This document shows, piece by piece, positions 1-64,000 of a DNA stretch of 64,000 nucleotides. The position numbers and the translations under genes were made by a program. A model generated the notes under the pieces. It was not told the origin of the DNA, made no database searches, and worked only from the letters and a program-made list of their open reading frames with translations. Numbering within the stretch: the first letter of the stretch is position 1; every line of letters starts with the position of its first letter. Source of the DNA: Emcibacteraceae bacterium. GTDB taxonomy: Bacteria > Pseudomonadota > Alphaproteobacteria > Sphingomonadales > Emcibacteraceae. Location of the stretch: NCBI GenBank assembly GCA_021774795.1, contig JAJFIR010000014.1:310001-374000 (forward strand), in the 5' to 3' direction.

Positions 1-2
1 GT

Positions 3-569
3 AGTTTCAACCATGTTCCATTTTTGATTGCAAATGTCGCTGTGAAAAATTGGCGGTTTATGGAAAAACTTGGCATCAGTAGCTGTGTATGGAGGGACGG
101 TATTTTCGGTAATTCCTGTAACATCCGCCTTCCGATGACGGTGGGGGATTATCAGCCGGAAATTGATCCGGACAAGCCTGCACTAGTGACATTTTATGTG
201 CCGTATTATTATCCCGGACTTGATATGGTTGAGCAAGGTATATTAGGCCGCGCAGAACTTTTCTCCACCAGTTACGCGGATTATGAAAAAAAGATACGCG
301 ATCAAATGGTCGAACTGTTCGGCGAAACAGGGTTTGATCCGGATAATGACATTGCGGGTATAATTCTCAATAGATGGGGGCATGCCTATGTGACACCGCA
401 ACCCGGTTTCTTCTTCGGCGTGGACGGTGAGCCGGCACCCAGTGATATTATCCGTAAAGGTTTTGGCCGCATAGCCTTTGCTCATTCAGAATTGCAGGGA
501 ATGCAACATTGGGGTCCCGCCGCAGATGAAGGAAAACGCGCCGTAGGGCAATTGGCAAAATTTGATTAG
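3..569 (+). CDS. C-terminal part of an FAD/NAD(P)-binding oxidoreductase (amine oxidase/spermidine dehydrogenase-like); 5' end outside the window
   Basis: Open frame runs off the left edge (SFNHVPFLIANVAV...). The C-terminal 'GFGRIAFAHSELQGMQHWGPAADEGKRAV' resembles the FAD-binding C-terminus of flavin amine oxidases. Confidence 0.55.
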   Translation, partial: SFNHVPFLIANVAVKNWRFMEKLGISSCVWRDGIFGNSCNIRLPMTVGDYQPEIDPDKPALVTFYVPYYYPGLDMVEQGILGRAELFSTSYADYEKKIRDQMVELFGETGFDPDNDIAGIILNRWGHAYVTPQPGFFFGVDGEPAPSDIIRKGFGRIAFAHSELQGMQHWGPAADEGKRAVGQLAKFD

Positions 570-599
570 CATCAAGGGTCAGAGTTAATGTTAATTATA

Positions 600-1787
600 C
601 TAATTTCCCCGCAGCACCTTTTCGGCAAAACGGACAATTCGACTGGCTGCTTCGGTTAAACGTTCTTCACCGCATAAATAACCAATCCGCACAGTATTTC
701 CCACTGATTGGCCAAAGCCAAATCCAGGTACGACAGCCACTTTTTCATCGTCCAGTAATTTTTCTGCAAATACTTTACCGGAAAGACCGGTAGCTGAAAT
801 ATCCAAAAGCACAAACATGCCTCCACGCGGTGTCGAAAAGCACAAATGATTACTTTTTCGAAGCCCATCGCAAAACACATCGCGACGTGATTTAAAAAGT
901 TCATTAAATTGATCCGTAGTACTGGTATCCTTGAGTGCGGCAATAGCCGCGTTTTGGACAAATTGATTGATGCCAAACTGCGCGGCCTGGGTATAATCAG
1001 TCATAGATTTAATAAAATCAACGGGACCAATTGCCCATCCAAGCCTCCAGCCGGTCATGGCGTGTGATTTTGAAAGGCTGTTAATCACAATGATTGTTTC
1101 CCTATATTTTTCAATACCATATGGTGAAATATGGTCCCCGTCAAAGCACAGTGACCAGTAAACTTCGTCGGTCACCAGCCAGATATCATTCTCGTAGCAA
1201 TAACGCGCTATTTGCTTAACCGACGCTTCGCCAAATACGGTCCCGGCAGGGTTGCTTGGTGAATTGATCAGGATGGCTTTCGTTTTGTCCGTAACCGCTT
1301 CTTTTATTTTATCCATATCAAGGCGGTAATCTTCTTCGCGGTTTAGGGCAACCGTGACCATTTTTGCACCGCCAGCGGTAACCACCGCCGGATAAGGCGC
1401 ATAAAATGGTTCCAGCACAATGACTTCATCACCTGTTTCACAGATACATTGGAATGTGGCAAATATCGCCCCCTGCGCTCCGTTGCAAACAACGACATTT
1501 TCGCTTGAAATTTTTCCGCCGTACAGGCCCATAGCATGTTCGGCAATGGCATCACGCAAATGCATTTCACCAGCAAGCGGTGCATAATGGGTCTTCCCGC
1601 AATCAACTGCTTTAAAAAGAGCTTCTCTGATATGTGCGGGCGTATCCAGATCGGGGTCTCCGACACCGAGGTGGATAATATCTTCCCCTTCGATCATACG
1701 TTTTGACGCAACATCCCCCACGTCCCACGCTTTTGAGGCCGGGCCGGATAACCTGTTTGTTAAGGTCGATAATTCGTACTTTTTCAT
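600..1787 (-). CDS. Class I/II PLP-dependent aminotransferase
   Basis: 395 aa; 'NSPSNPAGTVF', 'VTDEVYWSLCF', 'SLSKSHAMTGWRLGW' (PLP lysine region). Confidence 0.9.
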   Translation of the reverse strand: MKKYELSTLTNRLSGPASKAWDVGDVASKRMIEGEDIIHLGVGDPDLDTPAHIREALFKAVDCGKTHYAPLAGEMHLRDAIAEHAMGLYGGKISSENVVVCNGAQGAIFATFQCICETGDEVIVLEPFYAPYPAVVTAGGAKMVTVALNREEDYRLDMDKIKEAVTDKTKAILINSPSNPAGTVFGEASVKQIARYCYENDIWLVTDEVYWSLCFDGDHISPYGIEKYRETIIVINSLSKSHAMTGWRLGWAIGPVDFIKSMTDYTQAAQFGINQFVQNAAIAALKDTSTTDQFNELFKSRRDVFCDGLRKSNHLCFSTPRGGMFVLLDISATGLSGKVFAEKLLDDEKVAVVPGFGFGQSVGNTVRIGYLCGEERLTEAASRIVRFAEKVLRGN

Positions 1788-2030
1788 TACGCCATTCCAA
1801 CTTTATTTATCAGTTAGCAGAAGTAACGCACTTTATCGAAAAATGCTATCCTGATTTTACACGCAAAAATCACTACCTAATGTGGCGGTCGGAAAAAGGC
1901 GATTAAAAACCTTCATATAAGAAGCTCATTCAAAATTCTCTACTTTATTTTATTAATATCTCTAGTCTTTTTAATTTAAGCGGTTTATTGTTTTATATTG
2001 TTGTTCACTCAAACTAAAAAAGGTGTGTTT

Positions 2031-2633
2031 ATGCTAAATAGAAAAGTCATAATTCTACTAGCTTTGTCTTTATTTTCGTTTACCGCATTCGCCCAAGCAC
2101 CGTCATCAAGCCTGGGGCCTGCGACGGGCGGAAAAATACCACACGACCTGTCACTTTTTGCGACCAGTGGTAAAATGGAAAATTTTGAAAGTTTAACCGG
2201 CGAAAATGGTATGGCAATTTTTTTCACACGTTCCGTTGATTGGTGCCCCTACTGCCAGAAACAAGCTGTAGAAGTGAATGCCCGTGCGGCTGATTTTGAA
2301 AGCCGTGGATTAAATCCGGTTTTGATAAGCTATGACAAGCCGGACATTCAAAAGAATTTCTCCGATAAATGGAAATTTACGGTCCCTCTTTTATCGGACA
2401 ACGAAATAGAGGCCATTAACGCATTCGACATTTTGAACAAAGACGGTGTTTCGGAGGACTCGCCCCTTTATGGTTTCCCGCATCCTATAGTGTTTCTCGT
2501 CAACACGGATGGTATAATCCGCTCTAAACTTTATATTGAAAGCGACACCATCGTTAACGGAAGCAGTTATAAAGAACGACCGGAGATCGACGTTATTCTA
2601 TCGGCAATTGACGAAATGAATTCAATGAAATAA
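2031..2633 (+). CDS. Secreted peroxiredoxin/redoxin-domain protein
   Basis: Signal peptide 'MLNRKVIILLALSLFSFTAFAQ' if started at 2031; 'FTRSVDWCPYCQKQAVEVN' is an AhpC/TSA-like redox motif. Confidence 0.7.
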   Translation: MLNRKVIILLALSLFSFTAFAQAPSSSLGPATGGKIPHDLSLFATSGKMENFESLTGENGMAIFFTRSVDWCPYCQKQAVEVNARAADFESRGLNPVLISYDKPDIQKNFSDKWKFTVPLLSDNEIEAINAFDILNKDGVSEDSPLYGFPHPIVFLVNTDGIIRSKLYIESDTIVNGSSYKERPEIDVILSAIDEMNSMK

Positions 2634-2652
2634 CTGATCATTGTCGTGCAAG

Positions 2653-4008
2653 TCAAGCGACCTGGTTATCAGCGACGTCAGCGATATATTCTTTCGGTTT
2701 AATGCCAACCTGCCCTTCGAAGGTACTATCTTGCACATACAGATTTGCAAGTCCATCTGCCACATACTCTTTTGTAAATGTAAGCTCTTCGCCTTTATAT
2801 TTACAGTTTGCTACGACCTGATCAATAATAAATTTTGGTTGATAGGCGGCGAGTGCCTTACCCGAAACCTTTAAAATTTGCTGCACTGTAAATTGAAATA
2901 TTTCATCAGTGAGCTCAAGCCCCACCTTCTTCGCGACTGCGGCATATATAGCCTTGAAAGCTTCAACTGATGGGTCTTTGGTTTCAAGCTTATAAGGTAT
3001 TCGCCTTAAGAAAGCGGGGTCCATCAAATCATTAGGAGCGAGGTTTGTTGAAAAAATAACCAGCTCGTCAAATGGCAGCTCAAACGATTTTCCTGAATGA
3101 ATTTTTAGAAAATCAATTCGACTTTGTAAAGGAACGATCCACCGATTTAGGAGCTGTTCCGGGCTAACTTGCTGACGGCCAAAATCATCAATAATAAAGG
3201 TACCATTAAGTGCTTTGATATGAAGTGGCGCTTCATAATATTTGCTGATCTCATTAAACTTAAGGTCAAGCATCTCCATATCGAGCTCACCCCCGGTAAT
3301 CACCACCGGGCGCTTACACGGAACAAACCGTTTATCCACCAATTCTCTGATTAGTTTGCGACGCTCCTCCGGTGGGTTTTCCACTTCAACGTTAACATGG
3401 ACAGAATTATCAAATATCTTAATGATTGTGCCATTCACTTCGATTGCATAGGGGATATAGATTACACTATCAAAAATATGCGCTACTTTTTCCGCAACAG
3501 TTGTCTTACCGTTGCCCGCAGGGCCGTAAATCAAGATGCTCATGCCGGAATTCACCGCAGGTCCCAAACGATCCGTAAATTCACTTGGCACGACAATATC
3601 CGAAAACGCTTTTTCTATGTCTTCCGGTGATACTCTTTCATTACCAATGGCCTGATCACGGACTTGCTTGCAATACGCATCAAGGGGCACAGGCGCAGGA
3701 CCAAAATATTGATTTTGGTTAAGAGCGTCCTGCACAAATTTGCGACCCGCGCCCGTCAAATTATAACGAAGAGACCCCATCCCGCCCGTCGTGCTTTGCT
3801 GAGTACCAACAGATTCAATCTGTTTACGGTTGGTCATTACCTGTAATGATTGTTCAATTATATTAGTAGGTAACTTAAGCTCGTTCGAAAACTGAATTGC
3901 GGTTTCCAAGTTTTCCAGATACATACCCTTACCAATAAGCTGCAAAACAAAATTTGGATCATAACCGACGTCGTTAAGTTTTTTTGGTGCTTTTGGTTCG
4001 TAATACAT
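2653..4008 (-). CDS. AAA-family ATP-binding protein (MoxR/Flp-pilus-associated ATPase-like)
   Basis: 451 aa; Walker A 'GPAGNGKTTVAEKV', Walker B-like 'GTFIIDDFG', 'STNLAPNDLMDPAFLRRIPYK'. Confidence 0.75.
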   Translation of the reverse strand: MYYEPKAPKKLNDVGYDPNFVLQLIGKGMYLENLETAIQFSNELKLPTNIIEQSLQVMTNRKQIESVGTQQSTTGGMGSLRYNLTGAGRKFVQDALNQNQYFGPAPVPLDAYCKQVRDQAIGNERVSPEDIEKAFSDIVVPSEFTDRLGPAVNSGMSILIYGPAGNGKTTVAEKVAHIFDSVIYIPYAIEVNGTIIKIFDNSVHVNVEVENPPEERRKLIRELVDKRFVPCKRPVVITGGELDMEMLDLKFNEISKYYEAPLHIKALNGTFIIDDFGRQQVSPEQLLNRWIVPLQSRIDFLKIHSGKSFELPFDELVIFSTNLAPNDLMDPAFLRRIPYKLETKDPSVEAFKAIYAAVAKKVGLELTDEIFQFTVQQILKVSGKALAAYQPKFIIDQVVANCKYKGEELTFTKEYVADGLANLYVQDSTFEGQVGIKPKEYIADVADNQVA

Positions 4009-4108
4009 TTGAACACTCCCTCCCGTACCGAATCAATGGAAGATATGCTCGCAAATAAACCTTACATAAGAGTTACTGAATAGATATAATTTTTAAAAAA
4101 CATAATAA

Positions 4109-4141
4109 CCAGTTGAGATCACCGCCGAAAGTAGACGTTCA
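4109..4141 (+). repeat. Copy A of a dispersed intergenic repeat (core TTGAGATCaCCaCCcAAAGcaGACgTTC)
   Basis: ccagttgagatcaccgccgaaagtagacgttca; aligns by eye with copies near 57.6, 58.8 and 59.6 kb. Confidence 0.6.
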
Positions 4142-4159
4142 ATAAGCTGGCTATAATAG

Positions 4160-4405
4160 CTATTTGTTTTCTATCCAATTTTGTTTAAAAGCACTATATA
4201 GTGCTGGATTTAACAAGTCGTATCCTACTAAGTCAGGGCACGCACAATACATATCAGTAATAAGCTTGCTCAAAAGTGAATGCACCCGTTTATTAAATAG
4301 TAATATATCACATTTGGCATCAAGCACAGTTTGATCTCGTTTTCCAATTTCAATTCTTAATCTGTGCTTTACTAAGCTTAAAAATATTATTTCAGAATGC
4401 CCCAT
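4160..4405 (-). CDS. Hypothetical protein, 81 aa
   Basis: Only an open frame in an otherwise gene-poor interval; no family recognised. Confidence 0.25.
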   Translation of the reverse strand: MGHSEIIFLSLVKHRLRIEIGKRDQTVLDAKCDILLFNKRVHSLLSKLITDMYCACPDLVGYDLLNPALYSAFKQNWIENK

Positions 4406-4699
4406 GCATAAAACCTGATGTTCTATTCCATCGCTGAAAACTGTTTTAGTTTCCCGCCTTCGATCGTATAACCTTTATATTGAATAAAAGTGTATTTGCC
4501 TGCGCCGATGACATTGTAATAATTATGGCCAAAACCGACCTTAGCGAAAATTTCATATAAAATCCTTTAGTTGCGATGCGAAGTTGTAATTACCGTTAAT
4601 TGGCCAACTAAGGGGGCTTGTTCATTATTTTCATTCTACATAAGTTTTAAAACACAATAGATAAATTAAATCCGTGTCGCGAGTGCTCTAATTCCGCGA

Positions 4700-6322
4700 T
4701 TATACTCCGCGAATTTGTGGCCTATAGAAGAGATGCCAAGGTCCCGGAACTTCCGGCATAATGACTTCAATTAAATTTGGCCCATCGTGGTCCAACGCAT
4801 CTTTCAATACCGATTTTAACTCCTGTGCGGAGGAAACACGATTGGATTTTACACCAAAGCTTTCACCGAGTTTCACGAAATCCGGATTGGTAAGATCAGA
4901 TGCAATCACCCGGCCGTTGTGAGAAGTTTGCTGGATACGTTTAACATTACCAAAGGCATTATCGTTAAAAACAATGCAAACCATTGGGATATTGAACTGA
5001 ACGGCAGTCGCCATTTCCTGTACATTGAACATAAAACCACCATCGCCTGCGACAGTAATCACTTTTTTGTCCGGATTGGCAACCTGAACACCGAGCCCCG
5101 TAGCGTAGCTGTGACCCAAAGTGCCCTGATAGCTTGGATATAAGTAAGTGCGGGGGCGATAAACCGGAAACCCATCCCGAGACGCATAGCCAATTTGCGT
5201 TAGGTCAGCAACAAAAAAACCATCCTCCGGAAGTTCTTCACGAATTACTTTTAAATATTCCATTTGCGGTGCCATAATATTTATTTCTTTGGCAACTTCT
5301 TGCTTTAGAGCAAGCATTTCTTCTTCTGACCATTTGGCATCGACCGAACCGATTTCTTTTGTTAAAGCGTCCAGTCCAAGTGCTGAATCCGCTTCAATTT
5401 CAATATCCGGTTTACAGAATATATTCATTTCTTCCACGTCAACATCAATTCGAATAACTTTAATGTCGTCATCAATCCCCCAGTCACCAAGCGGATTTGC
5501 CATGCGGGTTCCAACACCAAGTGCCACATCTGCATCTTTCCAGAGGTAATATCCTGCTACCGGCTTATGAGCATAGGGGTCGCGATCATCCATAACACCA
5601 AGTGAATTAACCGTCAGCGCGACTGGCGCACCAAGCGCATCCGATAATGCCTTTACTTCGCTGAAAGCGTCCAATGTACCTCCTCCCGCATAAATGACCG
5701 GTCGCTTGGCGTTTTTAAGAAGTTCAGCTGCTTTTTTAATGAGTTCCATATCTGGCTTTTTGGGTACCGGTAAAAGAACAGGCTTTGCCCTTTCCACGTC
5801 GCCCTCCATCGGCATAATATCCATCGCCATTTCAATTTCTACCGGACGAGGTCGCCCCACAGCAAGTTCACTTAATGCACGTGCCATTATCGCGGGAGTT
5901 TCGCCGGGCGTATCAATACGCTGGGCAAATTTCGTGACTTTACCAATTATTTCAATCTGATCGCGAATTTCGTGAAGCTGGCCTGTACCGACATTTATTT
6001 TATTGGACGGAATTTGTCCTGAAATACAGAACATTGGTGTATTGCAAGCATAGCCCGTCGAAATAGCAGCCATCGCATTTAACAGTCCCGGCCCCGGTAC
6101 AACGAAAAAAGCACCAACTTTTCCCGTTGACTGCGCATAACCATACGCCATATAGGCGGCACCCTGTTCATGACGGGTGTGGATAATTTTTATTTCATTG
6201 CTACGGTCATACATTGCACTAAAGCTGTAATCAAGCTGAGCACCCGGCACGCCAAAAACCTGATCAATGCCGTTTGCGATTAAGCTGTCTACTATGGCCT
6301 GTCCGCCCGTCATTTTCGCCAT
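4700..6322 (-). CDS. Thiamine pyrophosphate-dependent enzyme, acetolactate synthase/decarboxylase-like
   Basis: 540 aa; N-terminal 'GVPGAQLDYSF...RHEQGAAYMAYGYAQ' and C-terminal TPP motif 'VAGDGGFMFNVQEMATAVQFNIPMVCIVFNDNAFGN'. Confidence 0.9.
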   Translation of the reverse strand: MAKMTGGQAIVDSLIANGIDQVFGVPGAQLDYSFSAMYDRSNEIKIIHTRHEQGAAYMAYGYAQSTGKVGAFFVVPGPGLLNAMAAISTGYACNTPMFCISGQIPSNKINVGTGQLHEIRDQIEIIGKVTKFAQRIDTPGETPAIMARALSELAVGRPRPVEIEMAMDIMPMEGDVERAKPVLLPVPKKPDMELIKKAAELLKNAKRPVIYAGGGTLDAFSEVKALSDALGAPVALTVNSLGVMDDRDPYAHKPVAGYYLWKDADVALGVGTRMANPLGDWGIDDDIKVIRIDVDVEEMNIFCKPDIEIEADSALGLDALTKEIGSVDAKWSEEEMLALKQEVAKEINIMAPQMEYLKVIREELPEDGFFVADLTQIGYASRDGFPVYRPRTYLYPSYQGTLGHSYATGLGVQVANPDKKVITVAGDGGFMFNVQEMATAVQFNIPMVCIVFNDNAFGNVKRIQQTSHNGRVIASDLTNPDFVKLGESFGVKSNRVSSAQELKSVLKDALDHDGPNLIEVIMPEVPGPWHLFYRPQIRGV

Positions 6323-6391
6323 TGAATAATCCTCATCGTTTGTTATGACTTCGTCTAAAATGTTCCGTTATTTAATACATGGTATCAATAT

Positions 6392-6419
6392 TTGAGATTT
6401 ATATTAAAATGTGTATAAT
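6392..6419 (+). promoter_or_regulatory. Candidate sigma70-type promoter for the IclR-led operon
   Basis: TTGAGA (6392-6397), 16 bp spacer, TATAAT (6414-6419), 24 bp upstream of the GTG start at 6444. Confidence 0.5.
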
Positions 6420-6443
6420 TACAAGTCATGAAAGGGCATCATT

Positions 6444-7271
6444 GTGAATTTACTAAATAAACCAACTAATAATGACGTTTCAAATGGTTCATTGGTTAGG
6501 TCAATCGCCGTTGCCTTTCGCCTTCTTGATACCATGGTACGGGCCGGCGAACCAATGCGGATTACTGAAATTGCACGGCAACTTGGTGAAAGTAAAGCTA
6601 AAGTTCATCGACACCTTAGCACGCTTCGCAGCCTTGGCGTCGTAGAGCAGGAAAAAACTTCTGAAAAATATAGGCTTGGATGGAAATTATTTCAGCTGGG
6701 ACAAGCTGCATTCGAGCAATTTGATTTAAAAACCATTGCTGAACCGCATATGGTCCGGCTTCGCGATTTAACAAGTCAATCCGCTGTGTTAGCGGTGCCT
6801 TCCGGCGGCGAAGCCATGGTAATCGCAAGTATGGATAACAGTTCTTCAACATCATTAAGAATTTCAGCAATACCTGGAACTGTACCACCGACAACTGCTT
6901 CCGCCCAAGGACGCATTGTTTTAGCATACGCGACGCCAGAACACCGCGAGCAACTTTTATCCGCACCGCTCACCGCATATAATGATAAAAGCCTCATTGA
7001 TATTAAAGAAATACAAACCCGACTTGAGCTGATTAAAAGGCGACTTTATGAAACCGCTATCGAAGAAGTGATGTTAGGTTTTAGTACAATTGCCGCTCCG
7101 ATTTTTGACGCCAACAACAAACTAATTGGCACTGTAGGCATTATCGGTTCAGTTCAATATATATCCGAACCGCCAAAACCACAGCAAATCGCACATGTTC
7201 AAAGGTGTGCCGCGACAATTTCGAAAGCATACAGTTCGACGGCTTACGAGGGAACAGCAGATGTTTTTTAA
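6444..7271 (+). CDS. IclR-family transcriptional regulator
   Basis: GTG start; 'RLLDTMVRAGEPMRITEIARQLGESKAKVHRHLSTLRSLGVVEQ' winged HTH; C-terminal effector domain. Confidence 0.92.
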   Translation: MNLLNKPTNNDVSNGSLVRSIAVAFRLLDTMVRAGEPMRITEIARQLGESKAKVHRHLSTLRSLGVVEQEKTSEKYRLGWKLFQLGQAAFEQFDLKTIAEPHMVRLRDLTSQSAVLAVPSGGEAMVIASMDNSSSTSLRISAIPGTVPPTTASAQGRIVLAYATPEHREQLLSAPLTAYNDKSLIDIKEIQTRLELIKRRLYETAIEEVMLGFSTIAAPIFDANNKLIGTVGIIGSVQYISEPPKPQQIAHVQRCAATISKAYSSTAYEGTADVF

Positions 7272-7337
7272 TTGTGTTTTCGGAACACCGTATCATATAA
7301 TGGGACAAACCTAGAATAACCTCTAATGGAGTATAAG

Positions 7338-8780
7338 ATGGCCATACGTACCGGAAAAGATTATTTGCAGGCAATCGTCGAGCCACGGGATATAAGAATT
7401 GACGGTGAAAAAGTCACGAATGTAATTGAAGACCCGCGTTTTTCCGGCGGTGCCAAGACCATGGCTATGATTTTTGATCTTCAGAACCGCGAAGATTTAA
7501 TCGACAAGATGACCTACGTGGAAGATGGAGAAAGATACGGCCTTTCACATAAAATGATCAGTACGAAAGATGAGCTGGAAGCGCGCAAACAAATGTTCAA
7601 GATTTGGAGTGACGCGAGCTGCGGTACATTTGGACGCAGTCCAGATTATATGAATGTTTATCTAATGGCTATGGCCGCCGCCGCAGATCAATTTGGCGAA
7701 TATGCAGATAACGTTCGTAATTATTATAAATTCGTTCGCGATAATGACTTATCAATGACCCATACCTTGGTAAACCCGCAAGTAGACAGATCGAAACCGG
7801 TTGAACAACAAGACAAGGATCTTGCCGCCAAAATTATCGAAACAAACGATCAAGGTATTGTCATTAAAGGCGCGAGAATGGTTTCCACTCTGTCGGCCTA
7901 CGCTGATGAAATTCTTGTTGTACCTTCTGGTATTATTCAAAATAACCAGGAAGCGTTCCCTTATGCTTTTGCCTTTGGAATACAAGCCGACGCCCCGGGT
8001 GTCATTCACGTCTCGCGGCCATCCGTCGTTCACCGCGAAGCGGGCCACGCGATGGATTATCCAATGTCGGGTCGTTTTGATGAAACAGACGCCATGATCA
8101 TTTTTGATAATGTACTGGTCCCTTGGGAGCGGGTATTCACCCATGGCGATGTAACAATGTGTAACGAATTTTATAAGCGCACAAATATTGGTGCCCACAT
8201 TTTGGATCAATCAACGATAAGAAGCCTCGCTAAAGCCGAATTTTACCGCGACCTTGCTTTTACGATCACAAATTCAACAAACACAGACGGTTTTATCAAT
8301 GTGCAAAACATGATGGCGGAACTGATGACGTCAGTCGAAATTATCCGGTCCGTAATTGTCGCCGCCCACGCCGAGGCAAAGACCGTGAACGGAATAATGT
8401 CCCCCAACGCAGCACCATATGCGGCGCTGCGGCTTCGCTATCCCGATATGTATCAACGAATGTGTGAAATCATACGTACCGTTGGCGCGGGCGGATTAGT
8501 GGCAGTGCCTTCTTATGCGGAATTTGAAAGCGACGAGACCAAAGATTTTGTCGAAAAATATTTCCAGTCGGCAAATGGCGATAGCCGTTCGCGCACCAAA
8601 TTGTTTAGATTGGCATATGATGCTTCCATTTCCAGCTTCTCAGGAAGACAGCAGCTATACGAACGCTATTATTCAGGTGATCCTGTTCGCGCCGCCGCAA
8701 TCATGTATAATGGCAGCAATAAAGAACCAAGTTACAAACGCATATGGGATTTTCTTGAAGAATATGAAAAGAACGCGTAA
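7338..8780 (+). CDS. 4-hydroxyphenylacetate 3-hydroxylase (HpaB)-family flavin-dependent monooxygenase
   Basis: 'MAIRTGKDYLQAI...RDIRIDGEKV', 'FDNVLVPWERVF', HpaB-type overall layout. RBS 'ggag' favours the ATG at 7338 over 7326. Confidence 0.9.
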   Translation: MAIRTGKDYLQAIVEPRDIRIDGEKVTNVIEDPRFSGGAKTMAMIFDLQNREDLIDKMTYVEDGERYGLSHKMISTKDELEARKQMFKIWSDASCGTFGRSPDYMNVYLMAMAAAADQFGEYADNVRNYYKFVRDNDLSMTHTLVNPQVDRSKPVEQQDKDLAAKIIETNDQGIVIKGARMVSTLSAYADEILVVPSGIIQNNQEAFPYAFAFGIQADAPGVIHVSRPSVVHREAGHAMDYPMSGRFDETDAMIIFDNVLVPWERVFTHGDVTMCNEFYKRTNIGAHILDQSTIRSLAKAEFYRDLAFTITNSTNTDGFINVQNMMAELMTSVEIIRSVIVAAHAEAKTVNGIMSPNAAPYAALRLRYPDMYQRMCEIIRTVGAGGLVAVPSYAEFESDETKDFVEKYFQSANGDSRSRTKLFRLAYDASISSFSGRQQLYERYYSGDPVRAAAIMYNGSNKEPSYKRIWDFLEEYEKNA

Positions 8781-9166
8781 TGGCAAAAGAACCGATCAAA
8801 GATATTGAAACACCAGAAGGTCCCGTTACATTTACGGCGGAACATTCACAGCGCGCCTATAAGCTTAATGAAATCTGTTACAGTTTAAAGCAGGAAAAAA
8901 ATCGCGAAATATTTCGTGCAGATTATAAAAAATACATAGAAAAATATGACTTAAGCGAATTTGAAATAAAAATGATTGAAAATCACGAATGGTTAAAAAT
9001 GGTTCATTACGGTGTCAGTGCCTATGTAATCGGGAAAATGGTTGACTGTTTTGATCAAAGCTTTGTTGAAATGGGGGCGATGATGCGCGGTGAAAGCCAA
9101 AAAGAATTTGTAGATCGCAATGTCCCCCTTATAAAAAATTATAATAAAGATGAGGAAGGCAAATAA
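8780..9166 (+). CDS. LigA-like alpha subunit of a protocatechuate 4,5-dioxygenase-type extradiol dioxygenase
   Basis: 128 aa, helical, 'AYKLNEICYSLKQEKNREIFRADYKKYIEKYDLSEFEIKMI'; start overlaps the upstream stop and the gene abuts a LigB-type gene. Confidence 0.85.
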   Translation: MAKEPIKDIETPEGPVTFTAEHSQRAYKLNEICYSLKQEKNREIFRADYKKYIEKYDLSEFEIKMIENHEWLKMVHYGVSAYVIGKMVDCFDQSFVEMGAMMRGESQKEFVDRNVPLIKNYNKDEEGK

Positions 9167-9999
9167 TGGCAAATTTTGTTGGCGGTATTTGTACCTCACA
9201 TAATGGTTCTCTTATGCATGGATGGGATCATCAAATGCAGGATGATCCTGTTTGGGCCCCCATCTTTAAATCATATGAGCCTGTACAAAAATGGATCATC
9301 GATAAAAAAATCGATGTACTATTCTTCATCTTTAACGATCACGTTAGTAATTTTTTCTTTGATTGCTATCCCACTTTCGCCATCGGTATCGCCGCTGAAT
9401 ATGAACATGCTGATGAAGGTAAGGGTCCCCGAAATCTGGCTATTCCTTATGGCGATCCTGAATTTTCACGCTTCATGACAAACTCATTGATTAAAGATGA
9501 TTTTGACTTAACTGTTTGTCAAAAGATGAAGTTGGATCATGGCCTTATGGGCCCTATGCCTTATATGAGTGACCAACCCTGGCCGGTTAAGTTTGTGCCA
9601 TTTTGCGTCAATGTTATCCAGCACCCTATACCTTCCGTGAAACGATGCTGGAACCTTGGTAAAAGCATAAGAAAAGCGATTGAAGCTTACCCGGAAGACA
9701 TAAATGTTGCGGTCGTCGGTACAGGTGGTTTGTCCCATGAATTACAAGGGTCAGGCTTTGGTCGCATTGAAATTGATTGGGACAATGAATTTCTTGATAA
9801 GTTTGAATATGAACCCGAAACAATGCTTGATTGGGATGTTCAGGAATTCATGGATCGCGGCGGATCAGAATCAGCTGAAACCGTAATGTGGTTCGCCATG
9901 CGCGGCGCAATGACGAAAAAGGTAAGACGCATCCACCGTAACTATTATCGCGGGTTGTTAACCGGCATGGCCGTTTTACTTCTAGAGGATGATGAGTAA
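9166..9999 (+). CDS. LigB-like catalytic subunit of an extradiol ring-cleavage dioxygenase
   Basis: 277 aa; 'GGICTSHNGSLMHGWD', 'FFIFNDHVSNFFFDCYPTFAIG', 'VAVVGTGGLSHELQG' (LigB-superfamily metal-site motifs). Confidence 0.9.
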   Translation: MANFVGGICTSHNGSLMHGWDHQMQDDPVWAPIFKSYEPVQKWIIDKKIDVLFFIFNDHVSNFFFDCYPTFAIGIAAEYEHADEGKGPRNLAIPYGDPEFSRFMTNSLIKDDFDLTVCQKMKLDHGLMGPMPYMSDQPWPVKFVPFCVNVIQHPIPSVKRCWNLGKSIRKAIEAYPEDINVAVVGTGGLSHELQGSGFGRIEIDWDNEFLDKFEYEPETMLDWDVQEFMDRGGSESAETVMWFAMRGAMTKKVRRIHRNYYRGLLTGMAVLLLEDDE

Positions 10000-11356
10000 T
10001 ATAATGAATTTATTCTCGCGACGCAAAAGAGCCCCTCACCTCGGTAAATATCCGATGGAGAAAATCAAACGCGTAGATAAAACGACAACGCTCATTATTG
10101 AAGAAGAAGTAAAAAGGGTTCCAAAACGCGCAGATGGATTTGTTCGGGCCGATCATGGCGATTTTGGCAAAAAACAGCAGGAAGCAAGACGAAGAACCGG
10201 AAGTTCAACAGTCAAAGGTGCAAAAGTACCTTTGAACGGCGCATTTGGCGATAATATCCGTCATTTGATGAATTTGCACGACGGTGACGTGGCAACGGAA
10301 AAAGCACCCATTTCCAACGACCCGGAAGTTCTTGCCAATAATATCAAATCACTTGGTTATTTTTTAGACGCAGATGTTATTGGCATATGCGAAGCAAAGG
10401 AGCGTTGCTGGTATTCCCATGATAAAGAAGGAACACCGATCGAGGCCAAACATGAATACGCCATCGTTATGCTTATCGATCAAGGCTTTCACACAAATGA
10501 TGCGTCAACCGGTGATGACTGGATTAGCGGGTCACAAAGTTACCGTGCTTATCTTCGCGGCGCAGAAATTGGTAATATTATGGCCGCTTATATCAGAAAC
10601 CTGGGATACGAAGCCCGGTGTCATTCTGCCATGGACAGCGAAGTTCTTCATCTTCCGCTTATTATGGAAGCGGGCTTAGGTGAATTAAGCCGTATTGGTG
10701 AAGTGGTTATTAATCCGTTTCTGGGGCCGCGCTTTAAATCAGCCATTGTCACAACCAATTTACCTTTAAAAATAGATAAACCTATTGATTTCGGCCTTCA
10801 GGACTTTTGTGAGAAATGCCGGAAATGCGCCCGTGAATGCCCGGTTAGTGCTATCCCCTTTGGCGATAAAATAATGTATAACGGTTATGAAACATGGAAG
10901 CCGGACGTTCCAAATTGCACCAGCTACCGTGTTTCAAACCCGAAAGGTGCGGGCTGCGGCCGATGCATGAAGACATGCCCATGGAATAACGAAGGAATAA
11001 TGGTCTACCGCCTAGCCGTGTGGCTGGCGATAAAGCTTCCGTTTACCCGTAAATTTTTCGCCTGGCTTGATGATTTTGTCGGTAACGGCAATCAAAACAA
11101 AACCCATAAATGGTGGTTTGATCTGGATAATGATGATGGCAAAATTGTTGTGCCAAATGCCACTAATGAAAAAGGCATCCACCTGGATAAAAAGACACCA
11201 AAAAATCACCGTATATCAAATTACACAGCGAATATGTTACCTCCGGCGGGTGAAAAAGGGCCATGGCCGTTTGACCGAAAAGGCGGTTGGGAACTGAAAG
11301 AAAAAATAGAAACACCAAAGCAAGCGCGAGAAAGAGTAAAAAACAAGCAGTCTTGA
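9989..11356 (+). CDS. Reductive dehalogenase (RdhA)-family corrinoid/Fe-S protein, non-exported and without fused reductase domain
   Basis: 'IRNLGYEARCHSAMDSE...IMEAGLGELSRIGEVVINPFLGPRFKSAIVTTNLPLKIDKPIDFG' followed by 'CEKCRKCARECP' (10808 on) and 'CGRCMKTCPWN' (10955-10984). No twin-arginine signal at the N-terminus. Start may be 9989 or the nearby ATG at 10004. Confidence 0.8.
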   Translation: MMSNIMNLFSRRKRAPHLGKYPMEKIKRVDKTTTLIIEEEVKRVPKRADGFVRADHGDFGKKQQEARRRTGSSTVKGAKVPLNGAFGDNIRHLMNLHDGDVATEKAPISNDPEVLANNIKSLGYFLDADVIGICEAKERCWYSHDKEGTPIEAKHEYAIVMLIDQGFHTNDASTGDDWISGSQSYRAYLRGAEIGNIMAAYIRNLGYEARCHSAMDSEVLHLPLIMEAGLGELSRIGEVVINPFLGPRFKSAIVTTNLPLKIDKPIDFGLQDFCEKCRKCARECPVSAIPFGDKIMYNGYETWKPDVPNCTSYRVSNPKGAGCGRCMKTCPWNNEGIMVYRLAVWLAIKLPFTRKFFAWLDDFVGNGNQNKTHKWWFDLDNDDGKIVVPNATNEKGIHLDKKTPKNHRISNYTANMLPPAGEKGPWPFDRKGGWELKEKIETPKQARERVKNKQS

Positions 11357-11462
11357 ATTTATTCGATAAAAAGCTAAACTGTTATAATAATAATAAAATA
11401 ATCCATTTTAATCAGTGATTAAGCAAAATATATACTCAATATAAATACTCGGGGAGGGTAAT

Positions 11463-12797
11463 TTGAGCTCAGAAAACGTTTCGCAAAACGAATCAAAGTC
11501 GCTTGCTTACGCTTGGGGTGTGACCATTTGTTTGAGCCTCGGTTATGCTCTTTCATTTCTTGATCGTGAGCTACTTTCACTTGTTATTAACCCGGTTAAA
11601 GAAACTTTCGAGCTTACAGACTTTCAGGTAAGTCTGCTTATGGGCCCGGCTTTCGCAATATTTTATACCGTGATGGGAATACCTCTTGGGTGGGCGGCTG
11701 ACCGCTACAACAGAACACGATTGATCGCAATCGGCATGTCGCTCTGGAGCATAATGACCGCGTTTTGCGGACTAAGTGCGAACTTTATTCAGATTTTTGT
11801 AGCGCGGATTGGTGTAGGTGTTGGTGAAGCTGTCCTGACACCAAGCGCGGTCTCGCTGCTTTCAGATTATTTTCCAAAAAATAAACTGCCTTTTGCACTA
11901 AGTATCTATTCTATAGGGATGTTTATTGGTGCGGGAATGGCCGGAATTGGCGGCGGCCACGTATTAACGCTTCTTCGCGACGTTACTTGGACTGTGCCGA
12001 TTTTTGGTACGTTGGTCTTTTGGCAGATCGGGTTTTTAATCGCAGCAGTGCCGGGAATAGTGCTGGCATTAATCATCTTTTTATTGCGCGAACCAAAAAG
12101 AAAAGAAATGGCCGTAAACGCACAAGGAATTGAGCAAAAAGCATCCTTTCCGGAGGCATTTAAATATATGTGGGAACGCAAGAAATTATTTCTCTGCCTG
12201 TTTATTGGTGGATCAATGGTCGCCATCATTCAATATCAATCGCTTTGGTACCCGGAGCACTTCATGCGCAGCTGGCAGTGGACCCGGGCACAAGCAGGCG
12301 AGGCTGCAGGTCTGCCAACTATATTTGGCGGCATTAGCGGATTGCTTATTGGCGGATATTATATGTCATCGCAAGCAAAAAACGGCGTAAAAGACGTCGC
12401 CTTAAAACTTGCCTTCTTTAGCGCAATCGGCATCGGCGTTCCGGCGGTACTTATGCCGCTTATGTCAAACACAATGCTCGCTATTGGTGGTGCAACGGTT
12501 GTTAAATTCTTTGTTGCTATGCCGCTTATCGCGGGAACGACCGCAATAAGGATGGCGGTTCCAAACCAAATGCGCGGGCAATTTACAGCTATGTATTTCG
12601 TTTTTGTCGGGCTAGTCGGCGCAAACCTTGGCCCCGTTATGCCTGCTTTTATTAACACATTCATATTTGGTGACGCGGAGAATATGCTGGGTACCTCACT
12701 TGCAATATCAGCCGCTCTTACCATCCCATTCAGTACCATTCTGCTGTGGATAAGTTGGGGCGAATATAAAAAGCATGTCTATCGCGATAATCAATAA
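11463..12797 (+). CDS. MFS transporter
   Basis: TTG start behind 'ggggaggg'; 'FYTVMGIPLGWAADRYNRTRLI', 12-TM-like profile. Confidence 0.9.
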   Translation: MSSENVSQNESKSLAYAWGVTICLSLGYALSFLDRELLSLVINPVKETFELTDFQVSLLMGPAFAIFYTVMGIPLGWAADRYNRTRLIAIGMSLWSIMTAFCGLSANFIQIFVARIGVGVGEAVLTPSAVSLLSDYFPKNKLPFALSIYSIGMFIGAGMAGIGGGHVLTLLRDVTWTVPIFGTLVFWQIGFLIAAVPGIVLALIIFLLREPKRKEMAVNAQGIEQKASFPEAFKYMWERKKLFLCLFIGGSMVAIIQYQSLWYPEHFMRSWQWTRAQAGEAAGLPTIFGGISGLLIGGYYMSSQAKNGVKDVALKLAFFSAIGIGVPAVLMPLMSNTMLAIGGATVVKFFVAMPLIAGTTAIRMAVPNQMRGQFTAMYFVFVGLVGANLGPVMPAFINTFIFGDAENMLGTSLAISAALTIPFSTILLWISWGEYKKHVYRDNQ

Positions 12798-12809
12798 AGG
12801 AAAAATAAA

Positions 12810-14156
12810 GTGAGTTCAGAAAATATAGCCGTGGGCGAAGAAAATAATCTGGAACGCAACGTTCATTACGCATGGTTTATCACCGCAATATTGATGCTTT
12901 GTTATACATTCTCTATGCTGGACCGTGAAATCATCTCACTTTTAGTTGAACCTATAAAAGCAGCCTTTACCATCACAGATTTTGAAATGGGCCTTCTTAT
13001 GGGGCCGGCATTCAGTCTATTTTATACGGTGATGGGAATCCCGCTGGGATGGGCAGCAGACCGTTATAATCGTAAAAATCTGATTACGATCGGCATCACT
13101 GTCTGGAGCTTTATGACCGCTCTTTGCGGTCTTGCCGGAAGTTTTCTTCAACTGTTTATTAATCGGATCGGTGTTGGTGTTGGCGAAGCTTCTCTAACGC
13201 CCGGTGCATCATCAATGCTTGCTGATTTGTTTCCTAAAGAAAAGTTACCGCTTGCGACCAGCGTATATTCGCTTGGCGTTTTCATGGGTTCAAGCCTCGC
13301 GATGATCGGGGGTGGGTACTTGCTCTCACAAATCAAAGATCTTACCGTTACCTGGCCAATCGTCGGCACCCTTGAATATTGGCAACTCACTTTTATTATG
13401 GTCGGTCTGCCGGGCCTTATTCTTGCTTTTTTTGTTTATCAAATTATTGAACCAAAAAGAAGGGATCTTGCACTCGACGCTCAAGGCAATGTGGAAAAGG
13501 TTTCCTTATTAAAAGCAATTAAGTATTTACTTGAAAACAAAAAATTGTTCCTGAATTTCTTCCTTGGCGGCTCTATCATCGCTACCATTGGTTATCATTC
13601 ATTTTGGTACCCATCACTCTTTATGCGCACATGGGGTTGGTCAGAACTGGAAGCCGCAACTGCAACGGGACTACCGTCACTCATTGGCGGAGTGACCGGC
13701 TTGGTTCTTGGTGGTATCATTATGGGCAAAATGATTGAAAACGGACGCAAAGATGCTGCACTACTTATCGCCTTCGTCGCTGCACTGGGTATAGGTATAC
13801 CTGCTGTCGCAATGCCGCTTATGCCCTCCGGCATCCTAGCCGCAGCAGTCATGATAGTTGCCAAGCTTTTTGTTGGCATCCCGCTTATTTCGGGCATCGC
13901 CATGATCAGAATGTCGGTACCGAACCAGATGCGCGGACAGTTTACGGCGCTATATTTCGTCTTCATTGGCATCGTCGCAACCGGCCTTGGTCCCGTTATC
14001 CCGGGCTTTTTTACCACGTTTTTGTTTAACGAAAACACCGAAATGATCCGCTATTCACTGGCCATTTCAGCGGGTATTGTTGTTCCCATCGGTGCCACAA
14101 TGATATGGTTTGGCTGGCAGGAATACAAAAAATTGGTTTATGCCGACGAAACTTGA
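12810..14156 (+). CDS. MFS transporter, paralog of the preceding gene
   Basis: GTG start; shares 'MGPAFSLFYTVMGIPLGWAADRYNRKNLI', 'RMSVPNQMRGQFTALYFVF' with its neighbour. Confidence 0.9.
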   Translation: MSSENIAVGEENNLERNVHYAWFITAILMLCYTFSMLDREIISLLVEPIKAAFTITDFEMGLLMGPAFSLFYTVMGIPLGWAADRYNRKNLITIGITVWSFMTALCGLAGSFLQLFINRIGVGVGEASLTPGASSMLADLFPKEKLPLATSVYSLGVFMGSSLAMIGGGYLLSQIKDLTVTWPIVGTLEYWQLTFIMVGLPGLILAFFVYQIIEPKRRDLALDAQGNVEKVSLLKAIKYLLENKKLFLNFFLGGSIIATIGYHSFWYPSLFMRTWGWSELEAATATGLPSLIGGVTGLVLGGIIMGKMIENGRKDAALLIAFVAALGIGIPAVAMPLMPSGILAAAVMIVAKLFVGIPLISGIAMIRMSVPNQMRGQFTALYFVFIGIVATGLGPVIPGFFTTFLFNENTEMIRYSLAISAGIVVPIGATMIWFGWQEYKKLVYADET

Positions 14157-14166
14157 GGAGAGAAAG

Positions 14167-14661
14167 ATGAAAATACTAAACACATTTATCCTGCTTATAT
14201 TTCTCATTTTTTCTTCCGTGGCGCAGCAACAACCAACAAATCTGCAATCTTCAAAAGCGGCACCAGAAAAACTCACAGGCCTTATCACTTTCGCTTTTTA
14301 CAAAGATGTTGAAGCCGCTGAAAAATTCTATGTCGAAATTATGGGTCTCAGCAAATCATATCACCGCGACATTACGAGAGTGTTTCAGGTAAATGAAGGT
14401 GCTGCGATTGGACTGATGGATGTGAGCGCATCGCCGGAAACGACGATCGATAATAAAGACATGGGCTTTAGCTTCATTGTGAGTAGCGTTGACGACGTTG
14501 ACCGCTGGTACGAATATCTAAAATCCCACAACGTCGATATATACGCGCCGCCAAGCGACGGTACACGAACTCCGGTGAGGTCCGTGCATTTTTACGATCC
14601 GGAAGGATATGATATTGAAATTTTTGCTTGGCTTCCAGGAGCAGAAATGATCAAAGAATAA
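14167..14661 (+). CDS. Secreted VOC/glyoxalase-fold protein
   Basis: Signal peptide 'MKILNTFILLIFLIFSSVAQQ'; 'FAFYKDVEAAEKFYVEIMGLSKSY', 'SVHFYDPEGYDIEIFAW'. Confidence 0.75.
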   Translation: MKILNTFILLIFLIFSSVAQQQPTNLQSSKAAPEKLTGLITFAFYKDVEAAEKFYVEIMGLSKSYHRDITRVFQVNEGAAIGLMDVSASPETTIDNKDMGFSFIVSSVDDVDRWYEYLKSHNVDIYAPPSDGTRTPVRSVHFYDPEGYDIEIFAWLPGAEMIKE

Positions 14662-15750
14662 TCAATCTTTCGTTCTTGGCATAAACGTGTCCAGCACAAA
14701 ATCCTTCACTATTCGGCTGCTGACCCGGTAGCGGTTCATAAAGACGATGATCGATGTTTCCTGATCAATATATCGACCAAAATAAGCAACAAAGCCAGCT
14801 ACCTGTCCACTGTGACCAACATGCTTTAACCCCCGGTCAGGTCTAACCATCCACCCAAGTGCATAATTGGTATTGGTGCCATCCGGTAAGATAACGGACG
14901 TCCACATTATTTTCTTGAAAGCCTCAGAAAGAATATCTGTGCCATAAAGTGCAGCATCCCATTTTGCCAGGTCCTCTGCCGTCGATAGCAGCCCGCCTGC
15001 ACCCAGTGTCGACGATGTTTCGGTGGCGTTTCGGTTTATCAGCTCACCACGCTTATCGACCCAATACCCTTCTGCGCGGTTTTTGATAATCACATCAGGG
15101 TCGGCCATGCGGGTTGACGACATACCGACTGGATCAAAAATACGTTTTTTTAATATTTTCCCGAGCGGCATTTGGTCAATTCGTTCGATAATCATGCTCA
15201 TGATGAAATAACCGGTATTGCTATAGTAATATCCCTGTCCCGGGGCGAAATCGGCCGGTCGTGCCTGGGCTATTTTGATCACTTCTTCCGGCGTAAGGCG
15301 AAGCCTGTAAACATCATATGAATAAATTTCCTCGTAATCAGGAATGCCCGACGTGTGTGTGAGCAACTGATGCACGGTTACACCTGCCCAGTCGCCGGGA
15401 AGGCTCGGAATATATTTATGAATTTTATCATCAAGAGAAAGTTTCCCTTCTTCCACAAGTTGAAGGGCGGCCACTGCCACAAATTGTTTGCTAATAGACC
15501 CTATTTCAAAACGTGTATTAGCATTAACCGGGACCGATAACTCAACATTGGCTTCGCCATATGTACGTAGCTCAAGAATTTCGCCGCGGCGCGCAACAGC
15601 AATAAGGCCCCCCGGAATATTATTATCATTCATATAGCGTTGGATGTTACCGTCCATTGTCGCAAGCGCGTCCTCACCGGGTGGAATTACCTGTGCATTT
15701 GCCGCGACTAGGACCAACATAAATATGAGTGATAGATAAATGGCTTTCAT
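14662..15750 (-). CDS. Beta-lactamase-family serine hydrolase (class C/PBP-like)
   Basis: Signal peptide; 'FEIGSISKQFVAVAALQLVEEGKL' (SxxK), 'YYYSNTGYF' (YxN), 'GHSGQVAGF' (HxG). Confidence 0.88.
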   Translation of the reverse strand: MKAIYLSLIFMLVLVAANAQVIPPGEDALATMDGNIQRYMNDNNIPGGLIAVARRGEILELRTYGEANVELSVPVNANTRFEIGSISKQFVAVAALQLVEEGKLSLDDKIHKYIPSLPGDWAGVTVHQLLTHTSGIPDYEEIYSYDVYRLRLTPEEVIKIAQARPADFAPGQGYYYSNTGYFIMSMIIERIDQMPLGKILKKRIFDPVGMSSTRMADPDVIIKNRAEGYWVDKRGELINRNATETSSTLGAGGLLSTAEDLAKWDAALYGTDILSEAFKKIMWTSVILPDGTNTNYALGWMVRPDRGLKHVGHSGQVAGFVAYFGRYIDQETSIIVFMNRYRVSSRIVKDFVLDTFMPRTKD

Positions 15751-15763
15751 GGGATGCCTTTGT

Positions 15764-16432
15764 TTATTTTTCAACAAATTTTAAAATATCCTTGGCTTTT
15801 TGTTCGTCGTCAATTTGAACCTCTTCCGGCGGAACATTTACCCCGGCCTGACAAGCAGGTCTAGCTTCCAGATCGGCCATCCATCGTTTCATATGGTCCA
15901 GTCCATCTACGGACAAGCCGCCCCATTCGTACCCCCGTACCCAGCACCAATTGGCAATATCAGCAATTGAATAATCATCTGCCAAATATTCATGATGCGC
16001 CAAATGATTATTGAGTACTTCAAAAAGCCTTCTACTTTCATTTTGATAACGATCAATCGCCGGTTGGTATTTTTCTGGAAAATATCGAAAGAACACATTC
16101 GCTTGCCCCATCATCGGGCCAATACCTCCCATTTGAAACATAAGCCACTGCATGACGCGGCTTCTGGCCTTTGTTTCCGCCGGCAGTAATTTACCGGCTT
16201 TCTCCGCCAGATAGATCATAATCGCACCGCTTTCAAATACTGCGAAGTCGTCGGCATCGCGGTCGATGATCGCGGGGATGCGGCCATTGGGATTTATTTT
16301 TAAAAACCACTCTTCTTTTTGATCAAGTTCCATGAGTTTAAGTACCTGAACATTATAATCCATGCCCAATTCTTCCAACGTCACGCTGGCTTTAAAACCG
16401 TTTGGTGTTCTTGCTGTATATAAATCTATCAT
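15764..16432 (-). CDS. Glutathione S-transferase family protein
   Basis: '[28 protein letters not shown]', '[32 protein letters not shown]'. Confidence 0.92.
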
Positions 16433-17199
16433 TAATCAAGTTTCTTAATTTTTATATTTCGGTACCAGACGGGATCACCATGATCCTGCAATGCAATATG
16501 ACCCACTTTGCTTGTAGCGAAATCAGGCCAGGTTGCAAATTTACTGTCTTTAATAAGGGCCGCCCAATTATCATCCCACATTGTTGTTTCAACCACTTTT
16601 TGACCGTTCAACCAGTGCTGAAGGTTGTTGCCTTCAACAATGATCCGCACCTGGTTCCACTCACCAACCGGTTTTGAAGCATCAACCGAACTAGAGATCA
16701 TATCATAAAGGTCACCGGCTTGATGTTGGATGATTTTACCGTCCGGATGGCCATCATTATCAACGACCTGCATTTCTGCCGCCGAATAATATACATTTTC
16801 AAACTTATCATCTTCGACCACATGATAAAATATCCCGCTGTTGGCACCGGGGGCGACTTTCCATTCTAACATCAGCTCAAATTCGCCGTATTGGTCTTTG
16901 CTTATGATATCGTCGCCACTTCCCGAACCGCCGGATTGGCTGGAATTAAAGAACAGCGTGTCACCATCAATGATCCATTTTTCAGGAAATGCATCGGTTT
17001 TATAACCGCGCCACTGGTCTACATTTGTACCGTCGAATAAAATTTGCCATCCTGCGTCGTTCATTTGTTCGTCTTGCGCGCAGGCGGCAAGCAATCCTGT
17101 TATCGCTAATATGACCATTAGCGGTATGTTTTTGAATTTTCTTTTCATTGTTTCCTCTGCCTTGAATTCTTGAAAGGTTTTAAAATAGATTAACACCAA
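16432..17199 (-). CDS. DUF1080 (3-keto-disaccharide hydrolase) domain lipoprotein
   Basis: '[36 protein letters not shown]', '[11 protein letters not shown]', '[22 protein letters not shown]'; lipobox-like 'GLLAACAQ'. Confidence 0.85.
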
Positions 17200-17300
17200 T
17201 TAAGACGAATTCAATTATTAAAGCTGAATAATATGAACCACAAGATAGAGTAAAAAACGCGACCACCCCTCCAAACAGAAAAAGAAATTATCGTTTTGAT

Positions 17301-18596
17301 TTAGTTGTCGCTTCTATATTTATCAGGCGTTAAATGCCACTCGAGATTATTTGGCGGCGTAACCGATAGTTCTTCCGGCTTTTGCATAGCCCGCAGTTGC
17401 GGTGTAAAGTCATAAGCAATCATCGACGGCCTATTGGTTCCACCGCGGTTCATATATTCCCAGACAATAGATTTATCGGGTTTGACTTGAAATAATCTTC
17501 CGGTGTTATCTTCCGCAATATAAGTATTTCCGTTCGGTAGCCTTTTTTGTGTTCCCATCGATTTACTGAAAAACTTCAGGTTTGCATAGCCGGAAGTTTC
17601 ATAAACCCATTCAACTTTGCGGCTCACGGGGTTAAGCTCAACAATATATGTTTGTCCCGTATGTTGGCGTAACGTCGTAAATAAACCATTATCAAAAATA
17701 AGGATATTACCCGCACCCGGAAGTCCTTTTTCAATCATCTCCGGCTCATGAGAATGGGACATTCCGCCTTTATAATCATGTCCGCCTTGCCATACTACTT
17801 GTTTGGTTTCCTTATCAATAATGTACATTTCATTAATATTTCTGGCATTGAAAATGATGTTTCCCGGCTTAAACCGTTCGTCACCACCGTCATACCATTT
17901 GTTTTCCGGAATTTCTGCCATCGAATTAGCGTGCAACCAGTCACCAGGCGGCGTTGCCGGTGAATATCTGTTTAAATCAAGATGGTTATATGCTTTCCAC
18001 TGCCAAACTACTTCACCCGCGGCGTTCACTTCATAAAGGTTACCGCTTAATTGTGTTTCCTCGGAACCACGTTTTTTTTCGCCCCACCATTGAGTTGCAG
18101 GCTGATCTTTCACTTGTGCCTGAAATTCCGCTGGCATGGGCTCATGTGCGATTAGCAGTTTGTTTCCGTTGGCAAGAACACGAAGGTCATTAACCGAACC
18201 AATACCCGCATGGCGCCAAACTTCATTGCCATCCCAATCATATTCAACAATATTTTTATCCAGGCCAACCGTAACCAGATGTCCGTTGGGAAGAAGTCTG
18301 CTGCGTTTATTAAAATAAGGCTCCACTTTCCAGGAATGAACAAGCTTACCGTTCATATCTATCAGGCGGACATCGTCCGGCGGTGATCGCTGCGCTCTCA
18401 CTTTTTCATCGGGATGATTGCCGACTTTTGAATGGTCGGAAATTAAAATATACCCGTTGTAGGCTTCATCCGGATAGTAAATCGTCGTTCCTGTTGGGAA
18501 AATTGTCGGTGCGGCAATTACCGTTATCACCGGTATTAAAATAAATGCTGTTATAGAAACAAATGTTTTTTTCATAGTCTCAACCCCTCTTACCAC
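17301..18596 (-). CDS. Arylsulfotransferase (ASST)-like beta-propeller protein
   Basis: Signal sequence; repeated 'G.IVW.W/EW.Y' blades, 'GWDG/YDWDGNEVWRHAG', 'SHSHEPEMI', 'RLPNGNTYIAEDNTGRLFQV'. Confidence 0.7.
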   Translation of the reverse strand: MVRGVETMKKTFVSITAFILIPVITVIAAPTIFPTGTTIYYPDEAYNGYILISDHSKVGNHPDEKVRAQRSPPDDVRLIDMNGKLVHSWKVEPYFNKRSRLLPNGHLVTVGLDKNIVEYDWDGNEVWRHAGIGSVNDLRVLANGNKLLIAHEPMPAEFQAQVKDQPATQWWGEKKRGSEETQLSGNLYEVNAAGEVVWQWKAYNHLDLNRYSPATPPGDWLHANSMAEIPENKWYDGGDERFKPGNIIFNARNINEMYIIDKETKQVVWQGGHDYKGGMSHSHEPEMIEKGLPGAGNILIFDNGLFTTLRQHTGQTYIVELNPVSRKVEWVYETSGYANLKFFSKSMGTQKRLPNGNTYIAEDNTGRLFQVKPDKSIVWEYMNRGGTNRPSMIAYDFTPQLRAMQKPEELSVTPPNNLEWHLTPDKYRSDN

Positions 18597-18762
18597 TGAT
18601 TTTGATTAAACCAACTAAATTTAAAGAATAATGGGAACTATATCACTGCACCAGATTCGTTATGATCATAACACAATAATAGCTGTAATAAAATAAGATA
18701 CGTAATCAAAAAAAGTTAAGATATTTCCATATCATCTAAATAAAGGACAGGTGCCCTAAACT

Positions 18763-19359
18763 TTAAACCCGTTCTCGTACGATCCAGCACATAAATCCCA
18801 TCGAAGGCATAATAATAACGGACCAAATGCGTAACCACAAACCTAGATAATCTTCTGCAACATAATTGCCAAGCCCCGGAACACCGACGAAAATAGTTAT
18901 GTTAGCAACAAAACCGATCATTAATATGCTCACAATCGCAATAGAGCCAGTTAATCTTCTTGCAATTAAAGCAGCAAAAAGCGGTGCAAAAAATGCAGGA
19001 AATATGATTTCTAAAAGTGAATGATAAGGATGTGGTAATGGATTAATGCCCGACAGCATCAGATTAATAGAAGGCATAATGACAGTTAAGCTTGCCAGCG
19101 TCATAAAAACTTTACCAAATCCATTTTTTTGAAGCCCATAAAAAAGACCTATGCCACCCAAAACCCCTAAAAATCCTACTACAGCCAACGCAATATTATA
19201 CGCTTCTTTCCATATATAGGGTGCTCCAACCCTACCAAGTTCGCTACCTGCTTCCCTTATATGGCTAAATTCGGGATTAAGCAGGCCCGCTATAATCACG
19301 ACAGCAAAATATATGATTGGCATTAAAATCCCAATCAGAAGTAACCTTTTTGTATACAT
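18763..19359 (-). CDS. DUF998-family integral membrane protein
   Basis: 198 aa, about 6 hydrophobic segments, 'SELGRVGAPYIWKEAYNIALAVVG'. Confidence 0.6.
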   Translation of the reverse strand: MYTKRLLLIGILMPIIYFAVVIIAGLLNPEFSHIREAGSELGRVGAPYIWKEAYNIALAVVGFLGVLGGIGLFYGLQKNGFGKVFMTLASLTVIMPSINLMLSGINPLPHPYHSLLEIIFPAFFAPLFAALIARRLTGSIAIVSILMIGFVANITIFVGVPGLGNYVAEDYLGLWLRIWSVIIMPSMGFMCWIVRERV

Positions 19360-19413
19360 ATTGATATCCCCAATCTTTCATTCTAAGTAATAGAAACCGT
19401 TTTCCATAACTAT

Positions 19414-20928
19414 CTATTCATCCAGTATAAATTCACGCATTTCATCTGCCATTTTTTCAAGTGACGGTCCGTGAATATAAATCATGTGGCCAACTTCGAA
19501 ATAGCTCATCTTAATGCGACTTTTATCGAATCCATAATTATTAAATGTCATTTCTGTGCCGTGAAAAGGTGTCGCCATATCGTAATATCCGTTTGTGACA
19601 TATATGCGCAAATCTTTATTCTCCTGAAGTCCCTGTGCCAACGCAGGTGCTACATTAGTGCTATTTCTATTGCCACCCCAATTCCAACGACCAATTCCGC
19701 CTAGAATATTATATTCACGTCTTATGCCGCTAACCCCCAAATCATTAGACATATAATGCATTAGTCCGGCAGTATAAGCCGCGTCGATACCCGCCGAAGA
19801 CGGGTCGTAAGAGTAGGTTTGATTATTGGCTTCCCGTTCATTAATGATAAACCTGCCATCCAAACGGCCGACAGCTTTACGGTCATTACGCATTAATTCA
19901 CTGCGGTAGCGGGATGCTGTTACCTTTAAATCTGCATTATCGATATATTGTTTATCAAGGCCGGTATAAGCGTGGAGTTTATCAATAATTGCGGCCCGGT
20001 CCGCAGCAAGAAGCGCAGACCCTTTAAGCAAGGCAGGCGCATATTCATCAATAGTGAATGCCCTGACTTCCGCTAAGAAATCCTCTATAGATCTGGATTT
20101 TTCAGGAAGTTTATCATGATACCATGATATGGCGGCCATCGTCGGTAAATAGCTGAGATATCCTTTAATATGAGAATTATCAGTTTTTTCCATATTGAAG
20201 TCGAGTATGGATGAAATAAGGATCACACCGTTAAAGGCCACATCCGTCCAGCCGCCTTCAAGTTCACCAATTAATGCCGCGGCACGTGTAGTGCCGTAAC
20301 TTTCACCAGCCAGGTATTTTGGCGACTGCCAGCGGTTATTTTCGGTAAGCCAGCGGTAAATAAAATTACCTATCGATCTTGCGTCCTGTTTAACACCCCA
20401 TACATCTTTACCGTCGGATTTACCCAAAGTACGCGAATAACCAACGCCAATTGGATCAATAATTACCATATCGGTAACATCAAGCAAACTAAGTGGATTA
20501 TCATCGATTTGAAACGGTGCTGCCCCGTCATCAACTGCATCATCGGATAAAACAACACGTTTTGGTCCAAATACACCCATATGGAGCCATACTGACGATG
20601 AACCGGGGCCACCATTAAAAATAAACATAACAGGCCGGTTCTCACCAGCATCACCATCGGTCCTTATATAGGAAACATTCCACATTAATCCTGTTATTTC
20701 ATCATTATCATTACGCATTAACATTTCGCTGGCGGTCGCCGTATATGAAATATTCTGGTCATTGATGCGGGCTTTATGTTCCGTCAGGAATTTTGCCGGT
20801 TCATCAGGCGTTGGCATATTGCTCACTTGCCGTTCTTCTCTGCCTTCTCGATCCTGTCGAGCGGCAGCAGGGTATATGATCGCAAAACTAACTGTAGCAA
20901 AAAGTAAAATCTTAAATATCAAATTCAT
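19414..20928 (-). CDS. S10-family serine carboxypeptidase
   Basis: 'NGGPGSSSVWLHMGVFGP', 'YLAGESYGTTRAAAL' (nucleophile), C-terminal 'VGHMIYIHG' (His). Confidence 0.9.
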   Translation of the reverse strand: MNLIFKILLFATVSFAIIYPAAARQDREGREERQVSNMPTPDEPAKFLTEHKARINDQNISYTATASEMLMRNDNDEITGLMWNVSYIRTDGDAGENRPVMFIFNGGPGSSSVWLHMGVFGPKRVVLSDDAVDDGAAPFQIDDNPLSLLDVTDMVIIDPIGVGYSRTLGKSDGKDVWGVKQDARSIGNFIYRWLTENNRWQSPKYLAGESYGTTRAAALIGELEGGWTDVAFNGVILISSILDFNMEKTDNSHIKGYLSYLPTMAAISWYHDKLPEKSRSIEDFLAEVRAFTIDEYAPALLKGSALLAADRAAIIDKLHAYTGLDKQYIDNADLKVTASRYRSELMRNDRKAVGRLDGRFIINEREANNQTYSYDPSSAGIDAAYTAGLMHYMSNDLGVSGIRREYNILGGIGRWNWGGNRNSTNVAPALAQGLQENKDLRIYVTNGYYDMATPFHGTEMTFNNYGFDKSRIKMSYFEVGHMIYIHGPSLEKMADEMREFILDE

Positions 20929-20957
20929 GTGATTATTCCCTATTCTTATAAATTTAT

Positions 20958-21491
20958 TTAGTCAGGCAGACTGCTGTCACCAGGGCCTAACGCGCGTTGC
21001 ATCAGTACACTATCAACCCAGCGTCCCAATTTAAACCCGGTGCTGGTAAAAAGGCCTGCTCTATGAAAACCAAATTTCGTATGAAGGCCTATTGAGCCAT
21101 AATTATCACTGTCACCGATCACAGCAATCATCTGACGCCAAGGTCCGTTGCTACATCCGTCCAACAATTTTTGTAGAAGAAGGCTCCCGACCCCCATCCT
21201 GTGGTAATTTTTTGCAATAAATACCGAATTTTCAATGGTGTATCTATATCCCGATCTCTCGCCCCTATATTTAACGGCATAACTATAACCGATAACTTGC
21301 CCATCAATTTCAGCAACCAAGTGCGGCAAACCTAGTTTAAGAACTTCCTCTCGTTTCTTCATATGAGAAGAAAAAGGACGAGGCGTTTCATCAAATGTGG
21401 CTAGGCCATGATGGACTTCGTATTCGTAGATAGATTTTATCGCTGCGACATTGGCTTCGGTCGAATTTCGAATTAAAATATTATCAGCCAT
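20958..21491 (-). CDS. GNAT N-acetyltransferase (phosphinothricin acetyltransferase-like)
   Basis: 'NSVFIAKNYHRMGVGSLLLQKLLDGC', 'HTKFGFHRAGLFTSTGFKLGRWVD'. Confidence 0.85.
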   Translation of the reverse strand: MADNILIRNSTEANVAAIKSIYEYEVHHGLATFDETPRPFSSHMKKREEVLKLGLPHLVAEIDGQVIGYSYAVKYRGERSGYRYTIENSVFIAKNYHRMGVGSLLLQKLLDGCSNGPWRQMIAVIGDSDNYGSIGLHTKFGFHRAGLFTSTGFKLGRWVDSVLMQRALGPGDSSLPD

Positions 21492-21503
21492 ATTATAATA
21501 CCC

Positions 21504-22652
21504 TCAAGATGACATTATTTTACCCTTTACCCAAACTTTCTCAACGTCAAATTCTTCATTTAAATGTATAATATTTGCATAGGCCCCCGGTTTCAAGTGA
21601 CCTAACTTTTCATCCGCGCCTATTGCTTGTGCAGGATAAAGCGACGCCATCCTAATGGCTTCTTCCATACTAACAAGTTCGGACATATTTTTAACCGCTG
21701 TGATCATATCAAGATCTGCCCCCGCCAATCCACCACTTTCTAACCTTAATTGACCATTTTCGCGTAATATAAGACGGCCATTAAGTTCGAATGATTTGAT
21801 ATCAGTTCCAATCGTCGCCATCGCATCTGTTACCAAAAATATCTTGCCTTGTTTTTTTGCTTTTAATGCTATCGAAATAGCCATTGGATCAACATGGATA
21901 AAGTCAGCTATCAGGCCCGCATACATTTTCTCAGATTGTAATGCTGCGCCCGCCACTCCGGGGTCGCGATGATCAAAGCCGCTCATTCCATTAAATAAAT
22001 GTGTAACACATCTCGCACCCGCTTTTTCAGCAAGTTGTGCCTGCTTACAGCTGGCATTAGTATGGCCAAGACTTACAACGATCCCCGCGTCTTTTAATGT
22101 GGCAATTTGTTCATTTGTCACACCTTCTGGTGCAACCGTACTCATGAGATAAGGTAACTTGCGCTTCGCGTTAATCAGTTCTTCACGGTCATTTTCCGCC
22201 ATTTCGCGCACCAAACTTTCTTTGTGTGCGCCTCTTTTCGCGATTGAAAGATGCGGACCTTCAAGATGCAACCCAATCACACCGGGTACATTTTTTTCTA
22301 TTGCTTCAATGCCTGCTTTCAATGCAGAAGCGGTGATTTCGGGAGTGTCGGTGATTAATGTCGGCAATAACGAGGTAGTGCCAAATTTTATGTGTGCTTC
22401 ACATATGGTTTTTAGGGCTTCTGCATTTGTATTATCATTAAATAATATCCCGCCCCCGCCATTTACCTGTAAATCGATAAAACCGGGACACAGCAACCCG
22501 CCGGATAATTCAATAGTTTCATATCGGTCCGGAATTTCATCTTCTTCGACAATTTCAACGACGGTATCCCCATTAACAAGTAACGCCGAATTTTTATGAT
22601 CCTTATAACCATCGAATATAGTCTTACATTTTATGGCAAGCAGCTGCATCAT
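21504..22652 (-). CDS. nagA: N-acetylglucosamine-6-phosphate deacetylase
   Basis: 'CPGFIDLQVNGGGG', 'GLHLEGPHLS', 'GHTNASCKQAQ', 'HLFNGMSGFDHRDPG', 'VTDAM'. Confidence 0.92.
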   Translation of the reverse strand: MMQLLAIKCKTIFDGYKDHKNSALLVNGDTVVEIVEEDEIPDRYETIELSGGLLCPGFIDLQVNGGGGILFNDNTNAEALKTICEAHIKFGTTSLLPTLITDTPEITASALKAGIEAIEKNVPGVIGLHLEGPHLSIAKRGAHKESLVREMAENDREELINAKRKLPYLMSTVAPEGVTNEQIATLKDAGIVVSLGHTNASCKQAQLAEKAGARCVTHLFNGMSGFDHRDPGVAGAALQSEKMYAGLIADFIHVDPMAISIALKAKKQGKIFLVTDAMATIGTDIKSFELNGRLILRENGQLRLESGGLAGADLDMITAVKNMSELVSMEEAIRMASLYPAQAIGADEKLGHLKPGAYANIIHLNEEFDVEKVWVKGKIMSS

Positions 22653-23701
22653 ACCGTTTCCGTTACTTTTTTAAGATGCGGCGGTTCGTCTGGATTAAGT
22701 CCTTTTAGCCTCGCCAGTTTTTCAATAAAATTATAGTAACATAGTATGAGTAATAGCGGATCCGTAAGTGCATGTCCTGACGCCACAAAAGGTAACTGTT
22801 GATCGGATTTGGTTTTATCAGATGTTATAAACAAATCTGCGCCCTGTTCCGACAAACTATCCGCGACTTTCAAAAGGGATATTTCCGACGCGTCACGCGA
22901 TGCAAGCGCAAGAACAGGAAAACCAACGTCAACAATTGATTTAGGTCCGTGCATTACTTCCGCAGAACTATAAGCCTGCGCATGAATTTGACAGGTTTCT
23001 TTAAATTTTAATGCTGCTTCATTGGCTATCGCCATGGCCGGTCCACGGCCCAAAATAAACAGCGATTCCTTATTCTTCATATGATTGCAAAATATACCCC
23101 AATCACAGTCAATTGCTTTCTTGGCTTGATCAGGCAACTTTCTAATGGCGTCCAGAAGCTTTTGATCATTTTGCCAGTGGGCAATTAACAAAAGTCCTGC
23201 GACAATTGATGTTACAAATGTTTTTGTTGCGGCCACACTTTTTTCAAGGCCTGCCTGAATATCGATTGTATGCGCGCTTACACTGGAAAGCGGAGATTTA
23301 GATACATTTGTAATGGCTATTGTCAGCGCACCGCCCTCCCCCGCTGCTTCTGTCATCTGAACGATGTCAGGGCTTTTTCCCGACTGTGAAATGGAAATAG
23401 ACGCAGCGTTTTTAAGCCGAAGCGTAGCACCATAAATAGAAGCAATTGAAGGTCCCATTGAAGCCACCGGAATACCTGTCAAAAGTTCAATAGCATATTT
23501 TAAATAGGCGGCCGCGTGATCGGAAGACCCCCGGGCGACAGTAGTTATGATTACCGGGTCAACAGAACGCAGTTCGTTAGCAGCTCCAATAATAACCGTT
23601 TCAGAATCTTCTATTAATCGATTGATTGAAATAGGAATTTCTCGAACTTCCGCAAACATCTTAGTGGTTCTAGTAGACGTGGGATCGCTCCTTATATTCA
23701 A
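22649..23701 (-). CDS. SIS-domain glucosamine-6-phosphate deaminase-type protein (NagB-II-like)
   Basis: 'RGSSDHAAAYLKYAIEL', 'SISQSGKSPDIVQ', 'LGRGPAMAIANEAALKFKETCQIHAQAYSSAEVMHGP'; translationally coupled to nagA. Confidence 0.88.
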   Translation of the reverse strand: MNIRSDPTSTRTTKMFAEVREIPISINRLIEDSETVIIGAANELRSVDPVIITTVARGSSDHAAAYLKYAIELLTGIPVASMGPSIASIYGATLRLKNAASISISQSGKSPDIVQMTEAAGEGGALTIAITNVSKSPLSSVSAHTIDIQAGLEKSVAATKTFVTSIVAGLLLIAHWQNDQKLLDAIRKLPDQAKKAIDCDWGIFCNHMKNKESLFILGRGPAMAIANEAALKFKETCQIHAQAYSSAEVMHGPKSIVDVGFPVLALASRDASEISLLKVADSLSEQGADLFITSDKTKSDQQLPFVASGHALTDPLLLILCYYNFIEKLARLKGLNPDEPPHLKKVTETV

Positions 23702-23870
23702 TTTAACTCATGTATATTTTGATTTATACAATAATCAATATCCTAAAATGGCATATATAGGAATATCTTTCCCTACAATTCTTTCCTCAATTTACATTCT
23801 CTTCTTTTTATTCTCGTTCCAGTTAATTTTAGCCAGAAAATTTGCTAACAGAGACCGCTTGTGTGCGTGA

Positions 23871-25004
23871 TTAATCCAATGTTTCCTGATACCGAACCAT
23901 GGCAGCTATACCAACGACCAGCATTATGAGAAGCAGTGGCCAAAAGGAAGACATTAAGTCCATAGCACCCGCTCCCTTAAGCATAATTCCGCGCATCAGC
24001 CGCATAAAATGTGTTGCCGGCAATGCTTCGCCTATATACTGCGCCCATCGCGGCATACCCAGGAATGGGAATAGAAAACCTGACAAAAGGATCTGAGGCA
24101 TGAGAAGGAAAAAGGTCATCTGCAATGCTTGCATCTGCGTCTGTGCGATGGAAGAAAACAAAAATCCAATCATTAGATTTACGATGATATAAAGAGTAAC
24201 CGCCCAAAAGAGCAAGGATAATGATCCCACAATTGGGATATCAAATGCAAATTCAGCGGCGAGCATCACAACAACGGTTTGCACATACCCGATTATCACA
24301 TACGGTGCTATTTTCCCGACCATCATTTCCATCGGGCGGATCGGCATGGCCAGCAAATTTTCCATCGTTCCTCGTTCTTTTTCCCGGGTTATTGCAACTG
24401 CCGTGATCATCGTCATTGTCATCGCGATAATGATGCCCAAAAGCCCCGGAATTATATTATATTGAGTAATGCCCGCCGGGTTATATCGCTTGTGTAGCAC
24501 AACATCCACGGGAAGCGGTTTAGCCGATATATTTGAAAGTGCCCCTGACAAATCACGTTGCAAACCAGACCTTACGATTTCATTCATTGAATTAACTGCG
24601 CCAGACGTCGCCGACGGATCAGTAGCATCCGCGACAACAAGGATTTGTGGATTTTCTTCGCGCACCAGATCACGGGCAAAATTTTCTGGAATTATGAATA
24701 TGAAATTTATCTTACCTTCACGCATTAAAGTTTCCGCATCTTCTTCGTGCGTTGGTCGGTAGGCAATATCCATAAAGGTGGAGTTCTCCGCAGCCGCAAT
24801 GACGGAACGGGAAAATGTTGAATGGTCGCGGTCAATAAGGGCAGTAGGAAGATGCCGCGGGTCTGAGTTAATGGCAAAACCGAACATCACCAACTGCATG
24901 ATCGGGATACCGATCATCATCGCAAACGTCATACGGTCGCGTCTCATTTGAACAAATTCTTTGAGCAGTACTGCTTTAATTCTGGCGAACGAAATCATGC
25001 TCAT
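23871..25004 (-). CDS. ABC-2 type transporter permease
   Basis: 377 aa; 'KEFVQMRRDRMTFAMMIGIPIMQLVMFGFAIN', 'TREKERGTMENLLAMPIRPMEMMVGKI'. Confidence 0.92.
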   Translation of the reverse strand: MSMISFARIKAVLLKEFVQMRRDRMTFAMMIGIPIMQLVMFGFAINSDPRHLPTALIDRDHSTFSRSVIAAAENSTFMDIAYRPTHEEDAETLMREGKINFIFIIPENFARDLVREENPQILVVADATDPSATSGAVNSMNEIVRSGLQRDLSGALSNISAKPLPVDVVLHKRYNPAGITQYNIIPGLLGIIIAMTMTMITAVAITREKERGTMENLLAMPIRPMEMMVGKIAPYVIIGYVQTVVVMLAAEFAFDIPIVGSLSLLFWAVTLYIIVNLMIGFLFSSIAQTQMQALQMTFFLLMPQILLSGFLFPFLGMPRWAQYIGEALPATHFMRLMRGIMLKGAGAMDLMSSFWPLLLIMLVVGIAAMVRYQETLD

Positions 25005-25930
25005 TGGAAATTATCCTCCGTACTACTCATTAAATGAATAAACACCTCTTCTAAACCTGGTTTTCGTTCACTCCATGATAAATTATCCCACTCGAAAAAC
25101 GGTGATACCGCTGCCCGCAGGGCCCCTTTATCGAGACCACTGATATGAAGTGCAGTTCCAAAACGCGCCACATGTTCAATACCCGGAACACCTTCAAGGT
25201 CTTTAGTTAATTGGGATAACCCCTTCCCTTCTACGCGCCAAGTATGCAACCCAACACGGTCCACTAATTCACCAGAAGGCGCATCGATGAGTTTTTTTCC
25301 GTATGCAATATAAGCGATATAATCACACTGTACGGCCTCATCCATATAATGGGTTGAAACTAAAATTGTGACGCCATTATCTGCAAGCTCATGAATGGTG
25401 TCCCAGAACTCGCGTCTTGCCTTTGGGTCAACTCCCGCCGTGGGTTCATCCAAAAGCAATAGATCTGGATCGTGAAGCATGCAGGATGCCAAAGCCAACC
25501 GCTGCTTCCATCCACCGGAAAGTGAGCCAGCCAATTGGTGTGAACGACCGCTGAGACCCAAACCATCAAGTGCCTCATCTACGCGATTCTTTCGGTCATC
25601 AACTTCATACATACGAGCAACAAATTCGAGGTTTTCACGGATCGTCAAATCTTCCCATAGGGAAAATTTTTGCGTCATATAGCCAACTTTAGTTTTAATT
25701 TTTTCAGATTCGTTTATGACATCCCATCCCAGACAAGTACCTGAGCCCGCATTTGGCGTTAAGAGACCACATACCATTCGGATAGTGGTGGTTTTACCGG
25801 ATCCGTTCGGTCCCAGAAACCCGTAAACTGCTCCCCTAGGAACTTTCAGATCAAAATCATCAACAACTTTTTTGTCACCATATATTTTGGTAAGCCCTTT
25901 TACGTCGATAACAGTTTCCACTTCAATCAT
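25001..25930 (-). CDS. ABC transporter ATP-binding protein
   Basis: 'GFLGPNGSGKTTTIRM' Walker A, 'LSGGWKQRLALA' signature, 'LLLLDEPTAGVDP' Walker B. Confidence 0.95.
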   Translation of the reverse strand: MIEVETVIDVKGLTKIYGDKKVVDDFDLKVPRGAVYGFLGPNGSGKTTTIRMVCGLLTPNAGSGTCLGWDVINESEKIKTKVGYMTQKFSLWEDLTIRENLEFVARMYEVDDRKNRVDEALDGLGLSGRSHQLAGSLSGGWKQRLALASCMLHDPDLLLLDEPTAGVDPKARREFWDTIHELADNGVTILVSTHYMDEAVQCDYIAYIAYGKKLIDAPSGELVDRVGLHTWRVEGKGLSQLTKDLEGVPGIEHVARFGTALHISGLDKGALRAAVSPFFEWDNLSWSERKPGLEEVFIHLMSSTEDNFQ

Positions 25931-26868
25931 TGTAAAACCACGTCTACTGGCTGACCGTTAAGGAAATTCTCCGGATCGTCAGGTCTCGCCTCAACTAGAT
26001 AAACAAGTTTTGTTCTGTCTTTTTCAGAAAAAATAACAGGCGGCGTAAATTCAGCCTGATCAGAAATAAAAACAATCTCACCCATCAATCCGGACGCGCA
26101 ATTATCACAATTAAGATTTACACGGCCACCATGTTGGACTTGAGAAAGCATTAATTCTGGCACGAAGAAGCGTATTCTTGTTTGATCAGGAGGTAGCAAG
26201 CCAAGCACTGGTTGCGACGGCCCTGCTATTTCACCGACGCGACGATATATAACTTCGATACGACCTGATGTTGGTGCTATTATACTGCGGTCTCTTAGCT
26301 CGGTTTCAGCGCGGACAATGGCTGATTTTCGTGCCTCCACCTCACGCATTGCCGCCTCAATCACATCGGACCGCGCCGGCAGTTGAATAATTTCCAATCT
26401 TGACTGGGCTTCTGTTACGCGCGCACGCGTGCCATCCAACGTCGCTCTGTCCTGATCAAGGCGTGCCGTGGATAAAACACCACGGTCTACCAAGTTCTTC
26501 GTTCGCGAATATGTTTGTTCTGCAAGTTTAAAGGCAGCTTCCGCTTCCCTTAATGTTTCTTCAGCAGCCCTGATCTCTTCTGGTCGCCCTCCTTTTTGAA
26601 GGTTTAAAAGCTGCGCTTGTGCCGCCGCTTCACCGGCGATAGCCTCATCAAGTTGCGCTTGTGCTCGCTCGCTATCCACGGCAAATAACGCAGCGCCAGC
26701 TTGCACCTGATTTCCCTCTGTAACATTTAACGTTGTTAAAATGCCCGCAGAACGCGGAGCAAGGTTTAATTGCCGACCCTCCGCATATCCTTGAAGTTTG
26801 CCATTCTGCGTATCTTCGCCGCAGGAGGACAAAAGAACCAGTATACATAGAGCAATTATGTTTCGCAT
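25927..26868 (-). CDS. HlyD-family periplasmic adaptor lipoprotein
   Basis: Lipobox 'LLSSCGED'; 'LQGYAEGRQLNLAPRSAGILTTLNVTEGNQVQAGAALFAVD' plus coiled coil. Confidence 0.9.
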   Translation of the reverse strand: MRNIIALCILVLLSSCGEDTQNGKLQGYAEGRQLNLAPRSAGILTTLNVTEGNQVQAGAALFAVDSERAQAQLDEAIAGEAAAQAQLLNLQKGGRPEEIRAAEETLREAEAAFKLAEQTYSRTKNLVDRGVLSTARLDQDRATLDGTRARVTEAQSRLEIIQLPARSDVIEAAMREVEARKSAIVRAETELRDRSIIAPTSGRIEVIYRRVGEIAGPSQPVLGLLPPDQTRIRFFVPELMLSQVQHGGRVNLNCDNCASGLMGEIVFISDQAEFTPPVIFSEKDRTKLVYLVEARPDDPENFLNGQPVDVVLQ

Positions 26869-26871
26869 AAT

Positions 26872-27534
26872 TTAAGCCTCCTTTGGCACAACAATGCCAT
26901 TTAAAAATATATTAATGTGGGCGCGAATAAATTCTTCGTGCGGTAGCTTTTTCTCATTTGTGCGGACAAAGATATTATTCCAGATAATCTGCATAAAAAC
27001 CGCTCCGATTAAAGTACGTATCGCAAATTCAGTATTTTCTTTCCTAAATTCTCCTTGCTTTATACCGAATTCGATCACGATTTTAAGAGCTTTCATGGCC
27101 CTCTCGATCACTTCTTCACGGTAAAAAGCTGCTAACTCGGGAAAATTTCCTGCCTCTCCAATGATTAAAGGAGGAATAGCCCCGATTTTATCATCAGACA
27201 ATCTGCCTGCCATCATCATTAACATGTTTGTCAATAATTCCGCCGCAGAAGTATTATGTTCACCAATGTGGTCCGCGATGTCACCCATATTTTGTGCTAT
27301 AGGGGTAACAGAACGTCCAACCAATGCCTTCAGCATATCTTCTTTACTATCAAAATAGAGATAAACGGTTCCTTTTGATAAACCGGCATGCTTGGCAATA
27401 TCTTCAATGCGGGCACCAGCAAAACCACGTGAACAAAACTCAATTAAGGCCCCATCCAATATTTCGTTCGGGCGTTTTTTAGGCTCTCTTCGCCATTTTG
27501 GAGATTCATTTCTGTTTTCTTCTAAATTTTGCAA
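26872..27534 (-). CDS. TetR-family transcriptional regulator
   Basis: 'RGFAGARIEDIAKHAGLSKGTVYLYFDSKEDMLKALV'. Confidence 0.93.
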   Translation of the reverse strand: MQNLEENRNESPKWRREPKKRPNEILDGALIEFCSRGFAGARIEDIAKHAGLSKGTVYLYFDSKEDMLKALVGRSVTPIAQNMGDIADHIGEHNTSAAELLTNMLMMMAGRLSDDKIGAIPPLIIGEAGNFPELAAFYREEVIERAMKALKIVIEFGIKQGEFRKENTEFAIRTLIGAVFMQIIWNNIFVRTNEKKLPHEEFIRAHINIFLNGIVVPKEA

Positions 27535-27660
27535 ATCATATCCTGCGATCTAATCATTATTAATAAATAACCAGTCATTTATTAATTTGCAAGAAAAACA
27601 GTTTAAGAGATACTTTTTTATGTATTATATATTTATTTCTGATCGGCACGGAGAAATCGC

Positions 27661-28104
27661 ATGAACACAGAAACTATATTTTTCTACGGTCTATTTATGG
27701 ACCCCGACCTGCTTATAGGAGAAGGTTACTCCCCTTCCTCAATCAACATCGCAAAACTAGAAAAATTTAATTTTCATTTGGGCGAAAGAGCAACATTAAA
27801 ACCCGACGAATCGGAATCCGTATGGGGAACTGTTATGGACTTGAAGACAGATGAACTGCGCGAACTTTATTCAGCACCGTCTGTTTCTGATTACATGGCC
27901 GTTGATGTGACTTGTATATTAGAAGACCAAACTGAGGTATCTTCGAAGGTATATGTGTTACCCTATGATTACCCGCTCACATTTCCAACAGATACAGGTT
28001 ACGCCCGGAAATTATATGATATTAGCACCAAACTCTCACTTCATAATGATTACTGTCTTAAAATTAAAAAATTAATCGAGAAAATAGAGAAAGGCGGTGA
28101 ATAA
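27661..28104 (+). CDS. Gamma-glutamylcyclotransferase (AIG2)-like protein
   Basis: 'IFFYGLFMDPDLL', 'SVWGTVMDLKTDELRELYSAPSVSDYMAVDVTC'. Confidence 0.65.
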   Translation: MNTETIFFYGLFMDPDLLIGEGYSPSSINIAKLEKFNFHLGERATLKPDESESVWGTVMDLKTDELRELYSAPSVSDYMAVDVTCILEDQTEVSSKVYVLPYDYPLTFPTDTGYARKLYDISTKLSLHNDYCLKIKKLIEKIEKGGE

Positions 28105-28119
28105 GAAATATAAATTTAT

Positions 28120-28527
28120 TTAACTATTTTCTTTATCAAACACTTCATCTGTCGGTATCTGTAACCCGTTAGCAATATGATTTGTTTTGGCGGCTAGAGC
28201 AACAATTTTTATAATTTCAGCATGTTGACCATCAGTAAGTCCTTTTGCTCTCGCAGCAGCAGTATGGGAATGCACGCAATAAGCACATGAATTTGCAATG
28301 GAGACAGCGATATAAAGCATTTCTTTTGTCAGTGGATCGATTTCGGATGGCATTGCCATCACCCTTTTTACTTCGGCCCATGTTCTTTCAAGTAGGTCTT
28401 CATCAAAGGCGATATAATACCACATATTATTGACAAAATCTGAATTCCGTGTTTTTCGAATATCATCGAATACTGCCTTAACCCTTTCATTTTCTTCGAT
28501 ACTTTCTTCAGGCTTGTAAGTTGACAT
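28120..28527 (-). CDS. Carboxymuconolactone decarboxylase/AhpD-like protein
   Basis: 'TKEMLYIAVSIANSCAYCVHSHTAAARAKGL' CxxC-H motif. Confidence 0.88.
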   Translation of the reverse strand: MSTYKPEESIEENERVKAVFDDIRKTRNSDFVNNMWYYIAFDEDLLERTWAEVKRVMAMPSEIDPLTKEMLYIAVSIANSCAYCVHSHTAAARAKGLTDGQHAEIIKIVALAAKTNHIANGLQIPTDEVFDKENS

Positions 28528-28640
28528 CGTTTTTCCTCATTCTATAAAATCACTTGTTCAACGTTCATTGTGACCTAATAAAACTGATTGTTCAAGACAA
28601 CATTAATAGTGATTTGCAATTTATTACCGGAAATAACGAC

Positions 28641-28669
28641 CTGTCATAAAACCGTAACAATTCTGTCAT
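28641..28669 (+). promoter_or_regulatory. Pho box array, three half-sites with exact 11-bp periodicity
   Basis: CTGTCAT(28641)-aaaa-CCGTAAC(28652)-aatt-CTGTCAT(28663), upstream of the OprP-like porin. Confidence 0.85.
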
Positions 28670-28764
28670 TTTTCCTTAATGAAAACTGAGTAAAAGCTTA
28701 ACAGAACATAAAACCTAACAACTGAAACTAATACGATAATAACATAGATAAATAAGGAAATCTA

Positions 28765-29967
28765 ATGTCTACACCCAAATCAATTCTTGCTTTTTTCGGT
28801 ACAACCGCAATTACAACTGCATTAATTGCTTCATCTTCTTTTGCCCAAGATCAAGACTTAAAAGTTACCTGGAAAGGGGCACCTGAACTTTCAAGCGCGG
28901 ATGGTAACTTTAAAGTGAAACTTCGTGGCCGCGTCTTCACAGATTGGGCGACAATTTCAGATAATAGCGGAAAAGAAGTCGACGCCACTGAACTTCGTAC
29001 GGCACGTCTCGGAATCGAAGGCGTGGTTATGAAAGACATTAAATATAAATTTGAAATCGATTTTGCCGGAAATGAAACCAACATTACCGATGCAAATTTT
29101 GAATGGGCACTAAAGCCCGTCTCGGTTGTAGTGGGGCAGTTTAAAACGCCTACGTCATTGGAAGAGCAAACATCAGGTCGCTTCACGACATTCCTGGAGC
29201 GTGGCAGCTTCACAGATGCATTTGGTTTTAGTCGCCAGATCGGTATCGCAGCAAACTACTCACAAAATAATATCACGTTTAAAGCCGGCGTATTCCAAGG
29301 AAATGCTAATGGCGGAGCCGGAAAAGACCAAGGGCGAGTATTCGCTGCTCGAGCAACCTTTACTCCCCAAATTGGAAATGGTGACGGCTTTATCCATATC
29401 GGTGTATCAGCATTTCGCCGCGAAAACGACGACGGTGTCCTGACAAGAAGCTATAGCCAGAGGCCACATAGCCATCTTTCAAAAATTAAATATGTTTCAA
29501 CCGGCAGCTTTGCAGCAGAATCTGATACGTTCTTTGGTGCTGAACTGGCTGGCGTCATGGGACCACTTTCCATTCAAGCTGAATGGGGATGGATGAAATC
29601 AAACGCCCTAGTCGGAGGGATGGACGCTAAATTCAACGGCGGATACGTAGATATCAGTTACATCTTGACCGGCGAAAGTCGTGGGTACAAAAATGGTGCT
29701 TTTGACCGCATCAAAGTTAGCAAACCCGTTTATCAAGGTGGTTCAGGAGCATGGCAGATTGCCGCGCGATACGACATCATCGACCTTACCGATACAACTG
29801 CCTCTGTGTTCGGCGGCAAGCAAACGTCTTATATAGTCGGGATAAATTGGCTTTTGAATAACTATTCCCGCGTCATGGCCAACTATTCAAAATCTGATAT
29901 TGATGGTGGTGTAAACGATGGTGAAAGTATTGACGCCATTGGTTTAAGGTTCCAGGTTGACTGGTAG
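28765..29967 (+). CDS. Phosphate-selective porin (OprO/OprP-like)
   Basis: Signal peptide; 'LRTARLGIEGVVMKDIKYKFEIDF', 'VVGQFKTPTSLEEQTSGRFTTFLERGSFTDAF'. Confidence 0.88.
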   Translation: MSTPKSILAFFGTTAITTALIASSSFAQDQDLKVTWKGAPELSSADGNFKVKLRGRVFTDWATISDNSGKEVDATELRTARLGIEGVVMKDIKYKFEIDFAGNETNITDANFEWALKPVSVVVGQFKTPTSLEEQTSGRFTTFLERGSFTDAFGFSRQIGIAANYSQNNITFKAGVFQGNANGGAGKDQGRVFAARATFTPQIGNGDGFIHIGVSAFRRENDDGVLTRSYSQRPHSHLSKIKYVSTGSFAAESDTFFGAELAGVMGPLSIQAEWGWMKSNALVGGMDAKFNGGYVDISYILTGESRGYKNGAFDRIKVSKPVYQGGSGAWQIAARYDIIDLTDTTASVFGGKQTSYIVGINWLLNNYSRVMANYSKSDIDGGVNDGESIDAIGLRFQVDW

Positions 29968-30004
29968 TCATATTTAGTTAAGAACCGCATATTTTTGGAT
30001 AAAA

Positions 30005-30028
30005 GGCAGGGCTCAAGCCCTGCCTTTT
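30005..30028 (+). terminator. Rho-independent terminator after the porin gene
   Basis: ggcagggc-tcaa-gccctgcc-tttt perfect hairpin and T-run. Confidence 0.85.
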
Positions 30029-30063
30029 ATTATTTTATTCAAACACTTAATATTGGGTGATGA

Positions 30064-30103
30064 CTGTAACAAAACATTCACAAATCTGTCCCATAACTGT
30101 AAC
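30064..30103 (+). promoter_or_regulatory. Pho box array, four half-sites with exact 11-bp periodicity
   Basis: CTGTAAC(30064)-aaaa-CATTCAC(30075)-aaat-CTGTCCC(30086)-ataa-CTGTAAC(30097), upstream of pstS. Confidence 0.8.
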
Positions 30104-30209
30104 TAACCGCGATTATATTTTTCACATGAATAGAAAACAGGAAACTAAAGAAAACAAAGAAATTGCGAGTTTAAAACTCAAACTAATAAATCTTATTGGA
30201 GAAAATTAT

Positions 30210-31247
30210 ATGTATAAAAAAACAACAATAACCTTAATGGGTATTGGCATGATCGGTATGTCTTTGATTAGCACAGCCGAAGCCCGTGACCAAATTCGCA
30301 TTGTAGGTTCGTCGACCGTCTTTCCATTTTCAACTGCGGTAGCAGAAGAATTCGGGCGGTCTACATCCTTTAAAACGCCTGTCGTTGAAAGTACCGGTTC
30401 AGGTGGCGGACTAAAATTGTTCTGTGCTGGTGTTGGTGAAAGCCATCCTGACATAACAAATGCCTCCCGTGCAATCAAAGGTTCAGAAGTGGAATTATGT
30501 GCTAAAAACGGTGTTAGCGATATCATTGAGATCAAAGTGGGCTACGATGGCATTGTTCTCGCTAATTCAAAAAAAGCGCAACAAATGGATTTCAAATTGC
30601 GGGATATATGGCTTGCTCTTGCAAAAGATGTTGTCCTTGACGGTAAAATTGTACCAAATCCATATAGTACTTGGAATGAAGTAAACCCTGAACTTCCTAA
30701 CAAGAAAATTGAAGTGCTTGGCCCGCCTCCTACCTCTGGAACCAGAGATGCATTTGCGGAGCTAGCACTCGAAGGTGGCTGCAAAAAATTTCCCGAAATT
30801 AACGCCATTAAAGCAGAAAATAAGGATCAATATACAGCACTATGCCACACTATCCGCGAAGATGGTGCTTATATAGAAGCTGGTGAAAACGACAACTTAA
30901 TTGTTGGGAAACTGCAAGCAAATCCAAACGCTATAGGAGTATTCGGCTACAGTTTTCTGGAAGAAAATAATGATGTTATTCAAGGTAGTGTTGTTGAAGG
31001 GTCCCTCCCAACCTTCGAGAACATTGCCGAGAAAACCTACAAAGTATCTCGCTCTTTGTTCTTCTATGTAAAAAAAGCCCACATCAACACAGTAGTGCCC
31101 GGAATTGAAGAATACCTTGGTGAATTCCTCAGCGACAAAGCAATGGGTGATTTCGGATATCTGGCTGAAAAAGGTCTCATTCCATTACCCGGTGGTGAGT
31201 TACGAGAAATACAAAATACGGCGACCAATCTCATTGCTATGCAATAA
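30210..31247 (+). CDS. pstS: Phosphate ABC transporter substrate-binding protein
   Basis: 'QIRIVGSSTVFPFSTAVAEEFG', 'ESTGSGGGLKLFCAG'; signal peptide when started at 30210. The called start at 30057 lies immediately upstream of the Pho box, so the extended N-terminus would translate through it. Confidence 0.92.
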   Translation: MYKKTTITLMGIGMIGMSLISTAEARDQIRIVGSSTVFPFSTAVAEEFGRSTSFKTPVVESTGSGGGLKLFCAGVGESHPDITNASRAIKGSEVELCAKNGVSDIIEIKVGYDGIVLANSKKAQQMDFKLRDIWLALAKDVVLDGKIVPNPYSTWNEVNPELPNKKIEVLGPPPTSGTRDAFAELALEGGCKKFPEINAIKAENKDQYTALCHTIREDGAYIEAGENDNLIVGKLQANPNAIGVFGYSFLEENNDVIQGSVVEGSLPTFENIAEKTYKVSRSLFFYVKKAHINTVVPGIEEYLGEFLSDKAMGDFGYLAEKGLIPLPGGELREIQNTATNLIAMQ

Positions 31248-31260
31248 TCAAGCTATGAAA

Positions 31261-31286
31261 GGCTAGTTCACAGGAACTAGCCTTTT
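31261..31286 (+). terminator. Intrinsic terminator between pstS and pstC
   Basis: ggctagttc-acag-gaactagcc-tttt. Confidence 0.8.
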
Positions 31287-31424
31287 AATTTTGACTTTTA
31301 TGCTGTTATAATATTCTGTACTGGTGTAGTTAACTGATAATTTTTACGGTTGGGAAATTCAAATAAGAACCGTTAAAACATTCAAAAATCAAAATAATCT
31401 ACCATTTTTGTATTGGTATAATTT

Positions 31425-32447
31425 ATGAATATATTTCTACTTTTAGTTATTTTGACCATTGCTCTGTATGTTTTAAAATCATACGGAGTTTTCGGTCAAT
31501 TCAGCTATAAATTAGTAAAACCGTTGAAACGATCGCGAACCAAAATAGAAGCGGTTATTAAATTTATATTGCTAACATTTTCCATAATTGCCGTATTGAC
31601 GACTGTTGGTATACTATTTTCCCTTATTTTCGAAAGTGTCCGGTTTTTTGAAAAAGTTTCAATAACGGAGTTCGTTTTTGGGATAAAATGGAGCCCACAG
31701 ACAGCAATTCGCATTGACCAAATTGGTAGCTCGGGAGCCTTTGGGGCGGTCCCATTATTTATGGGTACCATGTTGATCACGGTAATAGCGGTGTCTATCG
31801 CCGCGCCAATAGGTTTAATGTCAGCGATATTTATGTCTGAATTTTCCAATAAAAAAGTCAGAAATATTGCCAAACCATTGTTGGAAATACTGGCTGGAAT
31901 TCCTACAGTAGTATACGGTTTTATCGCCGCACTCGTCGTCGCTCCCTTTATTCGCAATACAGGCGCAGCTTTAAATGTCGAAATCGCTTCTGAAAGTGCT
32001 CTTTCCGCTGGAATTGTAATGGGTGTAATGATTATTCCACTTATTTCTTCACTTTCGGATGATGTGATTAGTGTGGTGCCACAAAGCTTATCAGAAGGCT
32101 CTTTGGGCTTAGGGGCAACAAAAACCGAAACAATCTTAAAAGTAGTATTACCATCCGCGCTTCCCGGTATTGTTGGGGCTTTACTGCTTGCGACATCCCG
32201 CGCGATTGGGGAAACAATGATTGTGGTCATGGCCGCCGGGATGGCGGCAAACTTGACAGTTAACCCACTTGAAGCCGTAACAACCGTTACCGTGCAAATA
32301 GTCGCCCTTCTCACTGGCGATCAGGAATTCGCAAGCGCAAAAACTCTTTCGGCATTCGCGCTTGGCCTTGCATTATTCATTACAACATTAGTGCTTAATG
32401 CCATCGCATTAATTATAGTGCGGAAATACAGAGAGCAATATGACTGA
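31425..32447 (+). CDS. pstC: Phosphate ABC transporter permease PstC
   Basis: 'PLLEILAGIPTVVYGFIAALVVAPFI', 'EGSLGLGATKTETILKVVLPSALPGIVGALLLATSRAIGETM'. Confidence 0.93.
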   Translation: MNIFLLLVILTIALYVLKSYGVFGQFSYKLVKPLKRSRTKIEAVIKFILLTFSIIAVLTTVGILFSLIFESVRFFEKVSITEFVFGIKWSPQTAIRIDQIGSSGAFGAVPLFMGTMLITVIAVSIAAPIGLMSAIFMSEFSNKKVRNIAKPLLEILAGIPTVVYGFIAALVVAPFIRNTGAALNVEIASESALSAGIVMGVMIIPLISSLSDDVISVVPQSLSEGSLGLGATKTETILKVVLPSALPGIVGALLLATSRAIGETMIVVMAAGMAANLTVNPLEAVTTVTVQIVALLTGDQEFASAKTLSAFALGLALFITTLVLNAIALIIVRKYREQYD

Positions 32448-33768
32448 TATTCAGGAAACAGACATCGTGTCTCGCCGCGTCAACTGGCATTCGAAAAGCC
32501 AGAAAGACCGACTTGAGAGCCGATATAGAAAAGAAAAGATATTCAAGGCACTTGCTGTCTCTAGTTTATCAATTGCTATTGTTGCTTTGCTTGTTGTGCT
32601 GGTGAGTATTTTAACAACAGGAATAAGTGGATTTAAGGAAACCAGAATTGAACTTGATATATATCTGGACAGAGACATAGTTGGTGAAGTTCCTAATCTG
32701 GACGCAGCGGGCCTAAAAGACCATTATGCGACGATTAACATTAATAGTCTTCTTATCAAATCCTTACAGAAAAAGTTTCCGGAAGTTTCTTCGCGACGTG
32801 ATGTTTTCTCGCTCCTTAAATTGTTTAGTGTCGGAGCACAGTCAGACATACGTGATACCTTGATAGCCGACCCTGACCTTGTCGGTAAAACCCATACTAT
32901 ATCACTCTTATCTTCAAGCATTGTGGACATGTTTATAAAGGGTAAAATATTACGAGATGTTGAAGAAAATAACCGCAAAATATCAGACCAACAAATTGCA
33001 TGGCTTGATCAGTTTGAATTAGAAGGTAAAATAAGTCAAAATTTCAATTGGACATTTTTTACCAATGGTGACAGCAGAGAACCAGAGCTAGCCGGAGTAA
33101 GGAGCGCGACGGTTGGCTCCCTTTTAACATTATTTGTCACTTTTATAATCTCTTTTCCTATTGGTGTCGGCACGGCTATTTATCTGGAAGAATTCGCACC
33201 TAAGAACAGATATACAGACCTTATAGAGATAAACATCAACAACCTGGCAGCGGTACCATCCATCATATTCGGATTATTGGGTTTAGCTATATTCATTGGG
33301 TTTGTAGGATTACCGCGATCTGCCCCACTTGTCGGCGGTCTTACTTTGGCACTAATGACACTGCCAACAATCATTATTACGGCCCGTGCTGCAATTAAAG
33401 CAGTACCGCCTTCTATAAAAGAAGCAGCGATTGGTTTGGGTGCTTCGCATATGCAGATGGTCTTCCATCATGTGCTTCCTTTGAGCATGCCGGGAATACT
33501 CACAGGGTCAATTATCGGTATGGCACAAGCCTTGGGTGAAACAGCCCCGCTTTTAATGATCGGTATGGTCGCGTTCATTGTCGACACGCCAGGTGGAATA
33601 ATGGAGGCGTCAACAGCCCTGCCGGTTCAAGTATATCTATGGGCTGATAGCCCCGAGCGTGGTTTCCTCGAGAAAACTTCGGCGGCAATCATGGTGCTTT
33701 TGCTCTTCCTGATTGTGATGAATGGCCTAGCTATTTGGATGCGGCAAAAATTTGAAAAGAAATGGTGA
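32440..33768 (+). CDS. pstA: Phosphate ABC transporter permease PstA with long N-terminal extension
   Basis: '[23 protein letters not shown]', '[49 protein letters not shown]'. Confidence 0.93.
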
Positions 33769-34580
33769 ATAATATGAATATGGTAAATTTAACCGATGAG
33801 CTAGAGGCAAAAGCCGACACAAGTGCTCCAAAAATACGCGCCCAAAAAGTAAATGTACATTACAGCTCTAACCATGCACTTAAAGATATAAATTTAGATA
33901 TATACCCTAACGAAGTCACCGCTCTTATAGGACCTTCCGGATGTGGCAAATCAACCTTCTTACGTTGCCTTAACAGAATGAATGACACTATCGATATTTG
34001 CAAGGTAGAAGGGCGCATTACACTCGACGGGCAAAATATAAATGATAAAAAAATTGATGTTGTAGAACTGCGAGCTCGGGTTGGGATGGTATTTCAAAAA
34101 CCAAATCCATTTCCAAAATCAATATATGACAACGTAGCTTACGGTCCACGGATCCATGGCATCGCTCAAAACAAACAGGAACTCGATGATATCGTTTGGT
34201 CCAGCCTTAAAAAAGCGGGCCTTTGGAACGAAGTCCATGACCGCCTTGATGCCTCTGGCACTTCATTATCGGGCGGCCAACAACAACGGTTATGCATCGC
34301 AAGAACCATCGCGATCGAACCCGAAGTTATCTTGATGGATGAACCCTGCTCTGCTTTGGATCCTATAGCAACGGCTATTATCGAGGAATTAATAGAGGAT
34401 CTGAAAAATAGATATGCTATAGTTATTGTAACGCATTCTATGCAACAGGCGGCCAGGATATCCCAGAAAACAGCATTCTTTCACTTGGGAAAGTTACTTG
34501 AGCACGGCGACACAACAACTATATTCACAAACCCTGTGCACGAAAAAACAAAAGATTATATCACTGGCCGTTACGGTTAA
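33762..34580 (+). CDS. pstB: Phosphate ABC transporter ATP-binding protein
   Basis: '[19 protein letters not shown]', '[36 protein letters not shown]'. Confidence 0.96.
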
Positions 34581-34596
34581 ATTTAAGGAACAAGTT

Positions 34597-35313
34597 ATGC
34601 CTAATTCACATATCGTAAGTTCATTTGACGAAGATTTGCAAAAACTTCGTGACAAGATCACTGACATGGCTGAGCTTGTTGCAGATCAGTTTAGTGACGC
34701 AGAATGCGCGCTTACTACAAAAGATTTAAAGCTCGCCGCTCAGGTTAAAGAAAAAGATAATTACGTCGACCAAATGGAACAGGAAATTGAGAAAACAGCG
34801 ATTGAAATGATTGCAATAAGGTCGCCAATGGCTGATGACTTGCGCGAAATTATTTCCGCAATTAAAATAAGTAATGCTTTGGAGCGAATTGGTGATTACG
34901 CAAAAAATTTATCCAAGCGCGTATCGGTTCTAAGCGAAGTTGGTGATTATACTGTAAGTTCTTCAATAATCAGCCAAATGATTTCAATCATCAATGTCAT
35001 GAACGAAGACGTTATTGATGCTTATATTCACAAAAGCCCCGAAAAAGCTATTTCCGTTTGGACACGTGACCTGGCTGTGGATAATCTTTACAATAGTTTA
35101 TTTCGTGAGCTACTGACTTATATGATGGAAAACCCGGAGTATATAACCGCTGCCACACATTTATTGTTTGTAGCAAAGAATGTAGAGCGCGCAGGCGACC
35201 ACATAACAAATATTGCTGAACTTATATATTATATTGTCGAAGGAACGCCGCTGGAAATGGTCCGCCCAAAAGGCGACAATAGTAGTGAGACAAATGTAGA
35301 ATTCTCAGGCTAA
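34597..35313 (+). CDS. phoU: Phosphate signalling regulator PhoU
   Basis: 'MPNSHIVSSFDEDLQKLRDKITDMAELVADQ', 'RIGDYAKNLSKR', 'ERAGDHITNIAE'. Start moved from 34498, which overlaps pstB, to 34597. Confidence 0.94.
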   Translation: MPNSHIVSSFDEDLQKLRDKITDMAELVADQFSDAECALTTKDLKLAAQVKEKDNYVDQMEQEIEKTAIEMIAIRSPMADDLREIISAIKISNALERIGDYAKNLSKRVSVLSEVGDYTVSSSIISQMISIINVMNEDVIDAYIHKSPEKAISVWTRDLAVDNLYNSLFRELLTYMMENPEYITAATHLLFVAKNVERAGDHITNIAELIYYIVEGTPLEMVRPKGDNSSETNVEFSG

Positions 35314-36233
35314 CTTACAATTAGTATAATCACTGGTATTGTAACGACCGAAAGCAACGTTTGTAGTGAAATGATGGCAGCCATCAACGGTGCATCACCG
35401 CCCATATATTTCGCGAGAGCGTAGGCAGTGGACGACGTTGGTACAGATACAAAAATAACCGCACTCACACTCATTATAGGTGGTAATTCGAAGTATTTTG
35501 CAGCTGCAAATACAGTGGCCGGCAAAATTATCATCTTTGACATACTCGCGATCAAGCATGGCGCGACGAATTTTCGCATATTTCCGAATTGAAGGCCAGC
35601 ACCCACACAAATTAAAGCAAGTGGCAAAGCCGCTTTACCCAAATAAGTCGTAAAATCATGGAATATGGGCAGATGGCCCCAATCAAAGTAATTAAATGTC
35701 AATCCTGCGGCGATCGCCAAAATAAAAGGGTTTCTCAAAATTTCTGAAATAATACTTGGTTTTCCTTTACCGGTGTCCGACAAAATTGATGTCATAAATA
35801 TCACGGTTAAGATATTTGAAAAACTGACCATTACAGCAACAGCCAGTGCACCGACAATTTCCCCTTGTTCGCCGAAAAACTGACTTATAACGGCAAGCGC
35901 AATAAATGAATTGTGACGCCCTCCACCTTGAATTACCGATGATAGTGATGCGGCACTCATCCCGTACATTTTGCTAGCGACGTACGCAACGGACACCGCG
36001 ACTAAGTAACCTAATATCATTGATGCAGAAAACAGACCGACTGAAAAGCTGTCCAAATCGATCACAGACGTTTTATTAAAAAGTAGTGCCGGAAATAAAA
36101 TCCAGTAAGTCAGCCTATTTATTTGGTACCAAATTTTTTCATCAGAAATCAAAATACCTTTAAGAACTCCTCCTAAAAGTATGACTAGAAATATTGGTGC
36201 AACTAAATAGATTAAATTTTGCACGTCAAACAC
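35310..36233 (-). CDS. AEC-family (auxin efflux carrier-like) transporter
   Basis: 307 aa; 'QGGGRHNSFIALAVISQFFGEQG', C-terminal 'PTSSTAYALAKYMGGDAPLMAAIISLQTLLS'. Confidence 0.88.
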   Translation of the reverse strand: MFDVQNLIYLVAPIFLVILLGGVLKGILISDEKIWYQINRLTYWILFPALLFNKTSVIDLDSFSVGLFSASMILGYLVAVSVAYVASKMYGMSAASLSSVIQGGGRHNSFIALAVISQFFGEQGEIVGALAVAVMVSFSNILTVIFMTSILSDTGKGKPSIISEILRNPFILAIAAGLTFNYFDWGHLPIFHDFTTYLGKAALPLALICVGAGLQFGNMRKFVAPCLIASMSKMIILPATVFAAAKYFELPPIMSVSAVIFVSVPTSSTAYALAKYMGGDAPLMAAIISLQTLLSVVTIPVIILIVS

Positions 36234-37148
36234 TCAATTTAACAGCAATATTATCAGTGGTAAGGTAAAAACCGATAATAATGTCTGAATGGATATTAAG
36301 GTTGCCATTAGCGGCGCATCGCCGCCCATTTGTTTTGCAAGTGGATAGCTCGCAGCACCCGCTGGCGACATGGCAAATACCATCGCGGAAACCGTTAAAA
36401 TATGGGGTAGCTCCAGATAACGTGCGAGCAAAAAAACCGTGACAGGAAAAACAATCATTTTCGCTACGGTCGCGATAACGCAAGGCAGCGTATTTTCACC
36501 AATGCTCCTAATTTGAAGGCCTGCTCCCACACAAAGAAGCGCCGTTGTCAGAGTTGTCTCACCCACACTTAATGTAAAAGCATGTAATATCGGAAGGTTA
36601 CCCAGTCCAAGAATATTAAAGACCGCCCCTACCAAAATTGCCAAGATAAACGGATTTCTTTTTAAATCTCTTAAAATACTACCCACACCCGAACCTTTAG
36701 GGGACAACATCATAGTAAGTGTAATATTGACCACCAGGTTGGTAAAGGTAACAAGCACAGCTATAATAATTGCAGCGATCATTGCTCCTTCTTCACCGAA
36801 AATCTGCGTCACAATCGCCAAAGCAATAAAGGCATTATGTCGTCCGCCACCCTGTATTACAGATGTGAGCGAGGGCACCGAAATTCGAGCCATCTTACCG
36901 GCAATAAACGAAAATAAAACAGCCATCAGAAACCCAGAAATAACGGTTATTGATAACGGGCCAAACGCAAAATTTTCGAAATTAATGACAGAAGTTTTGT
37001 TGAATAACAAGCAGGGAAACAAAACCCAGTACGCGAGCTTGTTAATATGTTGCCAAACTGTGTCTTCGGTAACCAGATGCTGTTTTACTAGTTTTCCTAG
37101 TAAAATAATCATAAAAATCGGCGCAATTAAAAAAATTAAATCTATCAT
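36234..37148 (-). CDS. AEC-family transporter, paralog of the adjacent gene
   Basis: 'QGGGRHNAFIALAIVTQIFGEEG', 'PAGAASYPLAKQMGGDAPLMATLISIQTLLS'. Confidence 0.88.
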   Translation of the reverse strand: MIDLIFLIAPIFMIILLGKLVKQHLVTEDTVWQHINKLAYWVLFPCLLFNKTSVINFENFAFGPLSITVISGFLMAVLFSFIAGKMARISVPSLTSVIQGGGRHNAFIALAIVTQIFGEEGAMIAAIIIAVLVTFTNLVVNITLTMMLSPKGSGVGSILRDLKRNPFILAILVGAVFNILGLGNLPILHAFTLSVGETTLTTALLCVGAGLQIRSIGENTLPCVIATVAKMIVFPVTVFLLARYLELPHILTVSAMVFAMSPAGAASYPLAKQMGGDAPLMATLISIQTLLSVFTLPLIILLLN

Positions 37149-37294
37149 TTACCGGTGGCCTATCTTGGTAAGAATGAGTTTCTATAGTTATACACATCAC
37201 GAAAATTTTACCACCTTATAGTTGCTTCAAAGCATATTTTGTTACATTTTAAGCTAGGGGATGGTCGTTACATTGCAACTAAGGATCGATTATT

Positions 37295-38038
37295 ATGGTA
37301 TTTCGCATTTTAGTTACATCGTGCATAATTCTAATTGCACAGAATGTTTTCTCTCAAGAAAGTTTGAGCGATGATTTCAAAATAAAAACTACGCCGCGTG
37401 AAATAACCGGATCAGAGTTGTCAGAAAAAAATAGTGATTATATTAATCCTGATCAAAAAATTATTTATGCTGTTTACCCTCCTAATGATTTTAACCCGTC
37501 TGCAAAAACAGGTATTATGGTTTTCGCCGGAGCTTACAAGGATAATCATCCCACTTTTAACTGGTTAAGTTCTGTTAGAGAAAGCAATCTAATTTATATC
37601 GAAGCTCTTGTCTCGGATGTAGATTCGTCATTTCGACAACGTCAAATACTGGCTGAAATGGCCGTACCATTACTTGAAAAAAGATATAACATTGACGAAA
37701 ACAGGATATATATTTCTGGTGAAGGACGTGTCGCTAGCGTTGTTGCCATGAACAATCCTGGTATTTTCAAAGGCGCAATTTACACAAACGGAAATTTATG
37801 GACCGAAAACGCTGAAACTAAGTTAGATTCAATTAAACAAAATAAATTTGTATTCATAACCGGAGATTTAAAAAGCCGCGCAAAACAAGCCAGGGATGTT
37901 TATGGAAAATATAAAAAAGCCGGAATTGAAAACTCAAAACTTATCTTCCTTAATCCAGTAAGAAGTTCTAAAATCAAGCGGATAGATTTAGTTAGGGCTA
38001 TTAATTATTTAGATGATCCAGATTCAAGTAGTAAATAA
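37295..38038 (+). CDS. Secreted alpha/beta-hydrolase-like protein, copy 1; catalytic residues appear lost
   Basis: Signal peptide; 'ENRIYISGEGRVASVVAMNNPGIFKGAIYTNGNLW' aligns with copies 2-4 but lacks the GxSxG serine. Confidence 0.7.
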   Translation: MVFRILVTSCIILIAQNVFSQESLSDDFKIKTTPREITGSELSEKNSDYINPDQKIIYAVYPPNDFNPSAKTGIMVFAGAYKDNHPTFNWLSSVRESNLIYIEALVSDVDSSFRQRQILAEMAVPLLEKRYNIDENRIYISGEGRVASVVAMNNPGIFKGAIYTNGNLWTENAETKLDSIKQNKFVFITGDLKSRAKQARDVYGKYKKAGIENSKLIFLNPVRSSKIKRIDLVRAINYLDDPDSSSK

Positions 38039-38069
38039 CATACAACCATTAATTATTTGAGGTGCAATA

Positions 38070-38840
38070 ATGTTTACTAGATTTTATATTTCAATTTTAT
38101 TGATTTTTTGTGTGCAACAATCAATTGCCTATTCACAGGATATTTCGCCTTCAATTCAAACCGGCGCATTTTCAATTAGCAACACACCAATTGAAATACT
38201 AGGGCAGGAAATGGCCTCGTCATATATTGATATGCTGGATCAGAATGAGCAAATTACGTGGGAAATATATGTTCCCACAACTTATGATGCGAATAAACCA
38301 TCGGGAATAATGGTATATATAAGTCCCCAGAATAGCATAAAAACACCAAATGGCTGGATGGACATCATGGAGCAAAATAACCTCATCTGGGTAGCAGCAA
38401 CTCAATCAGGTAATAAAGTGATGGCGGGAAAAAGGGTGCTTATGGCTGTTATGGCACTTCCTTTACTCCAAAAAAACTATGCCATTAATGGCAATCGCAT
38501 TTATGTTTCCGGCCTTTCTGGCGGAGGGCGCGTTGCCAGCATTGTCGCAACGCAATATCCGAATATATTTAAAGGGGGGATATATAATTGTGGTTCAAAT
38601 TTTTGGGGTGACCAAACGCCAACCCAGATCGACCTTATAAAACAAAACCGCTTTGTTTTCGTTACCGGTAGTGAAGATTTTAATTTGGAGGATACCAAAA
38701 GCGTAAGAAGTAAGTATAGAAAAGCTGGTGTGGAAAATACGAAACTTATGGTTATCCCGCGAATGGGACATCAAAATCCAAATCGAAGAAAATTTACCCA
38801 GGCCATCAAATATCTTGACGAAAATAAAGCGGTAAACTAA
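38070..38840 (+). CDS. Secreted alpha/beta hydrolase, copy 2; apparently intact
   Basis: Signal peptide; 'GNRIYVSGLSGGGRVASIVA' nucleophile elbow (Ser codon 38517-38519), 'GSEDFNLEDT', 'MGHQNPNR'. Confidence 0.8.
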   Translation: MFTRFYISILLIFCVQQSIAYSQDISPSIQTGAFSISNTPIEILGQEMASSYIDMLDQNEQITWEIYVPTTYDANKPSGIMVYISPQNSIKTPNGWMDIMEQNNLIWVAATQSGNKVMAGKRVLMAVMALPLLQKNYAINGNRIYVSGLSGGGRVASIVATQYPNIFKGGIYNCGSNFWGDQTPTQIDLIKQNRFVFVTGSEDFNLEDTKSVRSKYRKAGVENTKLMVIPRMGHQNPNRRKFTQAIKYLDENKAVN

Positions 38841-38897
38841 CCGATTTTACTGTAAGAAAATTGTCCTTTCTAAATCGACATTAACGGAGCATATTTC

Positions 38898-39644
38898 ATG
38901 TATTTACGATTGTTAATTATTTCTATTTTCATGATAATATCGCAAAATACTTTGGCGGAAGTTCCAATAAAGGGAGCTTTTAAATTAACATCTACAGCTT
39001 CCGATATCCTAGGTCCGGAAATTTCTGCGACAAACAGTTCCGTAATTAAAGAAGACGAAGAACTGAAATGGGAAGTCTTCGTGCCGTCAAGTTATAATCC
39101 GGAAAACCCACCAGGTGTAATGGTTTATGTTAGTCCCGAAAATCATATGAAAAACGTACCGGCAAGCTGGACAGGTGTTATGGAACAAAATAATTTAATT
39201 TGGATCGCCGCCACCATGTCCGGGAATACCGTTTTAACGGGCAGAAGAATTTTAAAAGCCCTAATGGCGCTACCGTTAATACAAGAATCCTATAAAATTA
39301 ATCAAAACCGCTTTTATGTTTCTGGATTTTCCGGTGGAGGGCGCATCGCTAGTATTATTGCTAAGGAGTTTCCTCATTTATTTAAAGGGGCGATTTATAA
39401 TTGTGGAGTAAATTATTGGGATAGAAAAGCCCCTTCGCGATTGGATTTGATCCAAAAGAACCGCTACGTATTTATTACAGGCACCGACGATTTTAATTTG
39501 GAAGACACCAAAAATGTATACAGAAAATATAAAAAAGCCGGTGTAAAAAATGTTAAACTTATGATCATAACACGTATGCCACATAGCAATCCTAGCCGGG
39601 TTAAATTTAATCAGGCTGTAAAATATCTTGATGATAAATCATAA
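38898..39644 (+). CDS. Secreted alpha/beta hydrolase, copy 3; apparently intact
   Basis: Signal peptide; 'QNRFYVSGFSGGGRIASIIA' (Ser codon 39330-39332), 'GTDDFNLEDT', 'MPHSNPSR'. Confidence 0.8.
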   Translation: MYLRLLIISIFMIISQNTLAEVPIKGAFKLTSTASDILGPEISATNSSVIKEDEELKWEVFVPSSYNPENPPGVMVYVSPENHMKNVPASWTGVMEQNNLIWIAATMSGNTVLTGRRILKALMALPLIQESYKINQNRFYVSGFSGGGRIASIIAKEFPHLFKGAIYNCGVNYWDRKAPSRLDLIQKNRYVFITGTDDFNLEDTKNVYRKYKKAGVKNVKLMIITRMPHSNPSRVKFNQAVKYLDDKS

Positions 39645-39754
39645 TTATTTTTCAAGTGAGAATAATTGATAATTAGTTCGCTAATATTATTCTATGCCCT
39701 ATATAAGAATATAAGTAATATAAAACTATACAAAAACACCATTAAGGGCGAAAT

Positions 39755-40519
39755 ATGTTTTTAAGATTTTTACCTTCTATTTTTCTAATTATTTTCTCAG
39801 TAAATTCAATGTCATTCGCACAGGATATTGAAAAAGGGTCTTTTATTATTAAAGCAACCAGTGGGGATATATTGGGCTTTGAAATGGCATCATCATATTC
39901 CCCGGTTCTTGAAACAAACGAAGTGATGAGTTGGTCAGTGCATGTACCTGAAAATTATAATCCGAACGATCCGCCCGGCATAATGGTCTATGTAGGGTTC
40001 AGGAAATTAGTAAAAGAACCACCTGGCTGGATGAGTGCGATGGACGATAGTAATTTAATTTGGATCAGCGCAAATAGCTCAAATAACAACATCGAGCGAA
40101 AAAAAATGCTGCTTGCAATCCTGTCCCTTCCTCTATTGCAAATGGATTACGTAATAAATACTAATAGAATTTATATCGCAGGCTATCAGCATGGTGGTGA
40201 AATTGCCAGTGCCGCCGCTCGTGTTTATCCTAATATTATTAAGGGTGGTATCTATATTAATTGCGATCCCAGAACATGGGGTAAGAAATTACCTCCACAA
40301 ATAGATGTGATGAAAGAAAACCGTTATATATTCGTTTCAGGAAAACAAAATATTGCAAAGCAAGTAATGCGTTATGCAATTAAAAAATATAACAAAGAAG
40401 GCATTAATAATACCAAACAAATGATCATAAATCATATGGGTATAACCGAAAACATCCGTCGCCCAAAATTACTTGAGGCGATAGAATATTTAGATCAAAC
40501 TGAAAATAGTGATGATTAG
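39755..40519 (+). CDS. Secreted alpha/beta-hydrolase-like protein, copy 4; catalytic residues appear lost
   Basis: Signal peptide; elbow reads 'IAGYQHGGEIASAAA' with Gln (codon 40187-40189) replacing Ser. Confidence 0.7.
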   Translation: MFLRFLPSIFLIIFSVNSMSFAQDIEKGSFIIKATSGDILGFEMASSYSPVLETNEVMSWSVHVPENYNPNDPPGIMVYVGFRKLVKEPPGWMSAMDDSNLIWISANSSNNNIERKKMLLAILSLPLLQMDYVINTNRIYIAGYQHGGEIASAAARVYPNIIKGGIYINCDPRTWGKKLPPQIDVMKENRYIFVSGKQNIAKQVMRYAIKKYNKEGINNTKQMIINHMGITENIRRPKLLEAIEYLDQTENSDD

Positions 40520-40522
40520 ACC

Positions 40523-42094
40523 TTACTGCAGGTAGTTAATAAACTTTGGTTTATGCCGTGCTTTGCTAGCTTGTTCAAAGGAGTACGCGGCCTCTATCAT
40601 CAACGCTTCGCTATAAGCGCGGCCAACGAATGACAGCGATACCGACAACTCATGAATATATCCCATGGGAACAGTGATCGACGGATACCCACTAACAGCA
40701 GCATAAGAGGAAGTCCCTCCCCCACTAGGAAGGTCTCCATTCACAAGATCCTGACTATTTGCGGGATTGCGTGAGGGCATAACAATCATATCCAGATTAT
40801 GTTGATCCATTAATTCATTAATGACTTTTTGCATCGCAATATTACTATCCTGAACTGCCTTAAGATACTCGGCTTCCATCAAGGAACCTTTCTCTTGCGA
40901 ACCAACAAATATCTCCTGCTTAAAATATGGCATTTCCTTATCGGCATTGTCGTTATTATAATCAATCAAATTGGCAAGCGTTTTACTTTTAACCGCGTCA
41001 GGAGTACCAGATAAATATGCGTTAAGATAATGCTTAAATTCGTATCTCAGAACCAAACCTTCGGCCGCGCCTATTCCGTCACGGTTGCCAAATTCAATAT
41101 CGTTTATCAATATAGCTCCTTGCGCTACCATCGCTTCCAAGCTTTTTTCAAATATTGGACCGAGATCATCATGCATGCGAAACGGTTCACGAATAACCCC
41201 TATTCGCTTACCCTTAAGACCGTCTGAAATTAAGTGCTCCGCATAATTTATTTTATCTTCAGGTTGCATCATGCTTCTGGGATCTTCCGGGTTTTTGCTA
41301 ACCATTTCCGTAAGTAAGATCGCGGCATCTTCCACCGTTCTTGTCATTGGTCCCGCCGTATCCTGCGTTTCTGCTATGGGAATGATGCCAGTACGACTAA
41401 CAAGTCCAACGGTTGGTTTAATCCCGACAACGCCGTTATAGGCGGAAGGACAAACGACCGACCCATCGGTTTCTGTACCAATGGACACTGCTGTCATATT
41501 TGCCGCCGTTGCAGCACCGGAACCTGAACTTGAACCGCAGGTATTCGCGGTTAACAAATATGGGTTTCGCGTTTGACCGCCTACTCCACTCCACCCGCTT
41601 GAACTATTAGAAGACCTAAAATTGGCCCATTCACTTAGATTAGCTTTACCGAGTATAATAGCACCGGCCTTTCTTAGAGACGCGACCATAGGGGCATCTT
41701 TTACGGCGAAGTTTCCGCTCAATGCATGCGATCCGGCCGTGGCCGGCATTCGGTCCATGGTATCTATATTATCTTTGAGCAGTACCGGAATTCCATGCAT
41801 CGGTCCTCTCGGGCCATTTTCGGCGCGTTCTTTATCAAGTGCTTTTGCGATTTCAACAGCGTCTGGATTAATAGCAATCACCGCATTCAGATGAGGCCCT
41901 TTTTTATTAAGAGCATCAATGCGTTCCAAATAAAGTTCTACGATCTGAACCGAGGTATATTTACCGCTTTCAAAGGCATCATTTAATTCGCGTACGGTAA
42001 TTTCATTCAATTCAAATTCCGCTACGTTCTGCTCCTTTTGTGCGCAGGAAACCAACAGCGTCATAAGAACCAATATTCTGACTTTTTTCATCAT
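40523..42094 (-). CDS. Amidase-signature family lipoprotein
   Basis: 'GSSSGSGAATAANMTAVSIGTETDGSVVCPSAYNGVVGIKPTVGLVSRTGI'; lipobox-like 'LLVSCAQ'. Confidence 0.92.
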   Translation of the reverse strand: MMKKVRILVLMTLLVSCAQKEQNVAEFELNEITVRELNDAFESGKYTSVQIVELYLERIDALNKKGPHLNAVIAINPDAVEIAKALDKERAENGPRGPMHGIPVLLKDNIDTMDRMPATAGSHALSGNFAVKDAPMVASLRKAGAIILGKANLSEWANFRSSNSSSGWSGVGGQTRNPYLLTANTCGSSSGSGAATAANMTAVSIGTETDGSVVCPSAYNGVVGIKPTVGLVSRTGIIPIAETQDTAGPMTRTVEDAAILLTEMVSKNPEDPRSMMQPEDKINYAEHLISDGLKGKRIGVIREPFRMHDDLGPIFEKSLEAMVAQGAILINDIEFGNRDGIGAAEGLVLRYEFKHYLNAYLSGTPDAVKSKTLANLIDYNNDNADKEMPYFKQEIFVGSQEKGSLMEAEYLKAVQDSNIAMQKVINELMDQHNLDMIVMPSRNPANSQDLVNGDLPSGGGTSSYAAVSGYPSITVPMGYIHELSVSLSFVGRAYSEALMIEAAYSFEQASKARHKPKFINYLQ

Positions 42095-43167
42095 TTCTTT
42101 TTCCCCTTAAAAAACTTTTTCAAATTTTGCACATATGGTGCACGAATAATCTCAGTTTCGGTAATAAGGCCGGTGACCAGTTCGTTCGGTGTAACATCAA
42201 ACGCCGGACTGCGCGTCTGGATATTTTCCGGCGCAATATTTTTCCCCATTACAGTGGTTATTTCTTCTGAGCTTCGCTCTTCAATCGGTATTTCTTTTCC
42301 GTGTGCCGTTGACATGTCAATGGTAGACGAAGGGCACGCCACATAAAAAGGTATATCATAATATTTTGCCAGAATTGCAACGCCCAAAGTACCAATTTTG
42401 TTTGCCACATCGCCATTTGCAACAACACGGTCTGTTCCGACGATCACCATATCGATATTTCCTGTTGCCATCATATGGGCCGCCATATTATCTGTGATTA
42501 ATGTGACATCGATACCCGACTTTTGCAACTCCCACGCCGTTAAACGGGCGCCCTGCAATAATGGGCGCGTTTCATTGGCAAAAACCTTAAACTTTTTACC
42601 CAGTGACTGGGCAACATACATGGGTGCGGTCGCAGTCCCTAATTCTGATGTTGCCAACCCTCCTGCGTTGCAATGGGTCATGATACCAACACCATCTTTG
42701 ATAAGAGACGCACCGGTTTTCCCCATCCCCAAGCATAAACTACGGTCTTCTGCGTGTATGAGCTCTGCTTCTTCGACCAGAGCATCATATAGTAGCGACG
42801 GTGTCGACGCATCGATGCGTTCCATATGATTAGTCATACGCATCATTGCCCAATTCAAATTCACAGCAGTTGGTCTTGCGCTATCCAAATAAGTTGCCTT
42901 TTCATGAACCAGATTTTTGAAATCATTTAATTCCAGTTCAATATGATTTTTTATACCTATGCAAAGCCCATATGCAGCGGCAACCCCGATCGCAGGCGCG
43001 CCCCGAACTTTTAATTGCAATATTGACTGCCAGACCTGCTCAATGGTCAGTTGTTTTTCCATCACCATTTCATGGGGCAACAATGTTTGGTCCAGTAGGT
43101 AAAGTTCCCCGGCGCTCCATTGAATGGAGCGCGGCAAATTGAAAGCCGTCAAACTAATATCGGACAA
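42091..43167 (-). CDS. mtnA: S-methyl-5-thioribose-1-phosphate isomerase
   Basis: 'LKVRGAPAIGVAAAYGL', 'LMTHCNAGGLAT', 'LLQGARLTAWEL', 'IVGTDRVVANGDVANKIGT'. Confidence 0.93.
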   Translation of the reverse strand: MSDISLTAFNLPRSIQWSAGELYLLDQTLLPHEMVMEKQLTIEQVWQSILQLKVRGAPAIGVAAAYGLCIGIKNHIELELNDFKNLVHEKATYLDSARPTAVNLNWAMMRMTNHMERIDASTPSLLYDALVEEAELIHAEDRSLCLGMGKTGASLIKDGVGIMTHCNAGGLATSELGTATAPMYVAQSLGKKFKVFANETRPLLQGARLTAWELQKSGIDVTLITDNMAAHMMATGNIDMVIVGTDRVVANGDVANKIGTLGVAILAKYYDIPFYVACPSSTIDMSTAHGKEIPIEERSSEEITTVMGKNIAPENIQTRSPAFDVTPNELVTGLITETEIIRAPYVQNLKKFFKGKKK

Positions 43168-43272
43168 AGTAATTATTCCTTAATCAAGGTCGGTTTATAT
43201 CTTTTATTAATGTAATATGTTCTTTACTATGAACGCAAATAGAATGCTGTAAAAACTCGAGGCAAAAAACGA

Positions 43273-45153
43273 ATGTGTGGCATTGCAGGTATCATTAATT
43301 TAGGGGGTACAACACCACCCAAATCATTGCTAACGAAAATGACAAATATAATTGAGCACCGCGGGCCGGACGGCTCAGGGGATTATTTTTCAGAAGGTGT
43401 CGCCTTCGGTCATAGACGCTTGTCCATCATTGATATTGCCGGTGGTCACCAGCCTATGACAACATCTGATGATCGAATTACCATAACTTATAATGGTGAA
43501 ATATATAACTTTCCCGAACTACGGACGGAATTAAAAGCACTGGGCTACAGCTTTAAAACGTTGAGTGATACTGAAGTAATATTAGTTGCTTACCACGCCT
43601 GGGGGCAACAAAGTGTCGAGCGTATCCGTGGCATGTTTGCCTACGCCATTCATGATAAAGAAAAACGTGAAGTATTCATTGCCCGCGATAGATTAGGTAT
43701 TAAGCCACTTTTTTTTGCGGAACTCAGTGGTAAAAATTTTGTTTTCGGTTCAGAACTAAAATCACTTTCACTTCATCCTAATTTCAATAAAGCAATTCGC
43801 AGTGAAAGCGTAGAAGAATATTTTTCCCTTGGATATGTGCCTGAGCCCCACACTATATACAAAAATGTTATGAAACTGGAGCCCGGCCATACACTGCTCA
43901 TTGATTTGAATTCAGGAAATATAAAAAACGAACAATATTGGAACGTGAAATTTAATAATGATTATTCCGGTTCATTTGAAGACGCAACAAGAGAGCTGGA
44001 TAAACGTGTTGAAGAAGCCGTTAAAATTCGGATGCGCGCGGATGTACCGTTGGGTGCATTTCTCTCGGGCGGTGTCGATTCCAGTGCCGTGGTTGCCAAT
44101 ATGGCGCGAAACAGTGTCGACCCGGTTAATACCTGCTCTATTGGTTTTGATGATGTGCGTTATAATGAAGCTGATTACGCGAAACAGGTTGCGGATCAGT
44201 ATCAAACCAATCACAAAACTGAAATTGTTGATCCCAACGATTATTCGCTAGTTGACAATTTGATCGATTATTATGATGAGCCTTTTGCCGATAGTTCTGC
44301 GCTTCCAACTTTCAGGGTGTGTGAACTCGCACGAAAAAACGTAAAAGTAGCACTTTCCGGTGATGGCGGTGATGAAAATTTAGCGGGATATAGGCGATAT
44401 AACACTCATATGTTTGAAAAGAAAATGCGCGATATGGTGCCTTCCGCGCTGCGCAGATCAGTATTTGGCTCGTTGGGCCGCTTATATCCAAAAGCAGACT
44501 GGGCCCCCCGAATTTTTAGAGCAAAAACAACCTTCCAAGGTATAGCCAGAACAGACTTAGAAAGCTATTTTCATTTTATGTCGATCTTCAGGAATGACAT
44601 GCGGCAATCGCTATTTAGTGAGCAGTTGAAAACCGATCTACAAGGCTACACCGGAATGGAAGTTTTTAAACGTCATGCGAATGACGCGGGAACTGATGAC
44701 CCCGTATCTCTTATTCAATATCTGGATATAAAAACTTACCTTGCGGGTGATATACTGACCAAGGTTGATAGAGCGTCTATGGCTCATTCACTGGAAGTTC
44801 GGGTTCCACTGCTTGATCATGAACTGGTGGGATGGATCGCCGGTCTTCCCACCGATTTTAAATTGAATGGCAAAGAAGGAAAACACATTTTCAAAAAGTC
44901 ATTGGAAAATCAGCTTCCTAACGATATTTTATACCGCCCAAAAATGGGCTTTGCGGTGCCGCTGGAAAATTGGTTTAGAAATGATCTTAAAAATAAAATA
45001 AAGGAAACCGTTTTGAGTGAGCATATTCTCGATAGCGGTTACTTCAATCAGCGATATCTTGAAATGCTCGTCACCGACCATCAATCCGGAAAACGAGATT
45101 ATAGTGGGCCATTATGGACACTGATGATGTTTCACCAATTCTTGGCAAAATAA
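43273..45153 (+). CDS. Glutamine-hydrolysing asparagine synthase-family amidotransferase (resembles the exosortase-A-associated type)
   Basis: 'MCGIAGIINLGG', 'EHRGPDGSGDYF', 'FLSGGVDSSAVVANMAR', 'VALSGDGGDENLAGYRRY', 'YLAGDILTKVDRASMAHSLEVRVPLLDHEL'. Confidence 0.9.
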   Translation: MCGIAGIINLGGTTPPKSLLTKMTNIIEHRGPDGSGDYFSEGVAFGHRRLSIIDIAGGHQPMTTSDDRITITYNGEIYNFPELRTELKALGYSFKTLSDTEVILVAYHAWGQQSVERIRGMFAYAIHDKEKREVFIARDRLGIKPLFFAELSGKNFVFGSELKSLSLHPNFNKAIRSESVEEYFSLGYVPEPHTIYKNVMKLEPGHTLLIDLNSGNIKNEQYWNVKFNNDYSGSFEDATRELDKRVEEAVKIRMRADVPLGAFLSGGVDSSAVVANMARNSVDPVNTCSIGFDDVRYNEADYAKQVADQYQTNHKTEIVDPNDYSLVDNLIDYYDEPFADSSALPTFRVCELARKNVKVALSGDGGDENLAGYRRYNTHMFEKKMRDMVPSALRRSVFGSLGRLYPKADWAPRIFRAKTTFQGIARTDLESYFHFMSIFRNDMRQSLFSEQLKTDLQGYTGMEVFKRHANDAGTDDPVSLIQYLDIKTYLAGDILTKVDRASMAHSLEVRVPLLDHELVGWIAGLPTDFKLNGKEGKHIFKKSLENQLPNDILYRPKMGFAVPLENWFRNDLKNKIKETVLSEHILDSGYFNQRYLEMLVTDHQSGKRDYSGPLWTLMMFHQFLAK

Positions 45154-45213
45154 GCCTATAATTATAAGTGGTATGAACACTTCAAAAATTATAAATCATG
45201 CGAGAAAATCAAA

Positions 45214-45290
45214 TGGTCGGGGAGACAGGATTTGAACCTGCGACCCCCTGTACCCAAAACAGGTGCGCTACCAGGCTGCGCCACTCCCCG
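45214..45290 (-). tRNA. tRNA-Pro (anticodon TGG), CCA encoded
   Basis: Reverse complement cggggagtggcgcagcctggtagcgcacctgttttgggtacagggggtcgcaggttcaaatcctgtctccccgacca (77 nt): paired acceptor cggggag/ctccccg, TGG anticodon, GGTTCAAATCC T-loop. Confidence 0.95.
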
Positions 45291-45379
45291 ACCGAAGAAA
45301 TCAATTTGAAAAACAAATTGTGGTTGGGTTAATACGCCAACACGCGCATCCACGCAAGAGTTATTTTAGTAAATACTTG

Positions 45380-45922
45380 TTATTTCGATACATTCTCAAA
45401 TATTGGATAAATGATCTCGTCGCCGACTTGAATACCAAGGCGTTTTGTTAACCCACCATTGAGTTCTAACACCGCTTTTGCTTCACCGCCTGAACGAATT
45501 AAAGATAACGACCTGGGCTGCGTTGATTCAGCGATTGTCATTATTTTGCCCCCTTCATCAATGAAAAGAATATCGAGAGAAATAAAGGTATTTCTCATCC
45601 ACATACTGATGTCACGTTTTTCATCATAAACGAACAACATCCCGTTCATTTCCGGAAGTTCAGAACGAAACATCAAACCATATTCACGGTGGCTATCATC
45701 CAAGGCGAGTTCAATTTGAAAATCATGCAATGTTTCGCCCGTTTTTATTGAAAGTTCAGCCTTTGGAAAACTGGAGGCCGACCCTTGTGCCACTGCATTG
45801 ACTGATATTCCAATGAACATAACAAATGGAAATAATATAATAAAAGCAAGTTTCTTAATGAATCCAGCTATCCGCTTTTCACAAACAAAAGTTAAATTTT
45901 TATGATAAATTCTTGTGAACAT
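45380..45922 (-). CDS. DUF192-family protein
   Basis: 'ELALDDSHREYGLMFRSELPEMNGMLFVYDEKRDISMWMRNTFISLDILFID'; start codon uncertain. Confidence 0.85.
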   Translation of the reverse strand: MFTRIYHKNLTFVCEKRIAGFIKKLAFIILFPFVMFIGISVNAVAQGSASSFPKAELSIKTGETLHDFQIELALDDSHREYGLMFRSELPEMNGMLFVYDEKRDISMWMRNTFISLDILFIDEGGKIMTIAESTQPRSLSLIRSGGEAKAVLELNGGLTKRLGIQVGDEIIYPIFENVSK

Positions 45923-46047
45923 TTCACCATCCTTTCATATGACATTCTGTCAAATTATTGGAAAACATAATGGCAGGAAAGAATGGCAATTTAAAGGCGT
46001 CATCTACTCTTGTTTTAACGCGATTTTTTCCATTGAGAAAGATATGG

Positions 46048-46662
46048 CTAATCAGCATTTATCTTAATGGCTCCGACCATTAAACCGCGCTCCCCGTCTT
46101 CAATGACAACGGACAATTCTTCGCCAGGCGTAAGTTGTTCAATACTATAGTGACGCAACACTTCCATATGAATAAAGATATCCTGACCGCCATCTCCACG
46201 ATTTACAAAGCCATATCCACGCACCTTATTAAACCACTTCACCACCACATCAACATAGTCATCATCGGCGTAGCTATTATCATCAATCGTGATTAACAAT
46301 TCATTTTCTGGTTTTTCAACAGCCGTTGAAAGATCAAAATCAAGTATTTTTACAGCTTGACGCCCTTTCGGCCTATTCGCAGAAAGACATGTCACCTTCG
46401 TACCTTCAGGTAGAGACCCACGTTCATGCTCTTTTAAAATTGAGAAATGAACAAGAATGTCGCCTTTTTTCTTATTCGCTTCGTCGTCAGCTTCAATAAA
46501 ACCATACCCTTTAATATCATCGAACCATTTAATCGATCCCGATATTTCATCGAAATGTTCTGAAACTATGGCGCCACTCTGATCGTCTGTTTGACTAATC
46601 GAACCCGTTTTTAATACTTGATCATTATCAGTATCCAAATCTTTTTTTGCGCTGCTACTCAT
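46048..46662 (-). CDS. Double cold-shock-domain protein
   Basis: Two CSDs: 'GSIKWFDDIKGYGFIEADDE...DILVHFSIL' and 'VVVKWFNKVRGYGFVNRGDGGQDIFIHMEVL'. Confidence 0.9.
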   Translation of the reverse strand: MSSSAKKDLDTDNDQVLKTGSISQTDDQSGAIVSEHFDEISGSIKWFDDIKGYGFIEADDEANKKKGDILVHFSILKEHERGSLPEGTKVTCLSANRPKGRQAVKILDFDLSTAVEKPENELLITIDDNSYADDDYVDVVVKWFNKVRGYGFVNRGDGGQDIFIHMEVLRHYSIEQLTPGEELSVVIEDGERGLMVGAIKINAD

Positions 46663-46954
46663 CTTCCAACATTTCCCATTTTTCAATACTTAACCACCTA
46701 CCCTTTATAACTCATGGGTTAAACCGCCCCACAAGCTCCCAAATTATTCGCATTATTTGAACTAAATGCTTTTATTCTTATTATCATGCGCCAAGAGACA
46801 ATTGCGCTACATAGGTGTTATTTCTATGATTTCATCAAAAAGGTTATTAAAAAACAACCACTAAATCAAGAAATTACTCAGTTATTTAACATTGTAAATT
46901 CTTAATTCTTAATAAATAGTTAAAAATAGAACACGACAATCTATTTGAGCTAAT

Positions 46955-46986
46955 AAAAAAGGCAGGATATAATTCCTGCCTTTTTT
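46955..46986. terminator. Bidirectional intrinsic terminator
   Basis: aaaaaa-ggcagga-tataat-tcctgcc-tttttt between the AGCS gene and the cold-shock gene. Confidence 0.75.
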
Positions 46987-47015
46987 ACAATAATATAGTC
47001 GTTTTTGCTAAGCTC

Positions 47016-48683
47016 TTACTTTATCTTTTCAGCATATTCACTGACCATTGATTTCACTTCCTTGCGCATCAAGAACATGCATAGCACGTTTGGTATGGTC
47101 ATAAGAGCAACCGTGATCAGGGCCACGGTCCATATAATCGCTGTATCCGAAATAGCCGCAACAAAGAAACCTATCACATAAACTATGCGGTAAGGCATTA
47201 CAGCTTTCGCGCCAAACAAATAGGTTATTGCACGGTCACCATAATAGGACCAGGCCACTGCCGTTGAAAATGCAAACAATGTAAGGGAGAAAGCAACAAT
47301 ATATTTACCATTCTCACCAAGGAAGCTTTTCGTAAACGCTTTACTGGTCAACGTCGCTGAATGTACCAGAGATTTACCGTTCACAACTACGTCACTATCA
47401 CTTAGGTTTCCGTTTTCGACGGCCAACATTCCCGTATATGGCCCCATACTACCTTCGGCATTTTCTTTGGAAAAGATAACATCCTCGGCTACCGAACGCG
47501 CATTTATGACCGTAGCATTGGTGGTCACCATAGTTCCCGCCACGATTTCAATATTTCCGTTCAGCGTGTTTACGGTTGATCCCTCAGCACCGTTTAAATG
47601 CATATATAGAGCATTGAGTTGATCGGGATCAGTATCTGAATATTGCCCTTCCAATATGCTAAAATCCGCTGCCTGGAACGTATTCTCATATTTTTCGGTC
47701 CAAGCTCCTGAAGAAAGAATTACAAGACCAGTGAGCGTGCAAATTATAATCGTATCAATAAACGGCTCTAAGAGCGACACCATGCCTTCTGATACGGGTT
47801 CTTCCGTAATGGCGGAGGCATGAGCGATAGCAGAAGACCCTTGGCCCGCTTCATTAGAGAATAGACCCCTGGCTACCCCGATGCTAAAAGCTTGGGCAAA
47901 TACACCCCCTACAAAGCCACCAACGGCAGCCGTACCCGTAAAAGCGTCAGCAAAAATAGATATAAATGATGGAATGATTTGATCGTAGTTTGTCACAATT
48001 ACACAAACGGATCCAACCAGATATAACACGGCCATTGTCGGCACCACCCGCGATGCGAAGCTAGCAATACGAGTAATACCGCCGATAATGACAAAGGCGA
48101 GCAATGCGGAAAGTACCAGCCCGCTAATCCACGTTTCAAGGCCAAAGGTACTATTCATTACTTGTGCGATATTATTGACCTGCGGCATACTACCTGACCC
48201 AAAGGAACTTAAGACTGCCGCAGCGGCGAACACTATGGCAAGTGGCTTCCAGCCCAAACCGCGATCCATAACATACATTGGGCCACCCGCGACCGTACCA
48301 TCGTCTGAAGTAATCCGGTATTTATGTGAAAGTGAGACTTCAACAAACTTTGTGGTCATTCCCATGAAGGCCGTCATCAGCATCCAGAAGATAGCGGCCG
48401 GACCACCTAGATAAATTGCTAGTGCGACACCGCCCATATTTCCGGTGCCGATCGTCCCGGAAAGTGCCATAGACATCGCTTGAAAATGTGACGTTTCACC
48501 ACCAGATTTTCCCTTTTCTTCCGATGTAAATAACACTCCCCACGCATGCTTGAAAAATCGAAATTGTGGAAATTTCAAATAGACGGTGAAAAACAAACCT
48601 ATACCAAGAAGATAATATGGAAACCAAATCGAACTGCCTAAAAAACTGTCTAAATAAATCAATAAATCATTTACTGCTAACAT
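47016..48683 (-). CDS. AGCS-family sodium:alanine/glycine symporter with a large hydrophilic insertion
   Basis: 'SLSGTIGTGNMGGVALAIYLGGPAAIFWMLMTAFMGMTTKFVEVSLSHKYR', 'GLFSNEAGQGSSAIAHAS'; 555 aa. Confidence 0.92.
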   Translation of the reverse strand: MLAVNDLLIYLDSFLGSSIWFPYYLLGIGLFFTVYLKFPQFRFFKHAWGVLFTSEEKGKSGGETSHFQAMSMALSGTIGTGNMGGVALAIYLGGPAAIFWMLMTAFMGMTTKFVEVSLSHKYRITSDDGTVAGGPMYVMDRGLGWKPLAIVFAAAAVLSSFGSGSMPQVNNIAQVMNSTFGLETWISGLVLSALLAFVIIGGITRIASFASRVVPTMAVLYLVGSVCVIVTNYDQIIPSFISIFADAFTGTAAVGGFVGGVFAQAFSIGVARGLFSNEAGQGSSAIAHASAITEEPVSEGMVSLLEPFIDTIIICTLTGLVILSSGAWTEKYENTFQAADFSILEGQYSDTDPDQLNALYMHLNGAEGSTVNTLNGNIEIVAGTMVTTNATVINARSVAEDVIFSKENAEGSMGPYTGMLAVENGNLSDSDVVVNGKSLVHSATLTSKAFTKSFLGENGKYIVAFSLTLFAFSTAVAWSYYGDRAITYLFGAKAVMPYRIVYVIGFFVAAISDTAIIWTVALITVALMTIPNVLCMFLMRKEVKSMVSEYAEKIK

Positions 48684-48850
48684 GTAATCCCTCTTTTTTT
48701 ATCATTCCAATATTTTGTCATTTTAATGACTTATCGTATTAAGGGGTCACACTATCGTGAATCTATCAATTCGTATAGGGTTTAATGATTTTTTTTGAGC
48801 ACCCGATAACATTTCCAAGAATAAGGCAATGCGTTATTTACAAACAAAAA

Positions 48851-48875
48851 AACCCGGCCTAAACCGGGTTTTTAT
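48851..48875. terminator. Intrinsic terminator
   Basis: aacccgg-cctaaa-ccgggtt-tttat, flanked by A-tract and T-tract. Confidence 0.7.
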
Positions 48876-48901
48876 AAAAATCTAATCTTAATCAGACGCT
48901 A

Positions 48902-50242
48902 TTAACCGCTCACAGGAGCGGTAAACCAAGGGAAAAATGCATAAAACATAATGCTTGAAAGGATAAGTGTAAGGAACATGATTGGCAGACCTTTTCTCAT
49001 CCACATCCCAGGCGTTATCGCCATAGCAGGATTACCAGTTTCACGAGCGAGGCGCTCTGATATGGTCACAATATAAACGTTGGCCGTTGAACCAATATGT
49101 GTACCGTTACCGCCCATACCAACACCAATTGCAAGTGACCACCATAATGGTGATACGTTGATGCCTTGCGTTTCAAGTCCAAGGATAATTGGAATCATCG
49201 CTGCAGTGAACGGAATATTGTCGATCGCCGCAGAGAGAACGGCTGCAACCCACATCAACACTATCGATGCAAGTAACAGATCTTGAGTAACAAGAGGTAA
49301 TATTTGAACCCCAAGATATTCAAGGAAATGGCTGTGTTCCACACCACCGATTAGGATAAAAAGCGAAATAAAGAACAGTAATAGAGACATCTCTACTTGT
49401 TCCAATGTATCATCCACTTCGATATGGCGACTGGCAAAAAACAGTAATGTTAATCCGAATGCCGCCACCATCCATGGTTCCCAATGAATGACATTGTGGA
49501 CCATAAACAGGATAGTCATGAGACCGAGAATAGCAACGGCCGAATACCATACACGCTTGTTGGTAATTGGAATTTCTTCAATATCCTGCCAAGGTTTTGG
49601 TTCTTGGGCCAGTTCTTCTTTAAACAGGTATTTGAGTGCGATAAGCACTGCAAGCCATGCCACCAAAACTGGAGGACCCATGTGAATAATAAAGGTATTA
49701 AACGAAATATTCGCAGCCGAGCCAATCATCAGGTTTGGCGGATCACCAACAAGAGTTGCCACACCACCAGTATCAGAAAGCAATGCCGCAGCAAGCAAAT
49801 AAGGAACTGGTGAAACATTAAGTGTTCTGGCGATCATGATAATAAGTGGGCCAAAAATAACCACTGTTGTAACGTTATCAAGAAGCAAACTGATCACCGT
49901 AACGGCGGTGCCGATTAGGACCAGCATAAGATATAATCGCCCTTTACTATATCTGGCCAACGAAACAGCCAAATTCTGAAAACCACCTGTTGGTATCATA
50001 ATGGCCACGATGGTCATCATACATCCAAGTAGGAAAATTACGTTCCAGTCAACCGCTTCATAAGCCTGATCGACGTCATAAAAACCATACCGCATCCCCA
50101 CGAGAAGTATAGTACCTGCACCAAGCATGGCAAATTTAGCACGGTGAAATCCGTGAACATGCTCTGTAAAAATACCAATGAAGGTTACCGCGAGGATTAT
50201 CGCCGATACCATCATATTGTTATCAAAGACTAATTCTTCCAT
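48902..50242 (-). CDS. ArsB/NhaD-type (ion transporter superfamily) permease
   Basis: 446 aa; 'VTVISLLLDNVTTVVIFGPLIIMIA', 'LLSDTGGVATLVGDPPNLMIGSAANISF', 'AIGVGMGGNGTHIGSTANVYIV'. Confidence 0.88.
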   Translation of the reverse strand: MEELVFDNNMMVSAIILAVTFIGIFTEHVHGFHRAKFAMLGAGTILLVGMRYGFYDVDQAYEAVDWNVIFLLGCMMTIVAIMIPTGGFQNLAVSLARYSKGRLYLMLVLIGTAVTVISLLLDNVTTVVIFGPLIIMIARTLNVSPVPYLLAAALLSDTGGVATLVGDPPNLMIGSAANISFNTFIIHMGPPVLVAWLAVLIALKYLFKEELAQEPKPWQDIEEIPITNKRVWYSAVAILGLMTILFMVHNVIHWEPWMVAAFGLTLLFFASRHIEVDDTLEQVEMSLLLFFISLFILIGGVEHSHFLEYLGVQILPLVTQDLLLASIVLMWVAAVLSAAIDNIPFTAAMIPIILGLETQGINVSPLWWSLAIGVGMGGNGTHIGSTANVYIVTISERLARETGNPAMAITPGMWMRKGLPIMFLTLILSSIMFYAFFPWFTAPVSG

Positions 50243-50482
50243 TTATAAAACTCTTTTAATAATTGTTAATGTGCAAAATTTAGAAAAATCAAAGAGTAAG
50301 AATATCAAAACGGAATTCATCGCTGAAAATCATTTCATTGTAGTTTCTTAATTATTCCCTAGTACCCTAAATTTTGAAGAAATTTAACACTATTGGCCAG
50401 AATTGCAATCAAAATCGGTATGCTTTCTTTTGAATTAAACAGAAGCCTAGACAGAAAGATCAAATTATATTAGTCGTATTGC

Positions 50483-50926
50483 ATGATAAGCGAGCTATAC
50501 CAAAAAACTATATTAAAATACGCTGCAAATGCGACAGCGCACGGCACTATCGAGCATGCTGATCACAGTTTAACAGTCCATAATCCAATGTGCGGTGACC
50601 GGATTAAAGTTTACATTAAACTGGACGGCGATCGATTGCAAAAATTTAGCCACGAGGCAAAGGCATGCGCCTTATGCCAAGCAAGCGCATCTCTATTAGG
50701 TGAGCACTATCAGTATCTTACAGAAGAAAGTTTATCTAATTTAATTGCACTTCTTAAAAAATCGCTTTCTAAAAAACAAGAAGACCTACAAAACGAATGG
50801 CCTCATCAAAAATGGCAAGCTCTTGATATATTCAATGTGGTACGTGATCACAAAAGCCGCCAAACTTGTGTTACGCTTCCCTTTGATGCGCTGCTACAAG
50901 CCATGACCGAAATTAATCAATCGTAA
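50483..50926 (+). CDS. NifU/SufU-type iron-sulfur cluster assembly scaffold
   Basis: 'HNPMCGDRIKVYIKLDGDRLQKFSHEAKACALCQASASLL' conserved Cys positions. Confidence 0.85.
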   Translation: MISELYQKTILKYAANATAHGTIEHADHSLTVHNPMCGDRIKVYIKLDGDRLQKFSHEAKACALCQASASLLGEHYQYLTEESLSNLIALLKKSLSKKQEDLQNEWPHQKWQALDIFNVVRDHKSRQTCVTLPFDALLQAMTEINQS

Positions 50927-51036
50927 CATCGACACGGTTTGTCTTCGATATAATGTAACGTTAAATTTCTGTTGCGTACTATTAAGTTACAACGTATTTC
51001 TAATGTACATATAACAAATAATAATTAGAGGATATC

Positions 51037-51864
51037 ATGGAAGCAAACGCAGAAAAATACATGGATATGATTGTTGAGTTCGGCACGACATACGGCTTAA
51101 ATATCATATTCGCCATTATTATTTTAATAATTGGTATGATGATTGCGGGGTGGGCAAAAAGACTGGTATTAAGATTATGTAGTAATAGTAAAACCATTGA
51201 CGATACGTTAGGTGCATTCTTTTCAAGTCTAGTGCGGTACGTCGTCATAATATTCACAATATTGGCCGTGTTAGATCGATTTGGTGTAGAAACAGCAAGT
51301 CTCATTGCCATATTAGGTGCGGCTTCATTGGCTATTGGCCTCGCTCTTCAGGGTACTTTGAGTAACGTAGCCGCTGGCGTTATGTTGTTGATTTTCCGCC
51401 CGTTCAAGGTCGGTGAATTTATAGACGCTGCGGGTCACGCAGGCTCAATTAAACATCTGGGCCTTTTTGTTACAGAAATGGCAACAGGTGATAATGTAAA
51501 AATTATAATCCCAAATAGTCAAGTCTGGGGGTCCTCTATTAAGAACTTCTCAGCCCATGAAAATCGTCGCGTCGATTTAGTCATCGGAATTGGTTATGAC
51601 GATGATATCGATAAAGCAATAACGGAAATTGGAAATGTACTTGATAGTGATGATAGAGTTTTAAAATCACCGGAAGCTGCAATCTTTGTTGGCGAACTAG
51701 GGGACAGTGCGGTTAACATTGTGGTTCGCGTCTGGACCGCTAACGGCAACTATTGGCCGCTAAAAGCTGCGCTGACTAAAAATATCAAACATCAATTTGA
51801 TGACAAAGGAATAAGTTTCCCTTATCCACAACAGGATGTACATATTGTCTCAAATGTTAACTAA
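51037..51864 (+). CDS. Small-conductance mechanosensitive channel (MscS family)
   Basis: 'LGAASLAIGLALQGTLSNVAAGVMLLIFRPFKVGEFIDAAG', 'IPNSQVWGSSIKNFSAHENRRVDLVIGIGYDDDI'. Confidence 0.93.
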   Translation: MEANAEKYMDMIVEFGTTYGLNIIFAIIILIIGMMIAGWAKRLVLRLCSNSKTIDDTLGAFFSSLVRYVVIIFTILAVLDRFGVETASLIAILGAASLAIGLALQGTLSNVAAGVMLLIFRPFKVGEFIDAAGHAGSIKHLGLFVTEMATGDNVKIIIPNSQVWGSSIKNFSAHENRRVDLVIGIGYDDDIDKAITEIGNVLDSDDRVLKSPEAAIFVGELGDSAVNIVVRVWTANGNYWPLKAALTKNIKHQFDDKGISFPYPQQDVHIVSNVN

Positions 51865-51872
51865 GGGATATT

Positions 51873-52976
51873 TTGGTAAACTATATTGAAAAACAATATA
51901 AGCAAAAAGACAGCTTATTTTGGAAACTGCAATTCGCGGGTTGGTTTGCCTTTGGTGCCACCCGCGCATTAAATTCATTTGCTCTGGGTGACAATATTAA
52001 TTTTCAATTTGTCGTCGCTGCCTCCGTCATCAGCGGCTTCATTGTTACTGTTGTGCTCAGGATGATATACAGAAAGCTGCGCCTTAGCAGACTTCCGCCG
52101 TCCACAATGGTATTGTCCGTTGTTACCTGTATCGTAATATCCGCGATTATTCTTAGCGTGGTTGATATTTGGATTGTCCTTCAAATATTCTATATTGATC
52201 TACAATTGAATGAATTTGCCGGACGGACACTTTATAACGTTTTCGTCTTACTGATCTGGACCGGTGCATATTTTATCATTAATTATCATTTCCTGCTGCT
52301 GGAACAGAAAGAAATGTACCTGCAAGCCGTTGCACAGGCCCATCAATCGCAACTTCAAATGTTACGTTACCAGATTAATCCGCATTTCTTATTCAATACG
52401 CTTAACGCCATATCTACTCTGGTTCTGGATAAACAGTCAAAAGAAGCCAATGGTATGTTAACGAAGCTAAGCGCATTTTTGCGATTTAGTCTTGTAAACC
52501 AACCAACTCAAAAAATTACGATAGACGAGGAGATTTATGCTCTCTGGTTATATCTGGCCATCGAAAAAGTACGTTTTGAAGATCGTTTAAATTTGGACTT
52601 TAAGGTAAGCGACAATGCTAAAAAGGCGTTAATTCCCAGCTTACTGCTTCAGCCCCTTGTGGAAAATGCCATTAAATATGCCATCGCCCCGATGGAAGAT
52701 GGCGGTACAATAATGCTCGATATTAGTTTGAAAAATTTTGACACGCGTTTGGATATTGTTCTACGTGATACGGGACCCGGATTACCGGACATTCCCACGG
52801 AACATAAATTTAACGAAAGTTCCAGTGGCGTTGGGCTTGAAAATACGAAGAACAGATTGATCCAGCTTTATCCAGACAATCACACAATTAATTTTAATAA
52901 TCGTGCGCAAGGTGGCTTGGAAATTAGCATTGAACTTCCATTCGAAACAGAAAAAGGCGAAACTCATGCGAATTAA
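51873..52976 (+). CDS. LytS-type sensor histidine kinase
   Basis: TTG start; 'QINPHFLFNTLNAISTLVLDK' (His_kinase), 'LLLQPLVENAIKYAIAP', 'GVGLENTKNRLIQLY'. Confidence 0.92.
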   Translation: MVNYIEKQYKQKDSLFWKLQFAGWFAFGATRALNSFALGDNINFQFVVAASVISGFIVTVVLRMIYRKLRLSRLPPSTMVLSVVTCIVISAIILSVVDIWIVLQIFYIDLQLNEFAGRTLYNVFVLLIWTGAYFIINYHFLLLEQKEMYLQAVAQAHQSQLQMLRYQINPHFLFNTLNAISTLVLDKQSKEANGMLTKLSAFLRFSLVNQPTQKITIDEEIYALWLYLAIEKVRFEDRLNLDFKVSDNAKKALIPSLLLQPLVENAIKYAIAPMEDGGTIMLDISLKNFDTRLDIVLRDTGPGLPDIPTEHKFNESSSGVGLENTKNRLIQLYPDNHTINFNNRAQGGLEISIELPFETEKGETHAN

Positions 52977-53781
52977 AAATATCCGAACTTTACTTGTTGA
53001 TGATGAACCGCTTGCCCTAAAAGGATTAAGATTAAGGCTAGAAAGTTTTGATGACGTTGAAGTTGTTGGTACTGCATCAAATGGTCGCGAAGCGATTAAA
53101 AAAGTAAGAGCAGAAAAACCAGATCTCGTATTTCTTGATATTCAGATGCCCGGCCTCGACGGTTTTGATGTGGTTAAGGCACTCGCAAATGAAGAGCTTC
53201 CGATAATTATATTTGCAACAGCTTTTGACAAATATGCAATTCAGGCATTTGAGACACATGCATCCGATTATTTGCTAAAACCGATCGATGAAGAACGCCT
53301 GGAACAGGCGTTGATAAAAGTACGTGAACAAATTTCAGAACATATCGCCATCGAACAAAATGCCAAGCTTATCGAGCTTATAAGATCCCTTGATACGCCG
53401 CCCGCAATTGAACTATCGGAAATTCTAACGGCACAGGATATTTCAAGAAAAAAACAGTTCGAAACCCATTTTAATATCAAAGATCGAGGTGAAATAACAC
53501 TTGTGGACGTACGTACGATAGAGTGGATTGACGCCGCTGGTGACTATATGTGCCTACACACAAATGACAAGACACACATACTAAGAGAAACAATGAAAAA
53601 TATGGATAAAAGACTTGATCCGGATATTTTTAAACGTATCCATCGGTCGACCATTGTAAATACAGATATGATCGAAAGACTTCATCCATCGACTGGCGGT
53701 AAATATGTACTTACTTTAAAGAATGGGTCACAAGTTCAGGCAAGCCGAAATTACAGAGAAGCACTAGCCAGGTTTCTGTAA
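52966..53781 (+). CDS. LytTR-family response regulator
   Basis: 'LLVDDEPLALKGLRLRL', 'PDLVFLDIQMPGLDGFDVV', C-terminal LytTR 'RIHRSTIVNTDMIERLHPSTGGKYVLTLKNGSQVQASRNYREAL'. Confidence 0.94.
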   Translation: MRIKNIRTLLVDDEPLALKGLRLRLESFDDVEVVGTASNGREAIKKVRAEKPDLVFLDIQMPGLDGFDVVKALANEELPIIIFATAFDKYAIQAFETHASDYLLKPIDEERLEQALIKVREQISEHIAIEQNAKLIELIRSLDTPPAIELSEILTAQDISRKKQFETHFNIKDRGEITLVDVRTIEWIDAAGDYMCLHTNDKTHILRETMKNMDKRLDPDIFKRIHRSTIVNTDMIERLHPSTGGKYVLTLKNGSQVQASRNYREALARFL

Positions 53782-53914
53782 CCTATATAAATATTGAATG
53801 ACCACCAACAGCGGATATTTGCAAATTGTTATTTTGACCGTGTCCTTTAGTTGCTGTAAGTTCATTCTATCTAAGTAAGAATAAAAAGATATTTTATAAA
53901 AAGGGGTACCCTAT

Positions 53915-55222
53915 ATGTCAAAAAATAAAAATTCTTTAATCATCGATACGACCAATCATGCTGCAAAAGGGGGGCTGCTTAATCGCCGCCTTTTTTTGTC
54001 TTCAGCAATAGCAACCACCGCCGCACTGGCCACTACCCGTGCCGCGCACAGTCAGGAAATAGTCGGCGAAGGACAAGATGACTGGACCCTCTATCCGGGC
54101 AGTGATGCTTTAGAATATAGCAATCGGTCCCGTTTTGAAGTGGATAGCGTAAAACGTCTTATACCAAATGATAGTCAGGAATTTTTAGACCTGAGATTAA
54201 CAAAATATGTTGCCAGGACGCCCCTTGACCATTTATTGGGCACTATTACGCCAAATGGCTTGCATTTTGAACGGAGCCACCAGGGCATTCCTGATATTGA
54301 TCCGGACAAGCATTTTCTCGTTATTCATGGAAAGGTTAAAAACCCTCTAAAATTCGATATTAGTGCCTTGGAGAACTACCCCACGGTATCGCGCAACTAT
54401 TATATGGAGTGTAGTGGCAATAGTGCTGTCCTTTTTGACGAAACGCCGACAGACCAATCGCTTCAAGAAATTCACGGCCTACTTTCCGGCAGTGAATGGA
54501 CAGGTGTTTTACTTTCTACTTTGCTTGATGAATGTGGTATTTCGCCAGACGCCAAATGGATCATTGCCGAAGGGGCCGATAATGGTATGATGACCAGGAG
54601 CATACCATTAGACAAAGCACTTGATGACGCAATGATCGCTATTCGTCAAAACGGCGAACGTATCAGGCCTAGTCAGGGATATCCAATGCGGCTCCTTAAC
54701 CCGGGATTTGAAGGGAATACATCCGTTAAATGGCTGCGTTCCATTTACCTCAGTGACAGGCCGGTGATGTCCGTACAGGAAACGGCAAAATATACAGACA
54801 TGATGCCCGATGATAAGGCATTACAGTTTACGTTAGAGCAAGATGTTAAATCGATAATCACACGGCCGTCGAGTGCGATGAGCCTTAAGAAAAAAGGCGT
54901 ATATGAAATTACCGGACTTGCATGGTCTGGAAAGGGGAAAATTGCCCGGGTCGAAGTATCCGTTGACGGTGGAAATACGTGGGCTGATACCGCACTCGAA
55001 GGTCCAATTCATTCTAAAATGCTCACCCGTTTCAGAATTCCGTGGATGTGGGAAGGTAGTTCGGCAATTCTTCAAAGTCGTGCCATAGACGAATTTGGCC
55101 GCCGTCAACCATCAAGAAAAGAACTGTTAGATGCAAGGGGCACAAATGGCATATACCATTATCATGCAATTCATAGTTGGGACGTGGCGCCAAATGGGGA
55201 GATTAAACATGTATATGCATAA
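53915..55222 (+). CDS. soxC: SoxC-like molybdopterin sulfite/sulfane dehydrogenase subunit
   Basis: TAT-like 'NRRLFLSSAIATTAALATTRAAHSQE'; 'NYYMECSGNSAVLF', 'LSGSEWTGVLLSTLLDECG', 'GYPMRLLNPGFEGNTSVKWLRSI'. Confidence 0.88.
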   Translation: MSKNKNSLIIDTTNHAAKGGLLNRRLFLSSAIATTAALATTRAAHSQEIVGEGQDDWTLYPGSDALEYSNRSRFEVDSVKRLIPNDSQEFLDLRLTKYVARTPLDHLLGTITPNGLHFERSHQGIPDIDPDKHFLVIHGKVKNPLKFDISALENYPTVSRNYYMECSGNSAVLFDETPTDQSLQEIHGLLSGSEWTGVLLSTLLDECGISPDAKWIIAEGADNGMMTRSIPLDKALDDAMIAIRQNGERIRPSQGYPMRLLNPGFEGNTSVKWLRSIYLSDRPVMSVQETAKYTDMMPDDKALQFTLEQDVKSIITRPSSAMSLKKKGVYEITGLAWSGKGKIARVEVSVDGGNTWADTALEGPIHSKMLTRFRIPWMWEGSSAILQSRAIDEFGRRQPSRKELLDARGTNGIYHYHAIHSWDVAPNGEIKHVYA

Positions 55223-55766
55223 AATAATAATCTTCGTCACTTTGCTAGTAAGTACTCAACTTGCGATCGCGCAGGAATCACGTTTTGGCGTCCCCGCCAC
55301 ACAAGCCGATATTGATAAAAGTTTCTGGTCCGTTTTCCCTGACGGTGAATTTTTACCGGACGGAGAAGGCAACGTCGCCGAAGGCAGAGAACTTTTCGAA
55401 TATAACTGCAACATCTGTCATAATTTTCCTGATGAGAATGACCCCGTTAAAAATGAAATCGGCAAGTTATTTGGTGTTGAGGATAAACGCGGTAAAGCAA
55501 ACCTGGACCAGACCATAGGCAGCTACTGGCCTTATTCGACAACAGTATTTAATTATATTCGCCGCGCTATGCCCCTGGTTGCCCCCATGTCACTTACAAA
55601 CAGCGAATATTATTCTCTGACAGCTTACCTTCTTCATGAAAATGGCATTATCGCTGAAGATGACGTTATGAATAAAGACACGCTGCCAAAAGTGGAAATG
55701 CCAAATAAGGACGGTTTTGTAAACGCTTATCCAGAAGTGCCGGAGAAATATTTAGCCAAACCTTGA
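55209..55766 (+). CDS. SoxD-like c-type cytochrome (single CxxCH)
   Basis: Overlaps the soxC end; signal peptide; 'GRELFEYNCNICHNF', 'NYIRRAMPLVAPMSLTNSEYYSLTAYLL'. Start moved from 55131. Confidence 0.8.
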   Translation: MYMHKIIIFVTLLVSTQLAIAQESRFGVPATQADIDKSFWSVFPDGEFLPDGEGNVAEGRELFEYNCNICHNFPDENDPVKNEIGKLFGVEDKRGKANLDQTIGSYWPYSTTVFNYIRRAMPLVAPMSLTNSEYYSLTAYLLHENGIIAEDDVMNKDTLPKVEMPNKDGFVNAYPEVPEKYLAKP

Positions 55767-55817
55767 TGTAGAGTGATTTGGAGCTTGTTGAATATGCGGA
55801 GGCATCATCGGAACCGG

Positions 55818-56114
55818 TCAGTTTTTATGCTTTCCCGCATTCCGTTTCTGAAATATCCAATTTGCAGATACTAGTAGCACCGAAATTAGAGCATAAACTA
55901 TGATTACGGCTATTTGGAAAAAGTAAGCTGCTATGCCGCCTTGATCTCCGGTGTAGGCTGCAAAATATAATGAAGTTGCACTACCAGCAAACACAATAAA
56001 TCCCCCTATGGTTCTGTACATTAGGCACAAACGTGGCCTCATCCTGCGAGAAAAAGGAAATGAAACCAAAAAAACAACAATCGGCAAAACTAAAAGTAAC
56101 AAGCCTATTAACAT
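55818..56114 (-). CDS. Small hypothetical membrane protein
   Basis: 98 aa with about three hydrophobic segments. Confidence 0.4.
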   Translation of the reverse strand: MLIGLLLLVLPIVVFLVSFPFSRRMRPRLCLMYRTIGGFIVFAGSATSLYFAAYTGDQGGIAAYFFQIAVIIVYALISVLLVSANWIFQKRNAGKHKN

Positions 56115-56364
56115 TTGATGACAATCATAATCGCATTTTATCCCTTATATTCTGCCGTAATATAACGTACTTGTAATTGGAATTACATCTTTCCTAATAT
56201 AAAATGTAATTTAGCAAGGGCAGTACAGTTAAACAAGGAAACTACGATAAAGTCGAAGCAAACTCACTTTATGCTAAGGTAAATATTTTATGTAAAGTGA
56301 TATCCTGCTCGGGGAGAAAAATACTGGTAGACGGTGACCGACTTAGAGAAGATTGGTTTGTTGA

Positions 56365-57453
56365 TCATTTCTCCGAATTACTTAGCTTAGTTAAATATTC
56401 TTTCAAACTTTTATTATCAGGATATAGCTCCACGCCAAGTTTTACAGCTTCAATGGCCCGATGTAATTCGTCTTCGCTTTCCAGAATATTGGCAAGCATG
56501 AAAATGAGAGAGATGTCTGCTTTAACTCTATAGCCAAGTTTCTCTGACTGAATCGCATAATGATCGACCAAATAGCTTGGATTATTATAAGCCTTTTCAA
56601 AATTAAACATATAATTGTCAAAAATAAATTCGAAACCATTTATTAAGCTTGGCAGAGGTACAGAAAAATGATTTTCCTTTTCAAAATACTCTAAGGTATG
56701 TCTAAAGCTATCTGATGACCATGTCGACAACAGGGAAGAATATTCACGTTGAGGGTTTATCACAAAACCTTCAGGATAACCTTCTGAATCCGGGTTATTT
56801 GCAGCGGACATATAAAGGGTTACGTGATTGGTTGGTGGACGTGAAAGACGATTTTTAAGCATCTTCACCATCGCTTGACTATCCCACCAAACACTTGGGT
56901 CCATGATAATCAGTGAGGTAAAAAAAGCTGGCTCTTCAAGGTTAGCGTAAAGGCCGAACATACCGCCGTCGGAATGACCAATAAACATTCGATAGGGTTG
57001 GGTCATATATTGAGCCTCAATGTGAGGGGCAAGCTCAGTTGTTAAAAAAATAAGAAACTTCTTTGCCCCGCCACTATCTGGGTAGTCATCGGTTTTTTTG
57101 CCGTTGAAAAAGACTGTTAAACGAGTCGGGGTTAAGTCACGAGTTCTATTGGTATTTGGGATGGCAACCAAAATCATTTTTGGTATTTTTGCCTGTAAAC
57201 CAGAAAGATTACGGAGTATGCCTGCCGTATATTCAAAATTATATTCCCCGTCGACCAAATAAACTACAGGGTATTTTTGCTTGGAATCATAGCCTTCAGG
57301 AAGGGAAACCCAATATTCTCTTTCTTCATTTAAGACCTTTGAAAAGACGGTGTTTTTTTCACCTATTGTGATGGTGTTGCTTGTATCATCTGCAATAGCC
57401 ACTGATATAAATATTGTAATGACCGATAAGAAAACAGTTACTAATATTCTCAT
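56365..57453 (-). CDS. Secreted esterase-type alpha/beta hydrolase (enterochelin esterase-like)
   Basis: Signal peptide; 'YWVSLPEGYDSKQKYPVVYLVDGEYNF', 'RMFIGHSDGGMFGLYANLEEPAFFTSLIIMDPSVWW'. Confidence 0.85.
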   Translation of the reverse strand: MRILVTVFLSVITIFISVAIADDTSNTITIGEKNTVFSKVLNEEREYWVSLPEGYDSKQKYPVVYLVDGEYNFEYTAGILRNLSGLQAKIPKMILVAIPNTNRTRDLTPTRLTVFFNGKKTDDYPDSGGAKKFLIFLTTELAPHIEAQYMTQPYRMFIGHSDGGMFGLYANLEEPAFFTSLIIMDPSVWWDSQAMVKMLKNRLSRPPTNHVTLYMSAANNPDSEGYPEGFVINPQREYSSLLSTWSSDSFRHTLEYFEKENHFSVPLPSLINGFEFIFDNYMFNFEKAYNNPSYLVDHYAIQSEKLGYRVKADISLIFMLANILESEDELHRAIEAVKLGVELYPDNKSLKEYLTKLSNSEK

Positions 57454-57565
57454 AATCCCCTCCCCGATTTTCTTTAATCATTAGACCATTAAAAACATCA
57501 TATTGAAAGAAATTCCCTTAAACAACCTATATGTAATGGAGATATTAATCTTTTTACGATATTTG

Positions 57566-57610
57566 AATGTCCACTTTGGGTGGCGATCTCAACCGGTCGC
57601 TGCAACACAT
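57566..57610 (-). repeat. Copy B of the dispersed intergenic repeat
   Basis: Reverse complement ...gcgaccggttgagatcgccacccaaagtggacattcaa. Confidence 0.6.
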
Positions 57611-57778
57611 TGGTTAAATCTCCCTGCTGGGTTTTCGAAGTCCAGCGTCTTTTCTTGGTCGTTCGCTTAGCTGACGTGTCACTCTGTTAAGCTGTGCCCT
57701 CGGCATTAGAAAAATTCGTATTGAAGTAACGAACCTCGAGTCAAATAATCCCGGTTTTTATTTGTCTCAACAGGTCGA

Positions 57779-58696
57779 TTATAGGTAAATTATGCCTTCA
57801 CTGATAAGCACGCAATTTCCAGATATACGTGGTGCGCCGTCAATGGTGTCAAGCTGCACAACGATATCACTGCGGCGACCCATTTCAACTCCTTGAGTGA
57901 TATTAATTTTATATGGTGTACTACTGGCGTTTCGAGTTAGTAATGCCCCAAGTGCACCAGATGCGCTGCCAGTAGCGGGGTCTTCCGGTGGATAGCCAAG
58001 CGGAGAAAATACACGTGAGCGCAATGATATTTCATTTTCACTTTCATCGATCACCGTAAAAGCACAGATACAAAAACCGTCGACGGTTTTTGGGCCCTTC
58101 GCAGCCGCTTCTTTGAATGCAGAGATATTCAATTTAATATCTGCGAGATCGTTTAAACTGTCGACTTCTGCAAATGCGAATGGTAGGCCAACCGTAGCAA
58201 TGCACGGCGTAAATCGGTCGGTTAGTATTTTACCGGGCATAAGTTCAAGACATTTTGCAACAAGTTCGAGATCGCATTCTGCCAACATTTGCATGGATTG
58301 TGGCGCGATAATTTCAGCTCCAGTGAAATGCCCTTCTACTTCGCAAAGGGTTACATCAACATCACCACCCAATTCGTCAAAAAGAAGTTTATTGGTATTA
58401 TTTTTTGTGGCAGCTGCTGTGTTTTTATTTGCAATAATATAAGCAGTTCCTATGTTTGGGTGTCCAGCGAAAGGAATTTCCTCCATCGGAGTAAAAATCC
58501 GTACGTGAGCATTATACTGATCATCTTTGGGCGGAAAAATAACACTAGTTTCAGAAAAACCGAATTCGTTTGCAATTTTTAGCATTTCGCCTTTTGTAAG
58601 ATCCGATCCATCGTGGATTACAGCGAGCGGATTACCGCTATAACGGTCATTTGTAAAAACGTCGACAATACTGTAATTAACTGTTTTTTCACTCAT
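57779..58696 (-). CDS. PhzF-family isomerase/epimerase
   Basis: 'VDVFTNDRYSGNPLAVIHDG', 'FGFSETSVIFPP', 'FAGHPNIGTAYII', 'PPEDPATGSASGALGALL'. Confidence 0.92.
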   Translation of the reverse strand: MSEKTVNYSIVDVFTNDRYSGNPLAVIHDGSDLTKGEMLKIANEFGFSETSVIFPPKDDQYNAHVRIFTPMEEIPFAGHPNIGTAYIIANKNTAAATKNNTNKLLFDELGGDVDVTLCEVEGHFTGAEIIAPQSMQMLAECDLELVAKCLELMPGKILTDRFTPCIATVGLPFAFAEVDSLNDLADIKLNISAFKEAAAKGPKTVDGFCICAFTVIDESENEISLRSRVFSPLGYPPEDPATGSASGALGALLTRNASSTPYKINITQGVEMGRRSDIVVQLDTIDGAPRISGNCVLISEGIIYL

Positions 58697-58820
58697 GTTA
58701 ATTTCCTTCAAGTTCTTGTTTTACAATCAGTAACATGAATATAAACATCAAGGATAGTGATATTTATCACGACCAGATATGATTTTTGGTCATATCAATT
58801 CTTGCTTCAAGATCGGCCGA

Positions 58821-58866
58821 ATGACAGATTGAAATTACCACCCAAAGCAGACGTTCGCAGAACCAT
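58821..58866 (+). repeat. Copy C of the dispersed intergenic repeat
   Basis: atgacagattgaaattaccacccaaagcagacgttcgcagaacc. Confidence 0.5.
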
Positions 58867-59001
58867 GAAATGTTCCACTTTTTGTGACAAGTGAGTATTC
58901 TTTTTCACTTGCGTCAATTTTTTTTTGGCTTTGGTTGCACGCTTTAAAAAGTTAGATTAGTTTGAATAAATAACTGTATGACGTGAGGGATAAAGTTAAT
59001 T

Positions 59002-59568
59002 GTGGAGAAAAATGAGTTTATAGAAAGAGTTTTCCAGAATAGGAACAATGCGATTATTTTAGAGCGTTTACAGACGGTACAAATAAATGACCTTTGGCTC
59101 GTTTCAGGCTCTCTCTTTCAAACTGTATGGAATACACTTACGAATAGAGAGCCAACCTTTGGTATTAAAGACTATGATATCTTTTACTTTAACGATGATG
59201 ACCTTTCGTGGGAAGCAGAAAACACAGTTATCAACCAAATCGAATTCATGTTTGAGGACTTAAATATAAATGTAGAAGTAAGAAATCAAGCTCGCGTTCA
59301 TCTATGGTACGAACAGCATTTCGGGATTTCTTATCCCCCTCTGGCCAATTCCTGTGAAGCTATTGATCGATTTTTAACTCCCGCGGCCATGGTCGGAGTA
59401 CAACCATCAAAAACATTATCTCTTTATGCTCCTAGAGGGTTAGACGATATTAGCGATATGGTTCTCAGACCAAATGTATCAGCTAATTTTAAAGCCAATT
59501 ATTATTTTGAAAAGGCAACCCGCTGGAAGAAATCTTGGCCAGAGCTTAAGATTAAGAACGTTTTCTAA
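59002..59568 (+). CDS. Nucleotidyltransferase-family protein (DUF925-like)
   Basis: GTG start; 'LWLVSGSLFQTVWNTLTNREPTFGIKDYDIFYFNDDDLSWEAEN', 'VRNQARVHLWYEQHFGISYPPLANS'. Confidence 0.8.
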   Translation: MEKNEFIERVFQNRNNAIILERLQTVQINDLWLVSGSLFQTVWNTLTNREPTFGIKDYDIFYFNDDDLSWEAENTVINQIEFMFEDLNINVEVRNQARVHLWYEQHFGISYPPLANSCEAIDRFLTPAAMVGVQPSKTLSLYAPRGLDDISDMVLRPNVSANFKANYYFEKATRWKKSWPELKIKNVF

Positions 59569-59571
59569 ACA

Positions 59572-59616
59572 TCAAAATGAATATCTGCTTTGAGTGGTGA
59601 TCTCAGGCGGTCACTG
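59572..59616 (-). repeat. Copy D of the dispersed intergenic repeat
   Basis: Reverse complement ...cagtgaccgcctgagatcaccactcaaagcagatattcat. Confidence 0.6.
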
Positions 59617-59636
59617 AATATACCTTACTTTGAGCA

Positions 59637-59668
59637 CAAAAAGGGGCGAACCATTTGGATCGCCCCTC
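59637..59668 (-). terminator. Intrinsic terminator of the gamma-glutamyltransferase operon
   Basis: Minus strand: gaggggcga-tccaaatggt-tcgcccctttttg hairpin and U-run. Confidence 0.7.
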
Positions 59669-59691
59669 ATCTAAATCTTTTATATAATATT

Positions 59692-61440
59692 TTAGTATCC
59701 TATCGCTGCAGCGTCCATACTACGGGTGTCGGCCGCACCATAAAATATACCGTCCTTATACATAATTGTGCTAAGGCTGCCAAGCGCGAAAGGCATAGGC
59801 ATAATAGTATGGCCCATACCGATCAGTATATCTTTGGTGTCTTTGCTTACCCCATCTTCAATGATAACCGCATCGGGCATCCATTGATGATGAATTCTTG
59901 GCTCGGCGAGTGCGGCCATCGCATTCATATCAAATTCAAGAACATTGAAGACACTTTGAAGAACCACGGTGATAATTGTGCTACCGCCGGGGCTTCCCGT
60001 TACAAAAAACGGCTTATCATCCTTTAGCACAATAGTTGGCGTCATTGATGAAAGCGGACGTTTTCGTGGCTGCACGGAATTCGCCTCTCCGCCGAGAAGG
60101 CCGTAACCATTCGCCGTACCGGGTTTAACAGAAAAATCATCCATCTCGTTATTCATCATAATGCCTGTGCCCGCAGCCATCTTGTGGTTTCCGTAACTGA
60201 AATTAAGGGTATATGTGTTACTAACGGCGTTACCGTGACTATCCATTACGGAAAAATGTGTCGTATCCGGACTTTCAGCAAGTATATTAAGCGCAGGCGC
60301 GATATCCGTTGAACGGCGTGATTTGTCCGTTGGAATTAGCGCACGTGTCAGCTTTGCATATTTTTTGCTCGTCAGTTCATCCACCGGTACATCCGTAAAA
60401 TCCGGATCACCAAGATATTTACTTCGGTCGGCATAGGCCTGACGCATGGCTTCAATATAAAGATGAAGCGTCGCTGCACTATTATGTCCTTTTGATTTAA
60501 GATCATCTTCTTCAAGCATATTCATTATCTGAACCAAATGAACACCGCCTGATGATGGTGGCGGCATAGTGATAATTTTATGCCCTTTATATTCACCTAC
60601 AATTACCGGACGCTCAACGGCGACATAGGCGGCCATGTCTTCCATGGTAATTAGACCACCTTGTGTTTCCTGGTCTGCGACAATACGTTTGGCCACTTCA
60701 CCCTTATAAAAGGCGTCTTTGCCGCCGTCCATAATCTGCTTTAAAGACCAGGCGAGATCTTTTTGTTTTAAAATTTCACCGAAGTTATACGAAGAACCAT
60801 CCGCTTTATAGAAAGCTTTGCCTGCCGCTTCGTTTGCCATTAAACGTTCTTTGCGACCATTAAGGGAGCTTTGCAGATAGTTATACATCGCAAATCCATC
60901 ATTCGCGAGATCATATGCAGGTTGCATTACTTCTTTGAGTGACATTGTTCCGTAGTTCTCAAGCGCATGGACCATACCAGCCACTGTTCCCGGTACGCCG
61001 GATGCCTTGACGTCATATTTCGAACGGTTATCATCAACTGATCCGTCTTCATTTAAAAACATGTCACGATCTGCACCGGAAGGTGCCATTTCGCGGTAAT
61101 CAATGGCTATTGATTTATTTTCTTCCGCGAGATGAATAACCATAAAGCCACCACCGCCAATATTACCCGCTTGCGGATAAGTCACGGCAAGTGCAAAACC
61201 AACGGCAACCGCAGCGTCAACTGCATTACCACCGTTTTCTAGAATGTCCACCCCCACTTGCGACGCCATTTTTTCCCTCGATGTCACCATGCCATTTCGC
61301 GCAATAACGGGAATAAAACGGTCTGTCGTATTAAGACGCGGTGTATTTGCTGCGGAGCTTTCGGTGCCCATTTGCGCTATTGCCGGGCTTACGCAAAAAC
61401 TCACGATGCTTGTAATTAGAACTAGAACTTTTAATTTCAT
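59692..61440 (-). CDS. Gamma-glutamyltransferase, copy 1
   Basis: 'SPDTTHFSVMDSHGNAVSNTYTLNFSYG' (Thr nucleophile region), 'PPPSSGGVHLVQIMNMLE', 'GSPGGSTIITVV'. Signal peptide when started at 61440. Confidence 0.93.
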   Translation of the reverse strand: MKLKVLVLITSIVSFCVSPAIAQMGTESSAANTPRLNTTDRFIPVIARNGMVTSREKMASQVGVDILENGGNAVDAAVAVGFALAVTYPQAGNIGGGGFMVIHLAEENKSIAIDYREMAPSGADRDMFLNEDGSVDDNRSKYDVKASGVPGTVAGMVHALENYGTMSLKEVMQPAYDLANDGFAMYNYLQSSLNGRKERLMANEAAGKAFYKADGSSYNFGEILKQKDLAWSLKQIMDGGKDAFYKGEVAKRIVADQETQGGLITMEDMAAYVAVERPVIVGEYKGHKIITMPPPSSGGVHLVQIMNMLEEDDLKSKGHNSAATLHLYIEAMRQAYADRSKYLGDPDFTDVPVDELTSKKYAKLTRALIPTDKSRRSTDIAPALNILAESPDTTHFSVMDSHGNAVSNTYTLNFSYGNHKMAAGTGIMMNNEMDDFSVKPGTANGYGLLGGEANSVQPRKRPLSSMTPTIVLKDDKPFFVTGSPGGSTIITVVLQSVFNVLEFDMNAMAALAEPRIHHQWMPDAVIIEDGVSKDTKDILIGMGHTIMPMPFALGSLSTIMYKDGIFYGAADTRSMDAAAIGY

Positions 61441-61551
61441 ATTATTTTCTTTCGATGTGTTCACTGCAAACAAACTACACATTAAAAACGATTCTGCAAC
61501 TCAAAAAGCTCACATAGGTTGGCCGTTTCAATTTTGCTGCAAATTATAGGT

Positions 61552-63309
61552 TCAGTTTATACCAATAGTCCCCGCATCCATATTCCGCGGATCGTGAGCA
61601 CCGTAAAAATAACCGTCCTTGTAAACAATGCTTGCGGTTTCACCCAAGGTTCTAAAACCATATACATTACCGTCCGAACGATAGATTATATTGTGGCCCA
61701 TGGCCTTCAAAATATTGATGGTGTCAATATTCAAGCTTTTTTCCACCTGCACTACATCTGGCATCCATTCGTGATGAATGCGTGGTTTACTGCTCGCAGC
61801 GGCAACATTCATATCAAATTCAATCACGTTCATTATGGTTTGAAAAACCGTATTTATAATCGTAGAACTCCCCGGGCTTCCGGTAAGTAGAAAAGGTACA
61901 TCATCCTTAAGCACAATGGTTGGCGTCATCGATGATCTGGGGCGTTTGCGAGGTTCCTGCGCATTTGCCTTACCACTGATATTCCCATTAGCGTCCGGCT
62001 CGTAGGGTAAATGGTCAAAATCATCCATTTCATTATTCAGCACAATACCCGTTCCTGCGGCCATCATTCCCATATAAAAGCCGTAATTCACAGTGTAAGT
62101 GTTACTGACCGCATTACCCTGACTATCCATTACTGAAAAATGTGTTGTTTGCGGACTTTCTGTATTTAAACCTTTTGTCGGCGCGACCTCAGAAGATTTC
62201 CTTGCACGGTCTAACGGAATACGTGCGCGCATTTCTTTCGAATATTCTTTGTCTGTTAATTTATCAATCGGCACATCGAAAAACGCTGGGTCACCCGCGT
62301 AAAGGCTCCTGTCCGCGTATGCTTGACGCATGGCTTCAATATAAAGATGAAGTGTTGCCGCACTATTATGCCCCTTCGATTTAATATCGTCCGCTTCAAG
62401 CATGTTGAGCATCTGAACCACATGAACACCGCCCGATGACGGTGGGGGCATTGCCGCTATTTTATAGCCTTTATAGCTGCCATAAACCGGTTTACGCTCA
62501 ACGGGTGAATAGGCGGCCATATCATCCATAGTAATAATGCCGTCATATTTTTCCTGATCTGCAACGATTTTTCTTGCGATTTCACCTTTATAAAAAGCAT
62601 CTGGTCCGTCCTCCATTATCGCCTTTAGCGATCCTGCAAGATCGCTCTGAACCAGCTTATCGCCAAACCGGTAATTGCTACCATCAGGTTTAAAAAATGC
62701 TTTGCGTGTTTCCGGCGCAGCCGTCAGCTTTTCCCTATGAGTAACAAATGTTCTCTCAAGGTGCCTGCCTACTTCAAAACCATCTTTCGCTAATCTGTAT
62801 GCGGGCTCAATTACTTGCGCGAGCGACATCGTTCCGTATTTCTCTATGGCCATCGCCATTCCTGCCACAGTTCCCGGAACGCCAACAGACTTTCGACTTT
62901 CAAAAGATAAAAAAGGATCAACCTTTCCGTCTACTACATACAGATCATGTGTCGCTTTGTTGCCTGCATATTCGCGGTAATCAATAGTCGTCGTTTTATT
63001 TTCATCCGCGATGTGAACAACCATAAAACCACCCCCGCCAATATTTCCTGCTTCCGGATGCACCACAGCAAGCGCAAATGCAACAGCGGCGGCAGCGTCA
63101 ATCGCGTTACCCCCAGCGGCAAGAATATCCGCACCTACTTTTGTAGCGATTTTATGCCTGCTGCTCACCATACCTTTTGATCCGATAACCGGCACAAATC
63201 CGTCCACAGCGTCAAAATCTGGTAAGTCGTTATTCTGTGCTACCAATACCGACGCTGTAAAAATCCAAATTATAATCACATTAAAAGTTCGATTGATTAA
63301 ACCGATCAT
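61552..63309 (-). CDS. Gamma-glutamyltransferase, copy 2
   Basis: 'SPQTTHFSVMDSQGNAVSNTYTVNYGF', 'PPPSSGGVHVVQMLNMLE', 'GSPGSSTIINTV'. Confidence 0.93.
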   Translation of the reverse strand: MIGLINRTFNVIIIWIFTASVLVAQNNDLPDFDAVDGFVPVIGSKGMVSSRHKIATKVGADILAAGGNAIDAAAAVAFALAVVHPEAGNIGGGGFMVVHIADENKTTTIDYREYAGNKATHDLYVVDGKVDPFLSFESRKSVGVPGTVAGMAMAIEKYGTMSLAQVIEPAYRLAKDGFEVGRHLERTFVTHREKLTAAPETRKAFFKPDGSNYRFGDKLVQSDLAGSLKAIMEDGPDAFYKGEIARKIVADQEKYDGIITMDDMAAYSPVERKPVYGSYKGYKIAAMPPPSSGGVHVVQMLNMLEADDIKSKGHNSAATLHLYIEAMRQAYADRSLYAGDPAFFDVPIDKLTDKEYSKEMRARIPLDRARKSSEVAPTKGLNTESPQTTHFSVMDSQGNAVSNTYTVNYGFYMGMMAAGTGIVLNNEMDDFDHLPYEPDANGNISGKANAQEPRKRPRSSMTPTIVLKDDVPFLLTGSPGSSTIINTVFQTIMNVIEFDMNVAAASSKPRIHHEWMPDVVQVEKSLNIDTINILKAMGHNIIYRSDGNVYGFRTLGETASIVYKDGYFYGAHDPRNMDAGTIGIN

Positions 63310-63416
63310 TTTATCTCTCCATACGCATTTTATTTATTCGACCTTATCGAAAACCTGCCATTCTTCCTAATAAAAAAGCGAGCAAAAAGCCCGCCTTTTT
63401 TCATCAAAATGTGCGG

Positions 63417-64000
63417 TTAATTTACGCCGATAGTCGCCGCATTCATGCTTCGTGGGTCATGGGCGCCATAAAAATAACCATCCCGATAAACTATACTATT
63501 TGTGCTACCAAGGGTCCGACGGCCGGAATTAAATTTATGGCCCATACTTTCAAGAATATTGAGTGTATCCTGACTTACGCCGCTCTCAATGGCTGTCATA
63601 TCCGGCATCCATTGATGATTAATTCTTGGCTTACTGGACGCCGCGGCGACATTCATATCAAATTCGATAACATTCATCACTGTCTGGAACACAGTATTGA
63701 TAATTGTTCCACCTCCCGGACTTCCCGTTACCAAAAATGGTGTGCCGTCTTTAAATACAATCGTTGGCGTCATTGAAGAACGGGGACGCTTTCGTGGTTC
63801 CTGCGCGTTGGCCTTACCGCTAACATTACCATTTGCATCAGGCTCATACGGCAAATGGTCGAAGTCATCCAACTCATTATTAAGCAAAATGCCGGTTCCC
63901 GCAGCCATAATGCCATTACCAAAACCGAAGTTTAAAGTATATGTATTGCTGACAGCATTACCCTGCGCATCCATCACGGAATAATGTGTTGTTTCCGGGC
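63417..64000 (-). CDS. Gamma-glutamyltransferase, copy 3 (N-terminus beyond the window)
   Basis: 'ETTHYSVMDAQGNAVSNTYTLNFGFGNG', 'GSPGGGTIINTVFQTVMNVIEFDMN'; the frame continues through the right edge. Confidence 0.9.
   Translation of the reverse strand, partial: PETTHYSVMDAQGNAVSNTYTLNFGFGNGIMAAGTGILLNNELDDFDHLPYEPDANGNVSGKANAQEPRKRPRSSMTPTIVFKDGTPFLVTGSPGGGTIINTVFQTVMNVIEFDMNVAAASSKPRINHQWMPDMTAIESGVSQDTLNILESMGHKFNSGRRTLGSTNSIVYRDGYFYGAHDPRSMNAATIGVN

Follow-up and report, generated by a model that had tools for sequence, protein, structure and literature searches.

The tandem array and its fold assignment

The window, a stretch of 64,000 nucleotides, contained four consecutive genes between 37295 and 40519 (Table 1). 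A preliminary description had read them as tandem secreted alpha/beta-hydrolase-fold paralogs; open reading frames, motifs, export signals and fold confirmed this, and the motifs quoted for all four copies were found in the translations exactly as written. The intergenic gaps from copy 1 to copy 4 were 31, 57 and 110 bp, in order. Copies 2 and 3 were 54% identical, and the other three copies were 33–36% identical to copy 1. Each N-terminus had a hydrophobic segment and a plausible AXA-type cleavage site (heuristic hydropathy/AXA check), signals that make export of all four proteins plausible. Scanning the array for promoters and terminators detected no excess over shuffled sequence (18 vs. 16.0 ± 4.5 and 2 vs. 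3.5 ± 2.1, respectively).

Table 1. Genes and catalytic sites of the array and its immediate neighbours (window positions)
Feature	Position	Strand	Length	Assignment and basis
AEC-type membrane transporter	35310..36233	-		Pfam Mem_trans 1.3e-08; synteny
Second AEC-type transporter	36234..37148	-		Same sequence family as the 35310..36233 gene
Copy 1	37295..38038	+	247 aa	Predicted clade B pseudoenzyme; elbow cut to SGEGR
Copy 1 elbow SGEGR	37715..37729
Copy 2	38070..38840	+	256 aa	Group A, predicted active-type secreted hydrolase; SGLSGGGR / GSEDF / MGHQNP
Copy 3	38898..39644	+	248 aa	Group A, predicted active-type secreted hydrolase; SGFSGGGR / GTDDF / MPHSNP
Copy 3 Ser145 codon	39330..39332
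Copy 3 His229 codon	39582..39584
Copy 4	39755..40519	+	254 aa	Predicted clade C pseudoenzyme; AGYQHGGE, GKQNI, HMGITEN
Secreted (lipobox-like) amidase	40523..42094	-		Pfam Amidase 1.8e-88; conserved downstream neighbour by synteny

Copies 2 and 3 can be assigned by sequence to the alpha/beta-hydrolase fold superfamily, and the Ser-Asp-His triad together with a GxSxGG elbow marks them as predicted serine hydrolases. In Pfam they matched Peptidase_S9 (PF00326) above the cut-off over 44–100 residues (copy 2 as a partial match, 31.4 bits against a cut-off of 22.6) and several esterase families more weakly. Copies 1 and 4 matched no Pfam family. In NCBIfam all four copies gave sub-threshold matches to PHB-depolymerase-type esterases; membership of the PHB depolymerase family itself (TIGR01840, NF050058) was rejected, all scores falling far short of the curated cut-offs (at best 42.6 vs. 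150 bits and 33.7 vs. 107.85 bits). TIGR01840, NF050058, PF10503 and PF00326 resembled copies 2 and 3 in fold and local elbow sequence, whereas only a weak residual match to them was left in copies 1 and 4.

That copies 1 and 4 had kept the fold was borne out by confident AlphaFold2 models (pLDDT 85.6 and pTM 0.82 for copy 1; pLDDT 87.2 and pTM 0.84 for copy 4). Foldseek matches of both models were alpha/beta hydrolases, with E-values of about 1e-10 to 1e-9 and TM-scores of about 0.5–0.6. Among the PDB matches of copy 1 were the thermostable esterase 3doh and DPP4; those of copy 4 included prolyl tripeptidyl aminopeptidase and feruloyl esterases. The models thus place both proteins in the superfamily as predicted members. 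In the copy 1 model the strand passed directly into the next helix, the elbow being missing. Annotation from fold alone would name genes of the copy 1 and copy 4 types esterases.

Relatives, phylogeny and arrangement in the genus

The comparison set comprised the source genome and 13 others of its marine genus (14 in total), plus outgroups; most of the relatives were MAGs. Several marine MAGs named “Kordiimonadaceae bacterium” belong to Emcibacterales (PMC8879329). A search of 100 related genomes detected family members in 10 of the 13 other genus genomes; three genomes from a different family had one copy each. Extending the search to 400 genomes drawn from the order brought in distant relatives only, and a class-level draw gave four further genomes with distant members.

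In a tree of 43 sequences, copies 2 and 3 fell in a group designated A, copy 1 in clade B (support 98/90) and copy 4 in clade C (97/93). Removing the triad and elbow columns and adding distant outgroups left C at 98/93 and B at 83/79. By their sequences, copies 1 and 4 therefore belong to two separate predicted pseudoenzyme clades. A purely local expansion, in which the four window copies form a single clade, was rejected by the AU test (p 0.002). The same test gave p 0.032 for a clade of copies 2–4 and p 0.074 for a clade of copies 1–3, which was not quite rejected; one shared catalytic loss for B and C was not rejected (p 0.4).

The array was not unique to the source strain, a point on which the preliminary description had staked its reading: of the 14 genus genomes, 8 had B-type and 9 had C-type copies, mostly at the same locus. 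The array was syntenic in about ten genomes, and a divergent pair of AEC-type transporter genes flanked it in most relatives. It lay beside one or two such genes in G003, G005, G006, G007, G008, G010 and G011, and directly after phoU in G004 and G013; the opposite flank was the amidase gene and mtnA wherever the contig extended far enough. Array size ranged from 1 to 5 copies, and locus contents included A alone (G010), A and C (G011), A and B (G007) and A-B-B-C-C (G013). The dead copies had been described as outermost; this held for the source array and failed as a conserved arrangement, the usual order in other genomes being an active copy first, then B, then C.

Of the 10 genomes with A, 8 also had B-type copies, and the 4 genomes lacking A had no B-type copy, counts that rest on few, related genomes. 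G002 (99% complete) lacked A and had just one C copy, in agreement with a profile search, and in several genomes C was found outside the array. No family copy was detected in G001, G009 or G012, the last just 53% complete. In G065, a genome of another family, an A-type copy was the sole member.

Several further observations were made on gene context. Just upstream of the array, the window carries phosphate-selective porin, pst and phoU genes (28765–35313), and at least phoU also neighbours the array in most relatives. G003 contained a second array (L044 and L047) whose proteins were identical to those of G005, probably through mis-binning, as contamination of the G003 MAG. A fifth, B-like family member of the source genome lay on another contig (G000:C30:248680-249318; L041:4675-5418, at a contig end). 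It ended 10 bases upstream of a TonB gene that precedes a TPR gene; other such TonB genes occur on contig C25, so this TonB-TPR pair is an extra one. The active-type copy of G065 likewise had a TonB-TPR pair within a few genes (L059:6400-11390). Scanning the neighbours of distant relatives for a hint of the substrate gave nothing consistent.

Catalytic positions in the four copies and their clades

Copies 2 and 3 had Ser, Asp and His at the triad positions (S145/D198/H229 in copy 3 numbering). The claim that all three positions were altered together in copies 1 and 4 was upheld by alignment, neither copy having Ser, Asp or His at the aligned sites. The copy 1 elbow was three residues shorter than SGFSGGGR and was followed by GDLKS and NPVRSS. 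In copy 4, Gln replaced Ser at the nucleophile position, and the Asp and His positions were also lost.

S145, D198 and H229 were invariant in 13/13 group A members and in the six outgroup sequences of the rooted tree. Since all six outgroups carried the triad, catalytic activity is the predicted ancestral state of the family. Ser, Asp and His were also present in 4 of 5 class-level relatives, the fifth (L095) being without Ser alone. This protein (L095:1489-2259; G490, another family) had an elbow Ser-to-Gly change with Asp and His kept, an apparently independent loss of only the nucleophile.

In clades B and C pooled, 2/24 sequences retained the Ser and 1/22 the Asp, and none (0/22) had the His. 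The two Ser-keeping sequences were C members without His, and the Asp-keeping one was the fifth copy (L041), without the elbow. Among 34 columns invariant in the 13 active homologs, the triad columns ranked first, third and fourth by loss in B and C; the second was Pro232, which adjoins the triad His. The chance of three random columns all landing in the top four is 4/5984. Eight columns of the core (e.g. W91, N99, R138, G164, F192 and D245) were kept in every B and C member. Copies 1 and 4 thus appear from their sequences to be homologs within an enzyme family from which the conserved catalytic motifs are absent, as in pseudoenzymes.

The elbow shortening by three residues was common to all B members (SGEGR vs. 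SGFSGGGR; single variants read VGR and EPR). The Gln of copy 4 was also found in L056 of G010, so this state is not private to the source strain. The fifth copy, basal in B, retained Asp and a near-aligned His with the elbow already gone, and by its residues would represent an intermediate stage of catalytic loss.

Probable maintenance and candidate roles of copies 1 and 4

Selection was estimated for each clade by codon maximum likelihood, with a custom implementation of the codon model. Neutral dN/dS, named beforehand as a sign of decay, was not obtained: clade-level ω was far below 1, with 2ΔlnL against ω=1 of 1378 (A), 1094 (B) and 1252 (C), the likelihoods indicating strong purifying selection on each clade. 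The clade ω values (0.016–0.027) are rough and unreliable as magnitudes because dS was mostly saturated. A B pair with a moderate, unsaturated dS of 1.13 gave ω 0.139 (2ΔlnL 55.7). On the terminal branch of copy 4, ω was 0.08 (2ΔlnL 4.97); on that of copy 1 it was 0.13 (2ΔlnL 3.0), which was not significant, and neutrality was not rejected. As had been claimed, the reading frames have stayed open and the N-terminal export signals and the core of the fold are retained; with few exceptions this held for the B and C members of the different species. Most related species had dead versions too, at the same position of the chromosome, indicating that they are old and maintained, not decaying. By clade-level codon likelihood and conserved synteny, copies 1 and 4 are, as members of clades B and C, probably kept by selection.

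One C-type copy of G005 (L048:506-1237; G005:C168; L048_656) carried an in-frame TAG, and its ortholog in G013 was intact. This copy appears from its sequence to be a real decaying member, so some decay does occur. Together with the three genus genomes without any copy, it indicates that the set is dispensable.

The clades, the purifying selection, the retained fold and the want of a conserved His in B and C all support the earlier suggestion that the outer copies are maintained secreted pseudoenzymes, and we consider it probable that copies 1 and 4 are such proteins with a predicted non-enzymatic job. We propose that a single ancestral secreted serine hydrolase (alpha/beta-hydrolase fold, Ser-Asp-His) would have duplicated in tandem before most sampled species of the genus diverged, and that two daughter lines would have lost catalysis and stayed as secreted non-catalytic proteins. 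Line B (copy 1) would have lost the nucleophile elbow through a 3-residue in-frame deletion, and line C (copy 4) the nucleophile through substitution. The B proteins might work alongside the active enzyme, either as its partner subunit or in competition with it, binding substrate or product without cleavage; the C proteins might be independent binding proteins.

A partner or competitor role of B is put forward tentatively, as the best guess, because every genome with B also has A, and B lies next to A in the array. An independent role of C is suggested because G002 keeps C alone. That the whole array encodes a secreted hetero-oligomeric hydrolase, with dead B and C subunits regulating or aiming the living one, we regard as rather unlikely; if true, the prozyme principle (see below) would have an equivalent in bacteria, encoded in tandem and built on the alpha/beta-hydrolase fold.

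As a variant of the pseudoenzyme reading, overlapping with that preferred here, both copies could be secreted proteins with binding roles of their own, in ligand capture or surface adhesion, tied to the active copies by descent alone. The C copy of G002, the C copies away from the array and the B-like fifth copy just upstream of TonB and TPR genes are what this would predict, whereas array B always shares both genome and gene row with A; we hold it to be a real possibility, short of an even chance.

Copies 1 and 4 could instead be enzymes whose catalytic apparatus is different or has been relocated, the same fold then supporting a new chemistry. Migrated residues have been described in pseudoenzymes (PMC10211241), clade B has conserved residues of its own at the old active site (A78-G79, Q115, EGR 143–145 and K176 in copy 1 numbering), and a Cys occupies elbow +3 in 11/13 members of clade C (e.g. 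L049:5662-6423). However, this Cys is absent from copy 4, and copy 1 lacks the elbow, its entire sequence containing just one His. When a conserved His was sought in every column of B and C, none was found (best 6/11 in B and 5/13 in C), which argues against the relocated triad that had been named as a refuting structure. New chemistry is accordingly judged improbable. Another Cys, after the next strand, was present in 13/13 C members, copy 4 included; a disulfide may, as a guess from these residues, staple the dead elbow in most C proteins.

Functionless decay of tandem duplicates present only through array regeneration, to which the in-frame TAG, the existence of fragments, the varying array size and the unrejected neutrality of the copy 1 branch could point, is very improbable, being strongly disfavoured at clade level by the low ω in B and C, by frames, export signals and fold core kept despite saturated dS, and by lesions common to several species and not private.

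The best-studied pseudoenzymes are those of animals. Non-catalytic alpha/beta-hydrolase-fold proteins of animals include neuroligins, glutactin, gliotactin, neurotactin and the thyroglobulin C-terminal domain (PMC5943944). Like copies 1 and 4, these have an extracellular alpha/beta-hydrolase fold without a functional triad, theirs being kept for protein binding (PMC5943944); they differ in being eukaryotic, of the cholinesterase-type subfamily and outside any tandem array with an active paralog, and neuroligins bind neurexin. The trypanosome prozyme is a dead paralog that activates the living AdoMetDC (PMC5201418). It would offer a model for copy 1, likewise a predicted dead paralog encoded beside an active-type enzyme; fold and organism are different. 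A bacterial example is PcrP, a HAD-superfamily protein that is non-catalytic and binds other proteins (PMC12632274). It resembles copies 1 and 4 in having an enzyme fold without catalytic residues, and has a binding role. It differs in having the HAD and not the alpha/beta-hydrolase fold, and the available part of its source reports no tandem active copy.

Precedents for the partner and binding modes thus exist on other proteins, and none is the same system. In the open-access PMC literature, no direct precedent was found for bacterial alpha/beta-hydrolase pseudoenzymes or for tandem active/dead hydrolase arrays, nor any bacterial case with an adjacent living alpha/beta-hydrolase sister and two separate dead lineages. 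The set offers a compact system for how an enzyme fold gets reused without catalysis, with a natural series comprising the intermediate fifth copy (L041) and genomes with A only (G065), A and B (G007), A and C (G011) and C only (G002).
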